Origin: Phormidium tanganyikae FI6-MK23
GTDB lineage: Bacteria; Cyanobacteriota; Cyanobacteriia; Leptolyngbyales; Leptolyngbyaceae
NCBI GenBank assembly: GCA_019359175.1
Contig: JAHHHU010000007.1
Span: 1 to 64,000 of the forward strand
DNA length: 64,000 nt
Direction of reading: 5' to 3'
Part shown: positions 1 to 64,000 of the stretch, piece by piece
How positions within the stretch are numbered: position 1 is the first letter of the stretch
How the letters are laid out: each line of letters begins with the position of its first letter
Position numbers and translations under genes: made by a program
Notes under the pieces: model-generated
Database searches by the model: none
Told to the model about the DNA's origin: nothing
The model's input: the letters and a program-made list of their open reading frames with translations, nothing else

Positions 1-192
1 AAGCGCTCTCAGCCAGACCGCCAATACAATCGCCAACTTGCACAAGTGCGAATCGCGGTCGAACACGTCAATCGCAAGCTGAAGATTTTTCGGATTCTCT
101 CCGAGCGCTATCGCAACCGTCGCAAGCGGTTTGGGCTTCGCTTCAATTTGATTGCAGGACTGATTAACTATGAACTTGCCCATCCCATTTGA
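1..192 (+). CDS. IS5-family transposase, C-terminal part (5' end outside window)
   Basis: Frame 1 is open from the window edge to TGA at 190-192 and gives 63 residues. It contains the typical end of an IS5/DDE_Tnp_4 transposase: VEHVNRKLKIF, then RILSERYRNRRKRFG and a closing NLIAGLINYEL. The Glu of VEHVNRK is the usual last acidic residue of the DDE triad in this family (family knowledge). Only the catalytic C-terminus is visible, so whether the element is intact cannot be judged. The next gene is convergent and ends 71 bases further on. Confidence 0.85.
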   Translation, partial: KRSQPDRQYNRQLAQVRIAVEHVNRKLKIFRILSERYRNRRKRFGLRFNLIAGLINYELAHPI

Positions 193-210
193 TTCGTGCA
201 GGAGGTCTAA
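193..210 (+). repeat. Probable right end of the IS5-type element
   Basis: Directly after the transposase stop the sequence reads TTCGTGCAGGAGGTCT and then TAA. IS5-group elements often end within a few bases of the transposase stop in a short terminal repeat of this kind and duplicate a 3-bp TNA target (family knowledge). The matching left end is outside the window, so the boundary is inferred. Confidence 0.4.
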
Positions 211-262
211 TGCTTCGGGATCTTCGGTCTTTTCCTCGATCGACTCCTCCGGCTCGGACTCT

Positions 263-1246
263 TCATCGTTGAGAATCTGAGGATTGGAAGGGGGGCGTTT
301 CTGGCTTGGGGTCGTCTGAGTCGTCGGAACGGGTTTGACTTGAGCGAGGGACGTTTCGCAGATCGCCCACAATAAGAGTAAGTTCAACAGTGAGAATTTG
401 ATTATTCTGACCTTTCCACTTAACCCGCTGAACTTTAGCATTGTAGGCACTCTTGACGATCGATAAGTTTGTAAGCTGTGTTTCTAGATTCTGTAATTGC
501 ACATTCACTTGAGCGAGTTGGAATGTTCTATCTCGCTCTTGCTGCTCATATTCCTGTAACTGTCGCTGATATTCTTGCTGCTGGCGTTCAATATCGATAC
601 TACGCTTACTCACTTCTAATGGATGCTCGTATTGCCGATATTGATAATTCTCTCCAGCGCGATCGAGTTTTGCCTGTGAGAGTTCTAATTCTGCTTTGGC
701 TTGTTTAACATCGCGCTCCCGCTGCCGTAACTTCTCTTGTTCGTGGGGCAGAGTGCTAGGGGAGAGATCATTCGGATTGAAGCCTTGCAGTAAATCGATT
801 TTGCGCTGCTGTCGGTTCCAATTCTGCTCGATTTGTTGCAGGGTGACTTGTTTGCGATCGATTTCTGCCTCTTCCTCTAGAAATGATGGCGTTGGGAGGT
901 TGGCGATGTCTGAGGCGGATTTGGGCGGAAGGGGTTTGATTGGGACTTGTTTGAGTCGATCGAGTTGGATCAGGACTTGGGCTTTTTGCGCTTCTAGTCG
1001 TTGTCGTTCACGAGTGCGATCGCTTAAAACTTGACCCATAACAACGACATCGCCTTCACGGACTTTCAAATCCTCCGGCGCGGATAGGCTCAGTTCTAGA
1101 ATAAAGCGCTTGGCTCTGGTGTTGGGAACTGGAGAAGCTGCGGGAGTTGAAACGAGAGAAGGACTTGGGGTAGGAGTTGGGTTCTGTGCTTGGGCGGTAC
1201 AGCTTGCTAGAAGAAGACAGGCTGTGATTATTGTCGATCGATTCAT
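263..1246 (-). CDS. Secreted lipoprotein with coiled coil, HlyD-like adaptor fold
   Basis: About 327 residues. I start at the ATG at 1246 because it directly precedes a lipoprotein signal peptide (MNRSTIITACLLLASC, lipobox Cys at about residue 16); a TTG five codons upstream is less likely. After a Pro/Ser/Thr-rich linker comes a short lipoyl-like segment (DLKVREGDVVVMGQVL), a long Gln/Glu/Arg-rich coiled coil (about residues 75-260), and a return lipoyl-like half (SAYNAKVQRVKWKG). The C-terminus is Ser/Asp/Pro-rich and disordered. This layout is that of a membrane fusion (HlyD-like) protein, with the hairpin between two half-lipoyl motifs. No transporter partner is adjacent, so the exported substrate is unknown. 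It ends 55 bases from the IS end. Confidence 0.7.
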   Translation of the reverse strand: MNRSTIITACLLLASCTAQAQNPTPTPSPSLVSTPAASPVPNTRAKRFILELSLSAPEDLKVREGDVVVMGQVLSDRTRERQRLEAQKAQVLIQLDRLKQVPIKPLPPKSASDIANLPTPSFLEEEAEIDRKQVTLQQIEQNWNRQQRKIDLLQGFNPNDLSPSTLPHEQEKLRQRERDVKQAKAELELSQAKLDRAGENYQYRQYEHPLEVSKRSIDIERQQQEYQRQLQEYEQQERDRTFQLAQVNVQLQNLETQLTNLSIVKSAYNAKVQRVKWKGQNNQILTVELTLIVGDLRNVPRSSQTRSDDSDDPKPETPPFQSSDSQR

Positions 1247-1844
1247 TGAAAACGAGGGCAATCACTTTGGGTTAGTGTGCCCTCGCTGTCGTGTTCATTT
1301 GATTCAACTCAATGCTGGGTGAGCGGATGGCAGATCAACCGAAACGGCTGAAATTACGGGCAGCGCCTCTTCCCTCACTCAGATCGGCTCCTACATTTCA
1401 GGTTTTCTCATCTTTAACACCGTGAGGCAACCTTTTTTAAACTCAAAGGGATCAAGCTGTCATCAAGCCTCTGTAGAGATCGATCGTCTGCTGAGTTCAT
1501 CTCATTTCTGAGTGCTTTGTCTCGAAATATTACGATTCTAGGCTTCTGTTAATAAGTGTTGCGGTCTCTTGATTGACTTGCTAGGGTATGCGTGTTCACT
1601 TGCATTGACTGTTTCTTATCGTTTGGAGTGAGGTGTCTTATGCTTTATCCTGCGCTCACCGCTGACCTCCTTTCCTAAATTCCAAGCGGGTCTGCGACAT
1701 CCACAACGAAATATTGAAGCACTGCGAAATATCGCTTGTCAGTTTTCCATCTCAAAGCACGGATCAAAGACTTACTTCGGTTCTTCCCCCTTATCCATTC
1801 AGCAAAGACTAAGAACCCGGCAGAACCGCAACATTGGAGGCTTT
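1247..1844. other. Gene-free 598-bp stretch between divergent genes
   Basis: This gap lies between the divergent lipoprotein and dehydrogenase genes and must contain both promoters. I see no convincing coding frame, repeat or RNA structure. A good Shine-Dalgarno sequence (TTGGAGG) lies seven bases before the dehydrogenase ATG. Confidence 0.5.
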
Positions 1845-2666
1845 ATGAATATTCAAGGAAAGACTGTTCTCGTCACAGGGGCTTCTCGTGGCATTGGACG
1901 AGAAATCGCACTGGAATTTGCCCGACAAGGAGCGCGACGATTGATTTTAGTCGCGAGATCGCAGTCTCGGCTCGTGGAAGTTGCAACTGAAATTGAAGCA
2001 TTCGGGGTCGAAGCACTCCCTGTCGCGCTCAATTTGATCGACTGTGTGGAGGTCAATATTACGATCGCTCAAATTTGGCGCGATTACGCCCCGATTCACA
2101 TTCTGATCAACTGTGCAGGTGTGGCATACCAAACGCCTTTTCTCCTCTCCCAGCCGTCCCAGATGCAAGAAGAGGTTGCACTCAATCTCATGGGAATGTA
2201 CAACATCACGCGCTTGATTGCCCGACGGATGGCAGTGCAGCGACAAGGAACGATCGTCAATGTATCGAGCCTGATGGGGAAAATTGCCGCCCCGACGATG
2301 GCAACTTATTCTGCGACCAAGTTTGCAATTTTGGGATTCACTCAAGCTCTAAGGGGAGAACTTGCAGCCCATAACATTCGAGTGATCGCCCTACTTCCGT
2401 CTCTAACCGATACAGAGATGGTTCAAAACTTCCAGTGGTTTCGATGGATCATGCCAACTACGCCACAGCAAGTAGCTCAGACGTTGGTTGCAGGACTAGA
2501 ACGAGAATCGACTGAAATTTTAGTAGGATGGCAAAGTCATCTCGCAGTCTGGGGTAATCGTTTGATGCCCTGGTTAGTTGAGAAGGTTTCACAATTTGCG
2601 TCTCCGCTTTCTAAGAGCCATCCTGACCTCGATGCTCGACTCAGAGCAGCCAGGGTCTCTCGTTAA
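1845..2666 (+). CDS. Short-chain dehydrogenase/reductase (SDR family)
   Basis: A 273-residue classical SDR oxidoreductase, presumably NAD(P)H-dependent and cytosolic. The Rossmann glycine motif TGASRGIG is at residues 11-18, a cofactor-binding NCAG at about 89, the Ser region NVSS at about 140, and the catalytic pair Y155-S-A-T-K159. Arg at the end of beta 2 (VARSQSR) suggests NADP preference. The C-terminal extension of about 50 residues is typical of DltE-like SDRs that act on lipids or carbonyl compounds; the substrate cannot be deduced. The start is fixed by GGAGG seven bases upstream. It is convergent with the next gene, with eight bases between stops. Confidence 0.93.
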   Translation: MNIQGKTVLVTGASRGIGREIALEFARQGARRLILVARSQSRLVEVATEIEAFGVEALPVALNLIDCVEVNITIAQIWRDYAPIHILINCAGVAYQTPFLLSQPSQMQEEVALNLMGMYNITRLIARRMAVQRQGTIVNVSSLMGKIAAPTMATYSATKFAILGFTQALRGELAAHNIRVIALLPSLTDTEMVQNFQWFRWIMPTTPQQVAQTLVAGLERESTEILVGWQSHLAVWGNRLMPWLVEKVSQFASPLSKSHPDLDARLRAARVSR

Positions 2667-2673
2667 AGCTTGC

Positions 2674-3000
2674 TCATTGCGGACGGGGACTGATCGCTAG
2701 CGTTAACGTCCCTGTCGCATACTGCTCACTCAATTGCTGTAGAGCCAATTCGATCGGATGAAATGTAAGCGTCACCGTCTTATCCGCCACTTTCGCCGTT
2801 TGGAATCGATTCGCCTCGATCTCAATTCTCACATTCTCCAGCATATCAACCACGATCGACCCACTGAGCAATATCAAAGCGTTCGGCTGTGATGCTGCAA
2901 TCTCCTGAAGTTTCGGCGCGATTTCTTCATCCATGAACGAAATCGTTTGTAGCTGGGTGCTGGCAGGATTACCGATCGTCGCCGCAATCCCCTCTGTCAT
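2674..3000 (-). CDS. Conserved-looking hypothetical protein, 108 aa
   Basis: A 108-residue soluble alpha/beta protein without signal peptide or membrane segment. The N-terminus contains a short segment (ISFMDEEIAPKLQEIAA) followed by a hydrophobic strand (ALILLSGSIVVDML). I do not recognise the family. Codon use and HIP1-type CGATCG words match the neighbours, and the frame is intact, which supports a real gene. It is convergent with the SDR gene and is preceded by the MITE-like element at 3061-3173, so its promoter may lie in or beyond that repeat. Confidence 0.6.
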   Translation of the reverse strand: MTEGIAATIGNPASTQLQTISFMDEEIAPKLQEIAASQPNALILLSGSIVVDMLENVRIEIEANRFQTAKVADKTVTLTFHPIELALQQLSEQYATGTLTLAISPRPQ

Positions 3001-3060
3001 AAAGACCAGAAAATCTTACCCACGCGGGTAAGACTGAATTGCTCATGCAGCCAATAGATT

Positions 3061-3173
3061 ATACCAAATTGAAAATAGACTGCAACAGATGGACTATGGA
3101 GACTACTCAAAGGCCCCCAGGATGGGGGATTTAGGGGGCGAGGATCTGTTGCAATGAAAAGTTGATTTGGTAT
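3061..3173. mobile_element. MITE-like element with about 30-bp imperfect terminal inverted repeats
   Basis: The left end starts ATACCAAATTGAAAATAGAC and continues TGCAACAGAT to 3090. The right end (3144-3173) is its imperfect reverse complement: ATCTGTTGCA followed by ATGAAAAGTTGATTTGGTAT. The element is about 113 bp, codes for nothing, and contains the GC-rich palindromic core at 3113-3139 that also occurs at 28.2 and 62.5 kb. Size and structure fit a non-autonomous miniature element. Confidence 0.7.
3113..3139. repeat. Dispersed palindromic core (CCCCCAN..GGGGGATTTAGGGGGC type), copy 1
   Basis: GCCCCCAGGATGGGGGATTT followed by AGGGGGC. The same core (a CCCCCA..TGGGGG hairpin followed by ATTTAGGGGGC) is found at 28152-28238 and 62498-62576. 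This copy sits inside the MITE-like element. Confidence 0.8.
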
Positions 3174-3191
3174 TAGAAGCAAGTTCCAATC

Positions 3192-3293
3192 ATGACTCGC
3201 GACTCAAAGTTAGGAACACAAACCACGATCGCTGATGATCACAGCCATCGTTACGACACAACCGGAAAAAAGTGTTGGGTTACGGGAATTTGA
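3192..3293 (+). CDS. Possible 33-residue peptide
   Basis: An ATG at 3192 opens a 33-codon frame to TGA at 3293: it begins MTRDSKLGTQTTIADD and ends CWVTGI. It is polar, without a membrane segment, and lies 29 bases before the next gene on the same strand. No clear Shine-Dalgarno sequence. It may simply be leader sequence of the downstream gene; I cannot assign a function. Confidence 0.25.
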   Translation: MTRDSKLGTQTTIADDHSHRYDTTGKKCWVTGI

Positions 3294-3322
3294 CCATTTT
3301 TGTATATCAGGGAAAATGAATT

Positions 3323-3736
3323 ATGCCTCAGTTAACCGTTAGTTTTTCACACATCGATGTCCATGATGATGCTGACAACTGGCCCAATGGTACGGGCGAA
3401 ATCTACTATGACCTTCTCATTAGCAACCAAAGCATTGTTTCTCGTCCGAGCAATAATCCACAAAACGTAGATTCGGGAGGCGTAATCTTGATTAATGAAC
3501 AAAGAACGCTCAACCGACCTAACAATGACCCGAATGCGTTTGTCAAAATCAACGGATGGGTCAGTGAAGCGGATGACTTCTTATCCGGTGGCGATGACCG
3601 TGCAGGTGGATTTGAACACATCCACAATGCAGGAAATGGTTGGGGAGTTGGAACACATGACGCTCGGCTCCGAGGTGACGGGTTAGATGTCACAGTTCAC
3701 TACAATATCTCTGTTGTTCAAGACAGTGGACTGTAA
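3323..3736 (+). CDS. Unrecognised 137-aa beta-rich, acidic protein
   Basis: The product is 137 residues, rich in Asp, Asn and Gly, with no signal peptide, Cys or membrane segment. Alternating polar/hydrophobic stretches (PQLTVSFSHIDVHDDAD at the start, LDVTVHYNISVV at the end) suggest a beta sandwich with Asp-rich loops that could bind calcium, comparable in outline to a C2-type or lectin-like domain; this is inference only. A conspicuous middle segment is GGDDRAGGFEHIHNAGNGWG. The start is the ATG at 3323, preceded by GGGAAAATGAATT. It is monocistronic, followed by a strong terminator. Confidence 0.7.
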   Translation: MPQLTVSFSHIDVHDDADNWPNGTGEIYYDLLISNQSIVSRPSNNPQNVDSGGVILINEQRTLNRPNNDPNAFVKINGWVSEADDFLSGGDDRAGGFEHIHNAGNGWGVGTHDARLRGDGLDVTVHYNISVVQDSGL

Positions 3737-3781
3737 TCATTCTGTCTATTGAATTCTCACGATTGTGAGAATTACAAATAC

Positions 3782-3810
3782 AAGCCTGGGTATTCAGCCT
3801 GGGCTTTTTT
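3782..3810 (+). terminator. Rho-independent terminator after the 137-aa gene
   Basis: AAGCCTGGGT pairs with AGCCTGGGCTT (two or three G-U pairs) around a short ATTC loop and is followed by six Ts. It lies 46 bases after the stop at 3736. Confidence 0.8.
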
Positions 3811-3861
3811 GTTCACAGCATTACTCCCCTAAAAATTCAGATCTTTGCAACAGTAACCACT

Positions 3862-4137
3862 TCATTGCTCTAATTGACGCTCCAACAGTTCAAGAATCTC
3901 AGTCCTAGCCGACTCCGGTAGCTCATTCCATCGATCGCTATTTGCAAACAGCACCACAACGCGATCAGCAAAAATTGCAACAGTGAATGAGAACAATGCA
4001 GCGACCAGAACCGGCATGATCACAATTCTCTGTGTGTGTTCCACTTTGTCTTGCTTCATACGGTTCGCGACCTCTAAACTCAGTTCAACTTGCTTAATAG
4101 TCTCTCGCGGGCTAGAACTCTTTGTTCCATCAAGCAA
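3862..4137 (-). CDS. Small single-span membrane protein, 91 aa
   Basis: The frame encodes up to 91 residues with one hydrophobic segment (about 38-60, [19 protein letters not shown]) between a charged, helical N-terminus and a Glu-rich C-terminus. It has no recognisable family. The upstream start is a TTG at 4137; an internal ATG at about residue 27 is an alternative, leaving mainly the membrane segment. It is divergent from the dienelactone hydrolase gene, with 33 bases between the two starts. Confidence 0.5.
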
Positions 4138-4170
4138 CTACAATCAGAACAAAACCGCTCAGTTTTAACA

Positions 4171-5004
4171 ATGACGAAAGAGTTCACGCGCCGAAAATTC
4201 ATCGCTACTGCAACCCTAGCAACAGGATTTGCCCTAGCAGTCCAACCTATTTCAGCCAAAACGATCACCACTGATGCAAAGGGATTAATTGCAAGTGCCA
4301 TCAAAATTCCCGTTGCAGATGGCGAGATTCCTGCGTATCGAGCGCAGCCTGCAATAGGTTCCAACTTTCCCATTGTTTTGGTGATCCAGGAAATTTTTGG
4401 CGTACACGAACATATTCAAGATGTCTGTCGTCGATTTGCCAAATTAGGCTATGTCGCGATCGCACCTGAATTATTCACGCGCCAAGGAGATGTCTCGAAG
4501 TTAAGCAGCATCGATCAAATTCGTCCCATCGTTGCGAAAGTCCCTGACGCTCAAGTAATGTCTGATCTCGATGCAACCGTGAACTGGGCAGTACGATCGG
4601 CAAAGGGAAATGCTGAACGATTAGGAATTACGGGCTTTTGTTGGGGAGGACGAATTACCTGGCTCTATGCAGCACATAATCCTCAAGTCAAAGCAGGAGT
4701 GGCATGGTACGGGCGGCTCGTCGGTGATACAACACCACTGACTCCCAGACATCCGCTCGATATTGCCTCGACGCTCAAGGTTCCAGTTCTAGGACTGTAT
4801 GGCGGCAAGGATACAGGCATTCCTCTTGAGACAGTGCGCCAGATGCAAGAGCGGCTCAAAACCGGGAGTAGTCAATCTGAGATTATTGTTTACCCAGATG
4901 CGCCTCATGCCTTCTTCGCGGATTATCGCCCCTCTTATCGAGAGACAGAAGCCAAAGACGGGTGGCAACGACTTCAAGCATGGTTTAAGCAGCAGGGGGT
5001 TTAA
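4171..5004 (+). CDS. Dienelactone hydrolase family protein, Tat-exported
   Basis: 277 residues, an alpha/beta hydrolase of the dienelactone hydrolase family, which cleaves lactone or ester bonds with a Cys-Asp-His triad. The nucleophile elbow GFCWGG puts the Cys at residue 157; the Asp is in GGKDTG and the His in YPDAPHAFF near the C-terminus. The N-terminus [20 protein letters not shown] is a twin-arginine signal peptide, so I start at the ATG at 4171; longer in-frame starts would put extra residues before the Tat motif. The mature enzyme should act in the periplasm after folding in the cytosol. The physiological substrate is unknown. The next gene is convergent, one base from this stop. Confidence 0.9.
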
Positions 5005-5304
5005 TTAGCGATCGCAACATCGCCCCTCACAATTCCGCTGACTCCGAATACAGCCCGTCTGCGCGAATCGCTGTCCATGTTTCCTCACAGTCGAATAAGC
5101 CAGCCATTGAAGCGGAATTCCTGTCACCTTCCAAACCAGGCGACCGAAGGAGTGCAAGACATCCGAAGCTTCATCCAAACTCGGCTCTGCGATGAACTCT
5201 TCCAGTTCTGCTCTGAATGCTGACCATTGAGATCGAAGTGTTGGCGCATGACAGCGATCGTATTTTGCCATTCCAGTTCGGTAGTACCTGAAAATCTCAA
5301 ACAT
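5005..5304 (-). CDS. Hypothetical 99-aa protein coupled to the holin-like gene
   Basis: A 99-residue protein with no signal peptide. Its ATG overlaps the stop of the upstream gene (TAATG), so translation is probably coupled. The pattern ELEEFIAE followed by LDEASDVLHS resembles the EExxE..ExxD metal-binding motif of MazG-like all-alpha pyrophosphatases, but spacing is short and I would not assign that function. The C-terminus is Cys/Arg-rich (GCIRSQRNCEGRCCDR) and may be non-native read-through. Confidence 0.55.
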   Translation of the reverse strand: MFEIFRYYRTGMAKYDRCHAPTLRSQWSAFRAELEEFIAEPSLDEASDVLHSFGRLVWKVTGIPLQWLAYSTVRKHGQRFAQTGCIRSQRNCEGRCCDR

Positions 5305-5606
5305 TACTCACCCTTGGGCTTATCGGCTCCTGGTAAGCCATTCGGAGTATAGACCGATTCAGTGACATGGATGCGTCCCAGAATCGTTACTCCAGTCGTA
5401 GCTAACACGACGACAATTTGAGAGATGCCGTTAGGATCAATCTTGCCTGTGTCCTGATAAGTTTCGACGTTCTCTGCGACGACAGGCGAGATGGAAGCGA
5501 CCCTTGCGGTATCTGCTTCGCAGCGCGCAGTAAGAACGGCTCCCCAAAAAGTGGTGCTGTGAAAGATGCTCTTTTTGGGGGCAGTAGAAGAGTTTGTAAC
5601 CTGCAT
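5304..5606 (-). CDS. Holin-like small membrane protein
   Basis: About 100 residues starting at the ATG at 5606 (MQVTNSSTAPKKSIF); an upstream TTG at 5633 is possible. The layout FHSTTFWGAVLTA, then SISPVVAENVETYQDTG, then ISQIVVVLATTGVTILGR is that of cyanobacterial phage-holin-like proteins with two weak membrane segments. Between the TA of the first helix and SISPVV lies a Cys/Arg/Asp segment (RCEADTARVA) that breaks the hydrophobic helix; it is encoded by about 27 bases resembling a short interspersed repeat. Function (membrane permeabilisation or a domesticated phage gene) is inferred from resemblance only. First gene of a two-gene unit. Confidence 0.55.
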   Translation of the reverse strand: MQVTNSSTAPKKSIFHSTTFWGAVLTARCEADTARVASISPVVAENVETYQDTGKIDPNGISQIVVVLATTGVTILGRIHVTESVYTPNGLPGADKPKGE

Positions 5607-5725
5607 GATGAATGCTCTAGTGAATAGCGGCAAAGGTTACATCACGTCTGAGCAGCATGGTTACGGAGCGTGGGAAGTACCCAAAAGGGTACTTTTTGAA
5701 ATTGTTGATCGAACTCCCCCAGACT

Positions 5726-6079
5726 CTAATCTTCCTTCATCTCCAACTGGTAAACCCGCATAGATCGATGTTCCGACATCATCCGCCAATAGTAGCCATC
5801 TGGAGGACTGGGAGAGCGATCGCTACATCGATACATAAAAATTGGTTCCCCCTTCCGAATCGCCCGTTTCAACTGCTTGATCACAATCGGAGTATCATCA
5901 ACCTCCATCCAAAACAGATGCACCTCTCTACAGTAGCCATATTGCAGCAGACTGAAGATCAGCCATTGAATCACCTCTTGAATGGTCTGAGAATTAATTC
6001 CACAAGATCTTTGTCCATAGCTGCGTAGTAGTGGGCTTGTTCGTTGTTTGGGAGCCAATAGAGAGAGAAGACTTTTCAT
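5726..6079 (-). CDS. Hypothetical protein, 117 aa
   Basis: A 117-residue basic protein starting MKSLLSLLAPKQRTSP and ending VYQLEMKED. It has an amphipathic middle (QTIQEVIQWLIFSLLQYG) and a predicted alternating helix/strand pattern, no signal peptide, and no family I recognise. The ATG at 6079 is used; the sequence upstream is A-rich without a strong ribosome site. It stands alone on the minus strand. Confidence 0.5.
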   Translation of the reverse strand: MKSLLSLLAPKQRTSPLLRSYGQRSCGINSQTIQEVIQWLIFSLLQYGYCREVHLFWMEVDDTPIVIKQLKRAIRKGEPIFMYRCSDRSPSPPDGYYWRMMSEHRSMRVYQLEMKED

Positions 6080-6205
6080 AATAGGGGTAGAGGAATCACC
6101 CGTTTATGATGCGCGCTCTCGGCTGAATTGCAGCCTCAAAATTGCCTACTATGTAGCATGCAAGAATCCGCACATCTCGCATTTCCAAATGTCGATCGAT
6201 TTCCT

Positions 6206-6388
6206 TCAACCGAGCAGGTTCCCTGTGCCAAAGGCATCGCGCCGATACTTCTCCCGTTTCGCCTCCTGATGCTCCGGGATGCCCTCCTCACCGATATAGC
6301 AGAATTTCACCTTCTTTCCCTTAGAACGCCTCGACTCGAATATCGCCTGCTCACCTTTCGCACTCGCTGAGTTTACTCTCAGGCTCTA
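6206..6388 (-). pseudogene. Possible gene remnant in a 371-bp gap (6080-6450)
   Basis: On the minus strand a frame without ATG, GTG or TTG at its upstream end reads through SRRSKGKKVKFCYIGEEG and EAKREKYRRDAFGTG to TGA at 6206. The composition is protein-like, but there is no start codon before an upstream TAG, so it looks like the tail of a lost gene. Its last codons coincide with the short word GCCTTTGGCACAG, also present at 8443. The rest of 6080-6450 holds nothing I can identify. Confidence 0.3.
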
Positions 6389-6450
6389 CTTCTGCAAGTC
6401 GCGCCAGAACAAAAATAAGATAAAAACAAAACAGAGATGATATTAAGTGC

Positions 6451-6801
6451 ATGAATTCAAAGCCCCCATGTCGAGAACTCGGACGGAAATCCCAAAAGCA
6501 CAAGCTCAAATCTGGAATCAAACAACGATTCAATGGAGCCTGTGCCTACTGTGGACGCACTCCCCGTATTCTCACCTTGGATCACATCGTGGCTGAATCC
6601 AAAGGGGGCAGGAATGTCAAATCGAATTTAGTCGCAGTCTGTAACCGCTGCAATCTAAGCAAAGGTAGTCTTCCCCTCTGGCAATGGTGGCAAGCCTCCC
6701 CCTGGTGGAATGAAGAAAGAGCGATCGCTCTTTCTGCAACGGTATTGGTCTGTCCGCTTAAGTCGCCAGCATCCGCAACGCTACCGCTTCCGCCGTCTTA
6801 A
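6451..6801 (+). CDS. HNH endonuclease domain protein
   Basis: 116 residues with a compact HNH/McrA-type fold: zinc knuckle CAYC at about residues 31-34, the HNH core TLDHIVAESKGG (catalytic His at about 45), a conserved NL (about residue 60), and a second knuckle CNRC. Such proteins nick or cleave DNA with one divalent metal (family knowledge). Cyanobacterial relatives end soon after PWWNEER; here the last 25 residues (from AIALSATV) are low-complexity and overlap the convergent FAD gene by 44 bases, so the native end may have been lost. The stand-alone context gives no restriction or homing partner. Confidence 0.8.
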   Translation: MNSKPPCRELGRKSQKHKLKSGIKQRFNGACAYCGRTPRILTLDHIVAESKGGRNVKSNLVAVCNRCNLSKGSLPLWQWWQASPWWNEERAIALSATVLVCPLKSPASATLPLPPS

Positions 6802-8365
6802 TGCCGTCAATTCCTGCCGAAAGAATTCCGCCTGCATAGCCTGCGCCTTCTCCCGCTGGAAACAAGCCTTGAGTATTCACACTCTGCCCATCTTCCCCGC
6901 GCTTGATCCGAATCGGGGAAGAGGTTCGGGTTTCTACGCCAGTCAGAACCGCATCGGGCATCGCAAACCCTGCGATCTGTTTTTCAAAGGCGGGGAGGGC
7001 TTCGCGGATTGCCGCGATCGCGTACTCTGGCAAGCTAGATCCCAAATCTCCTAAATGCACACCCGGCGCATAGGACGGCAACACACTGCCAAACTCGCGC
7101 GACGGACGATCGGCAATAAAGTCTCCCACTAATTGCCCTGGAGCCTCATAGGTTCTGCCCCCTAACTCAAACGCCCGCATCTCTAACTGTCGCTGCAAGG
7201 CAATCCCCCCTAAAGGACTCCCTGGATAATCTTCGGGCGAAATGCCAACGACAATCCCACTATTGGCATTGCGTTCATTGCGAGAATACTGGCTCATGCC
7301 ATTCGTGACGACATGCCCTGGCTCTGAAGTCGCAGCAACGACTAATCCACCGGGACACATACAGAAGCTATAAACCGATCGCCCATTTTTGGCATGATGC
7401 ACTAACTTATAATCTGCCGCTCCCAATCGTCGATCGCCTGCATATTGTCCGTACCGTGCGCGATCAATCAGGGGCTGCGGATGCTCAACCCGGAACCCGA
7501 TCGAGAACGGTTTCGGCTCAATATAAACGCCTTGATCGAACAACATCTGGAACGTATCGCGGGCGCTGTGTCCAACTGCTAGCACCACATACCGACCTTC
7601 GAGGATTTCTCCGCTGTCTAAGCGAACGCCCTGCACTTGCCGATTCTCGATCAAGACCTCTTCGACTCGACTTTGGAAGCGAATCTCACCGCCCAAAGAT
7701 TCGATCGTTGCTCTCATCTTCTCAACGATTCCCACCAGCTTAAATGTCCCAATATGCGGACGGTTCACATACAGGATCTCCGGTGAAGCGCCCGCATTGA
7801 CTAATTCCGTCAACACTTTCCGCCCATAGTGTTGAGGGTCGCGAACCTGGCTGTAGAGTTTGCCATCGGAGAAAGTTCCTGCTCCGCCTTCGCCAAACTG
7901 GGCATTCGATTCTGGATTAAAGTCGGCTCTCTTTTTCCAAAAGCCAAACGTATCTGCCGTGCGATCGCGGACTTGTTTCCCCCGCTCTAGCAGAATCGGG
8001 CGAAATCCCATCCGCGCCAGCATCAGTCCCGTAAACAGCCCACAGGGACCCGTGCCAATCACGATCGGGCGCTCTGTAAATCCTTTCGGAGCTTGAGCCA
8101 CGGGACGATAGCTCATATCCGGTGTCTCTTTCACCCGCGAATCTTTCTTAAACCGTTGCAGCACCCGTTTTTCTTGCTTTGTTTCTACGTCCAGAATATA
8201 GACCGCAGTAATCTTCTCCCCTCGATTGCGGGCATCATAGCTGCGCTTAAAAATGGAATACCCAACCAATTCTTCCGCTGTAAGGTGCAGCATATCGAGA
8301 ATGGCGCTTTCAATTTCCGCTTCAGTATGATCTAACGGGAGCTTTATTTCACTAAGTCGCAGCAT
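6758..8365 (-). CDS. FAD-dependent dehydrogenase, COG2509 type
   Basis: A 535-residue flavoprotein. A small N-terminal alpha/beta domain (about residues 1-95) precedes the dinucleotide-binding motif VIGTGPCGLFTGLMLA at about 102; the FAD-contacting ERGKQVRDR follows, then FGEGGAGTFSDGKLYS, and AGEGAGYAGGILSAGIDG near the C-terminus closes the flavin site. This is the architecture of the uncharacterised but widely conserved FAD-dependent dehydrogenases of COG2509; physiological substrate unknown. The start is the ATG at 8365 (MLRLSEIKLPLDH). It overlaps the convergent HNH gene by 44 bases. Confidence 0.9.
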   Translation of the reverse strand: MLRLSEIKLPLDHTEAEIESAILDMLHLTAEELVGYSIFKRSYDARNRGEKITAVYILDVETKQEKRVLQRFKKDSRVKETPDMSYRPVAQAPKGFTERPIVIGTGPCGLFTGLMLARMGFRPILLERGKQVRDRTADTFGFWKKRADFNPESNAQFGEGGAGTFSDGKLYSQVRDPQHYGRKVLTELVNAGASPEILYVNRPHIGTFKLVGIVEKMRATIESLGGEIRFQSRVEEVLIENRQVQGVRLDSGEILEGRYVVLAVGHSARDTFQMLFDQGVYIEPKPFSIGFRVEHPQPLIDRARYGQYAGDRRLGAADYKLVHHAKNGRSVYSFCMCPGGLVVAATSEPGHVVTNGMSQYSRNERNANSGIVVGISPEDYPGSPLGGIALQRQLEMRAFELGGRTYEAPGQLVGDFIADRPSREFGSVLPSYAPGVHLGDLGSSLPEYAIAAIREALPAFEKQIAGFAMPDAVLTGVETRTSSPIRIKRGEDGQSVNTQGLFPAGEGAGYAGGILSAGIDGIKTAEAVALRMLAT

Positions 8366-8404
8366 AATCTAGAGTCTAACCGACAAAGTTAAGGATAACG
8401 TCTC

Positions 8405-8481
8405 TGCGATACCGACCAACTCCGTTTCGGGAGCGTTGCCTTTGGCACAGCAAAGCTGTTCGCGCACCGTTTAGAAAAAGG
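8405..8481. repeat. Short interspersed cyanobacterial repeat
   Basis: The stretch contains GAGCGTTGCCTTTGGCACAG followed by CAAAGCTGTTCGCGC, with small nested palindromes (GCACAGCAAAGCTGTTCGC). The 13-base word GCCTTTGGCACAG recurs in inverted orientation at about 6223-6235. Such short repeats are common in filamentous cyanobacteria; I infer membership from the partial match only. Confidence 0.4.
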
Positions 8482-8615
8482 TAGATCACTCTGCTATTTC
8501 CATCAACGGTAGTGCCATTTAAGAAAGGACAGAGAAAAATGGGTTAGGACAGACAGTTTACAATTGCAAAGCTTCTGATGATGGTCAATTATTCTTTAGC
8601 CTTTCCAAAATAGGA

Positions 8616-9098
8616 CTACCGGTGTTTGGGCTTGAAGACTTTGAACAGCAAGGGAAAAGTCAACTGCTCCACAATGCCATATGCATTCACTGAGACAATG
8701 CCATTCTCAATCTTACCGATGTTGCCAATGTACTGCCTTGCAATATAGTCAGTGGTATTACCTTTTTTACGGTCTCCGGTTTCATCAATGACTAATGTGA
8801 TTGCTCGTCCGTTTAACTGCTGCAAAATCAGTTCCAATCGCTGTTTTTGCAGTGCAATGGCTGACCAGGGAAATTCAGTCAGACAATGGTGTAGAACTTG
8901 ATCACTTGACAAGCCAACGGCACGAGCAATGGCAGGGAGTGATTTGCGTGGCAAGCCGCTGATCATGCCGAGATGCAAAGATTTGAACGCTTCAAAATTG
9001 CGGACATCGACGAACAAGTCTCGGTAGACCGCGCAATAGTTGTCGATGAAGGTGACGGTGCTGACGGGTGCGCATAGCTCAACCATCGGTTTAGTCAA
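8616..9098 (-). pseudogene. IS701-family transposase, truncated N-terminal part
   Basis: About 160 residues remain of a transposase that is usually over 400. The N-terminal helical region and the first DDE motif are readable: AITLVIDETGDRKKGN (first catalytic Asp) and YIARQYIGNIGKIENGIVSV. The frame stops after LLFKVFKPKHR, so the second Asp and the Glu are missing. I see no continuation downstream. The start is a TTG at 9098 or ATG at 9086. It is a dead relic that cannot transpose. Confidence 0.85.
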
Positions 9099-9393
9099 TA
9101 TTTCAAGAACTATCTAGAGTGATGAAAGAGGGATATACTGATGCGGGGGATGTAAGGTTAACCTTCCCATGAATCTTTGGGAACTCTGGAACCTGTATTA
9201 ACCAACGCCTAATCTGCACATCCATGAAATTACCGAAATCTGGAAAAGATTCGCTTACGAGTACAAGCAGCATTCAGGAAAGTGCATGAACGGATCTGTT
9301 CTAGGGGATGGTGAGAAATTAGCTCGACGCTCCGATCGAGGTGGCAATTATCAGAAGCCTTGGGATTATAGACACAGCAAATAGAGCCCTTCG

Positions 9394-10788
9394 TTAACGA
9401 ATCCGTTTAGCAGGAATATTTTGTCCAGATTGGTGCAGAATCAATTGATTCACTTGTCCCTGTTGATCCTTGACAAACGTAATCTGGGCATCGACTTCCT
9501 TGATGAAAAAATTGGTTTCTAATTCGGGGAATAATTCTACGATTCGTTGACCCGTTGCCTGAGCAAAGAGACGATCTCCTGCTTTGGTGATCGTCAGAGT
9601 GAAACTGGGAGATAGTTCATAACGACCGACATAAGCCTCATAAAATTTAGGATTTAATGCAATGACTTTTCGCTCTTTGGGTGGTTCATGTTTCTCTAAA
9701 GGAAACTGCTTCTTCAGTAAATGCAGCCCGATATCATCGATGCTATTGCTGGAATTCGATAAGACCACGACTCCCCATTGCTTCTTTCTGTCGAAGCCGA
9801 TAAAACTGTGATAACCCCCTGTCTGTCCGCTGTGCCAAACAATTTCTGTCCCATATTTTTGATATAGATGCCAGCCTAGCCCAATGCCTAAATCTGATGC
9901 GCCCGTTTGACGTTGGATGTTCTGTGTTCTCTGCATCGCAGGGAATAAAGTGGATTGAGTTAAGCCCAAGTTTGCTGCTAGGAAGTTTAAGAGATCATGG
10001 GTCGTAGAACGTAATGCGCCTGCACCCGACAGGGTAGGAATATCCCAATTTTTAACAGGCTTACCGATCTCATTGTGTCCTGTCGCGAGGCGCGATCGCA
10101 TCTCCGATGATAACTGAATCTTAGTACTTCTCATTTGTAACGGTTGAGTGATTCGCGTTGTTACTAGCGTTTCATAATCCATTCCAGATTTCAAATTAAG
10201 AATATGTCCGAGCAATCCAAATCCCAGGTTTGAGTATTCGTACTTTGTGCTGATCTCTCTGGTTAATTGATAGCTAGACAAGAATTCATATAATTGCTCG
10301 ATCGTGTAATTTGCATAGGGATTCTCGATGTCTTTTGAATTCAAATTATCCGGCAGTCTAGGTAATCCTGATGTGTGCGTTGCCAAATCAATTAGCGTGA
10401 TCTCTTTCCCATTACGATGAGGAACTTTAACGGATTTTGGTAGAAATTTTGAGATTGGATCATTCAGTTTTACCTCTCCCTGCTTCACGCCATCTGCCAA
10501 CAAGAGAGCGGTAAACACTTTACTAATCGAGCCAATTTCAAAGATTGTATCTCCATCCGGTGTACGAAGATCTGACTGAGCCATGCGTCCATAACTGATA
10601 ATTTTGCGTCCTTGGGGATCGATCCATCCAACCACGATTCCGAGGCTCTGCTTTTCTTGGTCAATGCGTTTCTGCAAAATTGCCTGCACTGTCGCATCGG
10701 ACAGATTAGACTCCGAGGTCTTGGCTTGAGCTAAAATCACCATTCCTCCCAGAACTAGAGCCGCTAAGAGTACAGCATGTTTGAGCAT
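9394..10788 (-). CDS. Serine hydrolase of the class C beta-lactamase / PBP4* family
   Basis: 464 residues. A signal peptide (MLKHAVLLAALVLGGMVILAQA) sends it to the periplasm. The catalytic SxxK is S87-I-S-K90; the YxN motif is YSN near residue 185; the third motif is HSG (in WHSGQTGGYHS) near 320. The last 100 residues form a separate beta domain of the DUF3471 type (YVGRYELSPSFTLTITKAGDRLFAQ). Members are peptidases, esterases or peptidoglycan-acting enzymes more often than true beta-lactamases. It stands upstream of nothing on its strand; the TMEM175 gene starts separately further right. Confidence 0.9.
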   Translation of the reverse strand: MLKHAVLLAALVLGGMVILAQAKTSESNLSDATVQAILQKRIDQEKQSLGIVVGWIDPQGRKIISYGRMAQSDLRTPDGDTIFEIGSISKVFTALLLADGVKQGEVKLNDPISKFLPKSVKVPHRNGKEITLIDLATHTSGLPRLPDNLNSKDIENPYANYTIEQLYEFLSSYQLTREISTKYEYSNLGFGLLGHILNLKSGMDYETLVTTRITQPLQMRSTKIQLSSEMRSRLATGHNEIGKPVKNWDIPTLSGAGALRSTTHDLLNFLAANLGLTQSTLFPAMQRTQNIQRQTGASDLGIGLGWHLYQKYGTEIVWHSGQTGGYHSFIGFDRKKQWGVVVLSNSSNSIDDIGLHLLKKQFPLEKHEPPKERKVIALNPKFYEAYVGRYELSPSFTLTITKAGDRLFAQATGQRIVELFPELETNFFIKEVDAQITFVKDQQGQVNQLILHQSGQNIPAKRIR

Positions 10789-10839
10789 AGGTCATCTTCC
10801 AAATTCAACTTTGCCAGAAAATCGTTAAATGCCTTGACT

Positions 10840-11412
10840 TCATGGAGTCAGCTTCTTCTCAATGCGGCGATCAGGGACAAGCCACATCACTGCAACTAAA
10901 ACGTATAGTCCGCAGGCGATTAGCGGATTCATCAGGGCGAACGAAATTGCGATCGCGTAAATCAAGAGCGAGACTTTGCCTTTGAAATCTCGACCCATTG
11001 CGATCGCTAATGTGGAATCTTGACCGTGGGAGGCAATCAGAACGCGAGTCAGGATGAAGTAAGCGATCGCATTGAGTAGAAGAATCGCACCATAACAAGC
11101 AACCGGGACAGGGGCGAAGTTCTCTCCCATCCAGCTTGTGACGAAGGGAATAAGCGACAACCAAAACAGCAAATGCAGATTTGCCCAAAGGATACGACCA
11201 TTCACCTGTCGTACCGCTTGAAGCAAGTGATGGTGGTTATTCCAGTAGATGCCGAGATAAATAAAGCTCAGCACATAGCTCAGAAAGACCGGAATCAGAG
11301 GGCGCAGGGCGGCGAAGTCGGTTCCATGCGGCGTTTTGAGTTCCAACACCATAATCGTAATCAGGATGGCTATCACCCCATCGCTAAAGGCTTCTAATCT
11401 TCCTTTTCCCAT
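10840..11412 (-). CDS. TMEM175 family potassium channel (DUF1211)
   Basis: About 190 residues and six predicted membrane helices. The signature RLEAFSDGVIAI (RxxxFSDG) is at the very start of helix 1, as in prokaryotic TMEM175 channels, which assemble as tetramers and conduct potassium (family knowledge). The ATG at 11412 (MGKGRLEAF) is preferred to the one at 11421 because AGGAG lies ten bases before it but only one base before the upstream ATG. The two-gene neighbourhood offers no functional clue. Confidence 0.88.
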   Translation of the reverse strand: MGKGRLEAFSDGVIAILITIMVLELKTPHGTDFAALRPLIPVFLSYVLSFIYLGIYWNNHHHLLQAVRQVNGRILWANLHLLFWLSLIPFVTSWMGENFAPVPVACYGAILLLNAIAYFILTRVLIASHGQDSTLAIAMGRDFKGKVSLLIYAIAISFALMNPLIACGLYVLVAVMWLVPDRRIEKKLTP

Positions 11413-11623
11413 CGATGACATACTCCTGCTGAATTCAGGGCGACGCGCTTCTTGAATCTTACTTTATGGCACAATCAGAACCCGATTACTGTGCAAGGTG
11501 CAAAAACTCTCGAATCGATTGTGCGATCGCATTGGTTTGTTTCAATTGATTCGAGCAATCTTGAGTCATAAAATATGCTCAACTTAAGTTTGGAGGAGGT
11601 AAACGTTACCTGTTCGATCCGAA

Positions 11624-12268
11624 GTGCAGTTGATTCGAGTTCGTGACGGTGCAGCAGTGCCAGCATTGTTGCTACCTCTCTCAACAGCGCACATTAATGA
11701 TTTTAGAACCTTTTGGAGACCGCGCCTCAGAACTTTAGAAGATGAAGATCAATACTGGGATTGGGAGCAAAAGCAGAGAATCTATTTGTCAGGTGATGAA
11801 GGGATATTTGAGGGATATGTGATCGAGTGTGAGCAAATGACCCAAGGATTAATGCTTCTCCAGACTCAGGGGCATCGCTCTCAGGTAGAGCCAGACCGAC
11901 TGCTAGTGTATCACTCCTTAGCAACTGCTCCCTGGAACCGCGTTACGGCTCCTGATCCCAATGGTTTTCGAGCCGTTGGACGGGTTCTGTTGAAGTTTGC
12001 CCGATTTCGGAGTGAAGAACTGGGCTCGTTCCAAATTCGCCATCCGCCTCATCAACGACTCAACCGAATCGAGGTCAGTACGATCGAGATATTATGCCAA
12101 TGCCTCTCGAACAATTTCGCTCTCACTCTTACCAGTTTCCTGAGTGCTGCCCTCTATTCGATCTTTCCAAGGATGAGGAACCCTTGCGCCGACCATCGGC
12201 TGTTGACCTTTTCCCATCGTGCTACTAATGATTTGATACGTTTTCTGATGGATGCAACGATGGAATGA
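11624..12268 (+). pseudogene. GNAT-like acetyltransferase gene with lost 3' end
   Basis: Residues 1-134 look like a cyanobacterial protein with a GNAT-type N-terminal half (AVPALLLPLSTAHINDF, IYLSGDEGIFEGYVIECE, LVYHSLATAPWNR, VGRVLLKFARFRSEELG). After about 12025 the frame runs antisense through the ribbon-helix-helix remnant, so the remaining 80 residues (from SFQIRHPPHQ) are not homologous sequence, and the acetyl-CoA binding end is absent. The start is a GTG at 11624; a GGAGGAGG at 11592 is too far away to be certain. Probably inactive. Confidence 0.55.
12036..12217 (-). pseudogene. Ribbon-helix-helix (CopG-like) protein with in-frame stop
   Basis: From ATG at 12217 the frame reads MGKGQQPMVGARVPHPW, then KSESEIVREALA and TAA. 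The same frame continues after the stop as YLDRTDLDSVESLM, the expected continuation of an RHH protein after REALAQYL. A single change of CAA to TAA would explain it. The helical tail is then lost where the truncated GNAT gene begins (about 12025). An RHH fold would bind DNA as a dimer, often as antitoxin. Confidence 0.65.
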
Positions 12269-12497
12269 AATAGGGATAGAAGCGCGGTTGTCGAGGATTG
12301 CGGTAATTTTTGCGATCGCGCTCAACTCCCTGCCGATTAAAAATCACCAGCTCACAGCGCTGATTAATAGCGAGATTCCGTCCGTACTTGATCGCTTCTC
12401 CCTGGGTGTCAAAGATGGCAGTAACGCGATTGCTCCCTTCTTTCTTTACCGCCCACCCTTCAGGATGAGGAACAATATGTTGATGTCGTTTTGGCAT
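12225..12497 (-). CDS. DUF2188 domain protein
   Basis: A 90-residue protein with a complete DUF2188 domain: HIVPHPEGWAVKKEGSNRV at residues 7-25 and the helix/strand GEAIKYGRNLAINQRCELVI at about 33-52, then NRQGVERDRKNYRNP. DUF2188 is a small double-psi-like domain of unknown role. The usual C-terminal GNDPFPPK-like end is missing, replaced by 20 residues without similarity. It lies just upstream of the broken RHH gene on the same strand, as commonly seen in small mobile gene sets. Confidence 0.75.
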   Translation of the reverse strand: MPKRHQHIVPHPEGWAVKKEGSNRVTAIFDTQGEAIKYGRNLAINQRCELVIFNRQGVERDRKNYRNPRQPRFYPYFIPSLHPSENVSNH

Positions 12498-12842
12498 AGT
12501 TGAACAACCGAATTGCTATCACTGATAACTGAGCTAACTTGCTGAGAATAGGATGCCCACGATCGAGAAGTGAGTCGCGATCGATAACCGAGCTAACCAA
12601 GTTGACCCTTACACATCGGTCGCAACAGGATAGAGGTCATTCTCAATAGAAGGCTAATTTTTTGAGTGAATTCTTGTCTGATCGCAAAATCGCCCAAATC
12701 TCTCATATTTGAAGATCAGATATCGTTGACGAATTTGTGATCAAAATCACAGCATTCGCGGAAAGAGATCGCGAGAGATAGCTAGGGGCACAGAGTAAGC
12801 TAAAGAAAATGATTTAGCGCTATCCTTTGCGACCTCGAAGCC
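12498..12842. other. Regulatory gap between DUF2188 and cpdA genes
   Basis: This 345-base gap separates divergent genes. It holds near-identical copies of the word CGATAACCGAGCTAAC (around 12523 and 12580, with one or two differences) and the CRP-type operator at 12736-12751. No coding frame is apparent. Confidence 0.5.
12736..12751. promoter_or_regulatory. CRP-type cAMP receptor binding site
   Basis: TGTGATCAAAATCACA is a perfect TGTGA-N6-TCACA palindrome, the consensus of bacterial CRP and close to the SyCRP1 site described in Synechocystis. Its centre lies about 100-105 bases before the cpdA start codon. A class I arrangement (centre near -61.5) would place the transcription start at about 12805, with TAAGCT at 12796-12801 as the -10 region. 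Confidence 0.7.
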
Positions 12843-12848
12843 GTGCAC

Positions 12849-13637
12849 ATGATTTCGTCACCCCTCCGAATTGCCCAGATTACTGATTTGCACTTGTTTG
12901 CCCAATCCGAGCAGTGCTTATTAGGAATGCCGACTTTGCGATCGCTAAATGCACTGGTCGAGCAATTGCAGCAGCTTTATCCGCAGCCTGATCTATTGCT
13001 GCTCACCGGAGATTTGTCGCAGGATGGAACGATCGAATCTTACGAGCGCTTACAAATGTTACTCAGTCCGCTGAAAATTCCGATCTACTGGCTCCCTGGA
13101 AATCATGATTGTGTTGAAGCGATGGAGCGCTCGCTGACTCGGTTCTATCTAGACAAAGCTTTCGAGCGGGGTGGATGGCGCTTTTTGTTACTGAACTCTC
13201 AAGATCCCGGCTGCGTTCACGGGCGATTGTCGATCGAAAGTTTGAACTGGCTCGATCGCCAGTTAAGCCAAAACCTTAACATTCCGACAGTCGTTTCGCT
13301 GCATCATCCACCGTTTGCTGTGAATTCGACTTGGCTCGATACGAGTATTTTGCAGAACAGTACGGAACTTTTGGAAGTTCTCGATCAACATACTCAAGCG
13401 AAGCTAGTAGTCTTCGGGCACATTCATCAGGAATTTCAGCAGCAGCGGGGCAGTGTAACGTTTTTGGGAACGCCCTCGACTTATATTCAGTTTGCGCGTG
13501 AGAGTGACGATTTTGCTTTAGGACAAGAGCCGCCTGGATTTCGATTGATTCAGCTCTATTCAGATGGAACCTGGGAATCGCAAATCAAGCGTGTAGAATT
13601 CAGGTACGCGCTTGATTTGGCGGCTACTGGCTATTAA
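12849..13637 (+). CDS. cpdA: 3',5'-cyclic AMP phosphodiesterase CpdA
   Basis: About 262 residues, a class III calcineurin-like phosphoesterase that hydrolyses cAMP to 5'-AMP in the cytosol using a di-metal centre. Motifs in order: DLHL (ITDLHLF, first Asp/His), GDLSQDG (metal-bridging Asp), GNHD (WLPGNHDC), SLHHPPF, and GHIHQEF at about 196. The spacing matches CpdA rather than Icc-unrelated phosphatases. The start is ATG at 12849 or GTG at 12843; neither has a strong ribosome site. The CRP-type operator upstream suggests feedback by the cAMP receptor on its own ligand's breakdown (inference). The 3' end overlaps the convergent META gene by 78 bases. Confidence 0.88.
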   Translation: MISSPLRIAQITDLHLFAQSEQCLLGMPTLRSLNALVEQLQQLYPQPDLLLLTGDLSQDGTIESYERLQMLLSPLKIPIYWLPGNHDCVEAMERSLTRFYLDKAFERGGWRFLLLNSQDPGCVHGRLSIESLNWLDRQLSQNLNIPTVVSLHHPPFAVNSTWLDTSILQNSTELLEVLDQHTQAKLVVFGHIHQEFQQQRGSVTFLGTPSTYIQFARESDDFALGQEPPGFRLIQLYSDGTWESQIKRVEFRYALDLAATGY

Positions 13638-14198
13638 ACGAATCTTGCTACCGAGGGGTTTAACTTCTTCAGTCATTCGCGTAAATTTCAGCGGTTGACT
13701 AGAATCCTCGCTATCAATCAACAAGAACGCTCCTTCTAATCGAATCCGCTGCGATCGCTCTAATGCCTGAAAATAGCGAGCCTCTTGATTCATGACGGCA
13801 GGAGAACACACTTTTTTCGTTGCACCAATCGCACCAACCGTAAAAGTCATTTCAGATTCGCTGCTCTCCTGACTTTGAAATGCGGCAAAATATCGATTGC
13901 ACCCGCCTTGTCCAGTGAGGCGATTTGAGTCGTTAAATCGGATTGTAGTTTGTACTCGATCGACAACTCCCGTTCCGCCCAGATCTTCGAGCGACCATTC
14001 TGTATTGAGCAATTGCTGATGCATTTCGGTGGATTGGGTCTTGTTTTGTTCGTTGCACCAAGCTTGTTTTTCGGGACTCCAGACTTCGCGGGTGAGACAA
14101 TTGTATTTAGGTGACTGGGCAATGGTTCTGTTTGATACTGACAGAATGGACAGCAGGCTTAAGCTTGATAAGACTAAAGTGATCAGTGTTTTCTTCAT
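13560..14198 (-). CDS. Secreted META (HslJ-like) domain protein
   Basis: 212 residues with an N-terminal signal peptide (MKKTLITLVLSSLSLLSILS..IAQS). After a Cys-containing spacer, residues about 62-165 form a META domain: LLNTEWSLEDLGG, TIRFNDSNRLTGQGGCNRYFAAF, then GAIGATKKVCSPAVMNQE and FLLIDSED. META/HslJ proteins are linked to heat and antibiotic tolerance in other bacteria. The last 50 residues (after LKFTRM) run antisense to cpdA and may be an unselected extension. Its own promoter must lie in 14199-14290. Confidence 0.85.
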   Translation of the reverse strand: MKKTLITLVLSSLSLLSILSVSNRTIAQSPKYNCLTREVWSPEKQAWCNEQNKTQSTEMHQQLLNTEWSLEDLGGTGVVDRVQTTIRFNDSNRLTGQGGCNRYFAAFQSQESSESEMTFTVGAIGATKKVCSPAVMNQEARYFQALERSQRIRLEGAFLLIDSEDSSQPLKFTRMTEEVKPLGSKIRLIASSRQIKRVPEFYTLDLRFPGSI

Positions 14199-14290
14199 TT
14201 CTAAGGAATTTCAAGCATCGCAGGTAACTTAATTTATCCTGCCAGATTGTTAAACCTAGAACACTTCTGTTTCAAAAAATGATTCAATCG

Positions 14291-14767
14291 TTAAATCGAT
14301 TCAGGGTTGAAATCAATCAGTTCGCGAGTGGCATAAGTTCCGACCGGACTCCAGAGCAAATAAGGCACAAGTAACAATGCTGCTAGGGCAGAAATCGGAA
14401 AGACTGCGATCGCTAAAATAAGCCCCAGAACTCCCCCCAAGCCACCAATCACTGTTCCGATCGCGAGACTGCGAAGCCTCAACGTGACTGGAATATATGC
14501 CACCGTGACAATTTCAACTAGCAAATAATATCCCATAAGCAACCAGGTTTTGAGGCTACCGGGATCTTCTCGCCAGACTAATAGTGCAGAAATCGCACCA
14601 CAGGTAAAAATCACTGTCCAAATCACCGGGATCACAGGTTCAACGATCGCTAACCAACGCGGAAGATTGAGCCGTTTTACCCAGCGAATATCTTCTTTGG
14701 GTCGAATCAAAAAACTTCCTAGCGCGACTAATACAGTCACGATCGCAATAATCATCCAAGGTTTCAA
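14291..14767 (-). CDS. TspO/MBR family membrane protein
   Basis: 158 residues with five hydrophobic helices. The family is recognised from WVKRLNLPRWLAIVEPVIPVIWTVIF (the conserved loop and helix 2), the polar helix 3 and LLVPYLLWSPVGTYATREL with the conserved Trp and the final NPES. TspO proteins bind tetrapyrroles and other hydrophobic ligands and help in stress acclimation in cyanobacteria (family knowledge). Some hallmark Trp residues of bacterial TspO are not obvious, so this is a diverged member. It is downstream of the APC permease gene on the same strand, separated by 72 bases. Confidence 0.8.
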   Translation of the reverse strand: MKPWMIIAIVTVLVALGSFLIRPKEDIRWVKRLNLPRWLAIVEPVIPVIWTVIFTCGAISALLVWREDPGSLKTWLLMGYYLLVEIVTVAYIPVTLRLRSLAIGTVIGGLGGVLGLILAIAVFPISALAALLLVPYLLWSPVGTYATRELIDFNPESI

Positions 14768-14839
14768 GAGAAAATTCCTAACGCTGCCGTCTCAAAATAA
14801 CGGAAGAGTTACGATCGTGACCTGTATCGATAGATGGAA

Positions 14840-16768
14840 CTATCCGCCAACGTGAATTCGAGGACGTTGCCGAGGATTTTTTTCAGCTTTCCGCAACACT
14901 TCACGAGTGAGAATTGCGATATCACCTTCACCGAATAGAATAAACCGAAGCAAATACTGAATCGGATTGCCTTCGATCCAACCGAAATAGACGTGCGGAA
15001 GCCTGCCTGTTTCATCGCGGATTGATAGGGCAATCGCAGCGATCGCATTCGGAACGGCAGCGCTTTGTGCCCTCAAAATTCGATAGTTTCCGACTTGTGC
15101 GCCCTTGACTCGAATCGTATCGGCAAATTGCGACGCATCAGAGATCTGAATCTCCAAAAACAAAATCGATTCATCCGGGGGAATGTGCGTATCTTCTCGA
15201 ACTTCTTGTTCTTTAAGAAAATATTCTCGTTCGTCACCCGTGTTCAATCGATTGGCGATCAATCGAATTGCATGATGATTTTCTTGCACCATGAACTGAC
15301 GCGCTACATCATCAAACTCAATTCGTTCCGCTCGTAGTTCAGTCGATCGCCAAACTCGTGAAACTAACGAAGTCACAATAATCGCCCCAATAAACATTGA
15401 TGCTATCCGAATTCCTTCAGGTCGCTCAATGATGTTCACGATCGTAGTGTAGATAAACACGACCGTAATTGCACCAAACGCGATCGTCGTTTTCTTCGAT
15501 CGACGATTTCGAGTCGAAAGCGTCACTGCAAACGCCGCTGAACTCATCAATACCAGAACTCCGGTTGCATAAGCTCCGCCTTGTGCTTCAACATTCGCCT
15601 CAAAGATAATCGTGACAGCAAAAGCAATCAGAGTATAGATCAACACCAAAGGACGAATCATCAACGTCCAACTGGGAGCCATTCCATAGCGCGGTAAATA
15701 GCGCGGCACAATGTTCAACAATCCCGCCATCGCGGATGCCCCTGCAAACCAGAGAATCGCGATCGTGCTTAAATCATAAACAGTTCCAAATCCATCTCCT
15801 AAATAGAGATGCGCGAGATATGCAAGTGCCCGTCCATTTGCTCTCCCACCTGTTTGAAATTCTGCGGTAGGGATCAAAAGCGTCGTTACAAGACTGCTAG
15901 TAATCAGAAAAAAGCTCATAATCACTGCCGCAGTTCCTAGTAATTTATGAGTGTTACGGATTCTGCCTTTGGGAGCTTCTTCGGTATCGGTTTGCCGTCC
16001 CTTGACCAATGGCATCACCGCTACACCTGTCTCAAATCCAGACAGTCCCAGCGCTAGTTTCGGAAAGAGTAATGCAGAGACTCCAACAATCAGCAATGGA
16101 TTCGATTGTTGGGCAAACAATGCTTTCTGCCAATCGCCAATCACCGATAAGTTTTGAAATACTTGGTAAGTCCCAGCGCCGATCGTAATCAGATTTAAGA
16201 ACAGATAGATTGCAACTAGAAAGACAGCAATCCCGATCGCTTCTTGAAAGCCTTTGAGAAAAACCGCCCCCAGTAAGGTAATCAATATCAGCGTGATTGC
16301 GATCGTTTGCTCGTGTAAAAACTCAGGAACAAAAGGATTTTCAATAATGTGAGCCGTGGCATCAGCGGCAGAAAGTGTAATCGTGATAATAAAATCGGTT
16401 GCGACGAATCCAAGAAGACACAGCACAAACACTTTGCCCTGCCACCATGGAAGGAGATGTTCAAGCATTGCGATCGAGCCTTCGCCATGTGGACTAATCG
16501 CAGCAACGCGACGATAGATCGGCAACGCTCCAAACAGCGTTAATAAAACCAGGATCAAAGTCGCGATCGGAGAAAGTGCCCCGGCTGCCAGTGCTGCAAT
16601 TCCGGGCTGATAGCCGAGCGTGGAGAAGTAATCTACCCCTGTAAGACACATCACCTGCCACCAAGGTTTTCGGATGTGATTTTTTTCTGCTTCACTGCGA
16701 TCGGCGTTTAGCAACCATTGCGCGAACTGCCGTCGGTATTGTTTCGGCGGAACAATCGGGCCAACCAT
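14840..16768 (-). CDS. APC-superfamily permease with soluble C-terminal domain
   Basis: About 642 residues. Residues about 35-480 contain 11-12 membrane helices. Helix 1 carries the substrate-binding break [15 protein letters not shown] and helix 6 contains [10 protein letters not shown] cytosolic C-terminal domain of some 150 residues ([15 protein letters not shown]..., [12 protein letters not shown]) follows. The layout resembles KimA-type potassium importers and amino acid permeases; I cannot decide which. The ATG at 16768 is preferred over a GTG two codons upstream because AGGAG lies eight bases before it. Confidence 0.88.
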
Positions 16769-16992
16769 GAACACTACTCCTAAGAACTTAACAATTCTGA
16801 TTCAGATAGCTTCTGAATCAGAATTTTAATCTGTCAAACTTTAATGTTGCAGATTACCGCTGTTGAGATAACTATCCAAAGTTGAGGATTGTTAAGTTGA
16901 GCGATCGAGCCAGCGATACGGATGAGCAACAAAGGTGAATCGATCGAGAATCTGCGTGGTACACTGACCGCAATTCATTCTGTTGGGCATCT

Positions 16993-17718
16993 ATGCGAGT
17001 TCAATTGAAACGGGTTGGAAACAAGCTTACAGCGCGGTTTGGCATTGTGGTGATCATGGGATTGGCAGTAGAAAGTCAGGTTCTCGCTCAAGCGCAGAGA
17101 CTACCCCCGCCACCCCCCACGGTTCCGATTACGCCTGCTCCGAGTGCGCCGCTTCCGACGGTTCCAGTTGCGCCTGCTCCGATCGATGGCGTTCAAAATC
17201 CAAATGATCGGATTTACACTGCGCCCCGAACAAACCCGATCTTATCTCCTAGACAGCCAGCAAGCGAAGGATTTCGCGTTTTCGTCGATAGCGATAGCCC
17301 GTTTTTGTTGCAGCAAGTCCGATCGATTCAACCCGATGCGTTTATCCAAAATTTTGCAGGGCGCAGGGTGATTCAAGCGGGTTTGTTTAATGATGAACTG
17401 AAAGCCCGCCAGCAGGTTTCACGTCTCGCAGCACAGGGAATTGATGCCCAGGTTACAGGTCGATCGCCACAATTCGATTTTGGCGATGCTGCGCGGGGAT
17501 ACTATGCAGTGATTCCCGGCAATCCGCGCGAGGTGCAGGACTATCGCGATCGTGCAATTCGTATTGGTGTGTCTCAATCGCTGGTGCAAATCCGCGATCG
17601 TCCGCGTGGGTTACATTTGGCGGTCGGGCCTTTTTCCAATCGACGCGAAGCCGATCAAGTCGTGCAGTATTTACGCGATCGCGGCAGTTTAGATGCCCGA
17701 TTGTTTTACGATCGCTAA
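16993..17718 (+). CDS. Secreted SPOR-like protein with Pro-rich linker
   Basis: 241 residues. The N-terminus is a signal peptide (basic start, core FGIVVIMGLAV, cleavage after VLAQAQ), followed by a Pro-rich linker (LPPPPPTVPITPAPSAPLP). Two SPOR-like halves follow: FRVFVDSDSPFLLQQVRSI..VIQAGLFNDELKARQQVSRL at about 92-150 and a second with AVIPGN, GLHLAVGPFSNRREADQVVQYL at about 165-235. SPOR domains bind denuded peptidoglycan at the septum (family knowledge). The stop overlaps the convergent membrane protein gene by four bases. Confidence 0.75.
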   Translation: MRVQLKRVGNKLTARFGIVVIMGLAVESQVLAQAQRLPPPPPTVPITPAPSAPLPTVPVAPAPIDGVQNPNDRIYTAPRTNPILSPRQPASEGFRVFVDSDSPFLLQQVRSIQPDAFIQNFAGRRVIQAGLFNDELKARQQVSRLAAQGIDAQVTGRSPQFDFGDAARGYYAVIPGNPREVQDYRDRAIRIGVSQSLVQIRDRPRGLHLAVGPFSNRREADQVVQYLRDRGSLDARLFYDR

Positions 17719-18131
17719 ACAAATGTTGCCACTGCCCAACTGAGTCCCAATCCTAACCAAGCAATGACCACCAGAATTCCTAGAGCCTGAGACTGACTAT
17801 ATTCTGCGGTCTGCAAGTCTAATCGCACTAAAGCTTCCGCAGTCAGCACCATAATAATCGGCAGAAAGATTTTGAACCAGTTCAGCAAGATCGATGCAAA
17901 TCCCGCCATTACCAATAGCGAAGCGAAAGCAACTGTATCTGAGCGAAACCATTTCATCAGCATTTTCTGAGAACTGGTGAGCGGGTGCATCAAAATAATC
18001 GCCAGCACCACACCGAGTCCAGCCGCAGAAGCAAGCGTCGTCCACAAATAAGCAGTTGAAATCACGATCTTGCCGAATGTGGCGTAAGCGACGAATAGTA
18101 ATGATGCTGACAGCCAAGGAAATCTTTTCAT
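17715..18131 (-). CDS. Four-helix membrane protein, hypothetical
   Basis: About 138 residues starting at the internal ATG 18131 (MKRFPWLSASLLF), which gives a normal N-in first helix; the frame is open 13 codons further, into the glucosidase gene. Four or five hydrophobic helices (SASLLFVAYATFG, SAAGLGVVLAIIL, ASLLVMAGFASIL, ILVVIAWLGLGLSW). No family recognised. It follows the GH1 gene by 12 bases on the same strand, suggesting cotranscription. Confidence 0.6.
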   Translation of the reverse strand: MKRFPWLSASLLFVAYATFGKIVISTAYLWTTLASAAGLGVVLAIILMHPLTSSQKMLMKWFRSDTVAFASLLVMAGFASILLNWFKIFLPIIMVLTAEALVRLDLQTAEYSQSQALGILVVIAWLGLGLSWAVATFV

Positions 18132-18142
18132 ATCGCTAGGTG

Positions 18143-19513
18143 CTAAACGACGCGATTTTGGCGAACACATTCAGCGTACCAGTGATAACTGGATTTGGGT
18201 ATGCGTCGCTGGGTTTTGTAATCGACGTAGGTAATCCCAAATCGTCGATCGTATCCCCACGCCCACTCGAAGTTATCGAGAAAACTCCAAACAAAGTAGC
18301 CCCTAATTGGATAACCTTTGATCGCGGCTCGATGAACGCCTTGGAGATGTTGTCGTAAGTAGAGAATACGATCGAGATCAAACACTTCTCCAGAAGGTTT
18401 CAATTCGTCTTGAGCAGCGCAACCGTTTTCAGTAATAAAAAGCTTGAGATCAGGACGATGTAAGGTTTCGCTAACGTGACGGATACCCCAATACAAACAT
18501 TCTGGGACAATCTGTAACCACGGCATATGTAACGCTGGATAGCCTTTCGGAAAATCAATCCATTCACATCCCTGCCAATTGTTTGCTGCTCTGATGTAAG
18601 TTCCGGTGTAGATATTTAATCCCAGAAAATCTATAGGTTGATGAATCGTTTGGAGATCACCTTGTTGGACTTCTGGAGCATCATTTTTTAACTGTTCTAA
18701 CAATGCTGGACTATATTCACCTGTCAACGCTGGATAAATTATTCCACCATTGCCACAATGATAAGGAAACGCCTTTTTTGCTGCTTCAATATTTTCCGGT
18801 GATTCGCTGATTGGAACTGTGACACCGAAATTATCAACTAAGCCGATCGTCGATTGCGCCGAATTTGCTCGAATTGCCTGACACGCTAATCCATGCGCCA
18901 ATAAAGCATGATGTGAGGTTTGCCACACTTCTTTTTTCGATCGAACTCTTGTCCCCGGAGCGTGTTGCGGCTTCTGAAGAACGTCGTATCCCATGTGTGT
19001 GAAGCAAGTGATTTCGTTTAGCGTCATCCAATTTGTAATCCGATCGCCCAATCGAGATACGATCGCACTGACATAATCCGCGAAATCCTGTGCCATTTCT
19101 CGACTCTGCCAAGAGCCATATCGATCTTCTAGCGCCTGCGGACTATCCCAGTGAAACAACGTTGCATAAGGAGTAATGCCGTGATCTAACAAGCAATCGA
19201 CTAATCGACGGTAGAAATCGACTCCCGCTTCATTCACTTCGCCGCGTCCATTGGGCACAATCCGACACCAAGAAATGCTGAATCGGTAATTCTTCACTCC
19301 CAATTCCGCCATCAGTTTGATGTCTTCTTTGTATCGATCGTAGTGTTCACAAGCGATCGCGCCTGTCTGTCCTTGAAAAGTATTTCCACGCTTTGCGCTA
19401 AACGTATCCCACACGCTCGGTTTACGTCCGTCTCGGTTGACTGCTCCTTCGATCTGATATGCCGAAGTTGCAGTGCCCCACTCAAAGTCGGCTGGAAACT
19501 GATAGCTAACCAT
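18143..19513 (-). CDS. GH1 family beta-glucosidase
   Basis: 456 residues, full length for glycoside hydrolase family 1, a retaining beta-glycosidase with a TIM barrel. The N-terminal signature FEWGTATSAYQIEGA is at 9-23. The acid/base glutamate is E167 in TLNEI (the usual TLNEP has Ile here), and the nucleophile is E362 in ITENG. The sugar-binding SFLDNFEWAWGY loop is near 415. No signal peptide, so it acts in the cytosol, probably on beta-glucosides or cellobiose-type disaccharides. Translation probably couples to the 72-residue membrane protein just upstream (8-base overlap). Confidence 0.94.
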   Translation of the reverse strand: MVSYQFPADFEWGTATSAYQIEGAVNRDGRKPSVWDTFSAKRGNTFQGQTGAIACEHYDRYKEDIKLMAELGVKNYRFSISWCRIVPNGRGEVNEAGVDFYRRLVDCLLDHGITPYATLFHWDSPQALEDRYGSWQSREMAQDFADYVSAIVSRLGDRITNWMTLNEITCFTHMGYDVLQKPQHAPGTRVRSKKEVWQTSHHALLAHGLACQAIRANSAQSTIGLVDNFGVTVPISESPENIEAAKKAFPYHCGNGGIIYPALTGEYSPALLEQLKNDAPEVQQGDLQTIHQPIDFLGLNIYTGTYIRAANNWQGCEWIDFPKGYPALHMPWLQIVPECLYWGIRHVSETLHRPDLKLFITENGCAAQDELKPSGEVFDLDRILYLRQHLQGVHRAAIKGYPIRGYFVWSFLDNFEWAWGYDRRFGITYVDYKTQRRIPKSSYHWYAECVRQNRVV

Positions 19514-19712
19514 TCTGATTTGAATTGCGAGAAGAGAGCAGAAGTACGATCGCTAAAATCAACGAAGGTGATAATACTGCAAACAATACGTTAACGGTCG
19601 TCGGCTCAATTTCTGCAAGAGGAGCAAGATATTTAATCGCGATCGACAATACCAACGATGCGCCCATTACTTTGAGAATGACAGACAGCGTATCAAGATT
19701 CATAGCGTTCAT
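19506..19712 (-). CDS. Small membrane protein (two helices)
   Basis: About 68 residues with two hydrophobic helices (TLSVILKVMGASLVLSIAI and VNVLFAVLSPSLILAIVLLL). Possible ATG starts are at 19712 and 19703; the frame is also open upstream to 19724. The gene lies between phoH (overlapping its 3' end) and the GH1 gene (8-base overlap), all on the minus strand, so it is likely part of the same transcription unit. Unknown function. Confidence 0.6.
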   Translation of the reverse strand: MNAMNLDTLSVILKVMGASLVLSIAIKYLAPLAEIEPTTVNVLFAVLSPSLILAIVLLLSSRNSNQNG

Positions 19713-20646
19713 AAGCTTCCACAATTCTCTGCACTAACGGGTGTCGCACGACATCAGCTTTCGAGAGATTACAGAATGCGATCGTATCGATCGATTTCAA
19801 AATCTTCTGAGCCATTGCCAACCCCGATTCTTGATTCATCGCTAAATCGGTTTGAGTAAGATCTCCAGTGACAACCATCTTGGATTTAAATCCAATCCGA
19901 GTCAGTAACATTTTCATTTGTGCAGGCGTTGTATTTTGCGCTTCGTCAATGATCACAAACGCATTGTTTAAAGTCCGTCCGCGCATATATGCGATCGGTG
20001 CGACTTCAATCACGCCACGCTCCATTAATCCGCCAATTTTCTCAGGCTCTACAAATTCGTAAAGCGCATCGTAAAGCGGACGCAGATAAGGATCAATTTT
20101 TTGCTGCAAATCTCCGGGTAAGAACCCAAGTTTTTCTCCTGCTTCTACTGCCGGGCGAGTCAAAATCAACCGCTCATACTGATTTGATAGCAAGGCTTGA
20201 ATCGCTAACACTGCGGCTAGATAAGTCTTTCCAGTTCCCGCAGGGCCAATACAGAAGGTTAAATCGTGCGATCGAACTGCCTGAATATACTGCCGCTGTC
20301 GAAATGTTTTCGCCCGAATTGCTTCCCCGCGTCGTGTCCGTCCCAGCACATCTTGCTGAATCGTCTCCAATTCGCCTTCTTGCTGCGTATCTAACGCATG
20401 ACGCGCCGTGAGAATATCGACGCTTGAAATCGCCTGTCCTTTGCTCCAAGAAGCTTCCAGCGAACCAATCAATCGCTTAATCAACTCAATCTGACTCGAT
20501 GTGCCCGTGATCAACAACTCCTGCCCGCGCAATACGATCGTAGCTCCAGTTTGACGGGCAAGCGTTTTCAGATTGTCTTCCTGAATTCCAGACAAGGCGA
20601 TCGCGCTTTCAGGACTCGGTAACGGCAGCGTAAATTTTTCGACCAT
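19693..20646 (-). CDS. PhoH family ATPase
   Basis: 317 residues: a short KH-like N-terminal region (residues 10-70, TIVLRGQELLITGTSSQIE) and a PhoH RecA-like ATPase domain. Walker A is GPAGTGKTYLA at about 133-143; Walker B is FVIIDEAQN at about 232. The segment LTRPAVEAGEKLGFLPGDL is the PhoH signature. PhoH proteins are linked to RNA processing and ribosome maturation, which fits the rpsP/KH neighbours (context inference). It follows the KH gene after about 96 bases. Confidence 0.93.
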   Translation of the reverse strand: MVEKFTLPLPSPESAIALSGIQEDNLKTLARQTGATIVLRGQELLITGTSSQIELIKRLIGSLEASWSKGQAISSVDILTARHALDTQQEGELETIQQDVLGRTRRGEAIRAKTFRQRQYIQAVRSHDLTFCIGPAGTGKTYLAAVLAIQALLSNQYERLILTRPAVEAGEKLGFLPGDLQQKIDPYLRPLYDALYEFVEPEKIGGLMERGVIEVAPIAYMRGRTLNNAFVIIDEAQNTTPAQMKMLLTRIGFKSKMVVTGDLTQTDLAMNQESGLAMAQKILKSIDTIAFCNLSKADVVRHPLVQRIVEAYERYES

Positions 20647-20742
20647 GCAATACCCAATAAGGACTCTACTTCTAGTCTAGGGGTTTCGCCTGCGATTGTT
20701 CCAATGAAAAAGGCATCTCGCTTTGGAAATGCCTTAAGAATT

Positions 20743-21099
20743 TTAATTTCGAGTCGGTCGCTTGGGTGCATCTCCACGAGGAGAAGGACGACTTTGGGGT
20801 CGATCGCGCGGCGGACGTTCATCGGTATCCCGATTCTGACCGCTTCCATGAATATCTAAATTCACAGTCTGTCCTGCCGATTTCGCAACGCCTTCGATCG
20901 CGCTCCGAATCGCTTGAACATTCCGCCCTCCGCGCCCAAACACGCGCCCTTTGTCTGTCTCTTCAAACGCCATCCGCACCCAAATGCGCGAACCATTCGA
21001 TAGCACTTCGCAATCGATCCGCAGCGCATCGGGCGTTTCTAAAAAGGGCTGTACGAGAAACCGGATCAGTCCGGCATAATCTGGAATTTCAGGTTTCAC
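20743..21099 (-). CDS. KH domain RNA-binding protein (KhpA-like)
   Basis: 118 residues. An N-terminal KH domain contains YAGLIRFLVQPFLE and the nucleotide-binding GxxG in FGRGGRNVQAIRSAI at about 52-66, followed by an Arg/Pro/Asp-rich disordered tail (ERPPRDRPQSRPSPRG) that is longer than in firmicute KhpA. Binds RNA; in many bacteria encoded next to rpsP, as here. The start at 21099 is only five bases after the rpsP stop. Confidence 0.92.
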   Translation of the reverse strand: MKPEIPDYAGLIRFLVQPFLETPDALRIDCEVLSNGSRIWVRMAFEETDKGRVFGRGGRNVQAIRSAIEGVAKSAGQTVNLDIHGSGQNRDTDERPPRDRPQSRPSPRGDAPKRPTRN

Positions 21100-21104
21100 A
21101 GGTT

Positions 21105-21362
21105 TTAGACTGACTCAGCTTTCACTTGCTCAAACACATTGTTTTTGAAGAGAATATCGCGAACGGTGTCGGTCGGCTGTGCGCCTTTCTTTAACCAATC
21201 GAGAATCACGGGCACATCTAAACGGACTTCATCCGATCTCGGATTGTAGAATCCGACTTCTGCCAAGGGGCGACCATCGCGGCGACTGGTGCTTTGAGCA
21301 ACGACAATACGATAACTAGCTTCGCGCTTTTTACCAAAGCGCTTTAATCTCAGTTTGAGCAT
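21105..21362 (-). CDS. rpsP: 30S ribosomal protein S16
   Basis: 85 residues, the expected length for S16, beginning [19 protein letters not shown], with [15 protein letters not shown] and the conserved [13 protein letters not shown]. Structural component of the small ribosomal subunit. A Shine-Dalgarno-like GGAG lies upstream (AATCATTCATAGGAGTCCCC on the minus strand). The usual neighbour ffh is on the same strand but separated by a toxin-antitoxin pair of opposite orientation. Confidence 0.97.
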
Positions 21363-21597
21363 GACTGGAAACGGGGACTCCTATGAATGATTACAAAGTG
21401 ATACGGCGAAAATTTGCCATACTTCCCGGAATAGTCATGGTAGCACAGTGCAAGTAGTTCAATCTTGCGATTAGATTGATTCTTCGATGAGCAGAACAAT
21501 CCGATGCTCTCTGGGTGCCATGTCATTGGGAGAGCGTTTGTCGATCGGGTAAGCTAATGTTGAATTGATACCAAGCAAAGCATAATTTTTAACGGTA

Positions 21598-21810
21598 ATG
21601 GTTAACAAAGATTTCATTCTTGAAAACTTGGAACAACTTCCAGAGGAGCGATGGCAGGAAGTCTTAGATTTCATTCAATTTCTACAGCAGAAAGAAGCTG
21701 CTTTGGAAGAACTTGAAGATGCAGAAGATGTCGCAGATGCCGAAACCGCGCTTTCTGAAGACGGCTTTATCCCTCTTACTGAAGTCAAACGAGAATTGGG
21801 ATTGAAATAG
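21598..21810 (+). CDS. Antitoxin, DUF2281/VapB-like
   Basis: 70 acidic residues (MVNKDFILENLEQLPEERWQ, then FIQFLQQKEAALEELEDAED). The LPEE..EVLDFIQFLQ pattern is that of DUF2281 antitoxins. Its TAG is directly followed by the ATG of the RelE/ParE-like toxin, a typical antitoxin-toxin arrangement with coupled translation. It would neutralise the toxin and repress the operon (family knowledge). Confidence 0.8.
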   Translation: MVNKDFILENLEQLPEERWQEVLDFIQFLQQKEAALEELEDAEDVADAETALSEDGFIPLTEVKRELGLK

Positions 21811-22164
21811 ATGGCTTACGAAGTTGGCTTTAAACCGTCAGCCTTGCGCCAACTTCGCAAATTGGACGAAGACATTCAAACCGCGATCGTCGAAAAAGTA
21901 GAGGCTCTAGCGGATGATCCCCGCACTGAAGGTTGCAAAAAGCTGAAAGGAGAACAAAATCTCTACAGAATTCGGGTCTTAAAGAATTATCGAGTTGTCT
22001 ATCAGATTCAAGATAAACAACTCGTTGCTACTGTTGTCAAAGTTGGACATCGCCCCGATATCTACCGCCAAAATAAGCAGCGATCGCAATTCTACAAATT
22101 GCCAAAGCCCTTTTTCTTTTTATCTTTGCCGCCTTTTTTCTTCTTGCCGCCGCCGCCTTGGTAG
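21811..22164 (+). CDS. RelE/ParE-like toxin with run-on C-terminus
   Basis: 117 residues; the conserved toxin fold ends near residue 87 (KVGHRPDIYRQ). Motifs: FKPSALRQLRKLDEDIQ, KLKGEQNLYRIRVLKNYRVVYQI. Relatives stop after VGHRRDIYR; here about 30 residues of low complexity (KPFFFLSLPPFFFLPPPPW) are read antisense through the Lys/Gly-rich tail of ffh. The loss of the native stop overlaps ffh by 73 bases. RelE-like toxins cut mRNA at the ribosome; ParE-like ones poison gyrase. Which applies is undetermined. Confidence 0.8.
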   Translation: MAYEVGFKPSALRQLRKLDEDIQTAIVEKVEALADDPRTEGCKKLKGEQNLYRIRVLKNYRVVYQIQDKQLVATVVKVGHRPDIYRQNKQRSQFYKLPKPFFFLSLPPFFFLPPPPW

Positions 22165-23585
22165 CCTCGGTATCCCGGTTGAGGAGGACGCATTCCGCCG
22201 CCCATGCCACCACCGAAAGGATTTCCGCCACCAAACGGATTGGGAAGTCCGCCCATTGGTCCGCCCATACCGGGTAAGCCCATTTGACCGGAACCCATTT
22301 GCTGCATCAGCGATCGCATTCTTTGGAAATTGCTCACCAGTTCGCCGACTTCTTTATCCGAATGTCCTGAACCTCTAGCGATGCGTTTCCGCCGACTGGG
22401 AGAGTTGGCGAGGAGATCGGGATCTTTGCGTTCTTCGATCGTCATCGAACCAATCATGGCTTCGGCTTTTTTCAGTTGTTCTTCGCCTTTTTGAAGCTGT
22501 TCTTCGTTCACCATCTTGCCCATGCCGGGAATCAGCTTCATGACACCGCCAAGCGATCCCATGTTTTTAAGCAGACGGGTTTGTTTGAGAAAGTCGCTGA
22601 AGTCAAATTTGGCAGAGAGAATTTTCTCTTGCATTTTTTCGGCTTCTGCCATGTCTACTTCTTCGCGCGCCTTTTCAACCAGCGTGAGGACATCGCCCAT
22701 GCCGAGAATTCGCGATGCCATACGATCGGGGTAGAACGGCTGTAGCGCATCGACTTTTTCCCCGATCCCGATGAATTTGATCGGTTGTCCAGAGATGCGA
22801 CGAACCGAGAGGGCAGCACCCCCACGCGTGTCACCGTCCATTTTGGTGAGGATTGCGCCTGTGACTCCGATTTGCTCGTGGAAGGTTCGAGTTAGGTTCG
22901 CGGCTTCCTGACCTGTCATCGCATCCACGACGAGCAGGGTTTCGTGCGGTTGAATCGTGTCTTTGATGCGCTTGAGTTCGCCCATCATCGATTCGTCAAT
23001 CTGCAAACGTCCGGCAGTATCGACGATCACGACATCAAAGCCGTCGGTTCTAGCTTTTTCGACTCCCTGACGTGCGATTTCAACCGGATCAGCATCTTTG
23101 CCTAGGTCAAATACGGGAATATTGATTTGTTTACCGAGGGCGATCAGTTGGTCGATCGCAGCAGGTCGATAGACATCAGTTGCAACCAACAAAGCTTTGC
23201 GATTTTCTTTTCGCAGGTGGAGCGCTAGTTTTGCAGTAGCAGTCGTTTTCCCGGTTCCTTGCAAACCCGCCATTAATACGATCGTAGGAGCCGTTTCTGC
23301 TTCAGCCAGAGGGACGTTCGCGTCGCCCATGACTTTGACAAGCTCGTTGTAAACGACCTCAATGAACTGTTGATCGGGACGCACCCCAGAAATTACTTCA
23401 GATCCGAGGGCGTTTTGTTCGACTTCTGCGACAAAATCTTTGACGACTTGCAGGTTGACATCGGCTTCGAGGAGGGCGCGACGAACTTCCCGCAGGGCAT
23501 CTTTGACATTCGTTTCGGAGATTTTGTCTTGACCGCGAACTTTTTTCCAGGCTTGTTCTAAGCGATCGGCAAGAGCATCAAACAT
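22092..23585 (-). CDS. ffh: Signal recognition particle protein Ffh (SRP54)
   Basis: 497 residues. N domain 1-85, G domain with the P-loop GLQGTGKTT at about 107-115, DTAGRLQ, TKMDGDTRGGAAL and GIGEKVD; the methionine-rich M domain (MGSLGGVMKLIPGMGKM, SRRKRIARGSGH) binds 4.5S RNA and signal peptides. The tail beyond 435 is Gly/Pro/Met-rich and ends in lysine-rich KKKKGGKDKKKKGFGNL, typical of cyanobacterial Ffh. The protein delivers nascent membrane proteins to FtsY at the translocon. The ATG at 23585 is preceded by AGGAGG-like sequence on its strand. Confidence 0.97.
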   Translation of the reverse strand: MFDALADRLEQAWKKVRGQDKISETNVKDALREVRRALLEADVNLQVVKDFVAEVEQNALGSEVISGVRPDQQFIEVVYNELVKVMGDANVPLAEAETAPTIVLMAGLQGTGKTTATAKLALHLRKENRKALLVATDVYRPAAIDQLIALGKQINIPVFDLGKDADPVEIARQGVEKARTDGFDVVIVDTAGRLQIDESMMGELKRIKDTIQPHETLLVVDAMTGQEAANLTRTFHEQIGVTGAILTKMDGDTRGGAALSVRRISGQPIKFIGIGEKVDALQPFYPDRMASRILGMGDVLTLVEKAREEVDMAEAEKMQEKILSAKFDFSDFLKQTRLLKNMGSLGGVMKLIPGMGKMVNEEQLQKGEEQLKKAEAMIGSMTIEERKDPDLLANSPSRRKRIARGSGHSDKEVGELVSNFQRMRSLMQQMGSGQMGLPGMGGPMGGLPNPFGGGNPFGGGMGGGMRPPQPGYRGYQGGGGKKKKGGKDKKKKGFGNL

Positions 23586-23706
23586 AGGAGGAACTGATCA
23601 GAAGATATCCCTTCCAGAGTAGCGTGTTTCTGCATGATAGAAGCGCGATCGCAGAGTGCGGAAATCTCTCCCTGTTACAATAAGAGATCAAATTGCCTGA
23701 TGCGCT

Positions 23707-24312
23707 ATGACACCAATTCTTCAAGCTGGTCAGTCTTATACGTTTCGTAGTTACTTTGAGTTGCCGTTTGAAGCGGATGAGATTTTAGCGGAGCTTGGAT
23801 TTACGCTGGTGCGAACTGAATTGGAGTTTCCGCGTCATTTGGGGACGCTTGATCGATTACCGGAAACCTTACGGCGGATTCAGGAAAATCTACGCTATGC
23901 CTCCTTGAGCAATGAGCAAGCACGACGCGAGTTGCTCGTTGCACCCGTTGTACTAGATCTGTGCCACTACACACAGGCGCAACTCAGAATCGAGTACACC
24001 TTGGTTGTAAGCGAGTGGCTAAAGGGCAGTTTGGACTATTACTTGAAAGCAGAGACAAACTTGTTAGTGGTCGAAGCAAAAAATGATGATTTGGTGCGTG
24101 GATTTACTCAGCTTGCTGCGGAGCTAATTGCTTTGGATCAAGCAGGTCGCATTGACTCACCAGTTTTGTATGGGGCGGTGACAACGGGAGATATTTGGCG
24201 GCTGGGAAAGCTCGATCGAGATCAAAAGCGCATTGAGCAAGATCTGAATTTGTATCGGGTTCCAGCCGATTTAGAAGAACTTCTGAGAATTCTTGTAGCG
24301 TTAATGACGTGA
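23707..24312 (+). CDS. PD-(D/E)XK nuclease-like hypothetical protein
   Basis: 201 residues. A helical N-terminal half is followed by a candidate PD-(D/E)XK core: D110 in GSLDYYL and E123-A-K125 in LLVVEAKND, then a helix (GFTQLAAELIALDQ). This resembles the N-terminal domain of type I restriction R subunits and a group of cyanobacterial hypothetical proteins. No methylase or specificity gene lies nearby, so nuclease activity is only inferred. DUF2252 gene follows on the same strand after 72 bases. Confidence 0.65.
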   Translation: MTPILQAGQSYTFRSYFELPFEADEILAELGFTLVRTELEFPRHLGTLDRLPETLRRIQENLRYASLSNEQARRELLVAPVVLDLCHYTQAQLRIEYTLVVSEWLKGSLDYYLKAETNLLVVEAKNDDLVRGFTQLAAELIALDQAGRIDSPVLYGAVTTGDIWRLGKLDRDQKRIEQDLNLYRVPADLEELLRILVALMT

Positions 24313-24384
24313 GAATACTGCGACGATCGATGCTGAGTGATAGATTTGAGATCGTTTTTCCTCCGAGCTAATCGGTTTTCACAG

Positions 24385-25581
24385 ATGTCAAACCAAACTG
24401 TTGTCGATCGTATTTACAAATTCAATGAAGAACGCGATCCTGAACTGTTGAAGCTGAAATACAAAGCGATGTCAAAAGATGCGTTTGTGTTTCTGCGGGG
24501 AACTTGTCATTTGTTTTATCAGGATCTGCTTGTCGAGGGTGTGTTTCAATCGGCTCCGCCTGTATGGTGTTGTGGTGATCTGCATTTGCAGAATTTCGGC
24601 ACGTTTAAGGGAGACGATCGCTTAGTTTATTTCGATGTGAATGATTTTGATGAAGCGCTCTTAGCTCCTTGTACGTGGGATATTGCGCGATTGCTGACGA
24701 GCATCATTGTTGGCGCTCACACGCTCAATGTGGGGGATGAAGATGCCCTCCAGCTTTGTCATTATTTTCTCGAAATCTACACTAAAGAATTGTCCACCGG
24801 AAAGGATCGAACGGTGCATGGAGAGGTGTCAACCGGATTAGTAAAAGAGTTGCTGACCGGGTTGAAAACTCGCAGACGAAGAGACTTTCTAGATGAACGA
24901 ACCGAGATCAAAGGCAAACAACGATCGCTGAAATTAATCGAAGGTAAAACCACACTCGCTACGGAAGCACAACGTCAAATGGTGACAGAAGCGATCGCGC
25001 AATGTGCAACGACTCAAGTGAATCCGAAGTTTTACACCATTCTCGACGTGATGCACCGAATCGCGGGAACTGGGAGTTTGGGACTCGATCGCTATGTGAT
25101 TTTAGTCGAGGGCAACGGTTCACCAAATCAGACTTATTTACTTGATCTCAAAGCTTCTCGATCGTCTTCGCTGCAACCTTATACGCCTTGCCCGCAACCC
25201 GATTGGAAAAGCGAAGCAGAGCGAATCACCGCAATTCAGGATCGATTCCAAGAGTCCCCGCCTGCGTTGTTGACTCCGTTAATGATTCACAATCGTCCTT
25301 ACGTATTGCGAGAACTGCAACCGACCGCCGATCGCGTCAATCTCGAAACCAAAAACGGCAAGATTAAACGCTTGAAAAAAGTGATCAAAACAATGGCAGA
25401 AGTAACCGCATGGGGACAGATGCGGAGTACAGGGCGGCAGAAATCCGCAATCGCAGATGACTTGATTGCGTTTGCTCAGACGGCTGAGGAGTGGCGTCCA
25501 GTTTTGATCGAATTTGCGCGATCGTATGCGGCACAGGTTGAGCGAGATTATCAGGAGTTCAAAACGCAGATTGGGAAATGA
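24385..25581 (+). CDS. DUF2252 family protein (kinase-like fold)
   Basis: About 398 residues. The DUF2252 family has an aminoglycoside-phosphotransferase-like fold. Visible motifs: FLRGTCHLFYQDL, WCCGDLHLQNFGTF (HxxN-like catalytic loop at about 78-85) and FDVNDFDEALLAP (metal-binding DxN/D), then LDLKASRSSSL and RELQPTADRVNLE. Substrate unknown. I start at the ATG 24385 (MSNQTVVDRIYKF); a GTG at 24337 is possible. It is convergent with the TPR gene. Confidence 0.85.
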   Translation: MSNQTVVDRIYKFNEERDPELLKLKYKAMSKDAFVFLRGTCHLFYQDLLVEGVFQSAPPVWCCGDLHLQNFGTFKGDDRLVYFDVNDFDEALLAPCTWDIARLLTSIIVGAHTLNVGDEDALQLCHYFLEIYTKELSTGKDRTVHGEVSTGLVKELLTGLKTRRRRDFLDERTEIKGKQRSLKLIEGKTTLATEAQRQMVTEAIAQCATTQVNPKFYTILDVMHRIAGTGSLGLDRYVILVEGNGSPNQTYLLDLKASRSSSLQPYTPCPQPDWKSEAERITAIQDRFQESPPALLTPLMIHNRPYVLRELQPTADRVNLETKNGKIKRLKKVIKTMAEVTAWGQMRSTGRQKSAIADDLIAFAQTAEEWRPVLIEFARSYAAQVERDYQEFKTQIGK

Positions 25582-25583
25582 AT

Positions 25584-26474
25584 CTACTGCTTCGCCTGTT
25601 GTTGTCGTGTGGTCATGTCTTCATACATCGCTTGGCTCCCAAACCGACGCGCTAAATCGGTTGCTTTTTGCGAATCGGCTCTTGCGGCTTGCGCTTGTCC
25701 AACTTGCTCATAGGCACGAGCGCGATACTCATACGCTTTGACATAGAACGGATTGAATCGGATTGCAGTCGAAAAATCCGCGATCGCCGATCGATAGTCC
25801 TGCATCCAAAAGTAAGCGACTCCTCGATCGATATAAGGACGCGCCGATCCAGAAGGCATCCGTTCAACGGCTTGATTGAAAGTGTTCAACGCCGCGCGAT
25901 AGTTTCGAGCCTCAATCTGCCGATAGCCTTGCTCGATCAACGACCATACATCGGTTTCTGAAGTTTGTCCGGCGGTGGCGGCTGAAAGTTCAAGCAGGCT
26001 GAGTTCGCTTTGATATTGATGTCGGGTGGTTTGCAGGGTCAACAAAGAGGCGCTTTTCTCGGTGTCGAGTTTCGCCTGTCGATCGTCACCTAAACGCGAT
26101 CTCACGAGTGCCAAACCGGAGTACGCGATCGCGGCTTTCGGGTCGATTTGCAGAATGCGATTGTAGCTGTCAACGGCTTGGGGCAATTGACCGCTTTGGA
26201 GTTGTGCAAATCCTCGACCGCTGTAAGCCTCCTTGAAGTTTGGGTCAAGTTGGATCGCGCGGTTAAACTCTGCAATCGCGCCTCGATAATTTCGGTTTCG
26301 TAGCTGTCTCAAGCCTTGCTCAAAGGCGCGATGACTTTGGGCGCTTTCTTGTACGAGAGACGGCGGATTCACTTGAGCGAGGATTTTCGGGTGTCCTACG
26401 AGAAGCGGAGCGAGAAAAAATGCGAACGCCAAGCGTGGTGCAAGCACCGAAAGCCAGATCTGACCAGACTTCAT
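25584..26474 (-). CDS. Exported tetratricopeptide repeat protein
   Basis: 296 residues with a signal peptide (FAFFLAPLLVGHPKILAQ). At least five TPR units: AFEQGLRQLRNRNYRGAIAEF, AYSGRGFAQLQSGQLPQAVDSY, AYSGLALVRSRLGDDRQAK, and two in the C-terminal half (PYIDRGVAYFWMQDYRSAI, AYEYRARAYEQVGQAQAA). These form protein-binding superhelices. Periplasmic location is predicted. No partner is evident; start ATG at 26474. Confidence 0.85.
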   Translation of the reverse strand: MKSGQIWLSVLAPRLAFAFFLAPLLVGHPKILAQVNPPSLVQESAQSHRAFEQGLRQLRNRNYRGAIAEFNRAIQLDPNFKEAYSGRGFAQLQSGQLPQAVDSYNRILQIDPKAAIAYSGLALVRSRLGDDRQAKLDTEKSASLLTLQTTRHQYQSELSLLELSAATAGQTSETDVWSLIEQGYRQIEARNYRAALNTFNQAVERMPSGSARPYIDRGVAYFWMQDYRSAIADFSTAIRFNPFYVKAYEYRARAYEQVGQAQAARADSQKATDLARRFGSQAMYEDMTTRQQQAKQ

Positions 26475-26543
26475 AGCGGAATCTAAGTAAGGAACGGCGA
26501 CAGTTCCGTAAAGTTTTTACAGAATTGTCGTGTGACCTCCTTA

Positions 26544-28091
26544 TTAGTGCCCAGTCATACTGCGTCCGATCTCATTGAAATCCGCATTGTCAATTAAACT
26601 TTCGTATAAAAACTTTCCGCCGCTGATCACAAGAATGCGATCAGAGAGTTTCAGCAGTTCGTCTAGGTCTTCGCTAACGAGCAGAACGGCAACGCCGCGA
26701 TTGCGAGCCTGAAGGATTTGATTGTGAATGTCCTCGACTGCGGCAAAATCTAGACCAAAGCAGGGGTTTGCTGTGATCAAGAGTTTGACGTGAGCCGAAG
26801 AGAGTTCACGGGCTAAAACGGTTCGCTGAACGTTGCCGCCGGATAAATCTCGTACTGGGGTTTCTGGGGACGGCGTTTTGATGTTGAATTGTTGAATCAA
26901 TCCTTGAGCAGCTTCTCGAATGGCTTTGAAGATTAGCAATAAGCCTTTCGATTGAGGGGGTCGATCGAAGGTTCTCAGCGCCAAATTTTCCGCCACGCTC
27001 ATGTGAGGAACGCAGGCATTTTTCAGCGGCTCTTCAGGGAGGAGAAATACGCCGTGTTGGGTCATCTGCGATCGAGTCGCCTGATAAATTTCGCCATTGA
27101 CCAATACTTCACCGGATGTCGCGATTCGCTGTCCGGCTAACACTTCGACAAATTCGCGCTGTCCGTTGCCCGAAATGCCCGCAATGCCGACAATTTCACC
27201 ACTGTGAACATTCAGATTTACGCCTGAAATGGCTTCGAGTCCATTATCTTTATCGGCGTGAAGACTGCGGACTTCGAGAACCGGAACCGGATTATCGTGG
27301 GGCACTTTCTCGACGGGTTGCGCCTCGCGACGTTCGCCCATCATCATTTCGGTAATGTCAGGAACCGCTAAGACTTTCATGCTGCCAGTCCCCGCTAATT
27401 TGCCGCGTCGCAAAACGGTGATTTCATCGGTAAAGCCTGTGACTTCGCGCATTTTGTGGCTGATCAGCAAAACGCTTAATTGTCCTGCACTGACTTGTTC
27501 ACGCAGCAATCCGAGAATTTCATCGGCTTCGTTTGGAGTTAAAACCGAAGTTGGTTCATCGAGAATCAGAATTTTGCTCTTGAGATAAAGCAGTTTGAGA
27601 ATTTCGAGCTTCTGTTTTTCGCCTGCTGCAAGTTGAGATACCAAAGCATCTAGCGGCAACTGAAATGGCGAAGTTTGCATAAATGCTGAGAGTTTTTCGG
27701 TTTCAGATTTCCAGTTGATCAGCAAATTGCCGCCCGATCGAGCAATCACCAAATTTTCTGCGACGGTCATCGCCGGAACCGAGGTGAAATGCTGATACAC
27801 CATACCGATTCCGTATTTTTGGGCATCGCGTGGAGAAGCGATCGTACAGTCCTGCCCGTCTAGCTGAACCTTGCCGCTCGTAGGCGTATAAAATCCCATA
27901 ATGCACTTCACGATCGTACTTTTTCCCGCACCGTTCTCGCCGAGAAGCGCGTGAAAGGTTCCCGGTTTCAGCGTCATTGAAACGTGATCCAAAGCGGTAA
28001 AAGTTCCGAAGCGTTTCGTCATTTCTCGGACTTCGAGCAGCGGCGGCAAATTTTGAGTTTCTAAAGTTGAAGGTTCGGTTGCAGTCGTCAT
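26544..28091 (-). CDS. ABC transporter ATPase, nucleoside/BMP family (tandem NBD)
   Basis: 515 residues with two fused nucleotide-binding domains, as in NupO/YufO-type and sugar-type importers. First NBD: Walker A GENGAGKST at about 53, Q-loop YQHF, signature QLAAGEKQKLEIL, Walker B ILILDEPTS. The second NBD (from residue 270) has a degenerate P-loop GISGNGQRE and LSGGNVQRTVLAREL. It pairs with the two permeases upstream (29.2-30.3 kb) to import nucleosides or related ligands (family inference). The gap to the permease contains a palindromic repeat (28152-28238). Confidence 0.92.
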   Translation of the reverse strand: MTTATEPSTLETQNLPPLLEVREMTKRFGTFTALDHVSMTLKPGTFHALLGENGAGKSTIVKCIMGFYTPTSGKVQLDGQDCTIASPRDAQKYGIGMVYQHFTSVPAMTVAENLVIARSGGNLLINWKSETEKLSAFMQTSPFQLPLDALVSQLAAGEKQKLEILKLLYLKSKILILDEPTSVLTPNEADEILGLLREQVSAGQLSVLLISHKMREVTGFTDEITVLRRGKLAGTGSMKVLAVPDITEMMMGERREAQPVEKVPHDNPVPVLEVRSLHADKDNGLEAISGVNLNVHSGEIVGIAGISGNGQREFVEVLAGQRIATSGEVLVNGEIYQATRSQMTQHGVFLLPEEPLKNACVPHMSVAENLALRTFDRPPQSKGLLLIFKAIREAAQGLIQQFNIKTPSPETPVRDLSGGNVQRTVLARELSSAHVKLLITANPCFGLDFAAVEDIHNQILQARNRGVAVLLVSEDLDELLKLSDRILVISGGKFLYESLIDNADFNEIGRSMTGH

Positions 28092-28151
28092 AGTGTTTGA
28101 TTTGAATGGATTAGTTCAATGAGGTTCTCCGCTTCGTTGTTGTAGGCTTCT

Positions 28152-28238
28152 GCCCCCTAAATCCCCCATGCTGGGGGACTTTGAGAAATTGAGGTTCTCT
28201 TGGCTCGAAGTCCCCCATTCATGGGGGATTTAGGGAGC
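28152..28238. repeat. Dispersed palindromic repeat, copy 2
   Basis: GCCCCCTAAATCCCCCATGC starts the left arm, and TCCCCCATTCATGGGGGATT followed by TAGGGA the right arm. The arms form an inverted repeat with mismatches around a 30-base spacer. It lies between the permease and ATPase genes of one ABC operon; possible effects are mRNA stabilisation or partial termination. Confidence 0.8.
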
Positions 28239-28267
28239 TTCCCGAAGTCAGAATCGAAGCGAATCAA

Positions 28268-29215
28268 TTAATTCAATGTCCCCAATGCGCCAGGAGCGCC
28301 AGAAATCGTGCGTTTCGGCGAACAAGTCAGAATCATAATCACCAGCGTCAACACATACGGTGCAGCATTGAACAGATAATATCCGCCCTCAATTCCCACC
28401 GCTTGCAACGCAGGTCCGACCGCTTGCGCTCCCCCAAACAACATCGAAGCCCACAAGCACTGCACCGGATTCCACCGCGCAAAAATCACCAGCGCCACTG
28501 CCATCAATCCCTGTCCGCTCGAAATTCGCTCCGACCAACTCCCCGGATAATACAGCGACAGATAAGCCCCACCAATTCCCGCCAAAAATCCGCCTGCCAT
28601 AATACACAGCATCCGCACTTTCTTAATCGAAATCCCCATCGCCAAAGCTGCTTCAGGATTATCGCCCACCGCTCGAATAAACAATCCCCAGCGCGTAGAT
28701 TTGAAAAACCAAGCCATGATGGGCGCGATCGCAATTCCCAACACAAACAGTAAATTGATCCGAAACGTCTGCTGGATTTGCGGAATCGAACTCCAATCAC
28801 CAAGCCCGATCGACGGAAGCGCAGGTGCGGATGGTTGAATAAACGGTTTACCCAAAAAGAACGCCAATCCACTCCCAAAAATAATCATGGCAATTCCCAC
28901 TGCCACATCATTTACCTTGGGTTGCTGCGATACCCAAGCGTGAATGAACGCTAACAGCATTCCAGCAATTCCAGCGGCAAGCACACCGAGCCAGGGAGAT
29001 ATCGCGCTTCCAACCGTTCCCTGAGTCAAATAAGACACGGCATAAGCGCTCATTGCTCCTATCAGCAAATTGCCTTCTAATCCGAGGTTAATTTTGCCGC
29101 TTTTCTCGGTCAAACATTCGCCCAGACTCACAAATAAAAAGGGTGCGCTTCCTCGTAGCGTTCCTGCCACGATCGCTAAAGGAATTCCCCACCATCCGAT
29201 CGCTTCTGCTGCCAT
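28268..29215 (-). CDS. ABC transporter permease, nucleoside/BMP family (second permease)
   Basis: About 315 residues, starting at ATG 29215 with GGGAGG eight bases upstream; the frame is open further, overlapping the previous permease gene. Eight to ten membrane helices, with the family motif GLEGNLLIGAM and the EAA-like loop AVGDNPEAALAMGISIKKVR. Partner of the preceding permease in a heteromeric importer of the NupPQ/YufPQ type. Confidence 0.93.
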   Translation of the reverse strand: MAAEAIGWWGIPLAIVAGTLRGSAPFLFVSLGECLTEKSGKINLGLEGNLLIGAMSAYAVSYLTQGTVGSAISPWLGVLAAGIAGMLLAFIHAWVSQQPKVNDVAVGIAMIIFGSGLAFFLGKPFIQPSAPALPSIGLGDWSSIPQIQQTFRINLLFVLGIAIAPIMAWFFKSTRWGLFIRAVGDNPEAALAMGISIKKVRMLCIMAGGFLAGIGGAYLSLYYPGSWSERISSGQGLMAVALVIFARWNPVQCLWASMLFGGAQAVGPALQAVGIEGGYYLFNAAPYVLTLVIMILTCSPKRTISGAPGALGTLN

Positions 29216-29219
29216 TGGT

Positions 29220-30314
29220 CTAACCTCCCTGAACGGCTGATGATACGGGCATTTTCGGCTCTGGCTCTTTGAAGATTTTGAACCGACCATATAGCGATTC
29301 ACTGTACAGCACGACTAAAAAGACTAATCCTTGTAGAACATACACGGTGGCATCTGGGAGATCCAGTCGCCGTTGTAAGATACTGCCGCTTGCAAGAATC
29401 CCACCAAACAGAATCGCAATAATACTTGCAGCAATCGGGTTATTTCGCGCCACAAACGCTACCAAAATACCCGAATATCCATAGTTTGCGTTCAGTGATT
29501 CGTTCGCGCGCCCATGCACTGCGGCGATTTCAACCATTCCAGCCAGTCCTGCACACGATCCCGCAAGAAAACAAATCGCTAAAGTCAACTTTCCGACGGG
29601 AAGCCCCGCGACTCTTGCAGCTTTGACGTTACCGCCCGCAGTCCGCGCCGCAAAACCAAACGTTGTTCGTTGAATTAGAAAATAAGCAATCACACAAGCC
29701 ACAATGCCGTAGATCAGACCGTAGTGAACTCGCGGGAATAATGGAATTGTGCCTAAGCGATCGAGATCTGGAATCGCATAGCTCGATGGCTTATTGAGCG
29801 AACTCGGATCGCGCATCGGGCCGCCCACCAGATGATTCAAGAGCGCGATCGCAATATAGTTCATCAGCAAGCTACTAATCGTTTCGTTCACGGCGCGGTA
29901 GTGGCGCAAGGCTCCGACAATTCCAATCCACAATCCGCCGCCAAACATTCCCGCGATCGCCATCGAAACTTGAGCCACGACAGCAGGCGCTTGATTGAGT
30001 GCAGAAAGTCCAACGATCGTCGCGGCAATTCCGCCCATCACTAATGCACCTTCGTTGCCGATAATCACGAGCCCCAATCGGGCTGGCAATGCGGTACAAA
30101 GCGAAGTCAACATTAACGGAGCCGCACGAATCAGCGAATTTTGAAACGATGACCAGCTTCCGAAAGCCGCTTGATAGATCGCAGAATACACCTCGAAAGG
30201 ATTTGCACCAGCGGCAAAGCAAAAGAGTCCAAACAAAACCAGTGAAAAGAGAAGGGCAGCGATCGGAATACAAATCGCCTCTAGGGTTTTGCGCCAATTT
30301 CCAACAGTGAGCAT
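29220..30314 (-). CDS. ABC transporter permease, nucleoside/BMP family (first permease)
   Basis: 364 residues, ten or so membrane helices. The glycine-rich NEGALVMGGIAATIVG motif and the loop TAGGNVKAARVAGLPVGKL (the coupling helix region) are typical for NupP/YufP permeases of the branched-chain-amino-acid-like transporter family. First gene of the operon permease - permease - ATPase. I see no BMP-type substrate-binding lipoprotein upstream or downstream. Confidence 0.93.
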   Translation of the reverse strand: MLTVGNWRKTLEAICIPIAALLFSLVLFGLFCFAAGANPFEVYSAIYQAAFGSWSSFQNSLIRAAPLMLTSLCTALPARLGLVIIGNEGALVMGGIAATIVGLSALNQAPAVVAQVSMAIAGMFGGGLWIGIVGALRHYRAVNETISSLLMNYIAIALLNHLVGGPMRDPSSLNKPSSYAIPDLDRLGTIPLFPRVHYGLIYGIVACVIAYFLIQRTTFGFAARTAGGNVKAARVAGLPVGKLTLAICFLAGSCAGLAGMVEIAAVHGRANESLNANYGYSGILVAFVARNNPIAASIIAILFGGILASGSILQRRLDLPDATVYVLQGLVFLVVLYSESLYGRFKIFKEPEPKMPVSSAVQGG

Positions 30315-30470
30315 ATGAGCAACCTATGCTGAATCTCAAACATTTTCACCTTTTTGCTGTGCCAAAAATGTACTCCTGCTCACGAATCGACTCAACGCCC
30401 GTCGCAGAGTTGATTTCGCTTTCAAAATCCCGCGCTACGATGACCATTAAGAACTTCACACCTCACCGCT

Positions 30471-31232
30471 ATGAATCTTCTCACTCAAGTCCTTCACATT
30501 GTCGGTTCAGGAGCAAGCGCTTACATTCTGTCGAGCAGCATTCGCGATCCCAAAACGCGCCCGAATTTAATCGCAGGGTTTCAGATGGCAGAGTCGGGGT
30601 CTGTCCCATTTTTGCAAGCATTACGCGATCGAGCCGCTTCAGAAGGAGAAACTTGGCTCGCTGAAAGACTCGATCGACACGCCAGTGACGAAAAACGGCA
30701 CGGTCAAATCTTCGCTCACGGTTTAAAGCAACTCAATCAGCGCGTGATGGATTTTGGCAAAATGCGCGAGAAAGAAATCGATGGCAGACCGGATGAATCA
30801 AAACGGAGTCCGTTCTTTGGGTCGTATTTCAAGGGTTATTCTCAAGAACAGTTGAAGCCTGAAAACATCGAGTGGGGCGTGTTTCTTGCCAGCACTTACA
30901 TTCTGGAACTCGATGCCAGCAAGGACTTTTTGCGCCTCTCGAATGCGTTACCCAACGATGCCACCAGCGCAAATCTGAAAAAAGGAATTCTCAGTGTAGC
31001 TCAAGATGAAACTGGACACGCTGCTTATCTGCATGAAGCGATGGAGCGTCGATACGGAGCGCGACAAACGCAGGTTTTAGTCGATGAATGGCGGACTCGC
31101 AAAGTGGATGCGATGCTTGCTGCGATGCAGAACTTCATCACTAAGGGTGGAAAGATGGCACAAATGGTTGAAGAAGGTGCGCCTGTCGATATGGCAGCGG
31201 AAGCCCCAGTATTGGAACAAATGGCAACTTAA
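30471..31232 (+). CDS. Ferritin-like domain protein
   Basis: 253 residues, all helical. Four-helix bundle with carboxylate/His metal ligands: E41 (MAESGSVPF), E..DEKRHG at about 73-78, E146-like (STYILELDASKDF) and DETGHAAYL at about 186. This is the di-iron ferritin/MiaE-like arrangement. Function in the cell (oxidoreductase or iron handling) is unknown. The C-terminal 40 residues are a Met/Ala/Glu-rich extension. Divergent from the ABC transporter operon. Confidence 0.8.
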   Translation: MNLLTQVLHIVGSGASAYILSSSIRDPKTRPNLIAGFQMAESGSVPFLQALRDRAASEGETWLAERLDRHASDEKRHGQIFAHGLKQLNQRVMDFGKMREKEIDGRPDESKRSPFFGSYFKGYSQEQLKPENIEWGVFLASTYILELDASKDFLRLSNALPNDATSANLKKGILSVAQDETGHAAYLHEAMERRYGARQTQVLVDEWRTRKVDAMLAAMQNFITKGGKMAQMVEEGAPVDMAAEAPVLEQMAT

Positions 31233-31350
31233 ACGACTTAAACGATAGGGCGCGATCGACAGACGCGATTCCTTGAAGTCACGTTAAGGGACTGTTCACG
31301 ATCGACGATTGTGATCCATCATAGAAAGCGCTAACTCGATCGCCCCCGCT

Positions 31351-32118
31351 ATGATTGCAAAATTTCTTCGACTGTTCAAATCCTGCATCGTTCTGTTCAC
31401 GCTCTGTCTCGTTACTTCAGGCTGTATCAATTACGATGTGGGAATTCAGTTTGATAGCCCAAATCGGGGCGCGATCGTGCAGCGAATTCAACTTGACGAT
31501 CGTTTAATGACGTTTACCAGCGGTACGGCTCAAACTTGGTTAGCCAATATCAATCAGCGAGTTAGACGACTGCAAGGAAAAACCCGCAAACTCTCGAATC
31601 AAACAGTGTTAGCAACGATTCCGTTTAGCAATGGACAAGATTTAGAGAAGAAATTTAATCAGTATTTTAGTGTTGAACTTGCGGCGAAGATTCGGAATAA
31701 AAAGCCGTTAGAACTGCCGAAAATCGATTCTAAACTACAAGTGAAACAAGCGAATTTCCTACTATTTGAGCGGACTCGATTGATCTACGATGTGGATTTA
31801 CGATCGCTCGGTGTCTCTGCTCCCGACGGCAATGTTTTGGTCAATCCAAATTCGCTTTTAGAATTGCAATTTAGTCTTGATGCACCGTGGGGCGCACGAA
31901 GTTTGACTCGCACAAAAAATGGGGCAATCATTCCCGCTCGTCGCAATGGGAAGCAATTAATTTGGACGCTTCAACCGGGTCAACAAAATCATATTGAAAC
32001 CGCTTTTTGGATGCCAAGTCCGCTCGGAATTGGAACGGCGATCGTCCTAGCGATCGTTGCAGTTGGAATCTATTTCAAAAATCAACAGTTACCGCCTGCG
32101 GCAAAGCCTGCGGTCTAA
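31351..32118 (+). CDS. DUF3153 lipoprotein
   Basis: 255 residues. N-terminal lipoprotein signal (SCIVLFTLCLVTSGC, lipobox Cys about 25) followed directly by INYDVGIQFDSPNRGAIVQRI, the DUF3153 motif. One C-terminal membrane segment (LGIGTAIVLAIVAVGIYF, about 225-243). DUF3153 proteins are found in cyanobacteria and plastids, at the membrane, with unknown role. Probably cotranscribed with the AI-2E transporter (6 bases apart). Confidence 0.9.
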   Translation: MIAKFLRLFKSCIVLFTLCLVTSGCINYDVGIQFDSPNRGAIVQRIQLDDRLMTFTSGTAQTWLANINQRVRRLQGKTRKLSNQTVLATIPFSNGQDLEKKFNQYFSVELAAKIRNKKPLELPKIDSKLQVKQANFLLFERTRLIYDVDLRSLGVSAPDGNVLVNPNSLLELQFSLDAPWGARSLTRTKNGAIIPARRNGKQLIWTLQPGQQNHIETAFWMPSPLGIGTAIVLAIVAVGIYFKNQQLPPAAKPAV

Positions 32119-32124
32119 AGAACT

Positions 32125-33207
32125 ATGGCGCGTCGTTCACAGGATTTGCAGCGCTGGCTGATCATCGGATTAAGTGGCCCGATCATTGCTTTGAATGTTT
32201 GGCTACTCAGTCAGCTTTTCGCTTATTTTGATCATCTGGTTGCGGTTTTAACGATCTCTGCAATTTTAGCGTTTCTGCTTGATTATCCGGTTCGAGCGTT
32301 TCAGCAAGTTCGGATCAAACGGCAAGGTGCGATCGTCATTGTGATTTTAATTACGATCGCGCTTGTGGCAATTTTGGCGACTACACTGATGCCAATTTTG
32401 CTCGCTCAAACCGCGCAGTTATTAGAGAAAATTCCGGGGTGGTTGGAAACCAGTCGCTTAAATTTAGATGCTTGGGATAATTGGGCAAAAGAGCGAAATT
32501 ACCCGATCGATCTAAAAGGTTTTGGAGGTCGATTAAGTACACAAATTGAAAACCAAATTCAAATTATTGCACCTCAAGCATTAGGACTTGCATTAGGAAC
32601 CGTAACGGGATTAGTAGATACAATTTTAGTCATTGTTTTAGCGTTTTATATGTTGTTGTATGGAGCGCAGCTTTGGCATGGATTGTTAAATCTCGTTCCG
32701 CCTAAATTTGCAGTTCCTTTTGGTGAATCACTGCGAACGAATTTCCATAATTTCTTCTTGAGTCAGATCCTTTTAGCGCTGTTTATGGCATTGGCGGTCA
32801 TTCCCGTTTTTACTGCCTTAAAAGTTCCATTTACGTTAGTTTTTGCATTAATTATTGGAGTCGCTGAAATTATTCCATTTATTGGTGCAACGCTTGGAAT
32901 CGGATTAGTGACCTTATTAGTGGCGCTGCAAAATGGTTGGTTAGCGTTTCAGGTTGCTCTCGCGACGATCGTGCTGCAACAATTCCGCGATAATCTTCTC
33001 GCTCCGAAAATTATGGGAGACTTCACCGGACTAAATCCCCTCTGGATTTTCATCGCCTTACTGATCGGATTGCAAGTCGCAGGCGTGTTAGGCATCATTG
33101 TTGCGGTTCCGATCGCAGGAACGATCAAAGGAACGATCGATGCGATTCGTCACGCCAATGCTCCGATCGTCGCTCCGCCCGAAAAAGAACTTCCCCCACT
33201 TGATTAG
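32125..33207 (+). CDS. AI-2E family transporter
   Basis: 360 residues, eight predicted membrane helices. The C-terminal half contains PFTLVFALIIGVAEIIPFIG and then LLAPKIMGDFTGLNPLWIF, the family signature. Members export autoinducer-2 or exchange small ions such as Na+/H+; the substrate is undetermined in cyanobacteria. Start at ATG 32125 six bases after the previous stop. Confidence 0.92.
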   Translation: MARRSQDLQRWLIIGLSGPIIALNVWLLSQLFAYFDHLVAVLTISAILAFLLDYPVRAFQQVRIKRQGAIVIVILITIALVAILATTLMPILLAQTAQLLEKIPGWLETSRLNLDAWDNWAKERNYPIDLKGFGGRLSTQIENQIQIIAPQALGLALGTVTGLVDTILVIVLAFYMLLYGAQLWHGLLNLVPPKFAVPFGESLRTNFHNFFLSQILLALFMALAVIPVFTALKVPFTLVFALIIGVAEIIPFIGATLGIGLVTLLVALQNGWLAFQVALATIVLQQFRDNLLAPKIMGDFTGLNPLWIFIALLIGLQVAGVLGIIVAVPIAGTIKGTIDAIRHANAPIVAPPEKELPPLD

Positions 33208-33271
33208 ATTTTCTTCCGATTCGCTTGAAGCGAACCTTGCTAAACTAGCGGCGTGATTTGGAGCATCAGCG

Positions 33272-33634
33272 ATGAGACAAGTTAATTTTGTAATCATTTT
33301 CGTGATCTGTTTGGCTTTGGTTTTGTTCGGTATTGAAAACACCGAACCTGCTGTGATTCACGTTGTCCAGAATGTTCAGTTTCAAGCCCCTTTATCGATC
33401 GAGCTAATCCTAGCCGCCGGAATTGGAGCCGTTCTAGCTTGGGTGTTTAGCGTTTGGTCACAAGTTCAAAAAACGGTCGAAATCCGCAAAGAGGTGAATG
33501 TCCGCGAAGACCGGATTCACGAACTCGAAGACGATCTTGAACGCTACAAAGCCGAACTCGAAGAACAACAGCGCCTTTTACCCGCCGCCCAAACCGTTCA
33601 AGATGCAGAATCGCGAGAGATTTACGCTCAGTAG
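33272..33634 (+). CDS. LapA-like (DUF1049) membrane protein
   Basis: 120 residues with two membrane helices (FVIIFVICLALVLFGIEN and SIELILAAGIGAVLAWVFS) and a charged coiled coil (about 65-110, EDRIHELEDDLERYKAELEEQ). This is the lipopolysaccharide assembly protein A-like fold (DUF1049). In E. coli LapA regulates LpxC degradation; in cyanobacteria the role is unproven. Confidence 0.85.
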   Translation: MRQVNFVIIFVICLALVLFGIENTEPAVIHVVQNVQFQAPLSIELILAAGIGAVLAWVFSVWSQVQKTVEIRKEVNVREDRIHELEDDLERYKAELEEQQRLLPAAQTVQDAESREIYAQ

Positions 33635-33646
33635 AACAACTGGAAA

Positions 33647-33760
33647 ATGCCAAATCTCAGCGGTTTATCGAGTCGAGACTGGAGTTTTTGTGTACCATTG
33701 ACCCTATTAGCCTTTATTGTGCTGGCTGCCGTCTACTTTGCACGGGTCAAGATCCGCTAA
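33647..33760 (+). CDS. Small single-span membrane peptide, 37 aa
   Basis: The frame 33647-33760 encodes MPNLSGLSSRDWSFCV, then the hydrophobic LTLLAFIVLAAVYFA and RVKIR. One membrane helix with positive-inside C-terminus. It sits 12 bases after the LapA-like stop and 12 before the scpA start, in the same orientation, so it is likely cotranscribed. The size is like those of small photosystem or NDH subunits, but I do not recognise the sequence. Confidence 0.5.
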   Translation: MPNLSGLSSRDWSFCVPLTLLAFIVLAAVYFARVKIR

Positions 33761-33772
33761 TTCCCTCAATTT

Positions 33773-34594
33773 ATGCCAGTCTCTCTCGCTCAAGATGCGA
33801 TCGCGCTTTTAATTGATTTAGCTGAACGCGGTGAAATTGATCCGTGGGATGTGAAGGTGATTGATGTGATCGATCGCTTTCTGAGTGAGCTTGCACCCGC
33901 AACGGGACGAGAGCTTTACGAAGCGAATCTCTCCCAGTCGGGGCAAGCCTTTCTCTATGCGTCGATGTTGCTGCTGCTCAAAGCGAACACGCTGGCTCAA
34001 GTAGACACCACGCCCGAACTTCCCGAATTTCCTGAAGGCGACGAGTTTCTAGACGGCATGGAATTCGGGCAGACTGCTCTCCCGCTAAATTTAGAGCGTC
34101 AATTGCGTCGTAGAGCCGTTGCCCAACCGCCCCAACGTCGGCGCGTCACTCTCAAAGAACTGATCGAACAACTGCAAATCATTGCAACTGCGCTAGAAGA
34201 GCAGGAACCACGCGCTCGAATCAAGCGCACCAAAATTCCGAGAGCCGAAGCCGTTAAAGCGATCGCAGCTCTCGCGCACGAAGAAAATTTGTCTGAAATG
34301 GCAGTTGCGATCGAAGGATTTTTCGCGAATCACTGGTCAGATGTCTCGAACGGACAGGACTGGATCGACTTTGAACTGGTTTTAGAATTTTGGGTGGCAG
34401 TCCAAGAACGCAATAATAAAATTGAGCCGCATCATTCGGAAAACTACGAGCGAGTAGGCGTATTTTGGGCGTTGTTGCTGTTATCTGCTCAATCAAAAGT
34501 GGAATTGTCGCAGGATGAGTTTTATCAAGAATTGCGCGTGAAATCGCTAGTTGGTTTACCGATCGAGCTTGCAGAAGCCGTTTTACCTGATTGA
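33773..34594 (+). CDS. scpA: Segregation and condensation protein A
   Basis: 273 residues. N-terminal kleisin domain: ALLIDLAERGEIDPWDVKVIDVIDRFL (the helix binding the SMC neck), YASMLLLLKANTL, and a C-terminal winged-helix (LSQDEFYQELRVKSL) that binds the SMC head. ScpA bridges the SMC dimer for chromosome segregation. No scpB in the window. The 3' end overlaps the upstream open frame of the Uma2 gene. Confidence 0.92.
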   Translation: MPVSLAQDAIALLIDLAERGEIDPWDVKVIDVIDRFLSELAPATGRELYEANLSQSGQAFLYASMLLLLKANTLAQVDTTPELPEFPEGDEFLDGMEFGQTALPLNLERQLRRRAVAQPPQRRRVTLKELIEQLQIIATALEEQEPRARIKRTKIPRAEAVKAIAALAHEENLSEMAVAIEGFFANHWSDVSNGQDWIDFELVLEFWVAVQERNNKIEPHHSENYERVGVFWALLLLSAQSKVELSQDEFYQELRVKSLVGLPIELAEAVLPD

Positions 34595-34604
34595 GAAAAT
34601 CGCC

Positions 34605-35183
34605 ATGACTGCATTAGTAATCAATCTAAAACCCACGATCGAGCTAACGGATGACGAATTTTATAAGTTCTGCCAACAGAACCCAGACCTTAGAATCGAA
34701 TCCACCGCAGAGGGAGCGCTAGTTGTTATGCCCCCAACCGGAGGAGGTTCTGGAAAACGCAATGCCGACTTAACCACTGACGTAAACCTGTGGAATCGTC
34801 AGACTGAGTTAGGAGCTGTCTTTGATTCTTCAACAATCTTTCGCCTACCAAACGGTGCAAAGCGTTCGCCTGATGTTGCATGGATTACGAACGATCGCTG
34901 GAACGCCTTGAGCCTAGAAGAACAAGAACGATTTCCGCCGATAGCACCTGATTTTGTGATTGAACTGCGCTCCCGCACCGATGACATCGAAGACCTCGAA
35001 GCCAAAATGCAGGAATACATGGAAAATGGTGTGCAACTCGGCTGGCTACTCGATCCTTTCACTCAGGAAGTCAAAGTTTACCGTCAAGGGCAGTCCGTGG
35101 AAACGCTTCAATCACCAGTCACGCTTTCAGGTGAAACGGTCTTGCCTGGATTCAGTCTCGATCTCAGCCGAGTTTTTCGCTAA
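34605..35183 (+). CDS. Uma2 family endonuclease (DUF820)
   Basis: 192 residues. Uma2/DUF820 domain with a PD-(D/E)XK-like core: ALVVMPPTGGGSG, RSPDVAWI (catalytic Asp), FVIELRSRTDDIEDLEAKMQEY (E..K), GWLLDPFTQEVKVYR. Very abundant in filamentous cyanobacteria; activity unproven. I start at ATG 34605; an upstream GTG at 34551 would overlap scpA. Ten bases after the scpA stop, so cotranscription is likely. Confidence 0.9.
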   Translation: MTALVINLKPTIELTDDEFYKFCQQNPDLRIESTAEGALVVMPPTGGGSGKRNADLTTDVNLWNRQTELGAVFDSSTIFRLPNGAKRSPDVAWITNDRWNALSLEEQERFPPIAPDFVIELRSRTDDIEDLEAKMQEYMENGVQLGWLLDPFTQEVKVYRQGQSVETLQSPVTLSGETVLPGFSLDLSRVFR

Positions 35184-35201
35184 TTAACGCCAAAATCTGA
35201 A

Positions 35202-38087
35202 CTATTTTCGATCGCTTGATTGCACCTTGAACATTCCCACCGACGACTGTAGCTCTTCCGCCACATCAACCGTTTGCCGCAGCGCTTTCGATACCCGCAC
35301 CGAGGAATCAGAAGTCAGAGTCGAAACTTGCGCCACATCTTTGATCAAATCTGTCACAGATCGAGAGGTTTTTGCCTGAGACACCATCGCTTCAGAAATC
35401 GAATTCACTAAGCTATCCATTTGCCCAGACACTTGAACGACATGAATTAGATTTTGCTTGGCGTTGCGGGCGAGGTGTGCGCCTTCAACCGCTTGCGTCG
35501 CTCCACGATTCATCGCTTCGACCACTTCTGTGATCTGTTGCTGAATCGTTTCGATCGAAGTCGCAATTTCGCGGGTTGCGGTTGCCGATCGAGATGCTAA
35601 TTCCCCGATTTCGTTCGCCACAATGCCAAATCCGCGCCCATGTTCTCCCGCGCGAGTTGCTTCGATGCTGGCGTTGATCGCGAGTAAATCGGTTTGAGTC
35701 GCAAGGTCATTAATCAGCGACACGACGCGCCCGATCTGCTGAGAAGACTCACCCAGCTGTTTCACTTTGCGAGTGGCATCTTCGACCGTTGCTCTGAGGC
35801 TGTAAATGCTCGTAACGGTCGAATCCATTACGGTTTCTCCAGATTTTGCGGCGTTGGTGGCGTTCTGGGCTGCGATCGCGGCTTGTTGGGCGCGATCAGC
35901 AACGGATTGCATCGATAACGTCATCTGCTCAACAGAATTGAGCGTGCGGGTCGTTTCTTGCGCCTGTTGGCGGGCTTGAGCGGCTAAATGCTGCACTTCA
36001 CCTTCGTTTTGGTTGAGCAAATCGCCCACTTGAGCAGAGGTATGTTTGACTTTGAGAACAAGATCGCGCAGGCTTTCCACTACTGCGTTGAAGAAATTGG
36101 CAACCGTTCCGAGATCATCAGCGGTAGCATTCGCACGAACGGTCAGATCACCCATAGAAACGTTTTGAATTTCGCTCAGGAGTTGAATGATTTGCTGCTG
36201 GAGAGAGCTTTTCCGGTCTTCGGCATCTCGAAGTGCTGACTGTCTTTCTTGCAGAAGTTTCGATTGATCCAAGGCATAGCCAATTTGGACAACAAGCTGT
36301 GTGAAAAAATTAATCTCAGACGATTCCCAATCCCGATCGCGTCCGCAACTCTGAGCGCAAATTAGCCCCACAATTTGATTCTCTTGCTTAAGCGAAACCG
36401 CAATTTCAGCTTTGATATTCAGTGCGGCAAGATGTTGACGATATCGATCGTTTATTTCTTTGTCCGCATCCTTGATCACCCAAGCCGATTGAGTGCTGTA
36501 TTGCTCGAAGCGATCAAATCCTAATGGCGCTTCAATTGTTTTTCCAATCACGCTGGGATTCTCATTGCCAACCGATTCAGCGATCACAGTTCCATTCACT
36601 GTATCGGATAAAAACTGATAGACCACGACACGATCGAGTTTGAGAAAGTTTCGCGCTTCATCGATCGCAGTTTGGTGAATTTGAACCGGATTCAGCGATC
36701 GACGCATTCGGATCGTAATTTCGCTCAAGGCTCTGATTTCTCGTGTTTGCTGTTCTTGGCGCGACACTTCGCTGGCGAGTGAAACCTTGGAAGCATTGAT
36801 ACTATCTGCCATGCGGTTAAACGCGATCGCTAACTGCCCGACTTCATCTTTGGCAAAAATGCGGGCACGAGACTCTCGATCGCCGTTCGTAAACGCTTCG
36901 GTCGTTTGCTGTAACTCTTGAATCGGTTTGAGAACAATCCGCCGAAAAATCGTTGTCCAAGCGACGATCGCCGCGATCGCCAAAGCAAATACGATCGCTT
37001 CTTGCTGCATACTGCTGAACAGTAATTGATTCAGCGCATTTTCTGGCGTTCCGCGCACGAGAATTGCACTGGGGTTGTCGTCGATAACGGGCACAGAACC
37101 TTCGGGCGTTTCGACAATGCGACTGGGAAGGGCTTTTGCGGCGACGGTGTAGGTTTGTCCGTTGATATCGATCCGTTGCGTGACCGCTTCGCCTTTCGCA
37201 TCGATCGCGGATTTGAGAATGGCTGGATCATACAGCGCCACATCGATTTGCTGGCTGTTTGCAGTGTCTTTACTCAGCGCGGTTGCCAGGTTAAATTCAC
37301 CGCTGTCGCGTCGGAGATAAACCGCACTGTAGCCACCACTGAATGCTTTTAGGGTGTTTTCTACGATCGGTAATTTGCGATTCACAATATCCCCGAAGAC
37401 GAGAACGCCGATCACCGCATCTGAGTTTTCAGGATCGCGAACCGGGGTGACAACATAGCGAATTAGGGCATCTTGTCGGGTGAAGCCATCGGGTAAGGGC
37501 GGCGCTTCTTTGCTAATTTCGTCCCAACCGACGACGGTACTCGCTTTGACTTGTCGCCCGTCCTTCAAGACTTGCTGAATCAGGGGAACCAGTCCGGCAG
37601 TGGTCACAGTTTCTTTCGATCGCTTATTATTTGCGTTCGCAATGATGCGTAAATCTTTGCCGATTAGCGTTGCATATTCCATGCGACGGGCTTTCACTTC
37701 GTTTTGCAAAATCTGTTGCAGTTGATTTTGCAATTCGGTTGCAAAATTTTCATTGCGCTGATGGTTTTTGGTTGCAGCGATGATCGCAGGGTTATCAGAT
37801 TGCCCACGCGATCCGAACCCCATTTGATTGATTTTAATGTTGTAGTTCGTTTCGGTAACTGCAACTTCAGACTTCGCTTGGGCGAGGAGTTGAGTCCGTA
37901 AACTATTGGTTAAAACAATCGAGGAACCAATACCGAGTCCAATAATCGGAATCAATTCACAAACAAGTAGGGCAACGAGTTGTTTTCGTCCGATCGATAA
38001 GTTGTGAAACCAGTTGGATGAAAGCGGGCGGGTAGGAGTGGGGCGAGATTGAGGTGCGATCGGAATTTGAGAAGGGCTGTCTAACAT
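35202..38087 (-). CDS. Methyl-accepting chemotaxis protein with GAF, no chromophore Cys
   Basis: 961 residues. TM1 at about 36-60, a periplasmic sensor (single-Cache-like, about 60-360, [13 protein letters not shown]), TM2 at about 368-390 ([18 protein letters not shown]), HAMP to about 450, GAF about 475-640, and a C-terminal MCP signalling coiled coil with the hairpin tip [20 protein letters not shown]. The GAF helix reads [20 protein letters not shown]; there is no Cys-His at the position of cyanobacteriochromes, so no covalent bilin. Last gene of the chemotaxis-type operon, 111 bases after cheA. Probably binds a ligand in the periplasm and signals to the CheA kinase. Confidence 0.93.
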
Positions 38088-38198
38088 AGGAATTGCACGA
38101 GGATAACTTTCACTCCTTAAAGATATTAAAGGGAATTTTGCGGATCTTCTGGTGTTCAGTTTGACAACTTTTTAGACTTAATTCTGACTTCAGAGAAT

Positions 38199-41096
38199 TT
38201 AGACAGCAACGATCGATTTCACCATCGTTTCCAAGGTTCTCAAAAGAACTTGTTCGTTGTATGGTTTTGAAAAATAAGCGACTGCGCCTAAACTTTCAGC
38301 AAGCTTACGGTGTTTTTCGCCACTCCGAGAAGTCAGCATCATTACCGGAAGCTGAGAAAGCTGATTGTCCGATCGCATTTTTGCCAAAAATCCATATCCA
38401 TCTAGTCGCGGCATTTCAATATCACAGATCACCGCTTGGACTGATAAACCTGCTTCGAGTCGTTCGATCGCGTCTTGCCCGTCTTTTGCTTGCTCAACTC
38501 GATAGCCAGATCGCTCTAACGTCAACGCCAAAAATCGCCGCACGTTAATCGAATCATCGACGACTAGGATCGTTGGAACTGAGCTTCCGGGAAGTTCGGG
38601 GCGCTGAGTCAGACTCGCCCTCAACTGATCGCGGAACGCATGGTCAATCGCGGGTTGAGTTTCCGATCGCTCACAGCTTGTCACCCAGCGCAACAGTTCC
38701 GTCACATTCACCAAAGGCACGACGCGACCGTCACCGAGAATCGTACAGCCACTAAATCCAGTCGGGAGCGGCAAGTTGCCTTCGACTTTGCGATTGGTCG
38801 CTTCTTGTTCGCCCCAACAGCGATCGATTTGAATGCCAAACCATTGAGGATTTTGATTGAGAATGATCACGCTCTGAGTCGCGATCGTCGGCGGAGTCTC
38901 GAACCCGTGAGGAATTCGGGGACAGTTAAACCGCAGCCATTTCTGCAGGCGAACCAGTTGAACCATGTGATCTTGCCAGTTCAACACTTCGCTGCCGGGA
39001 GTCTGAATGATCTGATTCGGTTGCAGCAAAAGTAATTCTGAAACAACATCAGTCGGAAACGCTAGTAACATTCCTGCGCTTTCAACGAGCAATACTTTTA
39101 CGGTTGAAAGCGTGAACGGAACCGACAACGTGAACGTAGTTCCTAAACCCGCTTTTGTATTCACGCTAATTTCACCGCGAATCTGTTTGAGATTGCTGCG
39201 AACTACGTCCATGCCAACCCCGCGACCGGAAAGGGCTGTAACCTGGCTACTCGTACTAAATCCAGGCTCAAAAATCAGCGACAACAGTTCTTCATCTCGT
39301 GCCGCATCGAGCAGCACCGGGTCGAGTCCCATTTGTTCGGCTCGATCGCGAATTTTGTCGATCGGAATTCCTTCCCCGTCATCTCGAACCGTAATGATCG
39401 TGCGGTTGCCTTCTGTCGATGCCCGAATTTCGATTACGCCTTCTGACGATTTTCCTTTCGTCTCTCGCACGTTGGGCAACTCGATCCCGTGATCAAACGC
39501 ATTTCGCAACAGGTGCATCAACGGATCGTTTAACGTTTCGAGGATATTACGATCGATCAATGTTCCCGCGCCCGCCATGTCGAATCGAACCTGCTTGCCA
39601 TACTGCAACGACCATTCCCGCAGCGCTCGTGGGAAGCGGTTCAAAACGTCCGAAATCGGGCGCATTCTAAGCTGAGATAGCCCGTTCTGCATTTGTTTCG
39701 CGGTTTTGTTCAAGTTCCGCGCCGATTGATCCGTATCATCCAAACTCAGATCAATATCTTCGCTGACTTCTTGAAGCTGCACGATCGTTTCCATCACCTG
39801 CTGAGACAGCAAGTGCAGATCGCCATATAGATCGAGTTCTAGCGCATCAAATCCCGCGCGACGAGTTGAACTTTCAGACAGCGATCGTGATCCCGATAAC
39901 GTTACGCGATCGTATGCCGTTCTCAGTTTTGAGTTCACCTGATCGAGAATCTGTACTCGTTCGTGTAGCGTTCTTGATAGCGATCGTAATCGTTTGAGAT
40001 ACAGATCTAACCCGTTACGATCGATCGTCAATTCACCAAACAAATCATTTAGCTGATTCAGTTGCCGTACCGGAACGCGAACGGTCGTATCTTGATCTTC
40101 TGCCACCGGAATCGCTTCAGGTTCGGCTTCAAGCACTTTGAAATCGGTCACTTGAGCCTCGGGAGGAGCCGATCTTGCTGGAGCGGGAATCGGCTGAAAA
40201 TCGGTATAGCCCACATCCTCGATCGCATCTGCAGCAAGCGCTTCGGTAAACCAATCCCCGATACTCGGCTCTAAAACAGCAGGCGTTTCGGCAAAATCAA
40301 TCACTTCCGGCACAGTACCATTGATCGAAATGGGAATTTGCTCATACTGTCCCGCGATCGCAAACATTTGTGCCGTTCGCCAAGACTTTAGAGCGGATTC
40401 TGCGATCTCGATCATATTCGCGTCCTCGTGTTCAATTTGTTGCGAAACCGATTGACAAAGCTGAATAAAATTCGTGAGCTGTAGCATTTCACCGAGTCCG
40501 CCCAATTCTTGCGCCAGAATCGAAACTTCCTCACGCAGACAAGGCTGATCGGGGGTAGCTAAAACCGCCTCCAATCGCTGCAAACAGCCTTCAACTTCGC
40601 TTTCAAACAACAGCGGCACAATGTCCTGTCCTTCTTCCGGCGACAGCACCGATGCAGCATTCTCTTCCTGCGGATCGCCTAGCTCCACGTGCAGCGCATC
40701 AAACACCGGATACGCCTCAACCGCAAGCCATTCCGCATCGACACAAGAAGCCTGATGACGCTGCATCGATTCTCGATCGAACTCCACCACCTGCCGCAAA
40801 CACCCGACCGAAGCCAACAGCAGATTTTCCAATCGGGGCGAAACCACGATCGATTTATCGATCTTCAGCACTTTCCAAGAATCTTCCAGCCGATGGGCAA
40901 GCTCGCTGAGAACCTGAAACCCCATCATGCCCGCTCCCCCTTTGATCGAGTGCGCTGCCCGCAGTGCCGCATTTGCTTTCGCCGACTCGATCGGGTGATT
41001 AGACACGCCCAAAATCGTCGCATCAAGCGTGTCTAAATACTCTTGCGCCTCATCAAGAAACTGGCGGCGAATCTCAAGCTCTCTATCTTGCTTCAT
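38199..41096 (-). CDS. pixL: CheA-type hybrid histidine kinase (PixL/PtxE-like)
   Basis: 965 residues. Hpt domain with phosphorylatable H49 (AAHSIKGG); a variable linker to about 340; dimerisation helices (VRQLNQLNDLFGELTIDR); HATPase with LMHLLRNAFDHGIE (N box), DDGEGIP and GRGVGMDVVRSNL; a CheW-like domain; and a C-terminal receiver ILVVDDSINVRRFLA with Asp in VICDIEMPRLDGYGF. This is the fused CheA-CheY layout of cyanobacterial phototaxis and pilus-motility systems. Its ATG directly follows the TAG of the MCP gene, so translation is coupled. Confidence 0.95.
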   Translation of the reverse strand: MKQDRELEIRRQFLDEAQEYLDTLDATILGVSNHPIESAKANAALRAAHSIKGGAGMMGFQVLSELAHRLEDSWKVLKIDKSIVVSPRLENLLLASVGCLRQVVEFDRESMQRHQASCVDAEWLAVEAYPVFDALHVELGDPQEENAASVLSPEEGQDIVPLLFESEVEGCLQRLEAVLATPDQPCLREEVSILAQELGGLGEMLQLTNFIQLCQSVSQQIEHEDANMIEIAESALKSWRTAQMFAIAGQYEQIPISINGTVPEVIDFAETPAVLEPSIGDWFTEALAADAIEDVGYTDFQPIPAPARSAPPEAQVTDFKVLEAEPEAIPVAEDQDTTVRVPVRQLNQLNDLFGELTIDRNGLDLYLKRLRSLSRTLHERVQILDQVNSKLRTAYDRVTLSGSRSLSESSTRRAGFDALELDLYGDLHLLSQQVMETIVQLQEVSEDIDLSLDDTDQSARNLNKTAKQMQNGLSQLRMRPISDVLNRFPRALREWSLQYGKQVRFDMAGAGTLIDRNILETLNDPLMHLLRNAFDHGIELPNVRETKGKSSEGVIEIRASTEGNRTIITVRDDGEGIPIDKIRDRAEQMGLDPVLLDAARDEELLSLIFEPGFSTSSQVTALSGRGVGMDVVRSNLKQIRGEISVNTKAGLGTTFTLSVPFTLSTVKVLLVESAGMLLAFPTDVVSELLLLQPNQIIQTPGSEVLNWQDHMVQLVRLQKWLRFNCPRIPHGFETPPTIATQSVIILNQNPQWFGIQIDRCWGEQEATNRKVEGNLPLPTGFSGCTILGDGRVVPLVNVTELLRWVTSCERSETQPAIDHAFRDQLRASLTQRPELPGSSVPTILVVDDSINVRRFLALTLERSGYRVEQAKDGQDAIERLEAGLSVQAVICDIEMPRLDGYGFLAKMRSDNQLSQLPVMMLTSRSGEKHRKLAESLGAVAYFSKPYNEQVLLRTLETMVKSIVAV

Positions 41097-43901
41097 CTAA
41101 ATTACCTTAAACGCGCCCACTGATTCCTGTAGCTCTTTTGCCACACCGACCGTTTGCCGCAGCGATCGCGAAACATCGAGCGAAGCGGTGGAAGTCCGTC
41201 CCGCTGCTGCCACGATTTCCTGCATCAACTGAGTCACCGCATCCGAAGTCTGCACCTGAGTCACCGTCGCTTCTGAAATCGATTGCACCAAGTCATCGAT
41301 CCGCCGCGAGACGGAGAGAATCTGTTCCAAACTCTGCTTGGCATTGTCCACAAGCCGCGTTCCTTCCACAACCTGCGACGTGCCTTGCTCCATCGCTTCC
41401 ACCACTTCCGAAGTTTCGCGCTGAATCGTGGCAACAATTTGTTCGATCTCTCTTGTTGCCGCTGCCGATCGCGCAGCTAGTTCTCCGACTTCCTCTGCAA
41501 CCACCGCAAAGCCTTGTGATCCTTCATCTGCCCGCGCTGCTTCGATCCCGGCGTTGATTGCCAGCAGGTTCGTTTGCATTGCAATTTGATTAATCAACGA
41601 AACGACTTTAGAAATCTGCTGGGACGATTCGCCCAAGCGTTTGACTTTTTTCGCAGTTTCACCGATCGTGTCGCGCAGTCCGAGAATATTCTGTACGGTC
41701 AACTCCATTGCGATTCCGCCTGCTTCTGCGGTCGAAGAAGCTTCACGTGCGACGTTTGCCGCTTGCTGGGCGCTGCGAGAAACGGTTTGAATCGATCGCA
41801 CCATGTTCTGCACGGAGTCCAAGGTGCGGTTGGTTTCTTCTGCCTGCTGCATTGCTTCTGCCGAAAGCTGCCGCACCGACTGTTCATCGGTATCCAGCGA
41901 ATCGTTGACCTGGACAGCGGCGACTTTTACTTGCGTGACGATCTGCCGCAAACTTTCAACGATCGAGTTAAAGAAGTCGGCAACTGTACCGATTTCTCCT
42001 GCCGTCACATCCGCCCGAACGGTGAGATCGCCATCGACTGCCCCTTCCACATCGCTGAGCAGATCAATTAATTGCATTTGCAGTTCTTCTTTCTGCTGCT
42101 GCCGCTCTTCGGAAAGTTGCTCTGCCGCTTTTCTCGCCGTTTCGGTTTGCTCAAGCAGCAAGGCTTGGTCAAGCGCATACCCGATCTGAGCCGCCAATTG
42201 CCCAAAGAAGTCGATTTCCTCAGCTTTCCACTGGCGCGGGTCCGCACATTGATGAGCGCAAAGGAGTCCAATCAGCTCTTTGTTTTGCAGAATCGGTGCC
42301 ACAATATTCGCCTGCACTTCTAGCCGCTCTAGAATCTCGCAGTGGCAGTGCGTTAAGCTCGCTTGGCGGAGATTATCCATCGACCAAACGCGCCCATCGC
42401 GATATCGATCGATAAGCGTTGCCTCCATCGGATCATTGATAATTTTTCCAAAGGCTTTGATCCAACCCGGTGCAACAGATTCGGTCGTAATCGTGCCGCT
42501 TTGATAATCGGGAGCAAAGCGGTAAATCACGACGCGATCGACCTTCATAAAGTCGCGAATCTCTTCGACGCTGGCAGTAAAAATATCTTCAGGAGACAGC
42601 GATCGCCGAATTGTCGCAATGATCTGACTCAATAATCGGGCGCGTTTGGCACTCTCGGTTTGCTGACCGACAAAGCTTTGCAGTTGCCCCGCCATCAAGT
42701 TGATATTGCGTCCCAAAACTCCGACCTCATCTTCGCTCTTCACCGTGACGCGCGTATCGAGCTTGCCATCTCCCAAATCTTTCACCGCGCTTGTCGCTGC
42801 CAAAATTGGACGAGTGGCGCGATCAGCTAACCATTTCGCCAGTAGTCCGGTCGCTACAATTGCCGCCCCGGTTCCCAGTAAGAACGTCCAGAGTAGCTGT
42901 CGCTGTGGAGCATACGCCGTTTCAGTCGGAACAGATAGCACCACATCCCAACCCAAATCGGGTAAGCGATCGCGTCCTGTCCAGGGCACAAAGCTAGTAA
43001 GAACCTGCTCGGTTTCATTGCCAATCTTCGTATTGATCACGCGCGAACTCATCGATCGACGCGACTGTATTTCCGAAAACTGCGAATACACCGAAGACGC
43101 GATCTGACCTACTTTCGCTTCTTGCGAGGATAGGAAGATCTGATTGCTCGCATCCAAAACGCTGAACTCTGCGCCAGTTCGGTTATAGTTCTGAAGCTCT
43201 GCTGCCAAGCTCTTAATCGGCATCACCGCGCGAATGATTCCGGTGCGACGATTTGAGCCACTTTCTTGAACCGGAGCCGTCACATAAACGATGTAAGCGC
43301 CCGCATTGTCTGCCCGAACAGGACGACTAATCAAGACGCGATTCGACTGCAACGCCGCCCGAAAATAGTCTTGCTCTGCTTGTGATGGAATATTGGTGCG
43401 ATCGTTCTGAAAAACTACGTTCCCATTCAGGTCAAATAGCGCGATTCCTTCGTACACCCCGTTCGCATCAGCAAATCGTTCTAGCAAAGCACGCTTATCA
43501 TCTTGAGATACCACATCTCGCACCGATGGAACCGTCAAAATGGGCAGACTGGCGAGGACCTGAACATCGGCGGTTCGCTCTGCCATAAAGCTCGTCACTC
43601 GCTGACTTAGCGTGGTCGCAAGCGTTTCTTCGTTAGCAATAATCTGTTTCGTGATTGAACTGTTGGCGAACGAATAAGCAATCGCACCGATTCCCAAGAG
43701 AGGCAAAGTTCCGATCGCCATTGCGATCGCGGTTGCCTTGGTCTTCAAACTTAACCGTCTCAGGGCTGGAATACCAGGCAAATTGCTGACAGGGAGCCCT
43801 TTCGGAGTCGCAGCGGGTTTCGATGAAAGCTCGATCACACTGGGATCAGAACCGCGATCGACGGGCTGATCCCGTTGGGCTGCGTTTAGTTGATCAACCA
43901 T
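41097..43901 (-). CDS. pixJ: Phototaxis-type MCP with cyanobacteriochrome-like GAF (PixJ-like)
   Basis: 934 residues. TM1 at about 58-80, a double-Cache-like periplasmic domain, TM2 at about 340-362, HAMP, GAF about 430-590, and an MCP signalling domain ([36 protein letters not shown]). In the GAF the helix [21 protein letters not shown] has C519-H520, the canonical bilin-binding pair of cyanobacteriochromes. There is no DXCF motif (NDPMEATLI instead), so no second-Cys chemistry. This MCP is therefore the probable photoreceptor of the operon. Only one GAF, while Synechocystis PixJ1 has two. Confidence 0.9.
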
Positions 43902-43994
43902 AAGTTAAAGTTCTCAAACGGGTAGTGGAGGTAGATGAGACGTAGGTGCATAAATCGCCTGATGAATAGAACACAAGGGTAGTGTTGAGAAAAT

Positions 43995-44504
43995 CTAAGC
44001 TTGCTGAAGCAGCGGAGACTGTAAAATCGCTTCGCCGTCCAGCATGAATACAACATCTTGAGACTGTAAAATGCAAGCGCGCGAGTACGGGATCAATCCC
44101 TTCGTGACATGGCTCGGAACAGGCTGCAACGCATCCGGTAGTGCCCAAGCGATCCCATCCACTTGTTTCACAGCGGCAGCCACAGAAATCGAACCCGTCC
44201 GCAAAATCACAATGTCATACTGCTGCGGACTGTAATCGAGCCTGCCCACATCCAGCAGCATCGCTAGGTCTATCACCCATAACACGCGGCTGCGACGGTG
44301 CATCAACCCTAAAAGTCCAGGCATCAAATTGGGCATCGGAGTCAAGTAGCGCGGCTGGAGTACCATCACTTCCTGGACTTGTTTCATCGGCAATCCCACC
44401 TGAGTACCCTGACCGACTTCAAACTTGAGATAGCTCTCCCCCAGATTTTGGGGTGCAATTTCGCCTTTGCGCGTGGTTGCTAAAGCCAAGACTGAGTGAT
44501 CCAC
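43995..44504 (-). CDS. pixI: CheW-type adaptor (PixI-like)
   Basis: 169 residues with one CheW domain: YLKFEVGQGTQVGLPMKQVQEVM, the loop MPGLLGLMHRRSRVLWVIDLAMLL, then IVILRTGSISVAAAVKQVDGI. It links MCP receptors to the CheA kinase in the cytosolic array. It starts three bases after the stop of the CheY-like gene (same operon). The gap to pixJ is 93 bases. Confidence 0.9.
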   Translation of the reverse strand: MDHSVLALATTRKGEIAPQNLGESYLKFEVGQGTQVGLPMKQVQEVMVLQPRYLTPMPNLMPGLLGLMHRRSRVLWVIDLAMLLDVGRLDYSPQQYDIVILRTGSISVAAAVKQVDGIAWALPDALQPVPSHVTKGLIPYSRACILQSQDVVFMLDGEAILQSPLLQQA

Positions 44505-44507
44505 GGG

Positions 44508-44885
44508 TTATCCTCCTACCGATCGCACAGCGCGAATCAGTTGCTCTCGTGTAAACGGCTTGGTGATGTAGACATCTGCACCCTGACGCATTCCCCATAA
44601 GCGATCGATTTCCTGTCCTTTTGAGGTACAGATGATGATCGGCACTTTTTGAGTTGCGGGATTTTTTTTCAGGCTGCGACAGAGTTCAAATCCGCTCATT
44701 CCCGGCATTACAACATCGGTAATGATCACATCGGGTTTGATCTCGATCGCTTTGTTCAGAGCATCTTTGGCAGTCACGGCTCCAATGACGCTATAGCCGC
44801 CTTCGCGCAAATAATGGCTCAGTAGCTCCATTTCCGAAGGCGTATCTTCGACGACTAAAACCGTTCCCATTAAAGTTAAGCTCAT
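44508..44885 (-). CDS. pixH: CheY-type response regulator (PixH-like)
   Basis: 125 residues, a stand-alone receiver: VLVVEDTPSEMELLSHYL, phospho-acceptor Asp in DVIITDVVMPGMSGFELC, conserved Thr/Ser (IIICTSKGQ) and Lys in YITKPFTREQL. Phosphorylated by the CheA gene product, it modulates type IV pili in related systems (family knowledge). The gap to the regulator gene upstream is 36 bases. Confidence 0.93.
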   Translation of the reverse strand: MSLTLMGTVLVVEDTPSEMELLSHYLREGGYSVIGAVTAKDALNKAIEIKPDVIITDVVMPGMSGFELCRSLKKNPATQKVPIIICTSKGQEIDRLWGMRQGADVYITKPFTREQLIRAVRSVGG

Positions 44886-44921
44886 AACATTTCACAGCGG
44901 GTAGAAGGGGCATTTCCGAAG

Positions 44922-45992
44922 CTAGTTGAGGTATCGAAACACGGTTTTCACGAGTTCCGATTGGGTAAAAGGTTTCGTCAGATAGCCAGATGCACCGACG
45001 ATCTTGGCTTTGGCTCGATCGATGAATCCGGTATGTCCTGTCACCATGATGATTGGGGTTTGCTTGAAGCTCGGATGGCGACGCAGCAGCGAACAGAGTT
45101 CATACCCGTCGAGGTTGGGCATTCCCACATCGAGCAAAATCATGTCAGGTTTGCTGCGAACCACCTGCATCAGCGCTTTCACCGGATCGTTAATCATAAT
45201 CACCGAGACGCTGGAGTCATTCAAGAAGGTACTGATGGCTTGTAGCACCGTGGGACTATCATCGATACAAGCGATCGTGTATTGCGCCTGGGCGGTGGAA
45301 GTCGCGACGGAAGGCGGGCTACTGGTTGCGCTGGAAACCCCGCTGGGAATCGGCATTCTCGCTGGGGCTTGACTCGCGGGTGGCGTAAAGCTCAGGGGTC
45401 GCGGCTGTGGAACTGGAACACTGGGGACTGGACTCGGTAAAGGAAGAGCAGCATCGGGACTGGTCGCTTTTGGGATCGAGAGTTGTCGCAGTTCGGTATG
45501 GCAGCGCTCGACGATCGGGCGTAAATCTAGCTGACAAAGATTGGGATACTCCAGAAAGTTCGCTTTTGCAATGACCTCATAGATGCCTTCTGTCACACTG
45601 AGAAACGGTTTCAGCACCTCGATCGCTAATCGTTCGAGCAGTTCGCGTACCTGCGCTGGCTCGATGAACCGCTGATCGATCAGCCATCGGATCGCTTGGT
45701 AGTCAGCGCTGTTGGCGGGATAGTTTCCAGACGCGGTTTCAAACTGGCGCAACTGCGATCGATCCAGCAGCTTCAGTGAGGGAACGCGATCGCACATCTG
45801 ATCGAGAATGCGATCGAGTCGAACAAACGGCTGAATCGAATTAGTGGCAAATGCAAGCCTGCCTTCGTCCAGGTAGAGTAACCAGGAGGTTGACCCGCTC
45901 ATGATTTGCAAGCATCCATCGACTCGACGGCTGATCAATTGTGCCAACAACGAAAGCGGTTGAAGGCGTTGAAACGGTCTGTGACTAACCAT
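44922..45992 (-). CDS. pixG: PatA/PixG-like regulator (PATAN domain + receiver)
   Basis: 356 residues. An N-terminal DUF4388/PATAN-type domain (about 1-170, LSLLAQLISRRVDGCLQI, SWLLYLDEGRLAFATNS), a Pro/Ser-rich linker (about 185-235) and a C-terminal receiver (about 240-356) with TIACIDDSPTVLQ, DMILLDVGMPNLDGYEL and YLTKPFTQSELVK. This is the architecture of PixG/PatA, the output regulator for pilus motors. It is the first gene; promoter upstream in the 948-bp gap. Sequence ATGGTTAGT is duplicated in tandem at the start, so an ATG nine bases further upstream is followed by an in-frame TAG. Confidence 0.9.
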   Translation of the reverse strand: MVSHRPFQRLQPLSLLAQLISRRVDGCLQIMSGSTSWLLYLDEGRLAFATNSIQPFVRLDRILDQMCDRVPSLKLLDRSQLRQFETASGNYPANSADYQAIRWLIDQRFIEPAQVRELLERLAIEVLKPFLSVTEGIYEVIAKANFLEYPNLCQLDLRPIVERCHTELRQLSIPKATSPDAALPLPSPVPSVPVPQPRPLSFTPPASQAPARMPIPSGVSSATSSPPSVATSTAQAQYTIACIDDSPTVLQAISTFLNDSSVSVIMINDPVKALMQVVRSKPDMILLDVGMPNLDGYELCSLLRRHPSFKQTPIIMVTGHTGFIDRAKAKIVGASGYLTKPFTQSELVKTVFRYLN

Positions 45993-46940
45993 AACTAACC
46001 ATAAACATTAGGCGAAGTTTCTGAGAAATGAAGTACGCTTCTACACAAGTTGCGCTTCTGGAGGTCACGCATTTTTCAGGGATAAATTTATCTGGCAATC
46101 AGTGAAAAACCTGACAGTGTATCACTTATAGGAAGCCTATCAGTACTGAGAACAGTCGTGTCATCTTAATAGAAACTTGATAAAGATAGAGGCATTTCCT
46201 CATACTTTGGATTCCAGTTTCTAGATGCGAGAAATCCGAACTATCTAACTAAGACAGTCCGCAAACGCGGTATTGGATTCAAAATACTCTTTTTACTGGA
46301 AAACTGGCGATCACCCTATCTGTATCACGACTGTCTTTGCTCGCTGAAGTAGATACCAACCTCCTGATTACAGGGTCAGAGCGACTGATCGATCGCAGGG
46401 GTGTAAGCTCGATCGTGACTTGCAATATTTCCAGGGAACCAAGAATTAAAACCCTCAGTATTTCGGATCATCAATAGATTACTGGTAACTTTACCAAATA
46501 ACAAGTAACATTTGTAGAAATTCGTACTGATTGTATTTTGATATACCAATTGTTTTGGTCTTAATCGCTTAAGCGAGAGCTTAAATTTCCTGAACTAGGC
46601 AGGGTTTCAGCCCTTTTGCTCAACTGGAGTAAAACGAGCACTTCTTAAGAGGTTGTGCTACACACTACAATTATTTTTGCAAGTTAGAATTGGAAATCAG
46701 TCAACAAATAAAAGTATTTTGCTGGCTTATGTATCATTTTTAACTCAGTATTTTGCTAAACAAACATTGAAATTAAATCAGCGATCGCGTCAGGATTAGC
46801 TGATTCTTGTAGAGCCTTATTTTTGTATCAAACTACGTAGAAAGATTAACTATTACTGCAATTTAATCTACGACATTCGCAATTCTGATAGAAATTCACT
46901 ATTCAAAACGTTGTGTTGCAGAACGCAAGGAGAAACTCAG
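45993..46940. other. 948-bp intergenic region between pix operon and psaK
   Basis: AT-rich stretch between divergent genes, longest gap in the window. It must carry the promoters of the six-gene chemotaxis operon and of psaK. No frame over 60 codons is convincing. ATACCAATTGTTTTGGTC at 46551 is a small inverted repeat like the ends of common cyanobacterial miniature elements. I did not find a pair of HLR1 (RpaB) motifs. A non-coding RNA is possible but not supported. Confidence 0.5.
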
Positions 46941-46943
46941 TTG
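46925..46943 (+). promoter_or_regulatory. Ribosome binding site that fixes the TTG start of psaK
   Basis: AAGGAGAAACTCAGTTG: the strong AAGGAG is eight bases before TTG at 46941. From this TTG the protein has 86 residues, the normal PsaK length. No ATG lies in a suitable position. Confidence 0.75.
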
Positions 46944-47201
46944 TTAACCTCTACCTTATTGGCAGTTGCGCCGAACACTTTGGAATGGAGTCCGACGGTT
47001 GCGGCAGTGATGGTCGGCTGTAATATTTTGGCGATCGCGATTGCCAAGTTCACGATGAAAAATCCGAGTGCGCCGCCTGCGATGCCGGCCTCAAACTTTT
47101 TTGGTGGGTTTGGCTTACCTGCGGTGATCGGCAGTACTTGCTTCGGTCACATTTTGGGCGCAGGTGTGATTCTAGGCTTATCGAACATGGGCGTTTTGTA
47201 A
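46941..47201 (+). CDS. psaK: Photosystem I reaction centre subunit PsaK
   Basis: 86 residues with a TTG start (LLTSTLLAVAPNTLEWSP). Two membrane helices: TVAAVMVGCNILAIAIAKF and FGLPAVIGSTCFGHILGAGVILGL. The loop contains MKNPSAPPAMPASNFFGGFG, typical for PsaK. It sits at the periphery of photosystem I, binds chlorophyll, and helps couple phycobilisomes or IsiA. Monocistronic, followed by a strong terminator. TTG may lower translation relative to other PSI genes. Confidence 0.95.
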   Translation: MLTSTLLAVAPNTLEWSPTVAAVMVGCNILAIAIAKFTMKNPSAPPAMPASNFFGGFGLPAVIGSTCFGHILGAGVILGLSNMGVL

Positions 47202-47234
47202 ACTCTGAGCGTCCGATTTCCAGCTTTATTTAGA

Positions 47235-47281
47235 CAAAAAAGGACTTGGTAAGCACATTCGCTAGACCAAGCCCTTTTTCT
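47235..47281. terminator. Bidirectional terminator between psaK and the stress-protein gene
   Basis: AAAAAGGACTTGGT pairs with ACCAAGCCCTTTTT (13 of 14 positions) around a 15-base loop. A and T runs on both flanks make it work on both strands, serving convergent psaK and the USP-like gene. Confidence 0.9.
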
Positions 47282-47294
47282 TTTGCGCTAGACT

Positions 47295-47930
47295 CTACTC
47301 GCCTTCTAGCACCGACGGAATTCCCAAAACTGGACAGGGGAACGGAGTACCCAACTGGCGCACCAATGGGTGAGTAGCCGAATCACAGCCCAAGATCAGC
47401 AACGACGCTTTTTCTGCCGCGACAACCTCTTTCAACTCTTTCGCAACGATGCCAAACCGCAAATGAGTTTTGAGCGAACCGCGCCACTCCTCCGCCATAC
47501 AGCGGGCATTCCACAAAATGCGATCGGCTTGCTCAAACAATTCCGCTGTACCAAACTGCGCTTTCGTTGCCGTTTCCAATTCAGCGATCGCAGTTCGACT
47601 GGTGCGCCATTCTCCTTCGGCTTTGATCTCAGCTTTGCGCTTTGCACCCGAATCGAAAACGGGAATGCGGTTCATAATCCCGTCATCAATCACGTACACG
47701 ACTTGAACCGTGACTTGTTTTCCGGTGGCTAGGCGCGTTTGGTGAGCAATCCACAGCGTCAAATCGAGCGCAGTCTGACTGCTGGGTGAATTTGAGTAAC
47801 CAACGACGAGGTTAATCTCGGAATCTTCCGCACCGTTTGAAGCAGGTGCCGGAATAAGAACCATTTTTTGGACAAGATCAGTACGACCGAGCGTTCCTTG
47901 GAGTCGTACCAGCATGGAATGAACGTTCAT
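47295..47930 (-). CDS. Universal stress protein-like, c-di-AMP riboswitch controlled
   Basis: 211 residues with a UspA-like alpha/beta fold: EINLVVGYSNSPSSQTALDLTLWIAHQT (strand 1 and first helix with the substrate loop), VTVQVVYVIDDGI, and AAEKASLLILGCDSATHPLVRQLG near the C-terminus where UspA has the nucleotide-binding Gly loop. The start is the ATG at 47930 (MNVHSMLVRLQ), nine bases after GGAGAGG; a TTG three codons upstream touches the ribosome site. A c-di-AMP aptamer and an SD-hiding hairpin precede it. Confidence 0.82.
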   Translation of the reverse strand: MNVHSMLVRLQGTLGRTDLVQKMVLIPAPASNGAEDSEINLVVGYSNSPSSQTALDLTLWIAHQTRLATGKQVTVQVVYVIDDGIMNRIPVFDSGAKRKAEIKAEGEWRTSRTAIAELETATKAQFGTAELFEQADRILWNARCMAEEWRGSLKTHLRFGIVAKELKEVVAAEKASLLILGCDSATHPLVRQLGTPFPCPVLGIPSVLEGE

Positions 47931-47938
47931 GAGTTTCA

Positions 47939-47969
47939 ACCTCTCCTAACTACACGGGGTGCGAGAGGT
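47939..47969 (-). promoter_or_regulatory. Hairpin sequestering the ribosome binding site
   Basis: On the minus strand ACCTCTC (47969-47963) pairs with GAGAGGT (47945-47939), which includes the Shine-Dalgarno AGGAGAGG of the USP-like gene. It lies between the c-di-AMP aptamer and the start codon and is the likely expression platform for translational control (inference). Confidence 0.6.
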
Positions 47970-47999
47970 GGGTGAGGGAGTTTCGTCCGATCGCGATTG

Positions 48000-48170
48000 G
48001 CGATCGATTCAGTTAGGACACTCAGGGCGGTAATTCGCACGCTGAGCCGTCCTCCCAATGCCGACGGAGTTAGCTGACGGGCTAAGACTGGAAGGTGTCT
48101 TTCTCAAACCGATGTTTGAAATTCGCCCCAAAAATTGGTTCCTCCGCTTTGAGTTTGAGCGATCGATAAT
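48000..48170 (-). ncRNA. c-di-AMP riboswitch (ydaO/yuaA motif)
   Basis: Read on the minus strand, the leader contains AAAGCGGAGGAACCAA and TTGGGGCGAAT (48147-48121), then TTAGCCCGTCAGCTAACTCC (48085-48066), CGTCGGC (48066-48060) and GGGAGG (48056-48051). These are the conserved core elements of the ydaO-yuaA class, which binds cyclic di-AMP. The ends contain complementary CGATCG words (48165-48160 and 48006-48001) that can close the P1 helix. The gene controlled is the USP-like one at 47295-47930. Most members of this class shut expression when c-di-AMP is bound. Confidence 0.88.
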
Positions 48171-48251
48171 GCGACTCAACTCAAATTAGGCGACCCACAG
48201 ATTAAGCTTCCCTAGATGTTCACACAACAGACTTGACGTGAGTTTGGCAAC

Positions 48252-48275
48252 AAAAAACCAGGACTCCTGGCTCAA
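48252..48275 (-). terminator. Terminator upstream of the riboswitch
   Basis: On the minus strand AGCCAGGAGTCCTGG folds into a hairpin (7 pairs with one G-U) followed by six Ts. It would end transcripts from the small membrane protein gene (stop at 48537), separating it from the riboswitch unit. Confidence 0.55.
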
Positions 48276-48536
48276 GTTGTTGTTGATTAATTTAATACAG
48301 GTGAGCAAGTAAGAACTGCTACTTGTAAAACAAAAAGTGAGGTGTCAGTAAAATTCGGCCTCAGTAGCAAATTCGATCCTATTATACCAATCGCTTTTAG
48401 AAATGCCCTGTTTCTTCAAATACTGTATTCTCATTGACAGCGAAAATGTTCGACTTCAGTATTTAGTTTCTGAGATCGTGATCCCGCTCACATCCGTCTC
48501 CAGAGCTAAATTGTAGCCGATGCGACAGTTTACAAT
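48276..48536. other. Upstream region of the riboswitch transcript
   Basis: AT-rich sequence that should hold the promoter of the riboswitch-USP unit. I see no coding frame. ATTATACCAATCGCTTTTAG at 48382 is again similar to miniature-element ends. Confidence 0.4.
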
Positions 48537-48830
48537 TTAGTGATTCGACAATTGAATTTCATCAGACTGTGATTTTGGAGCCTCCAACATTTGCTGATAA
48601 AGTTTTGCAGCGCGACTAGAGCGCTTGAATTTATCTAAAAGCTCTAAGTAAGCAAACGGGAGAGCAATCACCCAAAATACGCTTGCGATCGCAATCATAA
48701 CGATTGAAATCCGCTGTTCTTGCTGGGTGAGATTATCTCGATCGTGGTGGAAAAATTCGAGCCAGCTAATGAAGAGAACGGGGATGACCGCCACGTAAAA
48801 CAATCCCCCAATCAGTAACAAAACCTGCAT
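48537..48830 (-). CDS. Small two-helix membrane protein
   Basis: About 97 residues from ATG 48830 (MQVLLLIGGLFYVAVIPVLF), with GAGG eleven bases upstream; 48839 is an alternative ATG, and the frame stays open to 48941 without signal. Two membrane helices (first at 1-22, second IVMIAIASVFWVIALPFAYLELL). C-terminal tail is basic then polar. Family not recognised. Confidence 0.65.
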   Translation of the reverse strand: MQVLLLIGGLFYVAVIPVLFISWLEFFHHDRDNLTQQEQRISIVMIAIASVFWVIALPFAYLELLDKFKRSSRAAKLYQQMLEAPKSQSDEIQLSNH

Positions 48831-49061
48831 AGCAACCATTTCCTCAAACTTGCATGATGCCAGGAGCTCAACCGTTTTAGTGTTCCCAGTTTTTCCTGAG
48901 CAAGACGCACCCTCTTTGCCTCCTCTAGAGATGGTACGCAATTCTGTTGACCCTTATTAGCAGGATGACCATATCCCGCAGCATAACGTTACAAGAACGC
49001 GCACTGATACCGAAACACTTTACGTTACGAATGCTACGTGCATATAGCATGGTAACGCATC

Positions 49062-49077
49062 GGTGATCGAGATCACA
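49062..49077. promoter_or_regulatory. Second CRP-like palindrome (one mismatch)
   Basis: GGTGATCGAGATCACA matches TGTGA-N6-TCACA at 9 of 10 fixed positions. It overlaps the stop codon of the DMT gene and lies about 230 bases before the small membrane protein start (48830, minus strand). Could be chance. Confidence 0.35.
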
Positions 49078-49972
49078 GACGATAGAACAATAAACCCACT
49101 CCAAATAAAGAAATCAGGACACCGATGACAGATCGCATACTAATCTGATCGCCAATGGCTTGACTGATCGGTAGGACAAAAAGTGGACTGGTACTACTGA
49201 GCGCTTGGGCGATGCCAGTGGTGGCGTATTTGAGCGAGATTTGCTGGAGCCAGATGCCGAGATAAGTACTAATGAAGGCAGTTCCAGCAATGATGATGAG
49301 TAAACGACGATCGCGTAAGGGTTTGATCATTTCACGAGATTGGCGCTGTAAGAGTATCCAGACAAAAAGCGCGATCGTGCCTCCAATCAGCCGAATTAAG
49401 GTACTCCAAAGAGAGTCGATGTCTGCGTTCACCAGTGCGGCTCTGGACATCACAGCGCCTGCTGCTTGACCGATCGCCGCTAATAACCCATACAGACTTC
49501 CTTGCAGGGGGCGAATGTTCCCGTGGGTGTCGGCAGTCCGTTCTAAAATCACCCAGATTACCCCTGCGATCGTTAATCCGATTCCAAGCCAAGCCGAGAC
49601 GGAAAGCCGCTCCTGGAGAAAGATCAGGGCAAGAATGGCAGACAAGGGAGGGGCGAGCGTTTCAAATAATAAAGTGCGTCGTGCGCCCATACTATTCAAT
49701 GCGCTGAAATAGGCGGTATCTCCGAATCCGATACCAATCACGCCGCTGAGAAATAGGAGAAAAAATGGGGTGAATTCGATCGATGGAAATGATTGCCTGG
49801 TGATTAAGAAAGTCAGGCAGAGCAGCGCGATCGCGATCCAACCTTTGGTGAAATTCAAGGCTAAGGGTGTGATTTGTCGCCCGACTCCGGTATAAACAAT
49901 CGAGCCACACGCCCAAATAAATGCAGCCATTAGCGCAGCGAGTTCGCCCCGAAATTGAAGAAAAAAAGACAT
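49073..49972 (-). CDS. EamA/DMT family transporter
   Basis: 299 residues with ten membrane helices in two EamA repeats (first: LAALMAAFIWACGSIVYTG.., ..GFGDTAYFSALNSMGARRTLL; second: YGLLAAIGQAAGAVMSRAAL.., ..IWLQQISLKYATTGIAQAL). Drug/metabolite transporters export metabolites or amino acids; the substrate is unknown. Its ATG overlaps the stop of the FAD gene upstream (TAATG), giving coupled translation. Confidence 0.93.
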   Translation of the reverse strand: MSFFLQFRGELAALMAAFIWACGSIVYTGVGRQITPLALNFTKGWIAIALLCLTFLITRQSFPSIEFTPFFLLFLSGVIGIGFGDTAYFSALNSMGARRTLLFETLAPPLSAILALIFLQERLSVSAWLGIGLTIAGVIWVILERTADTHGNIRPLQGSLYGLLAAIGQAAGAVMSRAALVNADIDSLWSTLIRLIGGTIALFVWILLQRQSREMIKPLRDRRLLIIIAGTAFISTYLGIWLQQISLKYATTGIAQALSSTSPLFVLPISQAIGDQISMRSVIGVLISLFGVGLLFYRL

Positions 49973-51477
49973 TAAAGCAAATCCACCAGTTCGAGGGTTT
50001 GAGCCGGATCAACGATCGTATTCGCGCAGAGAATTCCAGAAGCCGCGACCGCAGGAACCCCAATCCCAGGCATAGTACTATCTCCAACGCGGTAGAGATT
50101 CGCGATCGGGGTGTGACAATTTGGAAAGAGTCCCTGCCCTGCTGGAATTCCTGCCCCATATGTTCCTTGATATCGTCGCAAATATCGGGCATGAGTCAGC
50201 GGCGTTCCAATCAGTTCTAAAACGATGCGGTTTCTCAGAGCAGGAATGATGCGTTCGACTGCGCGAAAGAGAGATTGAGATCGCGCTAACTTTTTCGATT
50301 CGTATTCAGAATCGCGTGTCCAACCTTCAAACGGTTCTAACGTATACGCATGAACAACGTGATACCCAGACGGTGCTAAATTTTTATCCCAAACTGTAGG
50401 GATCGAAATCATACAGGTATTTCCAGGAACCGTAATATCTCGATCGTCTTGGATTACCACATGATGTCCAGTGAGATTTTCTAATCCTTCTGCACGAATG
50501 CCTAAATGAAGGTGCATAAAGCTATTGATCGCAGGAGTCTTAAGCGATTTTTGACGATAGGAACTGGGGAGATCGCTTGGCTCTAAAAGTTGAGAATAAG
50601 TGTCCCAAATCGAGGCGTTAGAAATGACGATCGATGCCGATATTTCTTCGCCGTTTCGAGATCGAATCCCTCGAACTTTTCCTGACTCTACAAGAATTTT
50701 TTCGATGTGCGTTCCCAGTTTTAGCGTTCCGCCCCATTTTTTCAAGCCCCGAACTAACGCATCCACGATCGCACCACTGCCCCCGATTGGGTAATCGATT
50801 ACTGATCGCGTTCGTTCTCCAAACATAAAGGCGACTTCGGGCGCGATCGTGCCGTGTGCCTTGAGTCCAGAAAGTAGAAAGCACTCCAAATCGATCAGCC
50901 GTCGTACCCAAGGATCACGAACAGTTTGATCCATCAAATTCCCGACCGAGCCTTGAATCATACCGAGATGCGGCAGCAACTTTAGCAGCGACGGGAGATA
51001 TCGACTCAGCAAAATGGGGGCTAATTTCCAATCGCTACGGAGTGCCAAAGTTGGAATTCCACGCAAGCCATCGTATAGATTGAGAAACCGCTTTTCGAGT
51101 TCAACAAGCTCGATCGCACCTTGCGGAGAAATTTGTGAAATTGCCGATCGATACTTTTCCAAATTGCCGTAAACCGGGAGCGTCGCATCGGGAAAGTGAT
51201 AATGTCCAAACGGATCGTAGGGAACGGCTTCGACCGATTCGCCAAGCACGTCGAGAACTTGACGCAAGGGATTGACGGAATGACGATCGCTTAATCCGCA
51301 ATAAAACGATGCCCCGGAATCGAAATGAAACCCCTGACGTGAGAAGGCATGCACCGCGCCTCCTGGAATCGAATGGCTTTCGCAGACAATCACTGACTTT
51401 CCGTAACGTGCCAGCAGTGCGCCTGTGACGAGTCCCCCGATTCCGCTTCCAATCACAATCACATCCGCGTTTTGCAT
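49972..51477 (-). CDS. CrtISO/CrtH-like FAD carotenoid isomerase family protein
   Basis: 501 residues, the size of cyanobacterial CrtH. Flavin-binding VIVIGSGIGGLVTGALLARYG at residues 5-25, then ESHSIPGGAVHAFSRQGFHFDSGASFYCG. The terminal RVGDSTMPGIGVPAVAASGIL is the phytoene-desaturase family closing motif. The segment GASFYCGLSDRHSVNPLRQVLDVLGESV is closer to the plant CRTISO-like/CrtISO2 group than to true CrtH. It might isomerise or desaturate carotenoids or act on a related lipid. Cotranscribed with the DMT exporter. Confidence 0.85.
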   Translation of the reverse strand: MQNADVIVIGSGIGGLVTGALLARYGKSVIVCESHSIPGGAVHAFSRQGFHFDSGASFYCGLSDRHSVNPLRQVLDVLGESVEAVPYDPFGHYHFPDATLPVYGNLEKYRSAISQISPQGAIELVELEKRFLNLYDGLRGIPTLALRSDWKLAPILLSRYLPSLLKLLPHLGMIQGSVGNLMDQTVRDPWVRRLIDLECFLLSGLKAHGTIAPEVAFMFGERTRSVIDYPIGGSGAIVDALVRGLKKWGGTLKLGTHIEKILVESGKVRGIRSRNGEEISASIVISNASIWDTYSQLLEPSDLPSSYRQKSLKTPAINSFMHLHLGIRAEGLENLTGHHVVIQDDRDITVPGNTCMISIPTVWDKNLAPSGYHVVHAYTLEPFEGWTRDSEYESKKLARSQSLFRAVERIIPALRNRIVLELIGTPLTHARYLRRYQGTYGAGIPAGQGLFPNCHTPIANLYRVGDSTMPGIGVPAVAASGILCANTIVDPAQTLELVDLL

Positions 51478-51558
51478 GATTTCTCGTCTCTATCTTTGGA
51501 GTTCTACCATTCCTAAACATTATTGTTAAAGTGAATTGTCGATGCGAGAAAATTCACT

Positions 51559-51987
51559 ATGGCACAAGCAAAATTAGGAGATACCGTCCGCGTTCACTAC
51601 ACGGGCAAGCTCGATGACGGTACAGTATTTGATTCTTCGTCGAATGGCGATCCGCTGGAATTTACGATCGGAGATGGCAATATCATTCCAGGCTTTGAAA
51701 AAGCGGTTGTGGGAATGAGTCCGGGAGACGCAAAAACAGAAATTATCCCCGCAGAGCAGGCATACGGAGATCATCGCGAAGAAATGGTCGTGATTGTCGA
51801 GCGGACTCAGATGCCGCCAGAAATGCAGCCAGAGGTCGGGCAACAGTTAGAAATTCGGCAACCATCGGGAGAAACGATTCCGGTGGTCGTGACTGATCTG
51901 TCGGAAGCAGATATTACGCTTGATGCAAACCATCCTTTGGCAGGAGAAGATTTGACTTTTGTTATCGAATTAGTCGAAATCGGTTAG
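51559..51987 (+). CDS. FKBP-type peptidyl-prolyl isomerase, SlyD-like
   Basis: 142 residues. FKBP domain: GDTVRVHYTGKLDDGTVFDSS, PLEFTIGDGNIIPGFEKAVVGMSPGD; an inserted IF (chaperone) domain at about 70-120 (EEMVVIVERTQMPPEMQPEVG); and NHPLAGEDLTFVIELVEI closing the FKBP fold. No signal peptide and no His-rich tail as in E. coli SlyD, so metal handling is unlikely. Accelerates prolyl isomerisation in folding. The start is ATG at 51559; the terminator follows at 52013. Confidence 0.94.
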   Translation: MAQAKLGDTVRVHYTGKLDDGTVFDSSSNGDPLEFTIGDGNIIPGFEKAVVGMSPGDAKTEIIPAEQAYGDHREEMVVIVERTQMPPEMQPEVGQQLEIRQPSGETIPVVVTDLSEADITLDANHPLAGEDLTFVIELVEIG

Positions 51988-52012
51988 TAAACCTGATTAA
52001 TCGCGAATTATT

Positions 52013-52052
52013 AGGCTTTGTGGCAAAAGTTGTTGTTCACAAAGCCTTTTTA
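52013..52052 (+). terminator. Terminator of the FKBP gene
   Basis: AGGCTTTGTG (52013-52022) pairs perfectly with CACAAAGCCT (52038-52047), followed by TTTTTATTT. Confidence 0.9.
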
Positions 52053-52302
52053 TTTGTCAAAATTCCGTAATCTATGTGAAACCTTGTGAAGCTCGATCGT
52101 GATCCGGATTTGTCCGTGCGCGAGAGAAATCTAAATCAGAACCCTTCAAATCCTAAGCAATCTTACCTACTGCCTAAAAGGTAGAAGCGGTAAGGCTTTG
52201 AGTAGCCTCGATCGTCGAATTTGCGACTCAATTGATTTGACAAGTTCTGTAACACATGGTTTCTATCGATGAAGAACCCTTTTTGGTTGTTGAAAAACTG
52301 TT

Positions 52303-53757
52303 ATGCGTAAGGGACTGCTGCACAAGCCCGTTAGCTTTTTCGGGCCGATCCTTGACAAAATCATTCTGACGCATTTTGTCGTGGTCGGTCTGCCGACGGT
52401 GCTGTATTACTACATTCTGGAGAATGGATGGGATCTTTCCTTTCTCCACGTTCTGATTCCGATTTTGTATCTGGTGACATCGATCGTGGTGATTGGGGAA
52501 GCAGTGTCCACGGCGCTTACATACCGTCGTGGACATATCGCCAAGATGCCAAAATTCGGGATGGTGCAGCGGTTCATGCGCTCCCCTCGGACTCAGCCAC
52601 TCTATCCGCTGCTAAAACATTCCGGTGCAGTGCCAAAATGTTCGCTGATTGTGGCGGCATATCTGCCGAATGAGCAGCAAATTATTTTTGAAACGCTAGA
52701 GCATATTCTTCAGACGATCGAGCGTCCCGAAGAGGGTTTAGAAGTGATTCTGGCATACAACCGACCGGAACGGTTAGCCGTGGAAGATCGCCTAGAGCGA
52801 ATGGCAGAGCAGTATCCAGAACTCAAGCTGCTTTGTGTCGAAGGAAGTCGATCGAAAGCACAGAACATCAACGCAGCTCTGGAAATTGTCACCGGAGAAG
52901 TGACTGGAATCTTAGACGCGGATCATCACCCGAATGCGGATTGTTTTTCCCGCGCTTGGCGATGGTTATCAAATTATCGATACAGTGCCGTACAAGGGCG
53001 CAACGTGATTCGCAATCAGGATGTCAACTTCATGACGCGAATGATAGCGGTGGAGTTTGAATGTATCTACGGAGTCAGCCATCCGGCAAAATCGCTTTTA
53101 GTGGATACGGGTGTGTTTTGTGGCGCAAATGGATACTGGAGAACTTCGGTTCTAAAGCGAATCGGGTTCTCTTCGCGGATGCTAACCGAAGACATTGATG
53201 CCAGTTTTAGAACCTTGTTGAGCGGACATAACATCGTGCATGATCCCACGATCGTAGTTACCGAACTCGCGCCTGTGGATGTCCGATCGTTCTGGTTCCA
53301 GCGGAAACGTTGGGCACAAGGGTGGCTTGAAGTGACTCTGAAATATCAGGCGACGATTGTTCGATCGATGCGTTTGGATGGCTGGCAGAAGTTTTACTGG
53401 ACATTGCTTTTGGTCTACAGTGCAGGGTTTCACTTTATTGCGCTGCAAGCTTTCCCGATTACGTTGAGTTTGACGTTAACGGGGTCAAACGCGCCCAACA
53501 TTGCCCCCGAATACATTTGGACGATGACTGCATTAACACTGGCAAGCGGCCCGGTACAAACATTAGCAGCATGGTTGGTTAGAACCGATGCAGTAAAACA
53601 GTCTGCAAAAGATTTCCTAATCTACTGTTTGTTTATTCCGTTCTACTGTGTGTTCAAGAGTGTGATCGCGATTACGGCAATTTACGATCATGTTGTCGGC
53701 AATACTGAATGGATCGTGACTCGTAGATCGACAGATGCCCTTCCAGAAGCCAAATAA
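52303..53757 (+). CDS. GT2 family processive-type glycosyltransferase
   Basis: 484 residues. Two N-terminal membrane helices (about 20-70), a GT2 catalytic domain and three C-terminal helices. Motifs: SLIVAAYLPNEQQ (start of the GT-A fold), LDADHHPNADC (DxD-like), TGVFCGANGYWR, TEDIDASFR (catalytic TED) and RKRWAQGWLEVT (QxxRW-like). This is the layout of cellulose/hyaluronan-synthase-like enzymes that both polymerise and translocate a glycan. The polysaccharide made is unknown. No cellulose-binding PilZ domain. The start is ATG at 52303. Confidence 0.9.
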   Translation: MRKGLLHKPVSFFGPILDKIILTHFVVVGLPTVLYYYILENGWDLSFLHVLIPILYLVTSIVVIGEAVSTALTYRRGHIAKMPKFGMVQRFMRSPRTQPLYPLLKHSGAVPKCSLIVAAYLPNEQQIIFETLEHILQTIERPEEGLEVILAYNRPERLAVEDRLERMAEQYPELKLLCVEGSRSKAQNINAALEIVTGEVTGILDADHHPNADCFSRAWRWLSNYRYSAVQGRNVIRNQDVNFMTRMIAVEFECIYGVSHPAKSLLVDTGVFCGANGYWRTSVLKRIGFSSRMLTEDIDASFRTLLSGHNIVHDPTIVVTELAPVDVRSFWFQRKRWAQGWLEVTLKYQATIVRSMRLDGWQKFYWTLLLVYSAGFHFIALQAFPITLSLTLTGSNAPNIAPEYIWTMTALTLASGPVQTLAAWLVRTDAVKQSAKDFLIYCLFIPFYCVFKSVIAITAIYDHVVGNTEWIVTRRSTDALPEAK

Positions 53758-54006
53758 AATCTCCCATAAGGGAGTTGCTAAGTGATGAAGTCCCCAACCA
53801 AAATTCTTTGCTCCGTTGATCACCCAGATCAAAAATGGGGTTAACGGTGCGAAGTCCAGCGAACGGGGCTCACTCACACTTAAGAAATCTTAATAGAACC
53901 TCAGCATCTTGATTACGAAATGTAAAGTCTGGAAAGCCAGAGAAAAGAACAAGTTAAGCTTGCGACAGTTTTTCATTAGTTTGTAGAAGAATTCACAAGG
54001 CTTCAT

Positions 54007-55584
54007 ATGCGTGTTTTATTGCTTTATCCAGTTTTCCCTCAAAGTTTCTGGTCATTCGAGAAAGCATTGCAGCTTGTCGGTAGGAAAGCAATGCTGCCGC
54101 CACTGGGACTAATTACCGTCGCCGCGATTCTGCCCCAAGACTGGGAATTTAAGCTTGTCGATCGTAATCTTCGCGACGTGACCGAAGCCGAATGGAACTG
54201 GGCAGATCTCGTTGTTATGTCCGCGATGATTGTGCAGAAAGGCGATCTGCTCGAACAGATTCGAGAAGCAAAACGACGCGGAAAGCGAGTTGCAGTGGGC
54301 GGCCCTTACGCCACAGCACTCCCGAATGAAGTTGCAGAAGCGGATTATCTCATTCTGGATGAAGGCGAAATTACCTTACCGAAATTTATCGAAGCGGTTC
54401 AGCGCGGAGACACACACGGGACTTATCGCTCGGATGGTGAGCGCCCCGATGTGACGATTACCCCGATTCCTCGATTTGATCTGCTCGATTTCAACGCTTA
54501 CGATAATATGTCGGTGCAGTTCTCGCGCGGCTGCCCGTTTCAGTGCGAATTCTGCGACATCATTGTTTTGTATGGGCGCAAACCCCGAACGAAAAGCCCA
54601 GAACAATTGCTTGCAGAACTCGATCGCTTATACGAATTGGGCTGGCGACGATCGATCTTCATGGTCGATGATAATTTCATCGGCAACAAACGCAATGTCA
54701 AACTGCTGCTAAAAGCCCTACAGGTCTGGATGGCAGAACATCAATATCCTTTCCATCTGAGTACAGAAGCTTCGGTCGATTTGGCACAAGATCCTGAACT
54801 GCTGGATCTGATGGCAGAGTGTAATTTTAATGCGGTGTTCCTCGGAATCGAAACACCGGATGAAGCAAGTTTGACGCTGACCAATAAGCGCCAAAACACC
54901 CGCGACTCGCTGTCAGATGCGGTCGATACGATCGCGCGATCGGGACTCCGAGTGATGGCAGGCTTCATCATTGGATTTGATAATGAAGAGTCAGGCGCGG
55001 GCGATCGAATTGTGCGATTTGCCGAACAGACGACGATTCCGATCGCAATTTTCTCGATGCTGCAAGCGTTACCCGATACGGCTTTGTGGCATCGTCTCAA
55101 ACGCGAAGGTCGCTTGATGGAAGATGTCGCGAATATCAATCAAACGACCCTGATGAACTTTATGCCGACTCGCCCACTCGAAGAAGTGACGCGGGAATAC
55201 ATTGATGGATTTTGGCGACTGTATGATCCGGCGAACTATCTCGATCGGACTTATCGCCATTTCCTTAAGCTGGGTGCGCCAAGACATTCCGCTAAACTCA
55301 GAAAAATCACTTGGAAAGTGGTTCGAGCGTTTGCAACCGTGTGTTGGCGGCAAGGCGTAGTGCGGAAAACCCGCTGGAAGTTCTGGCATCACTTGTTCAG
55401 CATTCTCAAAAACAATCCGACTGTTGCAGAACATTACCTTTCTGTTTGTGCGCTCAATGAACATTTCTTAGAATATCGTCAAGAAGTTCGTACCAAAATT
55501 GAAGCGCAACTGGCGGACTACCTAAAGCGTCAAGAACTCAACAACTCACTAGAAGCGCTTCCTTCTAAAGCTCAAACTGTCTAA
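54007..55584 (+). CDS. B12-binding radical SAM protein (DUF4070)
   Basis: 525 residues. Residues 1-140 form a cobalamin-binding-like domain (LLLYPVFPQSFWSF.., VVMSAMIVQKGDLL, VAVGGPYATALPNEV). The radical SAM core has C176-x3-C180-x2-C183 in RGCPFQCEFC for the 4Fe-4S cluster, then FMVDDNFIGNKRNVK, and GIETPDEASL. The DUF4070 domain follows from about 370. Class includes HpnP-type hopanoid methylases, but cyanobacteria carry several related members, so the substrate is not assigned. Monocistronic; stem-loop after the gene. Confidence 0.92.
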   Translation: MRVLLLYPVFPQSFWSFEKALQLVGRKAMLPPLGLITVAAILPQDWEFKLVDRNLRDVTEAEWNWADLVVMSAMIVQKGDLLEQIREAKRRGKRVAVGGPYATALPNEVAEADYLILDEGEITLPKFIEAVQRGDTHGTYRSDGERPDVTITPIPRFDLLDFNAYDNMSVQFSRGCPFQCEFCDIIVLYGRKPRTKSPEQLLAELDRLYELGWRRSIFMVDDNFIGNKRNVKLLLKALQVWMAEHQYPFHLSTEASVDLAQDPELLDLMAECNFNAVFLGIETPDEASLTLTNKRQNTRDSLSDAVDTIARSGLRVMAGFIIGFDNEESGAGDRIVRFAEQTTIPIAIFSMLQALPDTALWHRLKREGRLMEDVANINQTTLMNFMPTRPLEEVTREYIDGFWRLYDPANYLDRTYRHFLKLGAPRHSAKLRKITWKVVRAFATVCWRQGVVRKTRWKFWHHLFSILKNNPTVAEHYLSVCALNEHFLEYRQEVRTKIEAQLADYLKRQELNNSLEALPSKAQTV

Positions 55585-55611
55585 GAGGGCGCTTTAGAAG
55601 TAGTTGTTCAC

Positions 55612-55652
55612 TGCGATCTCGCCCGGATCTTCCAGTCACGGGCGAGATCGCA
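55612..55652 (+). terminator. Perfect 14-bp stem-loop between the radical SAM gene and purB
   Basis: TGCGATCTCGCCCG and CGGGCGAGATCGCA are perfectly complementary, with a 13-base loop. No T-run follows, so it is a hairpin or Rho-type terminator of the upstream gene, or an mRNA-stability element. Confidence 0.6.
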
Positions 55653-55688
55653 ACAGGGTTAGAAAATTTGTCGAACTTACGTTCCGCT

Positions 55689-55716
55689 TTGAAGCGTCAA
55701 CATGAGGCGCTACAAT
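55689..55716 (+). promoter_or_regulatory. Probable sigma-70 promoter of purB
   Basis: TTGAAG (55689-55694) and TACAAT (55711-55716) are 16 bases apart. Transcription would begin near 55723, downstream of the ATG at 55702, supporting the TTG start at 55744 for purB. Confidence 0.55.
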
Positions 55717-55743
55717 GTGACGGTTGTATTCAGCAAACCTACC

Positions 55744-57039
55744 TTGATTGAGCGTTACACCCTGCCTGAGATGGGCGATTTGTGGACGGATCACTATAAG
55801 TTCAAAACCTGGCTACAAGTTGAGATTGCAGTGTGTGAGGCACAAGCAGAGCTAGGTTACATTCCCGCCGAAGCCGTCGAAGAAATTAAGTCGAAAGCCA
55901 AATTCGAGGTGAGCCGCATTCTCGAAATTGAAGCGCAAGTTCGTCATGATGTGATCGCATTTCTAACGAACGTAAACGAATACGTTGGCGATGCTGGACG
56001 CTATATTCACTTGGGAATGACGAGTTCCGATGTGTTGGATACGGCGCTAGCCCTGCAAATGGTCGCAAGTTTGGATGTGATCATGACGCAGGTGGAAGCG
56101 TTGATCCAAGCAATTCGATATCAGGCGCAACAACATCGCAATACGGTGATGATTGGTCGATCGCATGGCATTCACGCAGAGCCGATTACGTTCGGATTTA
56201 AACTCGCGGGCTGGCTGGCGGAAATGTTGCGACATCGCGATCGCTTATGCGCTTTAAGAAAGTCGATCGCAGTCGGTCAAATTTCAGGAGCGGTTGGCAC
56301 TTACGCAAACATCGATCCGCGGATTGAAGCCTTAACCTGTCAGAACTTGGGACTAGAACCGGATGCTGCATCGACTCAGGTCATTTCGCGCGATCGACAC
56401 GCCGACTATATGAATTGCCTTGCCTTGTTGGGAGCTTCGATCGAGCGTTTTGCCGTTGAGATTCGCAATCTGCAAAAAACCGATGTCTTAGAAGTCGAAG
56501 AGTTCTTCTCGAAAGGACAAAAAGGATCGTCTGCGATGCCGCACAAACGGAATCCGATTCGATCGGAGCGACTCACCGGAATGGCGCGATTGCTTCGGGG
56601 TTACGCCGTTGCAGCACTCGAAAACGTCGCACTTTGGCACGAACGCGATATTTCTCATAGCTCTGTCGAACGAGTTGCACTCCCAGATGCCTGCATTCTC
56701 ACCCATTTCATGCTGGTTGAAACCACAGATCTCGTGAGAAATCTGCTGGTCTACCCCGAAAACATGGCGCGGAATATGAACGTTTATGGCGGCGTGGTGT
56801 TTAGTCAGCGCGTGATGTTGTCGTTGGTGCAAAAAGGCTTGAGTCGCGAGGATGCGTATGCGATCGTGCAATCTTGCGCGCATCAAGCCTGGAATCGCGA
56901 CGATGGCAACTTCCGCAAACTCTTGGGCGAAGATCCGCGCGTGACTCAAGCGCTTTCGACTGCCGAACTCGATGAATGCTTCGATCCACAAGTTCACCTG
57001 AAGAATTTGGATCAGGTTTATCAGCGTTTAGGCATTTAG
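55744..57039 (+). CDS. purB: Adenylosuccinate lyase
   Basis: 431 residues from the TTG start at 55744 (LIERYTLPEMGDLW), the usual length for cyanobacterial PurB; a longer form from ATG 55702 is upstream of the predicted transcript. Motifs: MTSSDVLDTALALQ (contains the substrate-binding TSSD), GRSHGIHAEPIT (catalytic His), and the fumarase/lyase signature GSSAMPHKRNP. Catalyses two fumarate-releasing steps in purine synthesis, in the cytosol. Overlaps the convergent SH3 lipoprotein gene by four bases. Confidence 0.96.
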   Translation: MIERYTLPEMGDLWTDHYKFKTWLQVEIAVCEAQAELGYIPAEAVEEIKSKAKFEVSRILEIEAQVRHDVIAFLTNVNEYVGDAGRYIHLGMTSSDVLDTALALQMVASLDVIMTQVEALIQAIRYQAQQHRNTVMIGRSHGIHAEPITFGFKLAGWLAEMLRHRDRLCALRKSIAVGQISGAVGTYANIDPRIEALTCQNLGLEPDAASTQVISRDRHADYMNCLALLGASIERFAVEIRNLQKTDVLEVEEFFSKGQKGSSAMPHKRNPIRSERLTGMARLLRGYAVAALENVALWHERDISHSSVERVALPDACILTHFMLVETTDLVRNLLVYPENMARNMNVYGGVVFSQRVMLSLVQKGLSREDAYAIVQSCAHQAWNRDDGNFRKLLGEDPRVTQALSTAELDECFDPQVHLKNLDQVYQRLGI

Positions 57040-57800
57040 CGGACATTCACTGAGAAAGCGTACTGATAGCCTTTGTAGTTCGAGTCAAGCATAAGTTTGT
57101 AGTCTCCTGTTTCAGTGAGTTCGCCTGTCCAAGGACTCTGCTGCTCAGGAGAACTGACTAAATTTTTGCCGTTGGGTGCGATGACCATGGGAAAAACGCC
57201 GCCTCGATCGCTAGTTACAGTTAACCGCTGACCTTTCGCAAGGTTGAGGCGATAGGTGTGAGTACCGACCCCGATAAAGCGATCGACAATTTGAATTTCA
57301 TCTTGACCTTCGCCGAACTCGACGCGCTCGATTTTCTCACCGCAATTGTTTTCAGTTTTTGATTTTGCAATCCATCCGGGTGTTTCATCTTCGATTCTGA
57401 ACCAACCGTTCTGCTCGTCTTTGACCTCAACAAACGCACCGTTTCCCAGTTGTCCAACAATGTTGTCTTTTGAAGTAGCGTTAGGTGACGATCGCACATT
57501 TAAGGGCGATTCTGGGTCGTTGACTTTTGCCATCCGAATCACACATTTCTCGACGGTGCGAGAAGCTTTCGAGGGTGCGCTGATCGGTGCAGCGGGTTCG
57601 GGATTTGGTTGAGTGGGAACTGATTGAGGATTGGCGATCGGAGAGTCTGAAACAGTAGGAGCGATTGGAGAAGGGCTAACAGAAGGACTTGGAACCGTTG
57701 CGACTGGGGAAGATTGGGGCGCAGATGAACAGCCTGCAACGAGCGCGAGAAGCGCAACACATCCAGTAAAACGTGACCAAGAAGCGTGAAGCGGGATCAT
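57036..57800 (-). CDS. Lipoprotein with SH3b domain
   Basis: 254 residues from ATG 57800 (MIPLHASWSRFTGCVALLAL), placing the lipobox LVAGC at about residue 23. A Ser/Pro/Thr/Val-rich linker (to about 80) is followed by a bacterial SH3 domain (VNDPESPLNVRSSPNATSKDNIVGQL, EVKDEQNGWFRIE, GWIAKSKT; about 90-150) and a C-terminal beta domain (about 165-254). Anchored in a membrane with its domains in the periplasm, probably binding cell wall. Confidence 0.88.
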   Translation of the reverse strand: MIPLHASWSRFTGCVALLALVAGCSSAPQSSPVATVPSPSVSPSPIAPTVSDSPIANPQSVPTQPNPEPAAPISAPSKASRTVEKCVIRMAKVNDPESPLNVRSSPNATSKDNIVGQLGNGAFVEVKDEQNGWFRIEDETPGWIAKSKTENNCGEKIERVEFGEGQDEIQIVDRFIGVGTHTYRLNLAKGQRLTVTSDRGGVFPMVIAPNGKNLVSSPEQQSPWTGELTETGDYKLMLDSNYKGYQYAFSVNVR

Positions 57801-57900
57801 AATCGAGCGGAGTAGTATTGTATATTCAGCTTCAATCACAGTCGATCAAATCACGGAAACATAAAGCGCTAAACTAAAAATCCAGAATTCCTTACTTTGT

Positions 57901-58713
57901 ATGGTGGTTGCTGCTTTTTACAAATTTGTTCATCTTCCCGATTATGTGGAATTGCGATCGCCATTATTATCCCTCTGTCAGACCCAGGAGATTCGCGGAA
58001 CAATCCTACTGGCACAAGAAGGAATCAACGGCACGATCGCAGGATCAAAAAGCGCGATCGACACGGTTTTGAACTATCTTCGTCAAGATCCGCGATTTGC
58101 AGATTTAACGACAAAAGAATCTATTTCAGATTCACCGATGTTCGATCGCATGAAAGTCAAACTGAAAAAAGAGATTGTCACGCTTGGACAGTCAGAGATT
58201 GATCCAACTCAGCAAGTCGGAACCTATGTAAAACCGCAAGATTGGAATGATCTGATCTCTGATCCAGAAGTGACGGTGATTGATGTGCGAAATCAGTTTG
58301 AAGTCTCGATCGGCAGTTTTGAAGGCGCGATCGATCCGCAAACTCAATCGTTTCGACAGTTCCCAGACTATGTACAAACGGCACTCGATCGCGCAAAGCA
58401 CAAGAAAGTTGCGATGTTTTGCACGGGTGGAATTCGATGTGAAAAAGCGTCATCTTATCTGCTTTCTCAAGGCTTCGAGCAGGTTTATCACCTCGAAGGC
58501 GGCATTCTGAAATATCTAGAAGAAGTGCCTTCTGAAGACAGTTTATGGCAGGGTGAATGCTTTGTGTTTGATCAACGAGTGGCAGTGACTCACGATCTTA
58601 GCGATGGTTCCTACACGATGTGTGAAGCCTGTGGTCATCCAATTTCGCAAACTGAGCAAACCTCACCGCACTATCAGCCCGGCGTGTCTTGCTCGTATTG
58701 TTTAGAGGCGTAA
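57901..58713 (+). CDS. trhO: tRNA uridine(34) hydroxylase TrhO (rhodanese-like)
   Basis: 270 residues, YceA/TrhO family. N-terminal ferredoxin-like domain ([28 protein letters not shown]), a rhodanese domain with catalytic C174 ([11 protein letters not shown]), and a C-terminal Cys-rich region ([13 protein letters not shown]). Forms 5-hydroxyuridine at tRNA position 34 using oxygen (family knowledge). Start ATG (57901), GTG/GTT follow; divergent from the lipoprotein gene. Confidence 0.95.
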
Positions 58714-58725
58714 AAGAAAAGGGGC

Positions 58726-58774
58726 TGTTTATCATCAGCGCTACAGGCTGCACAACTGCAACAGATGATAAACA
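58726..58774 (+). repeat. 11-bp perfect inverted repeat after trhO
   Basis: TGTTTATCATC (58726-58736) and GATGATAAACA (58764-58774) flank a 27-base spacer that holds a small inner hairpin. No T-run, so a terminator is not certain. Confidence 0.5.
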
Positions 58775-58935
58775 ACTCCCGCTCAACTGCTCGAACTTTC
58801 TCCACGATAGGAAAACTTCACTCTGAACTACATTCCCCAGGTGGGCACTTTATTCGATCGAGTTCTCCCTACAGATTGACGAATTTGCTGACCCGATTCG
58901 GAACAATGAGGAGTCTTAAAGATTAGGATACAAAC

Positions 58936-59247
58936 ATGGAAAATATGACTCAATCCGCCACTCTTGACGAAACGATCGCGCTTTTACAATCTGGATTAGT
59001 TTCGATCGACCCGGAAGCAGCGATCGCCAATATCGAAGCGTGGCAACAACAGGTTATCGGAACGGATATGGCGGAAACATTGGGTGAATTGAAATTAGCG
59101 ATCGATGGTGGAGTCCGCAGCGGTGAGATTGGCTCAATTCTGTCGCACCTCGGCAAACAAGCCGCTGCCGCGGCAGAGACACAGGAAGGCGATTCTGCAT
59201 CGAAGCTACAACAGTTAGGAGAACTGCTTTCTAACGCGATGCAATAG
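58936..59247 (+). CDS. Hypothetical helical protein, 103 aa
   Basis: 103 residues, acidic, helical: TLDETIALLQSGLVSIDPEAAIANIEAW, then IGTDMAETLGELKLAIDGG, and a C-terminal AAAAAETQEGDSASKLQQLGELL. No signal peptide or membrane segment. Proteins of this kind are common in cyanobacteria; role unknown. Start: ATG at 58936 (a second ATG three codons later is equally good). Terminator follows seven bases after the stop. Confidence 0.65.
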   Translation: MENMTQSATLDETIALLQSGLVSIDPEAAIANIEAWQQQVIGTDMAETLGELKLAIDGGVRSGEIGSILSHLGKQAAAAAETQEGDSASKLQQLGELLSNAMQ

Positions 59248-59253
59248 TATGAG

Positions 59254-59281
59254 AACGCTAAGAAGCATTCTTCTTAGCGTT
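59254..59281. terminator. Hairpin between convergent genes
   Basis: AACGCTAAGAAG and CTTCTTAGCGTT form a perfect 12-bp stem with a four-base loop (CATT), followed by ATTAATT. Likely terminates the 103-aa gene, possibly both convergent genes. Confidence 0.75.
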
Positions 59282-59294
59282 ATTAATTGCAAGG

Positions 59295-59717
59295 TTAGTA
59301 AAGGAAAACCGAACCGTTGGCTTCAACTCGCATCGTTGTTCCATCTATCGCTAAATCTGTAGTCGTATCCAGCGTAACCTCGATCGTGTTGGGCGATTTT
59401 TCTGCTTGTTTTGGCGTGACTCTGAGCAACCCAGAATCTTGGCGATCGAGCGTTACTGTCATCGGAACGCGCAGTCCTTGAAGCGTCGCCGTTCCTTGTC
59501 CAGCTAGCGTTCTGAACTGGGTATCTCCTACCACTTGATAGTTAATTGCAGCATTTGTTTTATTGACTAGCGTAATATTGACGCGATCGCCGTTTAGGGT
59601 GACCCGCGCTTTTGGTGTAAATTGCACTTCGGGGGCAGGTTGAGAAATTGCAGGCATAATCGCTCCCCCAAACGCGATCGCACTTGCTAAAATTCCAACT
59701 CCAATTTGTTTCAACAT
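59295..59717 (-). CDS. Secreted hypothetical protein, 140 aa
   Basis: 140 residues with a signal peptide (MLKQIGVGILASAIAFGGAI, cleavage near AISQ). The mature part is beta-rich: VTLNGDRVNITLVNKTNAAI, VPMTVTLDRQDSGLLRVTP, IEVTLDTTTDLAIDGTTMRV. No family recognised; fold may be an immunoglobulin-like beta sandwich. Start ATG at 59717. Confidence 0.7.
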   Translation of the reverse strand: MLKQIGVGILASAIAFGGAIMPAISQPAPEVQFTPKARVTLNGDRVNITLVNKTNAAINYQVVGDTQFRTLAGQGTATLQGLRVPMTVTLDRQDSGLLRVTPKQAEKSPNTIEVTLDTTTDLAIDGTTMRVEANGSVFLY

Positions 59718-59919
59718 GACGAGTCTCCGTAGTATTTTGAATTCAATTATTGCTCTGGGATATTTGTATGTTCTTTGTCGTTAACTTCATCATACTCAGC
59801 AGTTTGTTGATGTCATTATTACAGTAGTTACAATTCTACAAAATTTCATCCCAAAACGACAGATAATCTCAATCAATTATCTGTTGTTAAAATGATAATT
59901 TTATTGATATCTTAAGCGA

Positions 59920-61008
59920 TTATCTAGAACTGTAAAGATCAAGCTTAGGCATACTTTTACTGTGACCATTTTTAGCAAATTTTTCGGCAAGCAGTTGGCG
60001 ATAAACCGCTTCATAACCGTCTACCATCTGCTTCACCCCAAAATTATCTTCAACGTGCTTACGACAAGCAAAGCGATCGATCTGGTCAACTCGCTGCACC
60101 GCTGCAACACATTCATCCACGTTTTGACACAGAAATCCTGTTTCTTCATGCACAATCACTTCAGAAGTCGCCCCTAATTCGAGCGCGATCACAGGCGTTC
60201 CGGCGACCATCGATTCGATCATTACTAATCCAAACGGTTCTCGCCACGTAATCGGAAATAGCGTCGCGATCGCATTTCCCATCAATTGATTTTTCTGCAC
60301 ATGATTCGCTTCGCCCAGATATTGAACCTGTTCGCCATCAATGTGCGGCTTGATTTCCTGCTCAAAGTATTCGACATCCACTCGATCAACTTTGCCTGCC
60401 ATTTTCAGCGGGTAGCCTGTGCGTTTCGCAATCTCGATCGCATGATGCGGGCCCTTTTCCGGAGAAAGTCGCCCTAAAAAAGCCAGATACGGCGGCGTGT
60501 CTGGCTGAGAAAAAAAGTGATGAGTGGAAGGGTCAATCCCGTTATAAACCGTTGATACGTAATTCAGTCCTAATCGGGGTTCTCGCTGCGTGTTGGAAAT
60601 ACTGACGTAAGGCTGCGATTTGCAAAAACTAAAGGCTTTTTGATTATCTAAACTGAAAGTCCCGTGTAATGTATGCACTGTCGGCGTTTTGACTAACTGA
60701 GCGCAAGCCAAAGCTGCAAAACCAATGTGTGAATGGATAATGTCAAATTCATCAGCATTTTGATAAACGCGGCTCAACTGAAGCGCTTCATACACTGCCT
60801 GTTCTTGAACCGATGGATCAAGGCGTAAGGCACTCGGATGAATTGCATCGAGTTTTGCCTGAGTCGTCGAATCTCCCGTCGCAAACAGGGTCACTTCATG
60901 CCCGCGACGAACTAACTCCTCCGTGAGCAAACTCACAACCAGTTCCGCTCCGCCATAAGCAGGAGGAGGAACCGTTTCCCATAAAGGAGCAATCTGAGCA
61001 ATCCGCAT
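59920..61008 (-). CDS. GT4 family glycosyltransferase
   Basis: 362 residues. ATG at 61008 is used because GGAGG is six bases upstream; the upstream frame adds 20 unlikely residues. GT-B fold: MRIAQIAPLWETVPPPAYGGAELVV (N-terminal Rossmann, donor-loop), DEFDIIHSHIGFAAL, FLGRLSPEKGPHHAIEIA (donor-binding), and FPITWREPFGLVMIESMVAGTPVI (EPFG..E motif). A retaining transferase making glycans or glycolipids in the cytosol; acceptor unknown. Confidence 0.93.
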   Translation of the reverse strand: MRIAQIAPLWETVPPPAYGGAELVVSLLTEELVRRGHEVTLFATGDSTTQAKLDAIHPSALRLDPSVQEQAVYEALQLSRVYQNADEFDIIHSHIGFAALACAQLVKTPTVHTLHGTFSLDNQKAFSFCKSQPYVSISNTQREPRLGLNYVSTVYNGIDPSTHHFFSQPDTPPYLAFLGRLSPEKGPHHAIEIAKRTGYPLKMAGKVDRVDVEYFEQEIKPHIDGEQVQYLGEANHVQKNQLMGNAIATLFPITWREPFGLVMIESMVAGTPVIALELGATSEVIVHEETGFLCQNVDECVAAVQRVDQIDRFACRKHVEDNFGVKQMVDGYEAVYRQLLAEKFAKNGHSKSMPKLDLYSSR

Positions 61009-61082
61009 TGTACGCCTCCGTATTAGAAGTATCGAGTCGCAGCATACGAGTTTTTGCTGAACTTTCACATCTGGCTACAGAG

Positions 61083-61313
61083 TTACCACTGCGGATAGAT
61101 GAGACGAGCATTGCGAATCACACAGGTCGATTCAGCAAGCCAGTCGAACGTTTTTTCGAGTTCAGAGAGATTAATCAAGCCGTATTGCCACAAGACGATC
61201 GGTAAAAGCGTCGGTGGCTGATCGCAGTATTCTAACGCCAGCGCGACCGAGTCCGATGAAACTTCAAGCTCATCGGTGAGAAATTGAATTAATAACCGGG
61301 TGCTCTCAGGCAT
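61083..61313 (-). CDS. DUF2949 protein
   Basis: 76 residues: LLIQFLTDELEVSSDSVALAL, PTLLPIVLWQYGLINLSELEKTFDWL. This is the cyanobacterial DUF2949 pattern (two helices and WQYGL). Unknown role, sometimes with hydrophobic dimer helices. Its start overlaps the stop of the 68-residue gene upstream by eight bases. Confidence 0.85.
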   Translation of the reverse strand: MPESTRLLIQFLTDELEVSSDSVALALEYCDQPPTLLPIVLWQYGLINLSELEKTFDWLAESTCVIRNARLIYPQW

Positions 61314-61512
61314 GAGATTCGATCACTTGAATTCGACCGATGCGAACGGCGTAGAGCAAGCGATCGATCGCTTGCTTTTCTTCGTTGCTGGTCTGGTCGT
61401 CGAGTAGCGCAACTCTGAGCTGTTGGCAGTCGTGCGCGGTCATTGTGCCGCTGCTGCTAACTTCTGCAAATAACTCAGAAAGAATATCAGATGGTAGGGG
61501 CAGATCGTTCAT
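61306..61512 (-). CDS. Hypothetical 68-aa protein in operon with DUF2949
   Basis: 68 residues, helical, starting MNDLPLPSDILSELFAEVSS and continuing DCQQLRVALLDDQTSNEEKQ. No signal peptide. Likely a cytosolic regulator-like small protein common in cyanobacteria; I cannot name a family. Overlaps the next gene by eight bases, so translation is coupled. Confidence 0.7.
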   Translation of the reverse strand: MNDLPLPSDILSELFAEVSSSGTMTAHDCQQLRVALLDDQTSNEEKQAIDRLLYAVRIGRIQVIESHA

Positions 61513-61649
61513 CGGGAAACCTAGAAAGGCACTGTGATATCACTATCGGCGGTTTGGACAAAAGAAGCGGTGACAGATTAAAGGCTGGCACGTGACTTTT
61601 TCCTCATCAGAGAGTGACCGATATCACGTTTTTAGGAGAAGTCCCGGTG

Positions 61650-62456
61650 ATGATTACGACGGCTGTTGATTCGTATTCGCCTGATGCGACCTTGGTTCAA
61701 GCGGCAATGAGCGCGATCGATGCGTTTGAACAATCGAGTGCTGCGGGCGTGTGGGCGTGTTTGGATAAAGCGACGATCATTTCAGAACTGCGATCGCGCA
61801 TTGCCGATCCGTTTCAGATTAATCAAGGTGGGCAACCGTTCTGCGGCCCTGCGAGTGTTTTGTTTGAACTGGTGCGAAAACAGCCGAGTCGCTACGTTCA
61901 GATCTGTCAAAACTTGTTTGAAAGTGGCGGATTTCAAGGAACAAAGCTTTGGATTCGGGCAGATGAGGAACTGAGGGGGAATGTCGATCGCACTCTCCGA
62001 ATGAGCCAAGCGGATTGGATGGTGTTAGCGACGCTGAGAGAGTCTGAAAATCTCTTGTTTCCCGTTGAGCCGAATGCACCCGATTTGATTCGCAACTTAG
62101 CAGGAATGACGAAATCTTGGGAGATTAAAGGCTGGATTCAAGAGCTTTTAGGGTATTCAAAAACGACCCATCATCAGGCGTATTTGTTTAACGATCTCGA
62201 TGCGATGAATCAATCGATCGCGGCTATTCAAGCGGGCGGTGTGGCGATGTTGCTGATTACGGCTGAGGGATTGCTGAAAGATAATCTGTCGCCGATTCCG
62301 TTTCCAAGCCATTGGGTGACATTGCTTGGAAATTTTGGGGTGAATGGCGATCGAGTAAACTTTGACATCTATACCTGGGCGCAAAAAGTAACGGTACAAA
62401 CGGATGTGAACTCGTTTAAGAAGTACTTCTGGGTGAGTGTGACGGGAATGGCGTAG
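61650..62456 (+). CDS. Candidate papain-like (C39-type) cysteine protein
   Basis: 268 residues from ATG 61650 (a GTG at 61647 is also served by the AGGAG at 61633). A Gln-rich approach and C65 appear in NQGGQPFCGPASVLFELV, a Q-x4-C-G-P arrangement as in papain-like peptidases (oxyanion Gln, nucleophile Cys). A candidate His is H221 in PFPSHWVTLLGNF, with N/D downstream (NFDIYTWA). No signal peptide and no obvious partner gene. Could be a self-acting effector or scaffold enzyme; activity is not proven by sequence. Confidence 0.55.
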   Translation: MITTAVDSYSPDATLVQAAMSAIDAFEQSSAAGVWACLDKATIISELRSRIADPFQINQGGQPFCGPASVLFELVRKQPSRYVQICQNLFESGGFQGTKLWIRADEELRGNVDRTLRMSQADWMVLATLRESENLLFPVEPNAPDLIRNLAGMTKSWEIKGWIQELLGYSKTTHHQAYLFNDLDAMNQSIAAIQAGGVAMLLITAEGLLKDNLSPIPFPSHWVTLLGNFGVNGDRVNFDIYTWAQKVTVQTDVNSFKKYFWVSVTGMA

Positions 62457-62497
62457 TCAGCTTGATCGATTTTTCGCTCCGATTGTGAATTCGGAAA

Positions 62498-62576
62498 GCC
62501 CCCTAAATCCCCCATTCTGGGGGACTTTGAACAGAGATTTTCCTGAAGATCCCCCAGAATGGGGGATTTAGGGGGC
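62498..62576. repeat. Dispersed palindromic repeat, copy 3 (perfect 27-bp arms)
   Basis: Left arm 62498-62524 (GCCCCCTAAATCCCCCATTC then TGGGGGA) and right arm 62550-62576 are exact reverse complements, separated by 25 bases. The core is shared with copies 1 and 2. Confidence 0.9.
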
Positions 62577-62668
62577 AGAAGTCGCCTACAACGAAGCGAG
62601 AGAATCGATTCGTGAAATCGGGAGCTTTGCCGATAAAATAAGTACCTGTTCTATCCGGGCTAGGGTTT

Positions 62669-64000
62669 ATGTCTGTCCTGTCATCTGCGCCATTCTCTGC
62701 TGCCGAAATTGCATCTGAAGGAATTAAGCCTGACGAATACGAAGAGATTGTGCGGCGTTTGGGTCGCCATCCGAACAAGGCTGAACTGGGAATGTTTGGC
62801 GTGATGTGGTCGGAACACTGCTGCTACAAAAATTCTCGATCGTTGTTAAAGCAGTTTCCGACCGAGGGCGATCGTATTCTCGTTGGGCCAGGTGAGAATG
62901 CGGGCGTGATCGATCTGGGTGATGGCTTGCAGTTGGCATTTAAGATCGAGTCGCATAATCACCCTTCTGCCGTGGAGCCGTTTCAAGGTGCTGCGACCGG
63001 AGTGGGCGGGATTTTGCGCGATATTTTTACGATGGGGGCAAGACCGATCGCGCTTCTCAATTCCCTTCGATTCGGAACGCTCGATGATGCTCGGACTCGT
63101 CGGATTGTAAACGGCGTTGTGGCTGGAATTTCTCACTATGGGAATTGCGTCGGAGTGCCCACGGTTGGGGGTGAAGTTTATTTCGATCAAGCTTATTCCG
63201 GCAATCCATTAGTCAATGTGATGGCGTTGGGACTGATGGAAACGACGGAGATCGTCAAGTCGGGCGCGAAAGGATTGGGCAATCCGGTGCTGTATGTTGG
63301 ATCGACGACCGGACGAGATGGCATGGGCGGCGCGAGTTTTGCCAGTGCAGAATTGAGCGATGAATCGATCGACGATCGACCCGCTGTGCAAGTCGGTGAT
63401 CCGTTCCTCGAAAAGTCCTTGATCGAAGCTTGTTTAGAAGCCTTCAAAACAGGTGCAGTTGTTGCCGCGCAAGACATGGGAGCAGCGGGAATCACTTGTT
63501 CAACTTCAGAAATGGCGGCGAAAGGCGGAGTCGGAATTGAATTAGATTTAGATCTGATTCCGGTGCGAGAAACGGGAATGGTTCCATATGAATATTTACT
63601 ATCTGAATCACAAGAACGAATGCTGTTTGTGGCAGAGAAGGGACGAGAGCAAGAACTGATTGATGTTTTCGAGAAATGGGGACTTCATGCAGTTGTTGCT
63701 GGAAAAGTGATTGAAGAAGAGATCGTGCGAATTCTGTTTCAAGGTGCGATCGCGGCTGAAATTCCCGCGACAGCTTTGGCAGACAACACACCGATCTATC
63801 AGCGCGAACTGATCAGCGAACCCCCCGAATATGCTCAGAAAGCTTGGGCATGGACAGTCGAGAGTTTGCCAAATTGCGATGAAAAGGGAATTGGTGATCG
63901 CAGTTGGAATCAGATCTTATCCACTGTTTTGAATACTCCTACGATCGCATCGAAACGCTGGATTTATCGCCAATACGACCACCAGGTTCAAAACAATACC
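62669..64000 (+). CDS. purL: Phosphoribosylformylglycinamidine synthase, large/PurL subunit (3' end outside window)
   Basis: Open from ATG 62669 to the window end (444 codons without stop). Small-type Pur[13 protein letters not shown] (about 50-61), [34 protein letters not shown] (ATP/Mg site), [16 protein letters not shown], then [11 protein letters not shown]. It converts FGAR to FGAM with glutamine and ATP, working with PurQ and PurS. In this family the remaining third lies outside the window. A palindromic repeat is about 90 bases upstream. Confidence 0.96.

Follow-up and report, generated by a model that had tools for sequence, protein, structure and literature searches.

The 64-kb window analysed here (the whole 64,000-nucleotide stretch of the Phormidium tanganyikae contig) carries, on its minus strand at positions 47295-47930, a divergent universal-stress-protein (USP) gene with an ATG start and a product of 211 amino acids. 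The universal-stress type of this gene, which had been proposed from the DNA alone, is confirmed by membership in the Pfam family Usp (PF00582; 32.6 bits against a cutoff of 24). A sequence search of solved structures found no relative. An AlphaFold2 model (pLDDT 79.7) has the USP fold, and its top Foldseek matches in the PDB are USPs, among them UspA, TeaD (E-value 7e-6) and, with c-di-AMP bound, the USP domain of KdpD (7ji4; E-value 3e-3). Judged from this model, the gene encodes a divergent protein of the UspA fold, which it shares with TeaD and the KdpD domain at a low identity of 13-14%. Alignment of 51 sequences revealed the strongly conserved motifs AHQTRLAT, LWQAR.LAxEWRGS..HLRFG, and GCxSxxHPL. 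The ATP-binding Gly-rich motif, G-x2-G-x9-G(S/T), is absent from the 51 orthologs as judged by eye, and the conserved C-terminal segment, GCxSxxHPL...FPCPVLGIP, shows no recognizable form of it, which sets the protein apart in the comparison with the USPs TeaD and KdpD.

The sole Rfam match above the gathering threshold in the window lies in the 5' leader of this gene, on the same strand. Model RF00379 (c-di-AMP, ydaO/yuaA) matches positions 48047-48171 with 66.5 bits, against a gathering cutoff of 38, and an E-value of 3.2e-13 (cmscan; model positions 1-134 covered), leaving 117 nt to the ATG at 47930. The minus-strand core words of the class, GCGGAGGAACCA (48136-48147), GGGGCGAAT (48121-48129), and GCCCGTCAGCTAAC (48069-48082), lie at the positions named in the original prediction, and the covariance-model search of this strand, recommended there as a check, thus upheld the assignment to the ydaO/yuaA c-di-AMP aptamers. 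The Rfam alignment starts too late, omitting the sequence GUGGGU-N-GCCUAAU that is conserved in the USP leaders examined. The true 5' edge lies about 27 nt upstream of the start of the match, at 48185-48198, where it reads GUGGGU-C-GCCUAAU (GUGGGU 48193-48198, C, GCC 48189-48191, UAAU) and is kept in USP-type leaders. By its sequence, the segment 48047-48198 is a c-di-AMP riboswitch aptamer of a known class, with the same core and P1 helix as the ydaO/yuaA (kimA) prototype and a score above the curated cutoff; the riboswitch is a real member of that class and ordinary in kind. The leader is predicted to bind c-di-AMP; a diadenylate cyclase (DAC) is encoded in the same genome.

Farther upstream, at 48537-48941 on the minus strand, lies a gene for a small hypothetical membrane protein that belongs to no Pfam family above cutoff; in many relatives a homolog immediately precedes the riboswitch-USP unit. 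A further proposal, that the aptamer is closed by a CGATCG helix, is rejected because this HIP1-type palindrome is ubiquitous in the window (306 copies in 64 kb, about 15 expected) and because the 5' copy (48160-48165) is not conserved, being absent from seven congeners. Two of the palindromes do form a hairpin at 47988-48006 (minus strand), kept with a variable loop in eight congeners, which is a genus-level feature and not a closing helix of the aptamer.

Distribution of the aptamer among cyanobacteria

RF00379 was found in 75 of 292 cyanobacterial genomes, at 112 sites, both numbers being lower bounds under the stricter filters used. The commonest target class, judged by the first downstream gene, is an NrtB-like ABC permease followed by an NMT1-like binding protein (40 sites). 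USP orthologs come second with 34 sites and CitMHS/ArsB-type transporters third with 26. Because USP genes make up roughly 30% of the cyanobacterial sites found, the USP family belongs directly in the c-di-AMP regulon. The genome of the window reflects two of these classes, as its second RF00379 copy (G000:C56:3871-4028, in loci L002/L135) stands directly before genes for an NrtB-like ABC permease and an NMT1-like substrate-binding protein.

A search for this aptamer in front of USP orthologs, likewise suggested by the original prediction, was strongly positive. Among 70 ortholog loci selected independently of the riboswitch, 47 have RF00379 upstream, two of these at a distance of 400-470 nt, and the 47 include all eight members of the genus (the window and seven congeners). 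Several USP orthologs are entirely without a detectable aptamer (L046, L055, L057, L059, and L207), so losses do occur; no decayed aptamers were detected before the riboswitch-less orthologs at a loose threshold. In locus L053, two divergent RF00379 aptamers, 672-796 (minus strand) and 1141-1282 (plus strand), lie within 350 nt of each other, one before the USP gene and the other facing away.

Helices between the aptamer and the start codon

The pairings of the leader were compared across 53 unique USP leaders. P1, formed in the window by GCC (48189-48191) and the GGC (48060-48062) within its 3' strand CCGUCGGCA (48059-48067, minus strand), is paired in 53 of 53, with GCU/AGC double changes. 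Between the aptamer and the platform, a linker hairpin, AGGACGGCUCAG...CUGAGUGUCCU (48015-48053, minus strand), has C-G, G-C, A-U, U-A, or U-G as its fifth pair in different leaders; its covariation counts are biased upward, since the 3' partner was chosen by best match. Just before the gene, ACCUCUC (47963-47969) pairs with GAGAGGU (47939-47945), both on the minus strand, in a 7-bp hairpin that covers the Shine-Dalgarno (SD) sequence, about 9 nt before the ATG at 47930. In this hairpin 96.8% of cells are paired, and the third pair is C-G in 34 leaders and U-A in 17, a double change between lineages. Folding of the window leader gives a predicted SD unpaired probability of 0.02. An SD-hiding hairpin at this place had been proposed from the window alone, and it withstands comparison across lineages.

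A terminator scan of the window revealed no terminator-like site (with a U-tract) between the aptamer and the ATG. The one intrinsic-terminator-like hairpin with a U-run found (1.6 expected from shuffles) is at 48255-48273 on the minus strand, upstream of the riboswitch; its CCUGGUUUUUUGUUG recurs in most congeners, and it probably ends the preceding gene. An SD pairing conserved with compensatory changes, in the absence of a terminator, is what a translational platform should show, and translation is likely the level of control, as originally predicted, given that the linker is conserved with compensatory changes as well. The USP leader is thus a probable translational, SD-sequestering riboswitch platform. 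In this respect it differs from the ydaO/yuaA (kimA) prototype, which uses intrinsic termination, whereas the window leader has the SD hairpin, no terminator, and the additional helix proposed below.

This new proposal, designated P0, pairs GUGGGU (48193-48198) at the aptamer edge with ACCCAC (47968-47973, minus strand), which abuts the anti-SD strand and overlaps it by two bases. In the P0 register, 91.5% of cells are paired across the 53 unique leaders, compared with 41.8-50.3% in slid registers, and double-sided changes occur in three leaders (L051, L100, and L143). A modest energy test points the same way, the native 5' and 3' segments pairing more stably than permuted ones, with 4.2% of permutations as good. 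In 36 of 63 leaders the 5' segment finds its best partner in the anti-SD flank, compared with 13 for a non-USP consensus segment. Of 49 named loci, 23 bear GUGGG; 21 of these also have ACCCACCUCUC and the other two have near variants, a co-occurrence inflated by the relatedness of the loci. In many lineages P0 hardly varies, so that a simple pair-count permutation is uninformative and part of the support is co-occurrence that shares ancestry. The helix is not seen in the other cyanobacterial RF00379 target classes, which have an AGUC-type sequence in place of GUGGGU and lack the ACCCAC platform. An orphan riboswitch in L064 (about positions 1001-1300) carries the same module as the USP leaders, with GUGGGC, ACCCAC, and an ACCUC/GAGGU hairpin, before an unrelated 67-aa ORF. 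Counting against the mechanism proposed below, some orthologs without the aptamer retain ACCCACCUCUC before the SD (L057 and L207). In these two loci the retention has the look of recent aptamer loss. P0 is best described as a candidate helix between the aptamer edge and the SD hairpin, supported by covariation in the aligned leaders and not proven. Just upstream of GUGGGU, at 48198-48230, TTGTGT-17 nt-TAATCT resembles a weak promoter, its TAATCT kept in most of the genus; because of this position, the transcript may begin almost at the P0 strand.

Proposed mechanism and its alternatives

We propose that the leader of the USP gene would act in cis, as a c-di-AMP riboswitch, on translation initiation. 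Binding of c-di-AMP to the ydaO-type aptamer (48047-48198) would stabilize P1, whereupon GUGGGU, just 5' of P1, would pair with ACCCAC beside the anti-SD strand. P0 would in this way link occupancy of the aptamer to the ACCUCUC/GAGAGGU hairpin over the ribosome-binding site, and the bound state would most likely leave the SD hidden (OFF). That c-di-AMP controls USP translation through P1, P0, and the SD hairpin, most likely as an OFF switch, is in our judgement fairly probable; the coupling of aptamer to SD and the direction of switching are themselves inferred. OFF is favored because characterized c-di-AMP riboswitches are OFF switches (PMC6488665; PMC9960051). For instance, OFF control is described for kdp of Bacillus thuringiensis (PMC6488665), and for the Corynebacterium glutamicum c-di-AMP riboswitch there is evidence of a repressing action on translation (PMC9960051). 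Folding ensembles in which P1 was forced, as a stand-in for the ligand, raise the mean probability of P0 from 0.15 to 0.40 and leave mean SD accessibility at 0.15 (from 0.14), in a folding model without a coaxial stacking, ligand, or pseudoknot term. Individual leaders move both ways; in some, P0 weakens the SD hairpin, an effect that would point to ON.

The C. glutamicum nlpC riboswitch, like that of the window, has no canonical terminator and a proposed action on the ribosome-binding site and translation (PMC9960051). It differs in phylum and target, and in having a hypothesized CTCC/GGAG exchange where the window leader has a dedicated anti-SD hairpin and P0 with covariation. An equivalent exchange could nonetheless be imagined here, with the unliganded aptamer tail GGGAGG (48051-48056) pairing CCUCUC and freeing the SD, ligand releasing CCUCUC to hide it (again OFF), and P0 being secondary. 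The window and many relatives are able to form the six pairs of GGGAGG/CCUCUC, and the equivalent logic has its precedent in C. glutamicum (PMC9960051). In about a dozen leaders (L050, L056, L160, and L172, for example), however, this pair is not kept, a GGAAGG tail coexisting with an unchanged CCUCUC, and the tail bases of GGGAGG are already part of the covarying linker hairpin. We regard such an exchange as doubtful.

The same riboswitch could also run in the ON direction, if stabilized P1 and P0 took the two outer anti-SD bases and the residual 5-bp hairpin then opened. P0 and the full SD hairpin do share two bases in the lineages examined, the SD hairpin weakens with P1 forced in L039, L053, L122, L148, and L160, and a putative exporter as co-target would suit activation at high c-di-AMP. 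Leaders L034, L060, and L163 shift in the opposite direction, and this polarity runs counter to the description of characterized members as OFF switches (PMC9960051, PMC6488665), so that ON is a somewhat unlikely direction. An aptamer acting through transcription, by Rho-dependent or intrinsic termination, with the SD hairpin merely tuning basal translation, is improbable. Termination of transcription is how most characterized members act (PMC6488665), and in a minority of the USP leaders the platform is of another type, in some cases with U-runs (L058); against this, the window has no terminator-like site from aptamer to ATG, and the SD hairpin, which covaries, is the most strongly kept element of the platform. 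That the match is due to chance or to a decayed aptamer, the USP gene being no longer regulated, is very improbable, for although the aptamer has clearly been lost in some orthologs (L046, L055, L057, and L059), here it scores 66.5 bits with intact core words, and the core, linker, P0, and SD hairpin persist in all eight members of the genus.

Proposed transporter partners and probable role of the USP family

In eight genomes of one family, apart from that of the window (L062, L068, L086, L089, L097, L100, L117, and L122), a single riboswitch precedes a USP gene and then, on the same strand, a CitMHS/ArsB-type transporter gene. Because of this shared leader, we take the USP as a probable ion or osmotic regulator, probably a partner or regulator of ion/osmolyte transport. 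The original prediction of a role in stress acclimation is the weaker description; a place for the USP in ion/osmotic homeostasis fits the eight USP-transporter loci better. A USP that regulates transport is known from Halomonas elongata, where TeaD modulates an osmolyte transporter (PMC9006882). The meaning attached to the neighboring psaK gene did not survive comparison, as psaK is absent beside the USP gene at every other ortholog locus fetched; it is a chance neighbor as far as these loci show, and a link to it is rejected.

According to a review, the Synechocystis gene slr0753, for a putative chloride exporter, is regulated by a c-di-AMP riboswitch (PMC10117731). That riboswitch is also a cyanobacterial RF00379 element, and the CitMHS/ArsB-type targets found here are probably of the slr0753 kind, a likeness that we infer for the transporter class as a whole. 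The two targets differ, slr0753 being a putative chloride efflux protein and the target in the window a USP. The genome of the window was rejected as a carrier of slr0753, its sole match being distant (26% identity).

In cyanobacteria, few targets of c-di-AMP have been established, and the review names slr0753 as the one riboswitch target (PMC10117731). The USP gene is a widely conserved target of the c-di-AMP riboswitch that is apparently little documented. We found one characterized case in which this class has been proposed to control translation (PMC9960051), and an SD platform conserved across a lineage would help to clarify the way in which the aptamer acts on translation. A concrete hypothesis for USP function comes, in turn, from the eight USP-transporter pairs. 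On a proposition that we hold to be evenly balanced, the cyanobacterial USP leaders may form a distinct translational subclass with a long-range P0 (GUGGGU/ACCCAC), whose target, a divergent USP family partnering a CitMHS/ArsB-type ion transporter, would lie at the core of a c-di-AMP ion/osmotic regulon.
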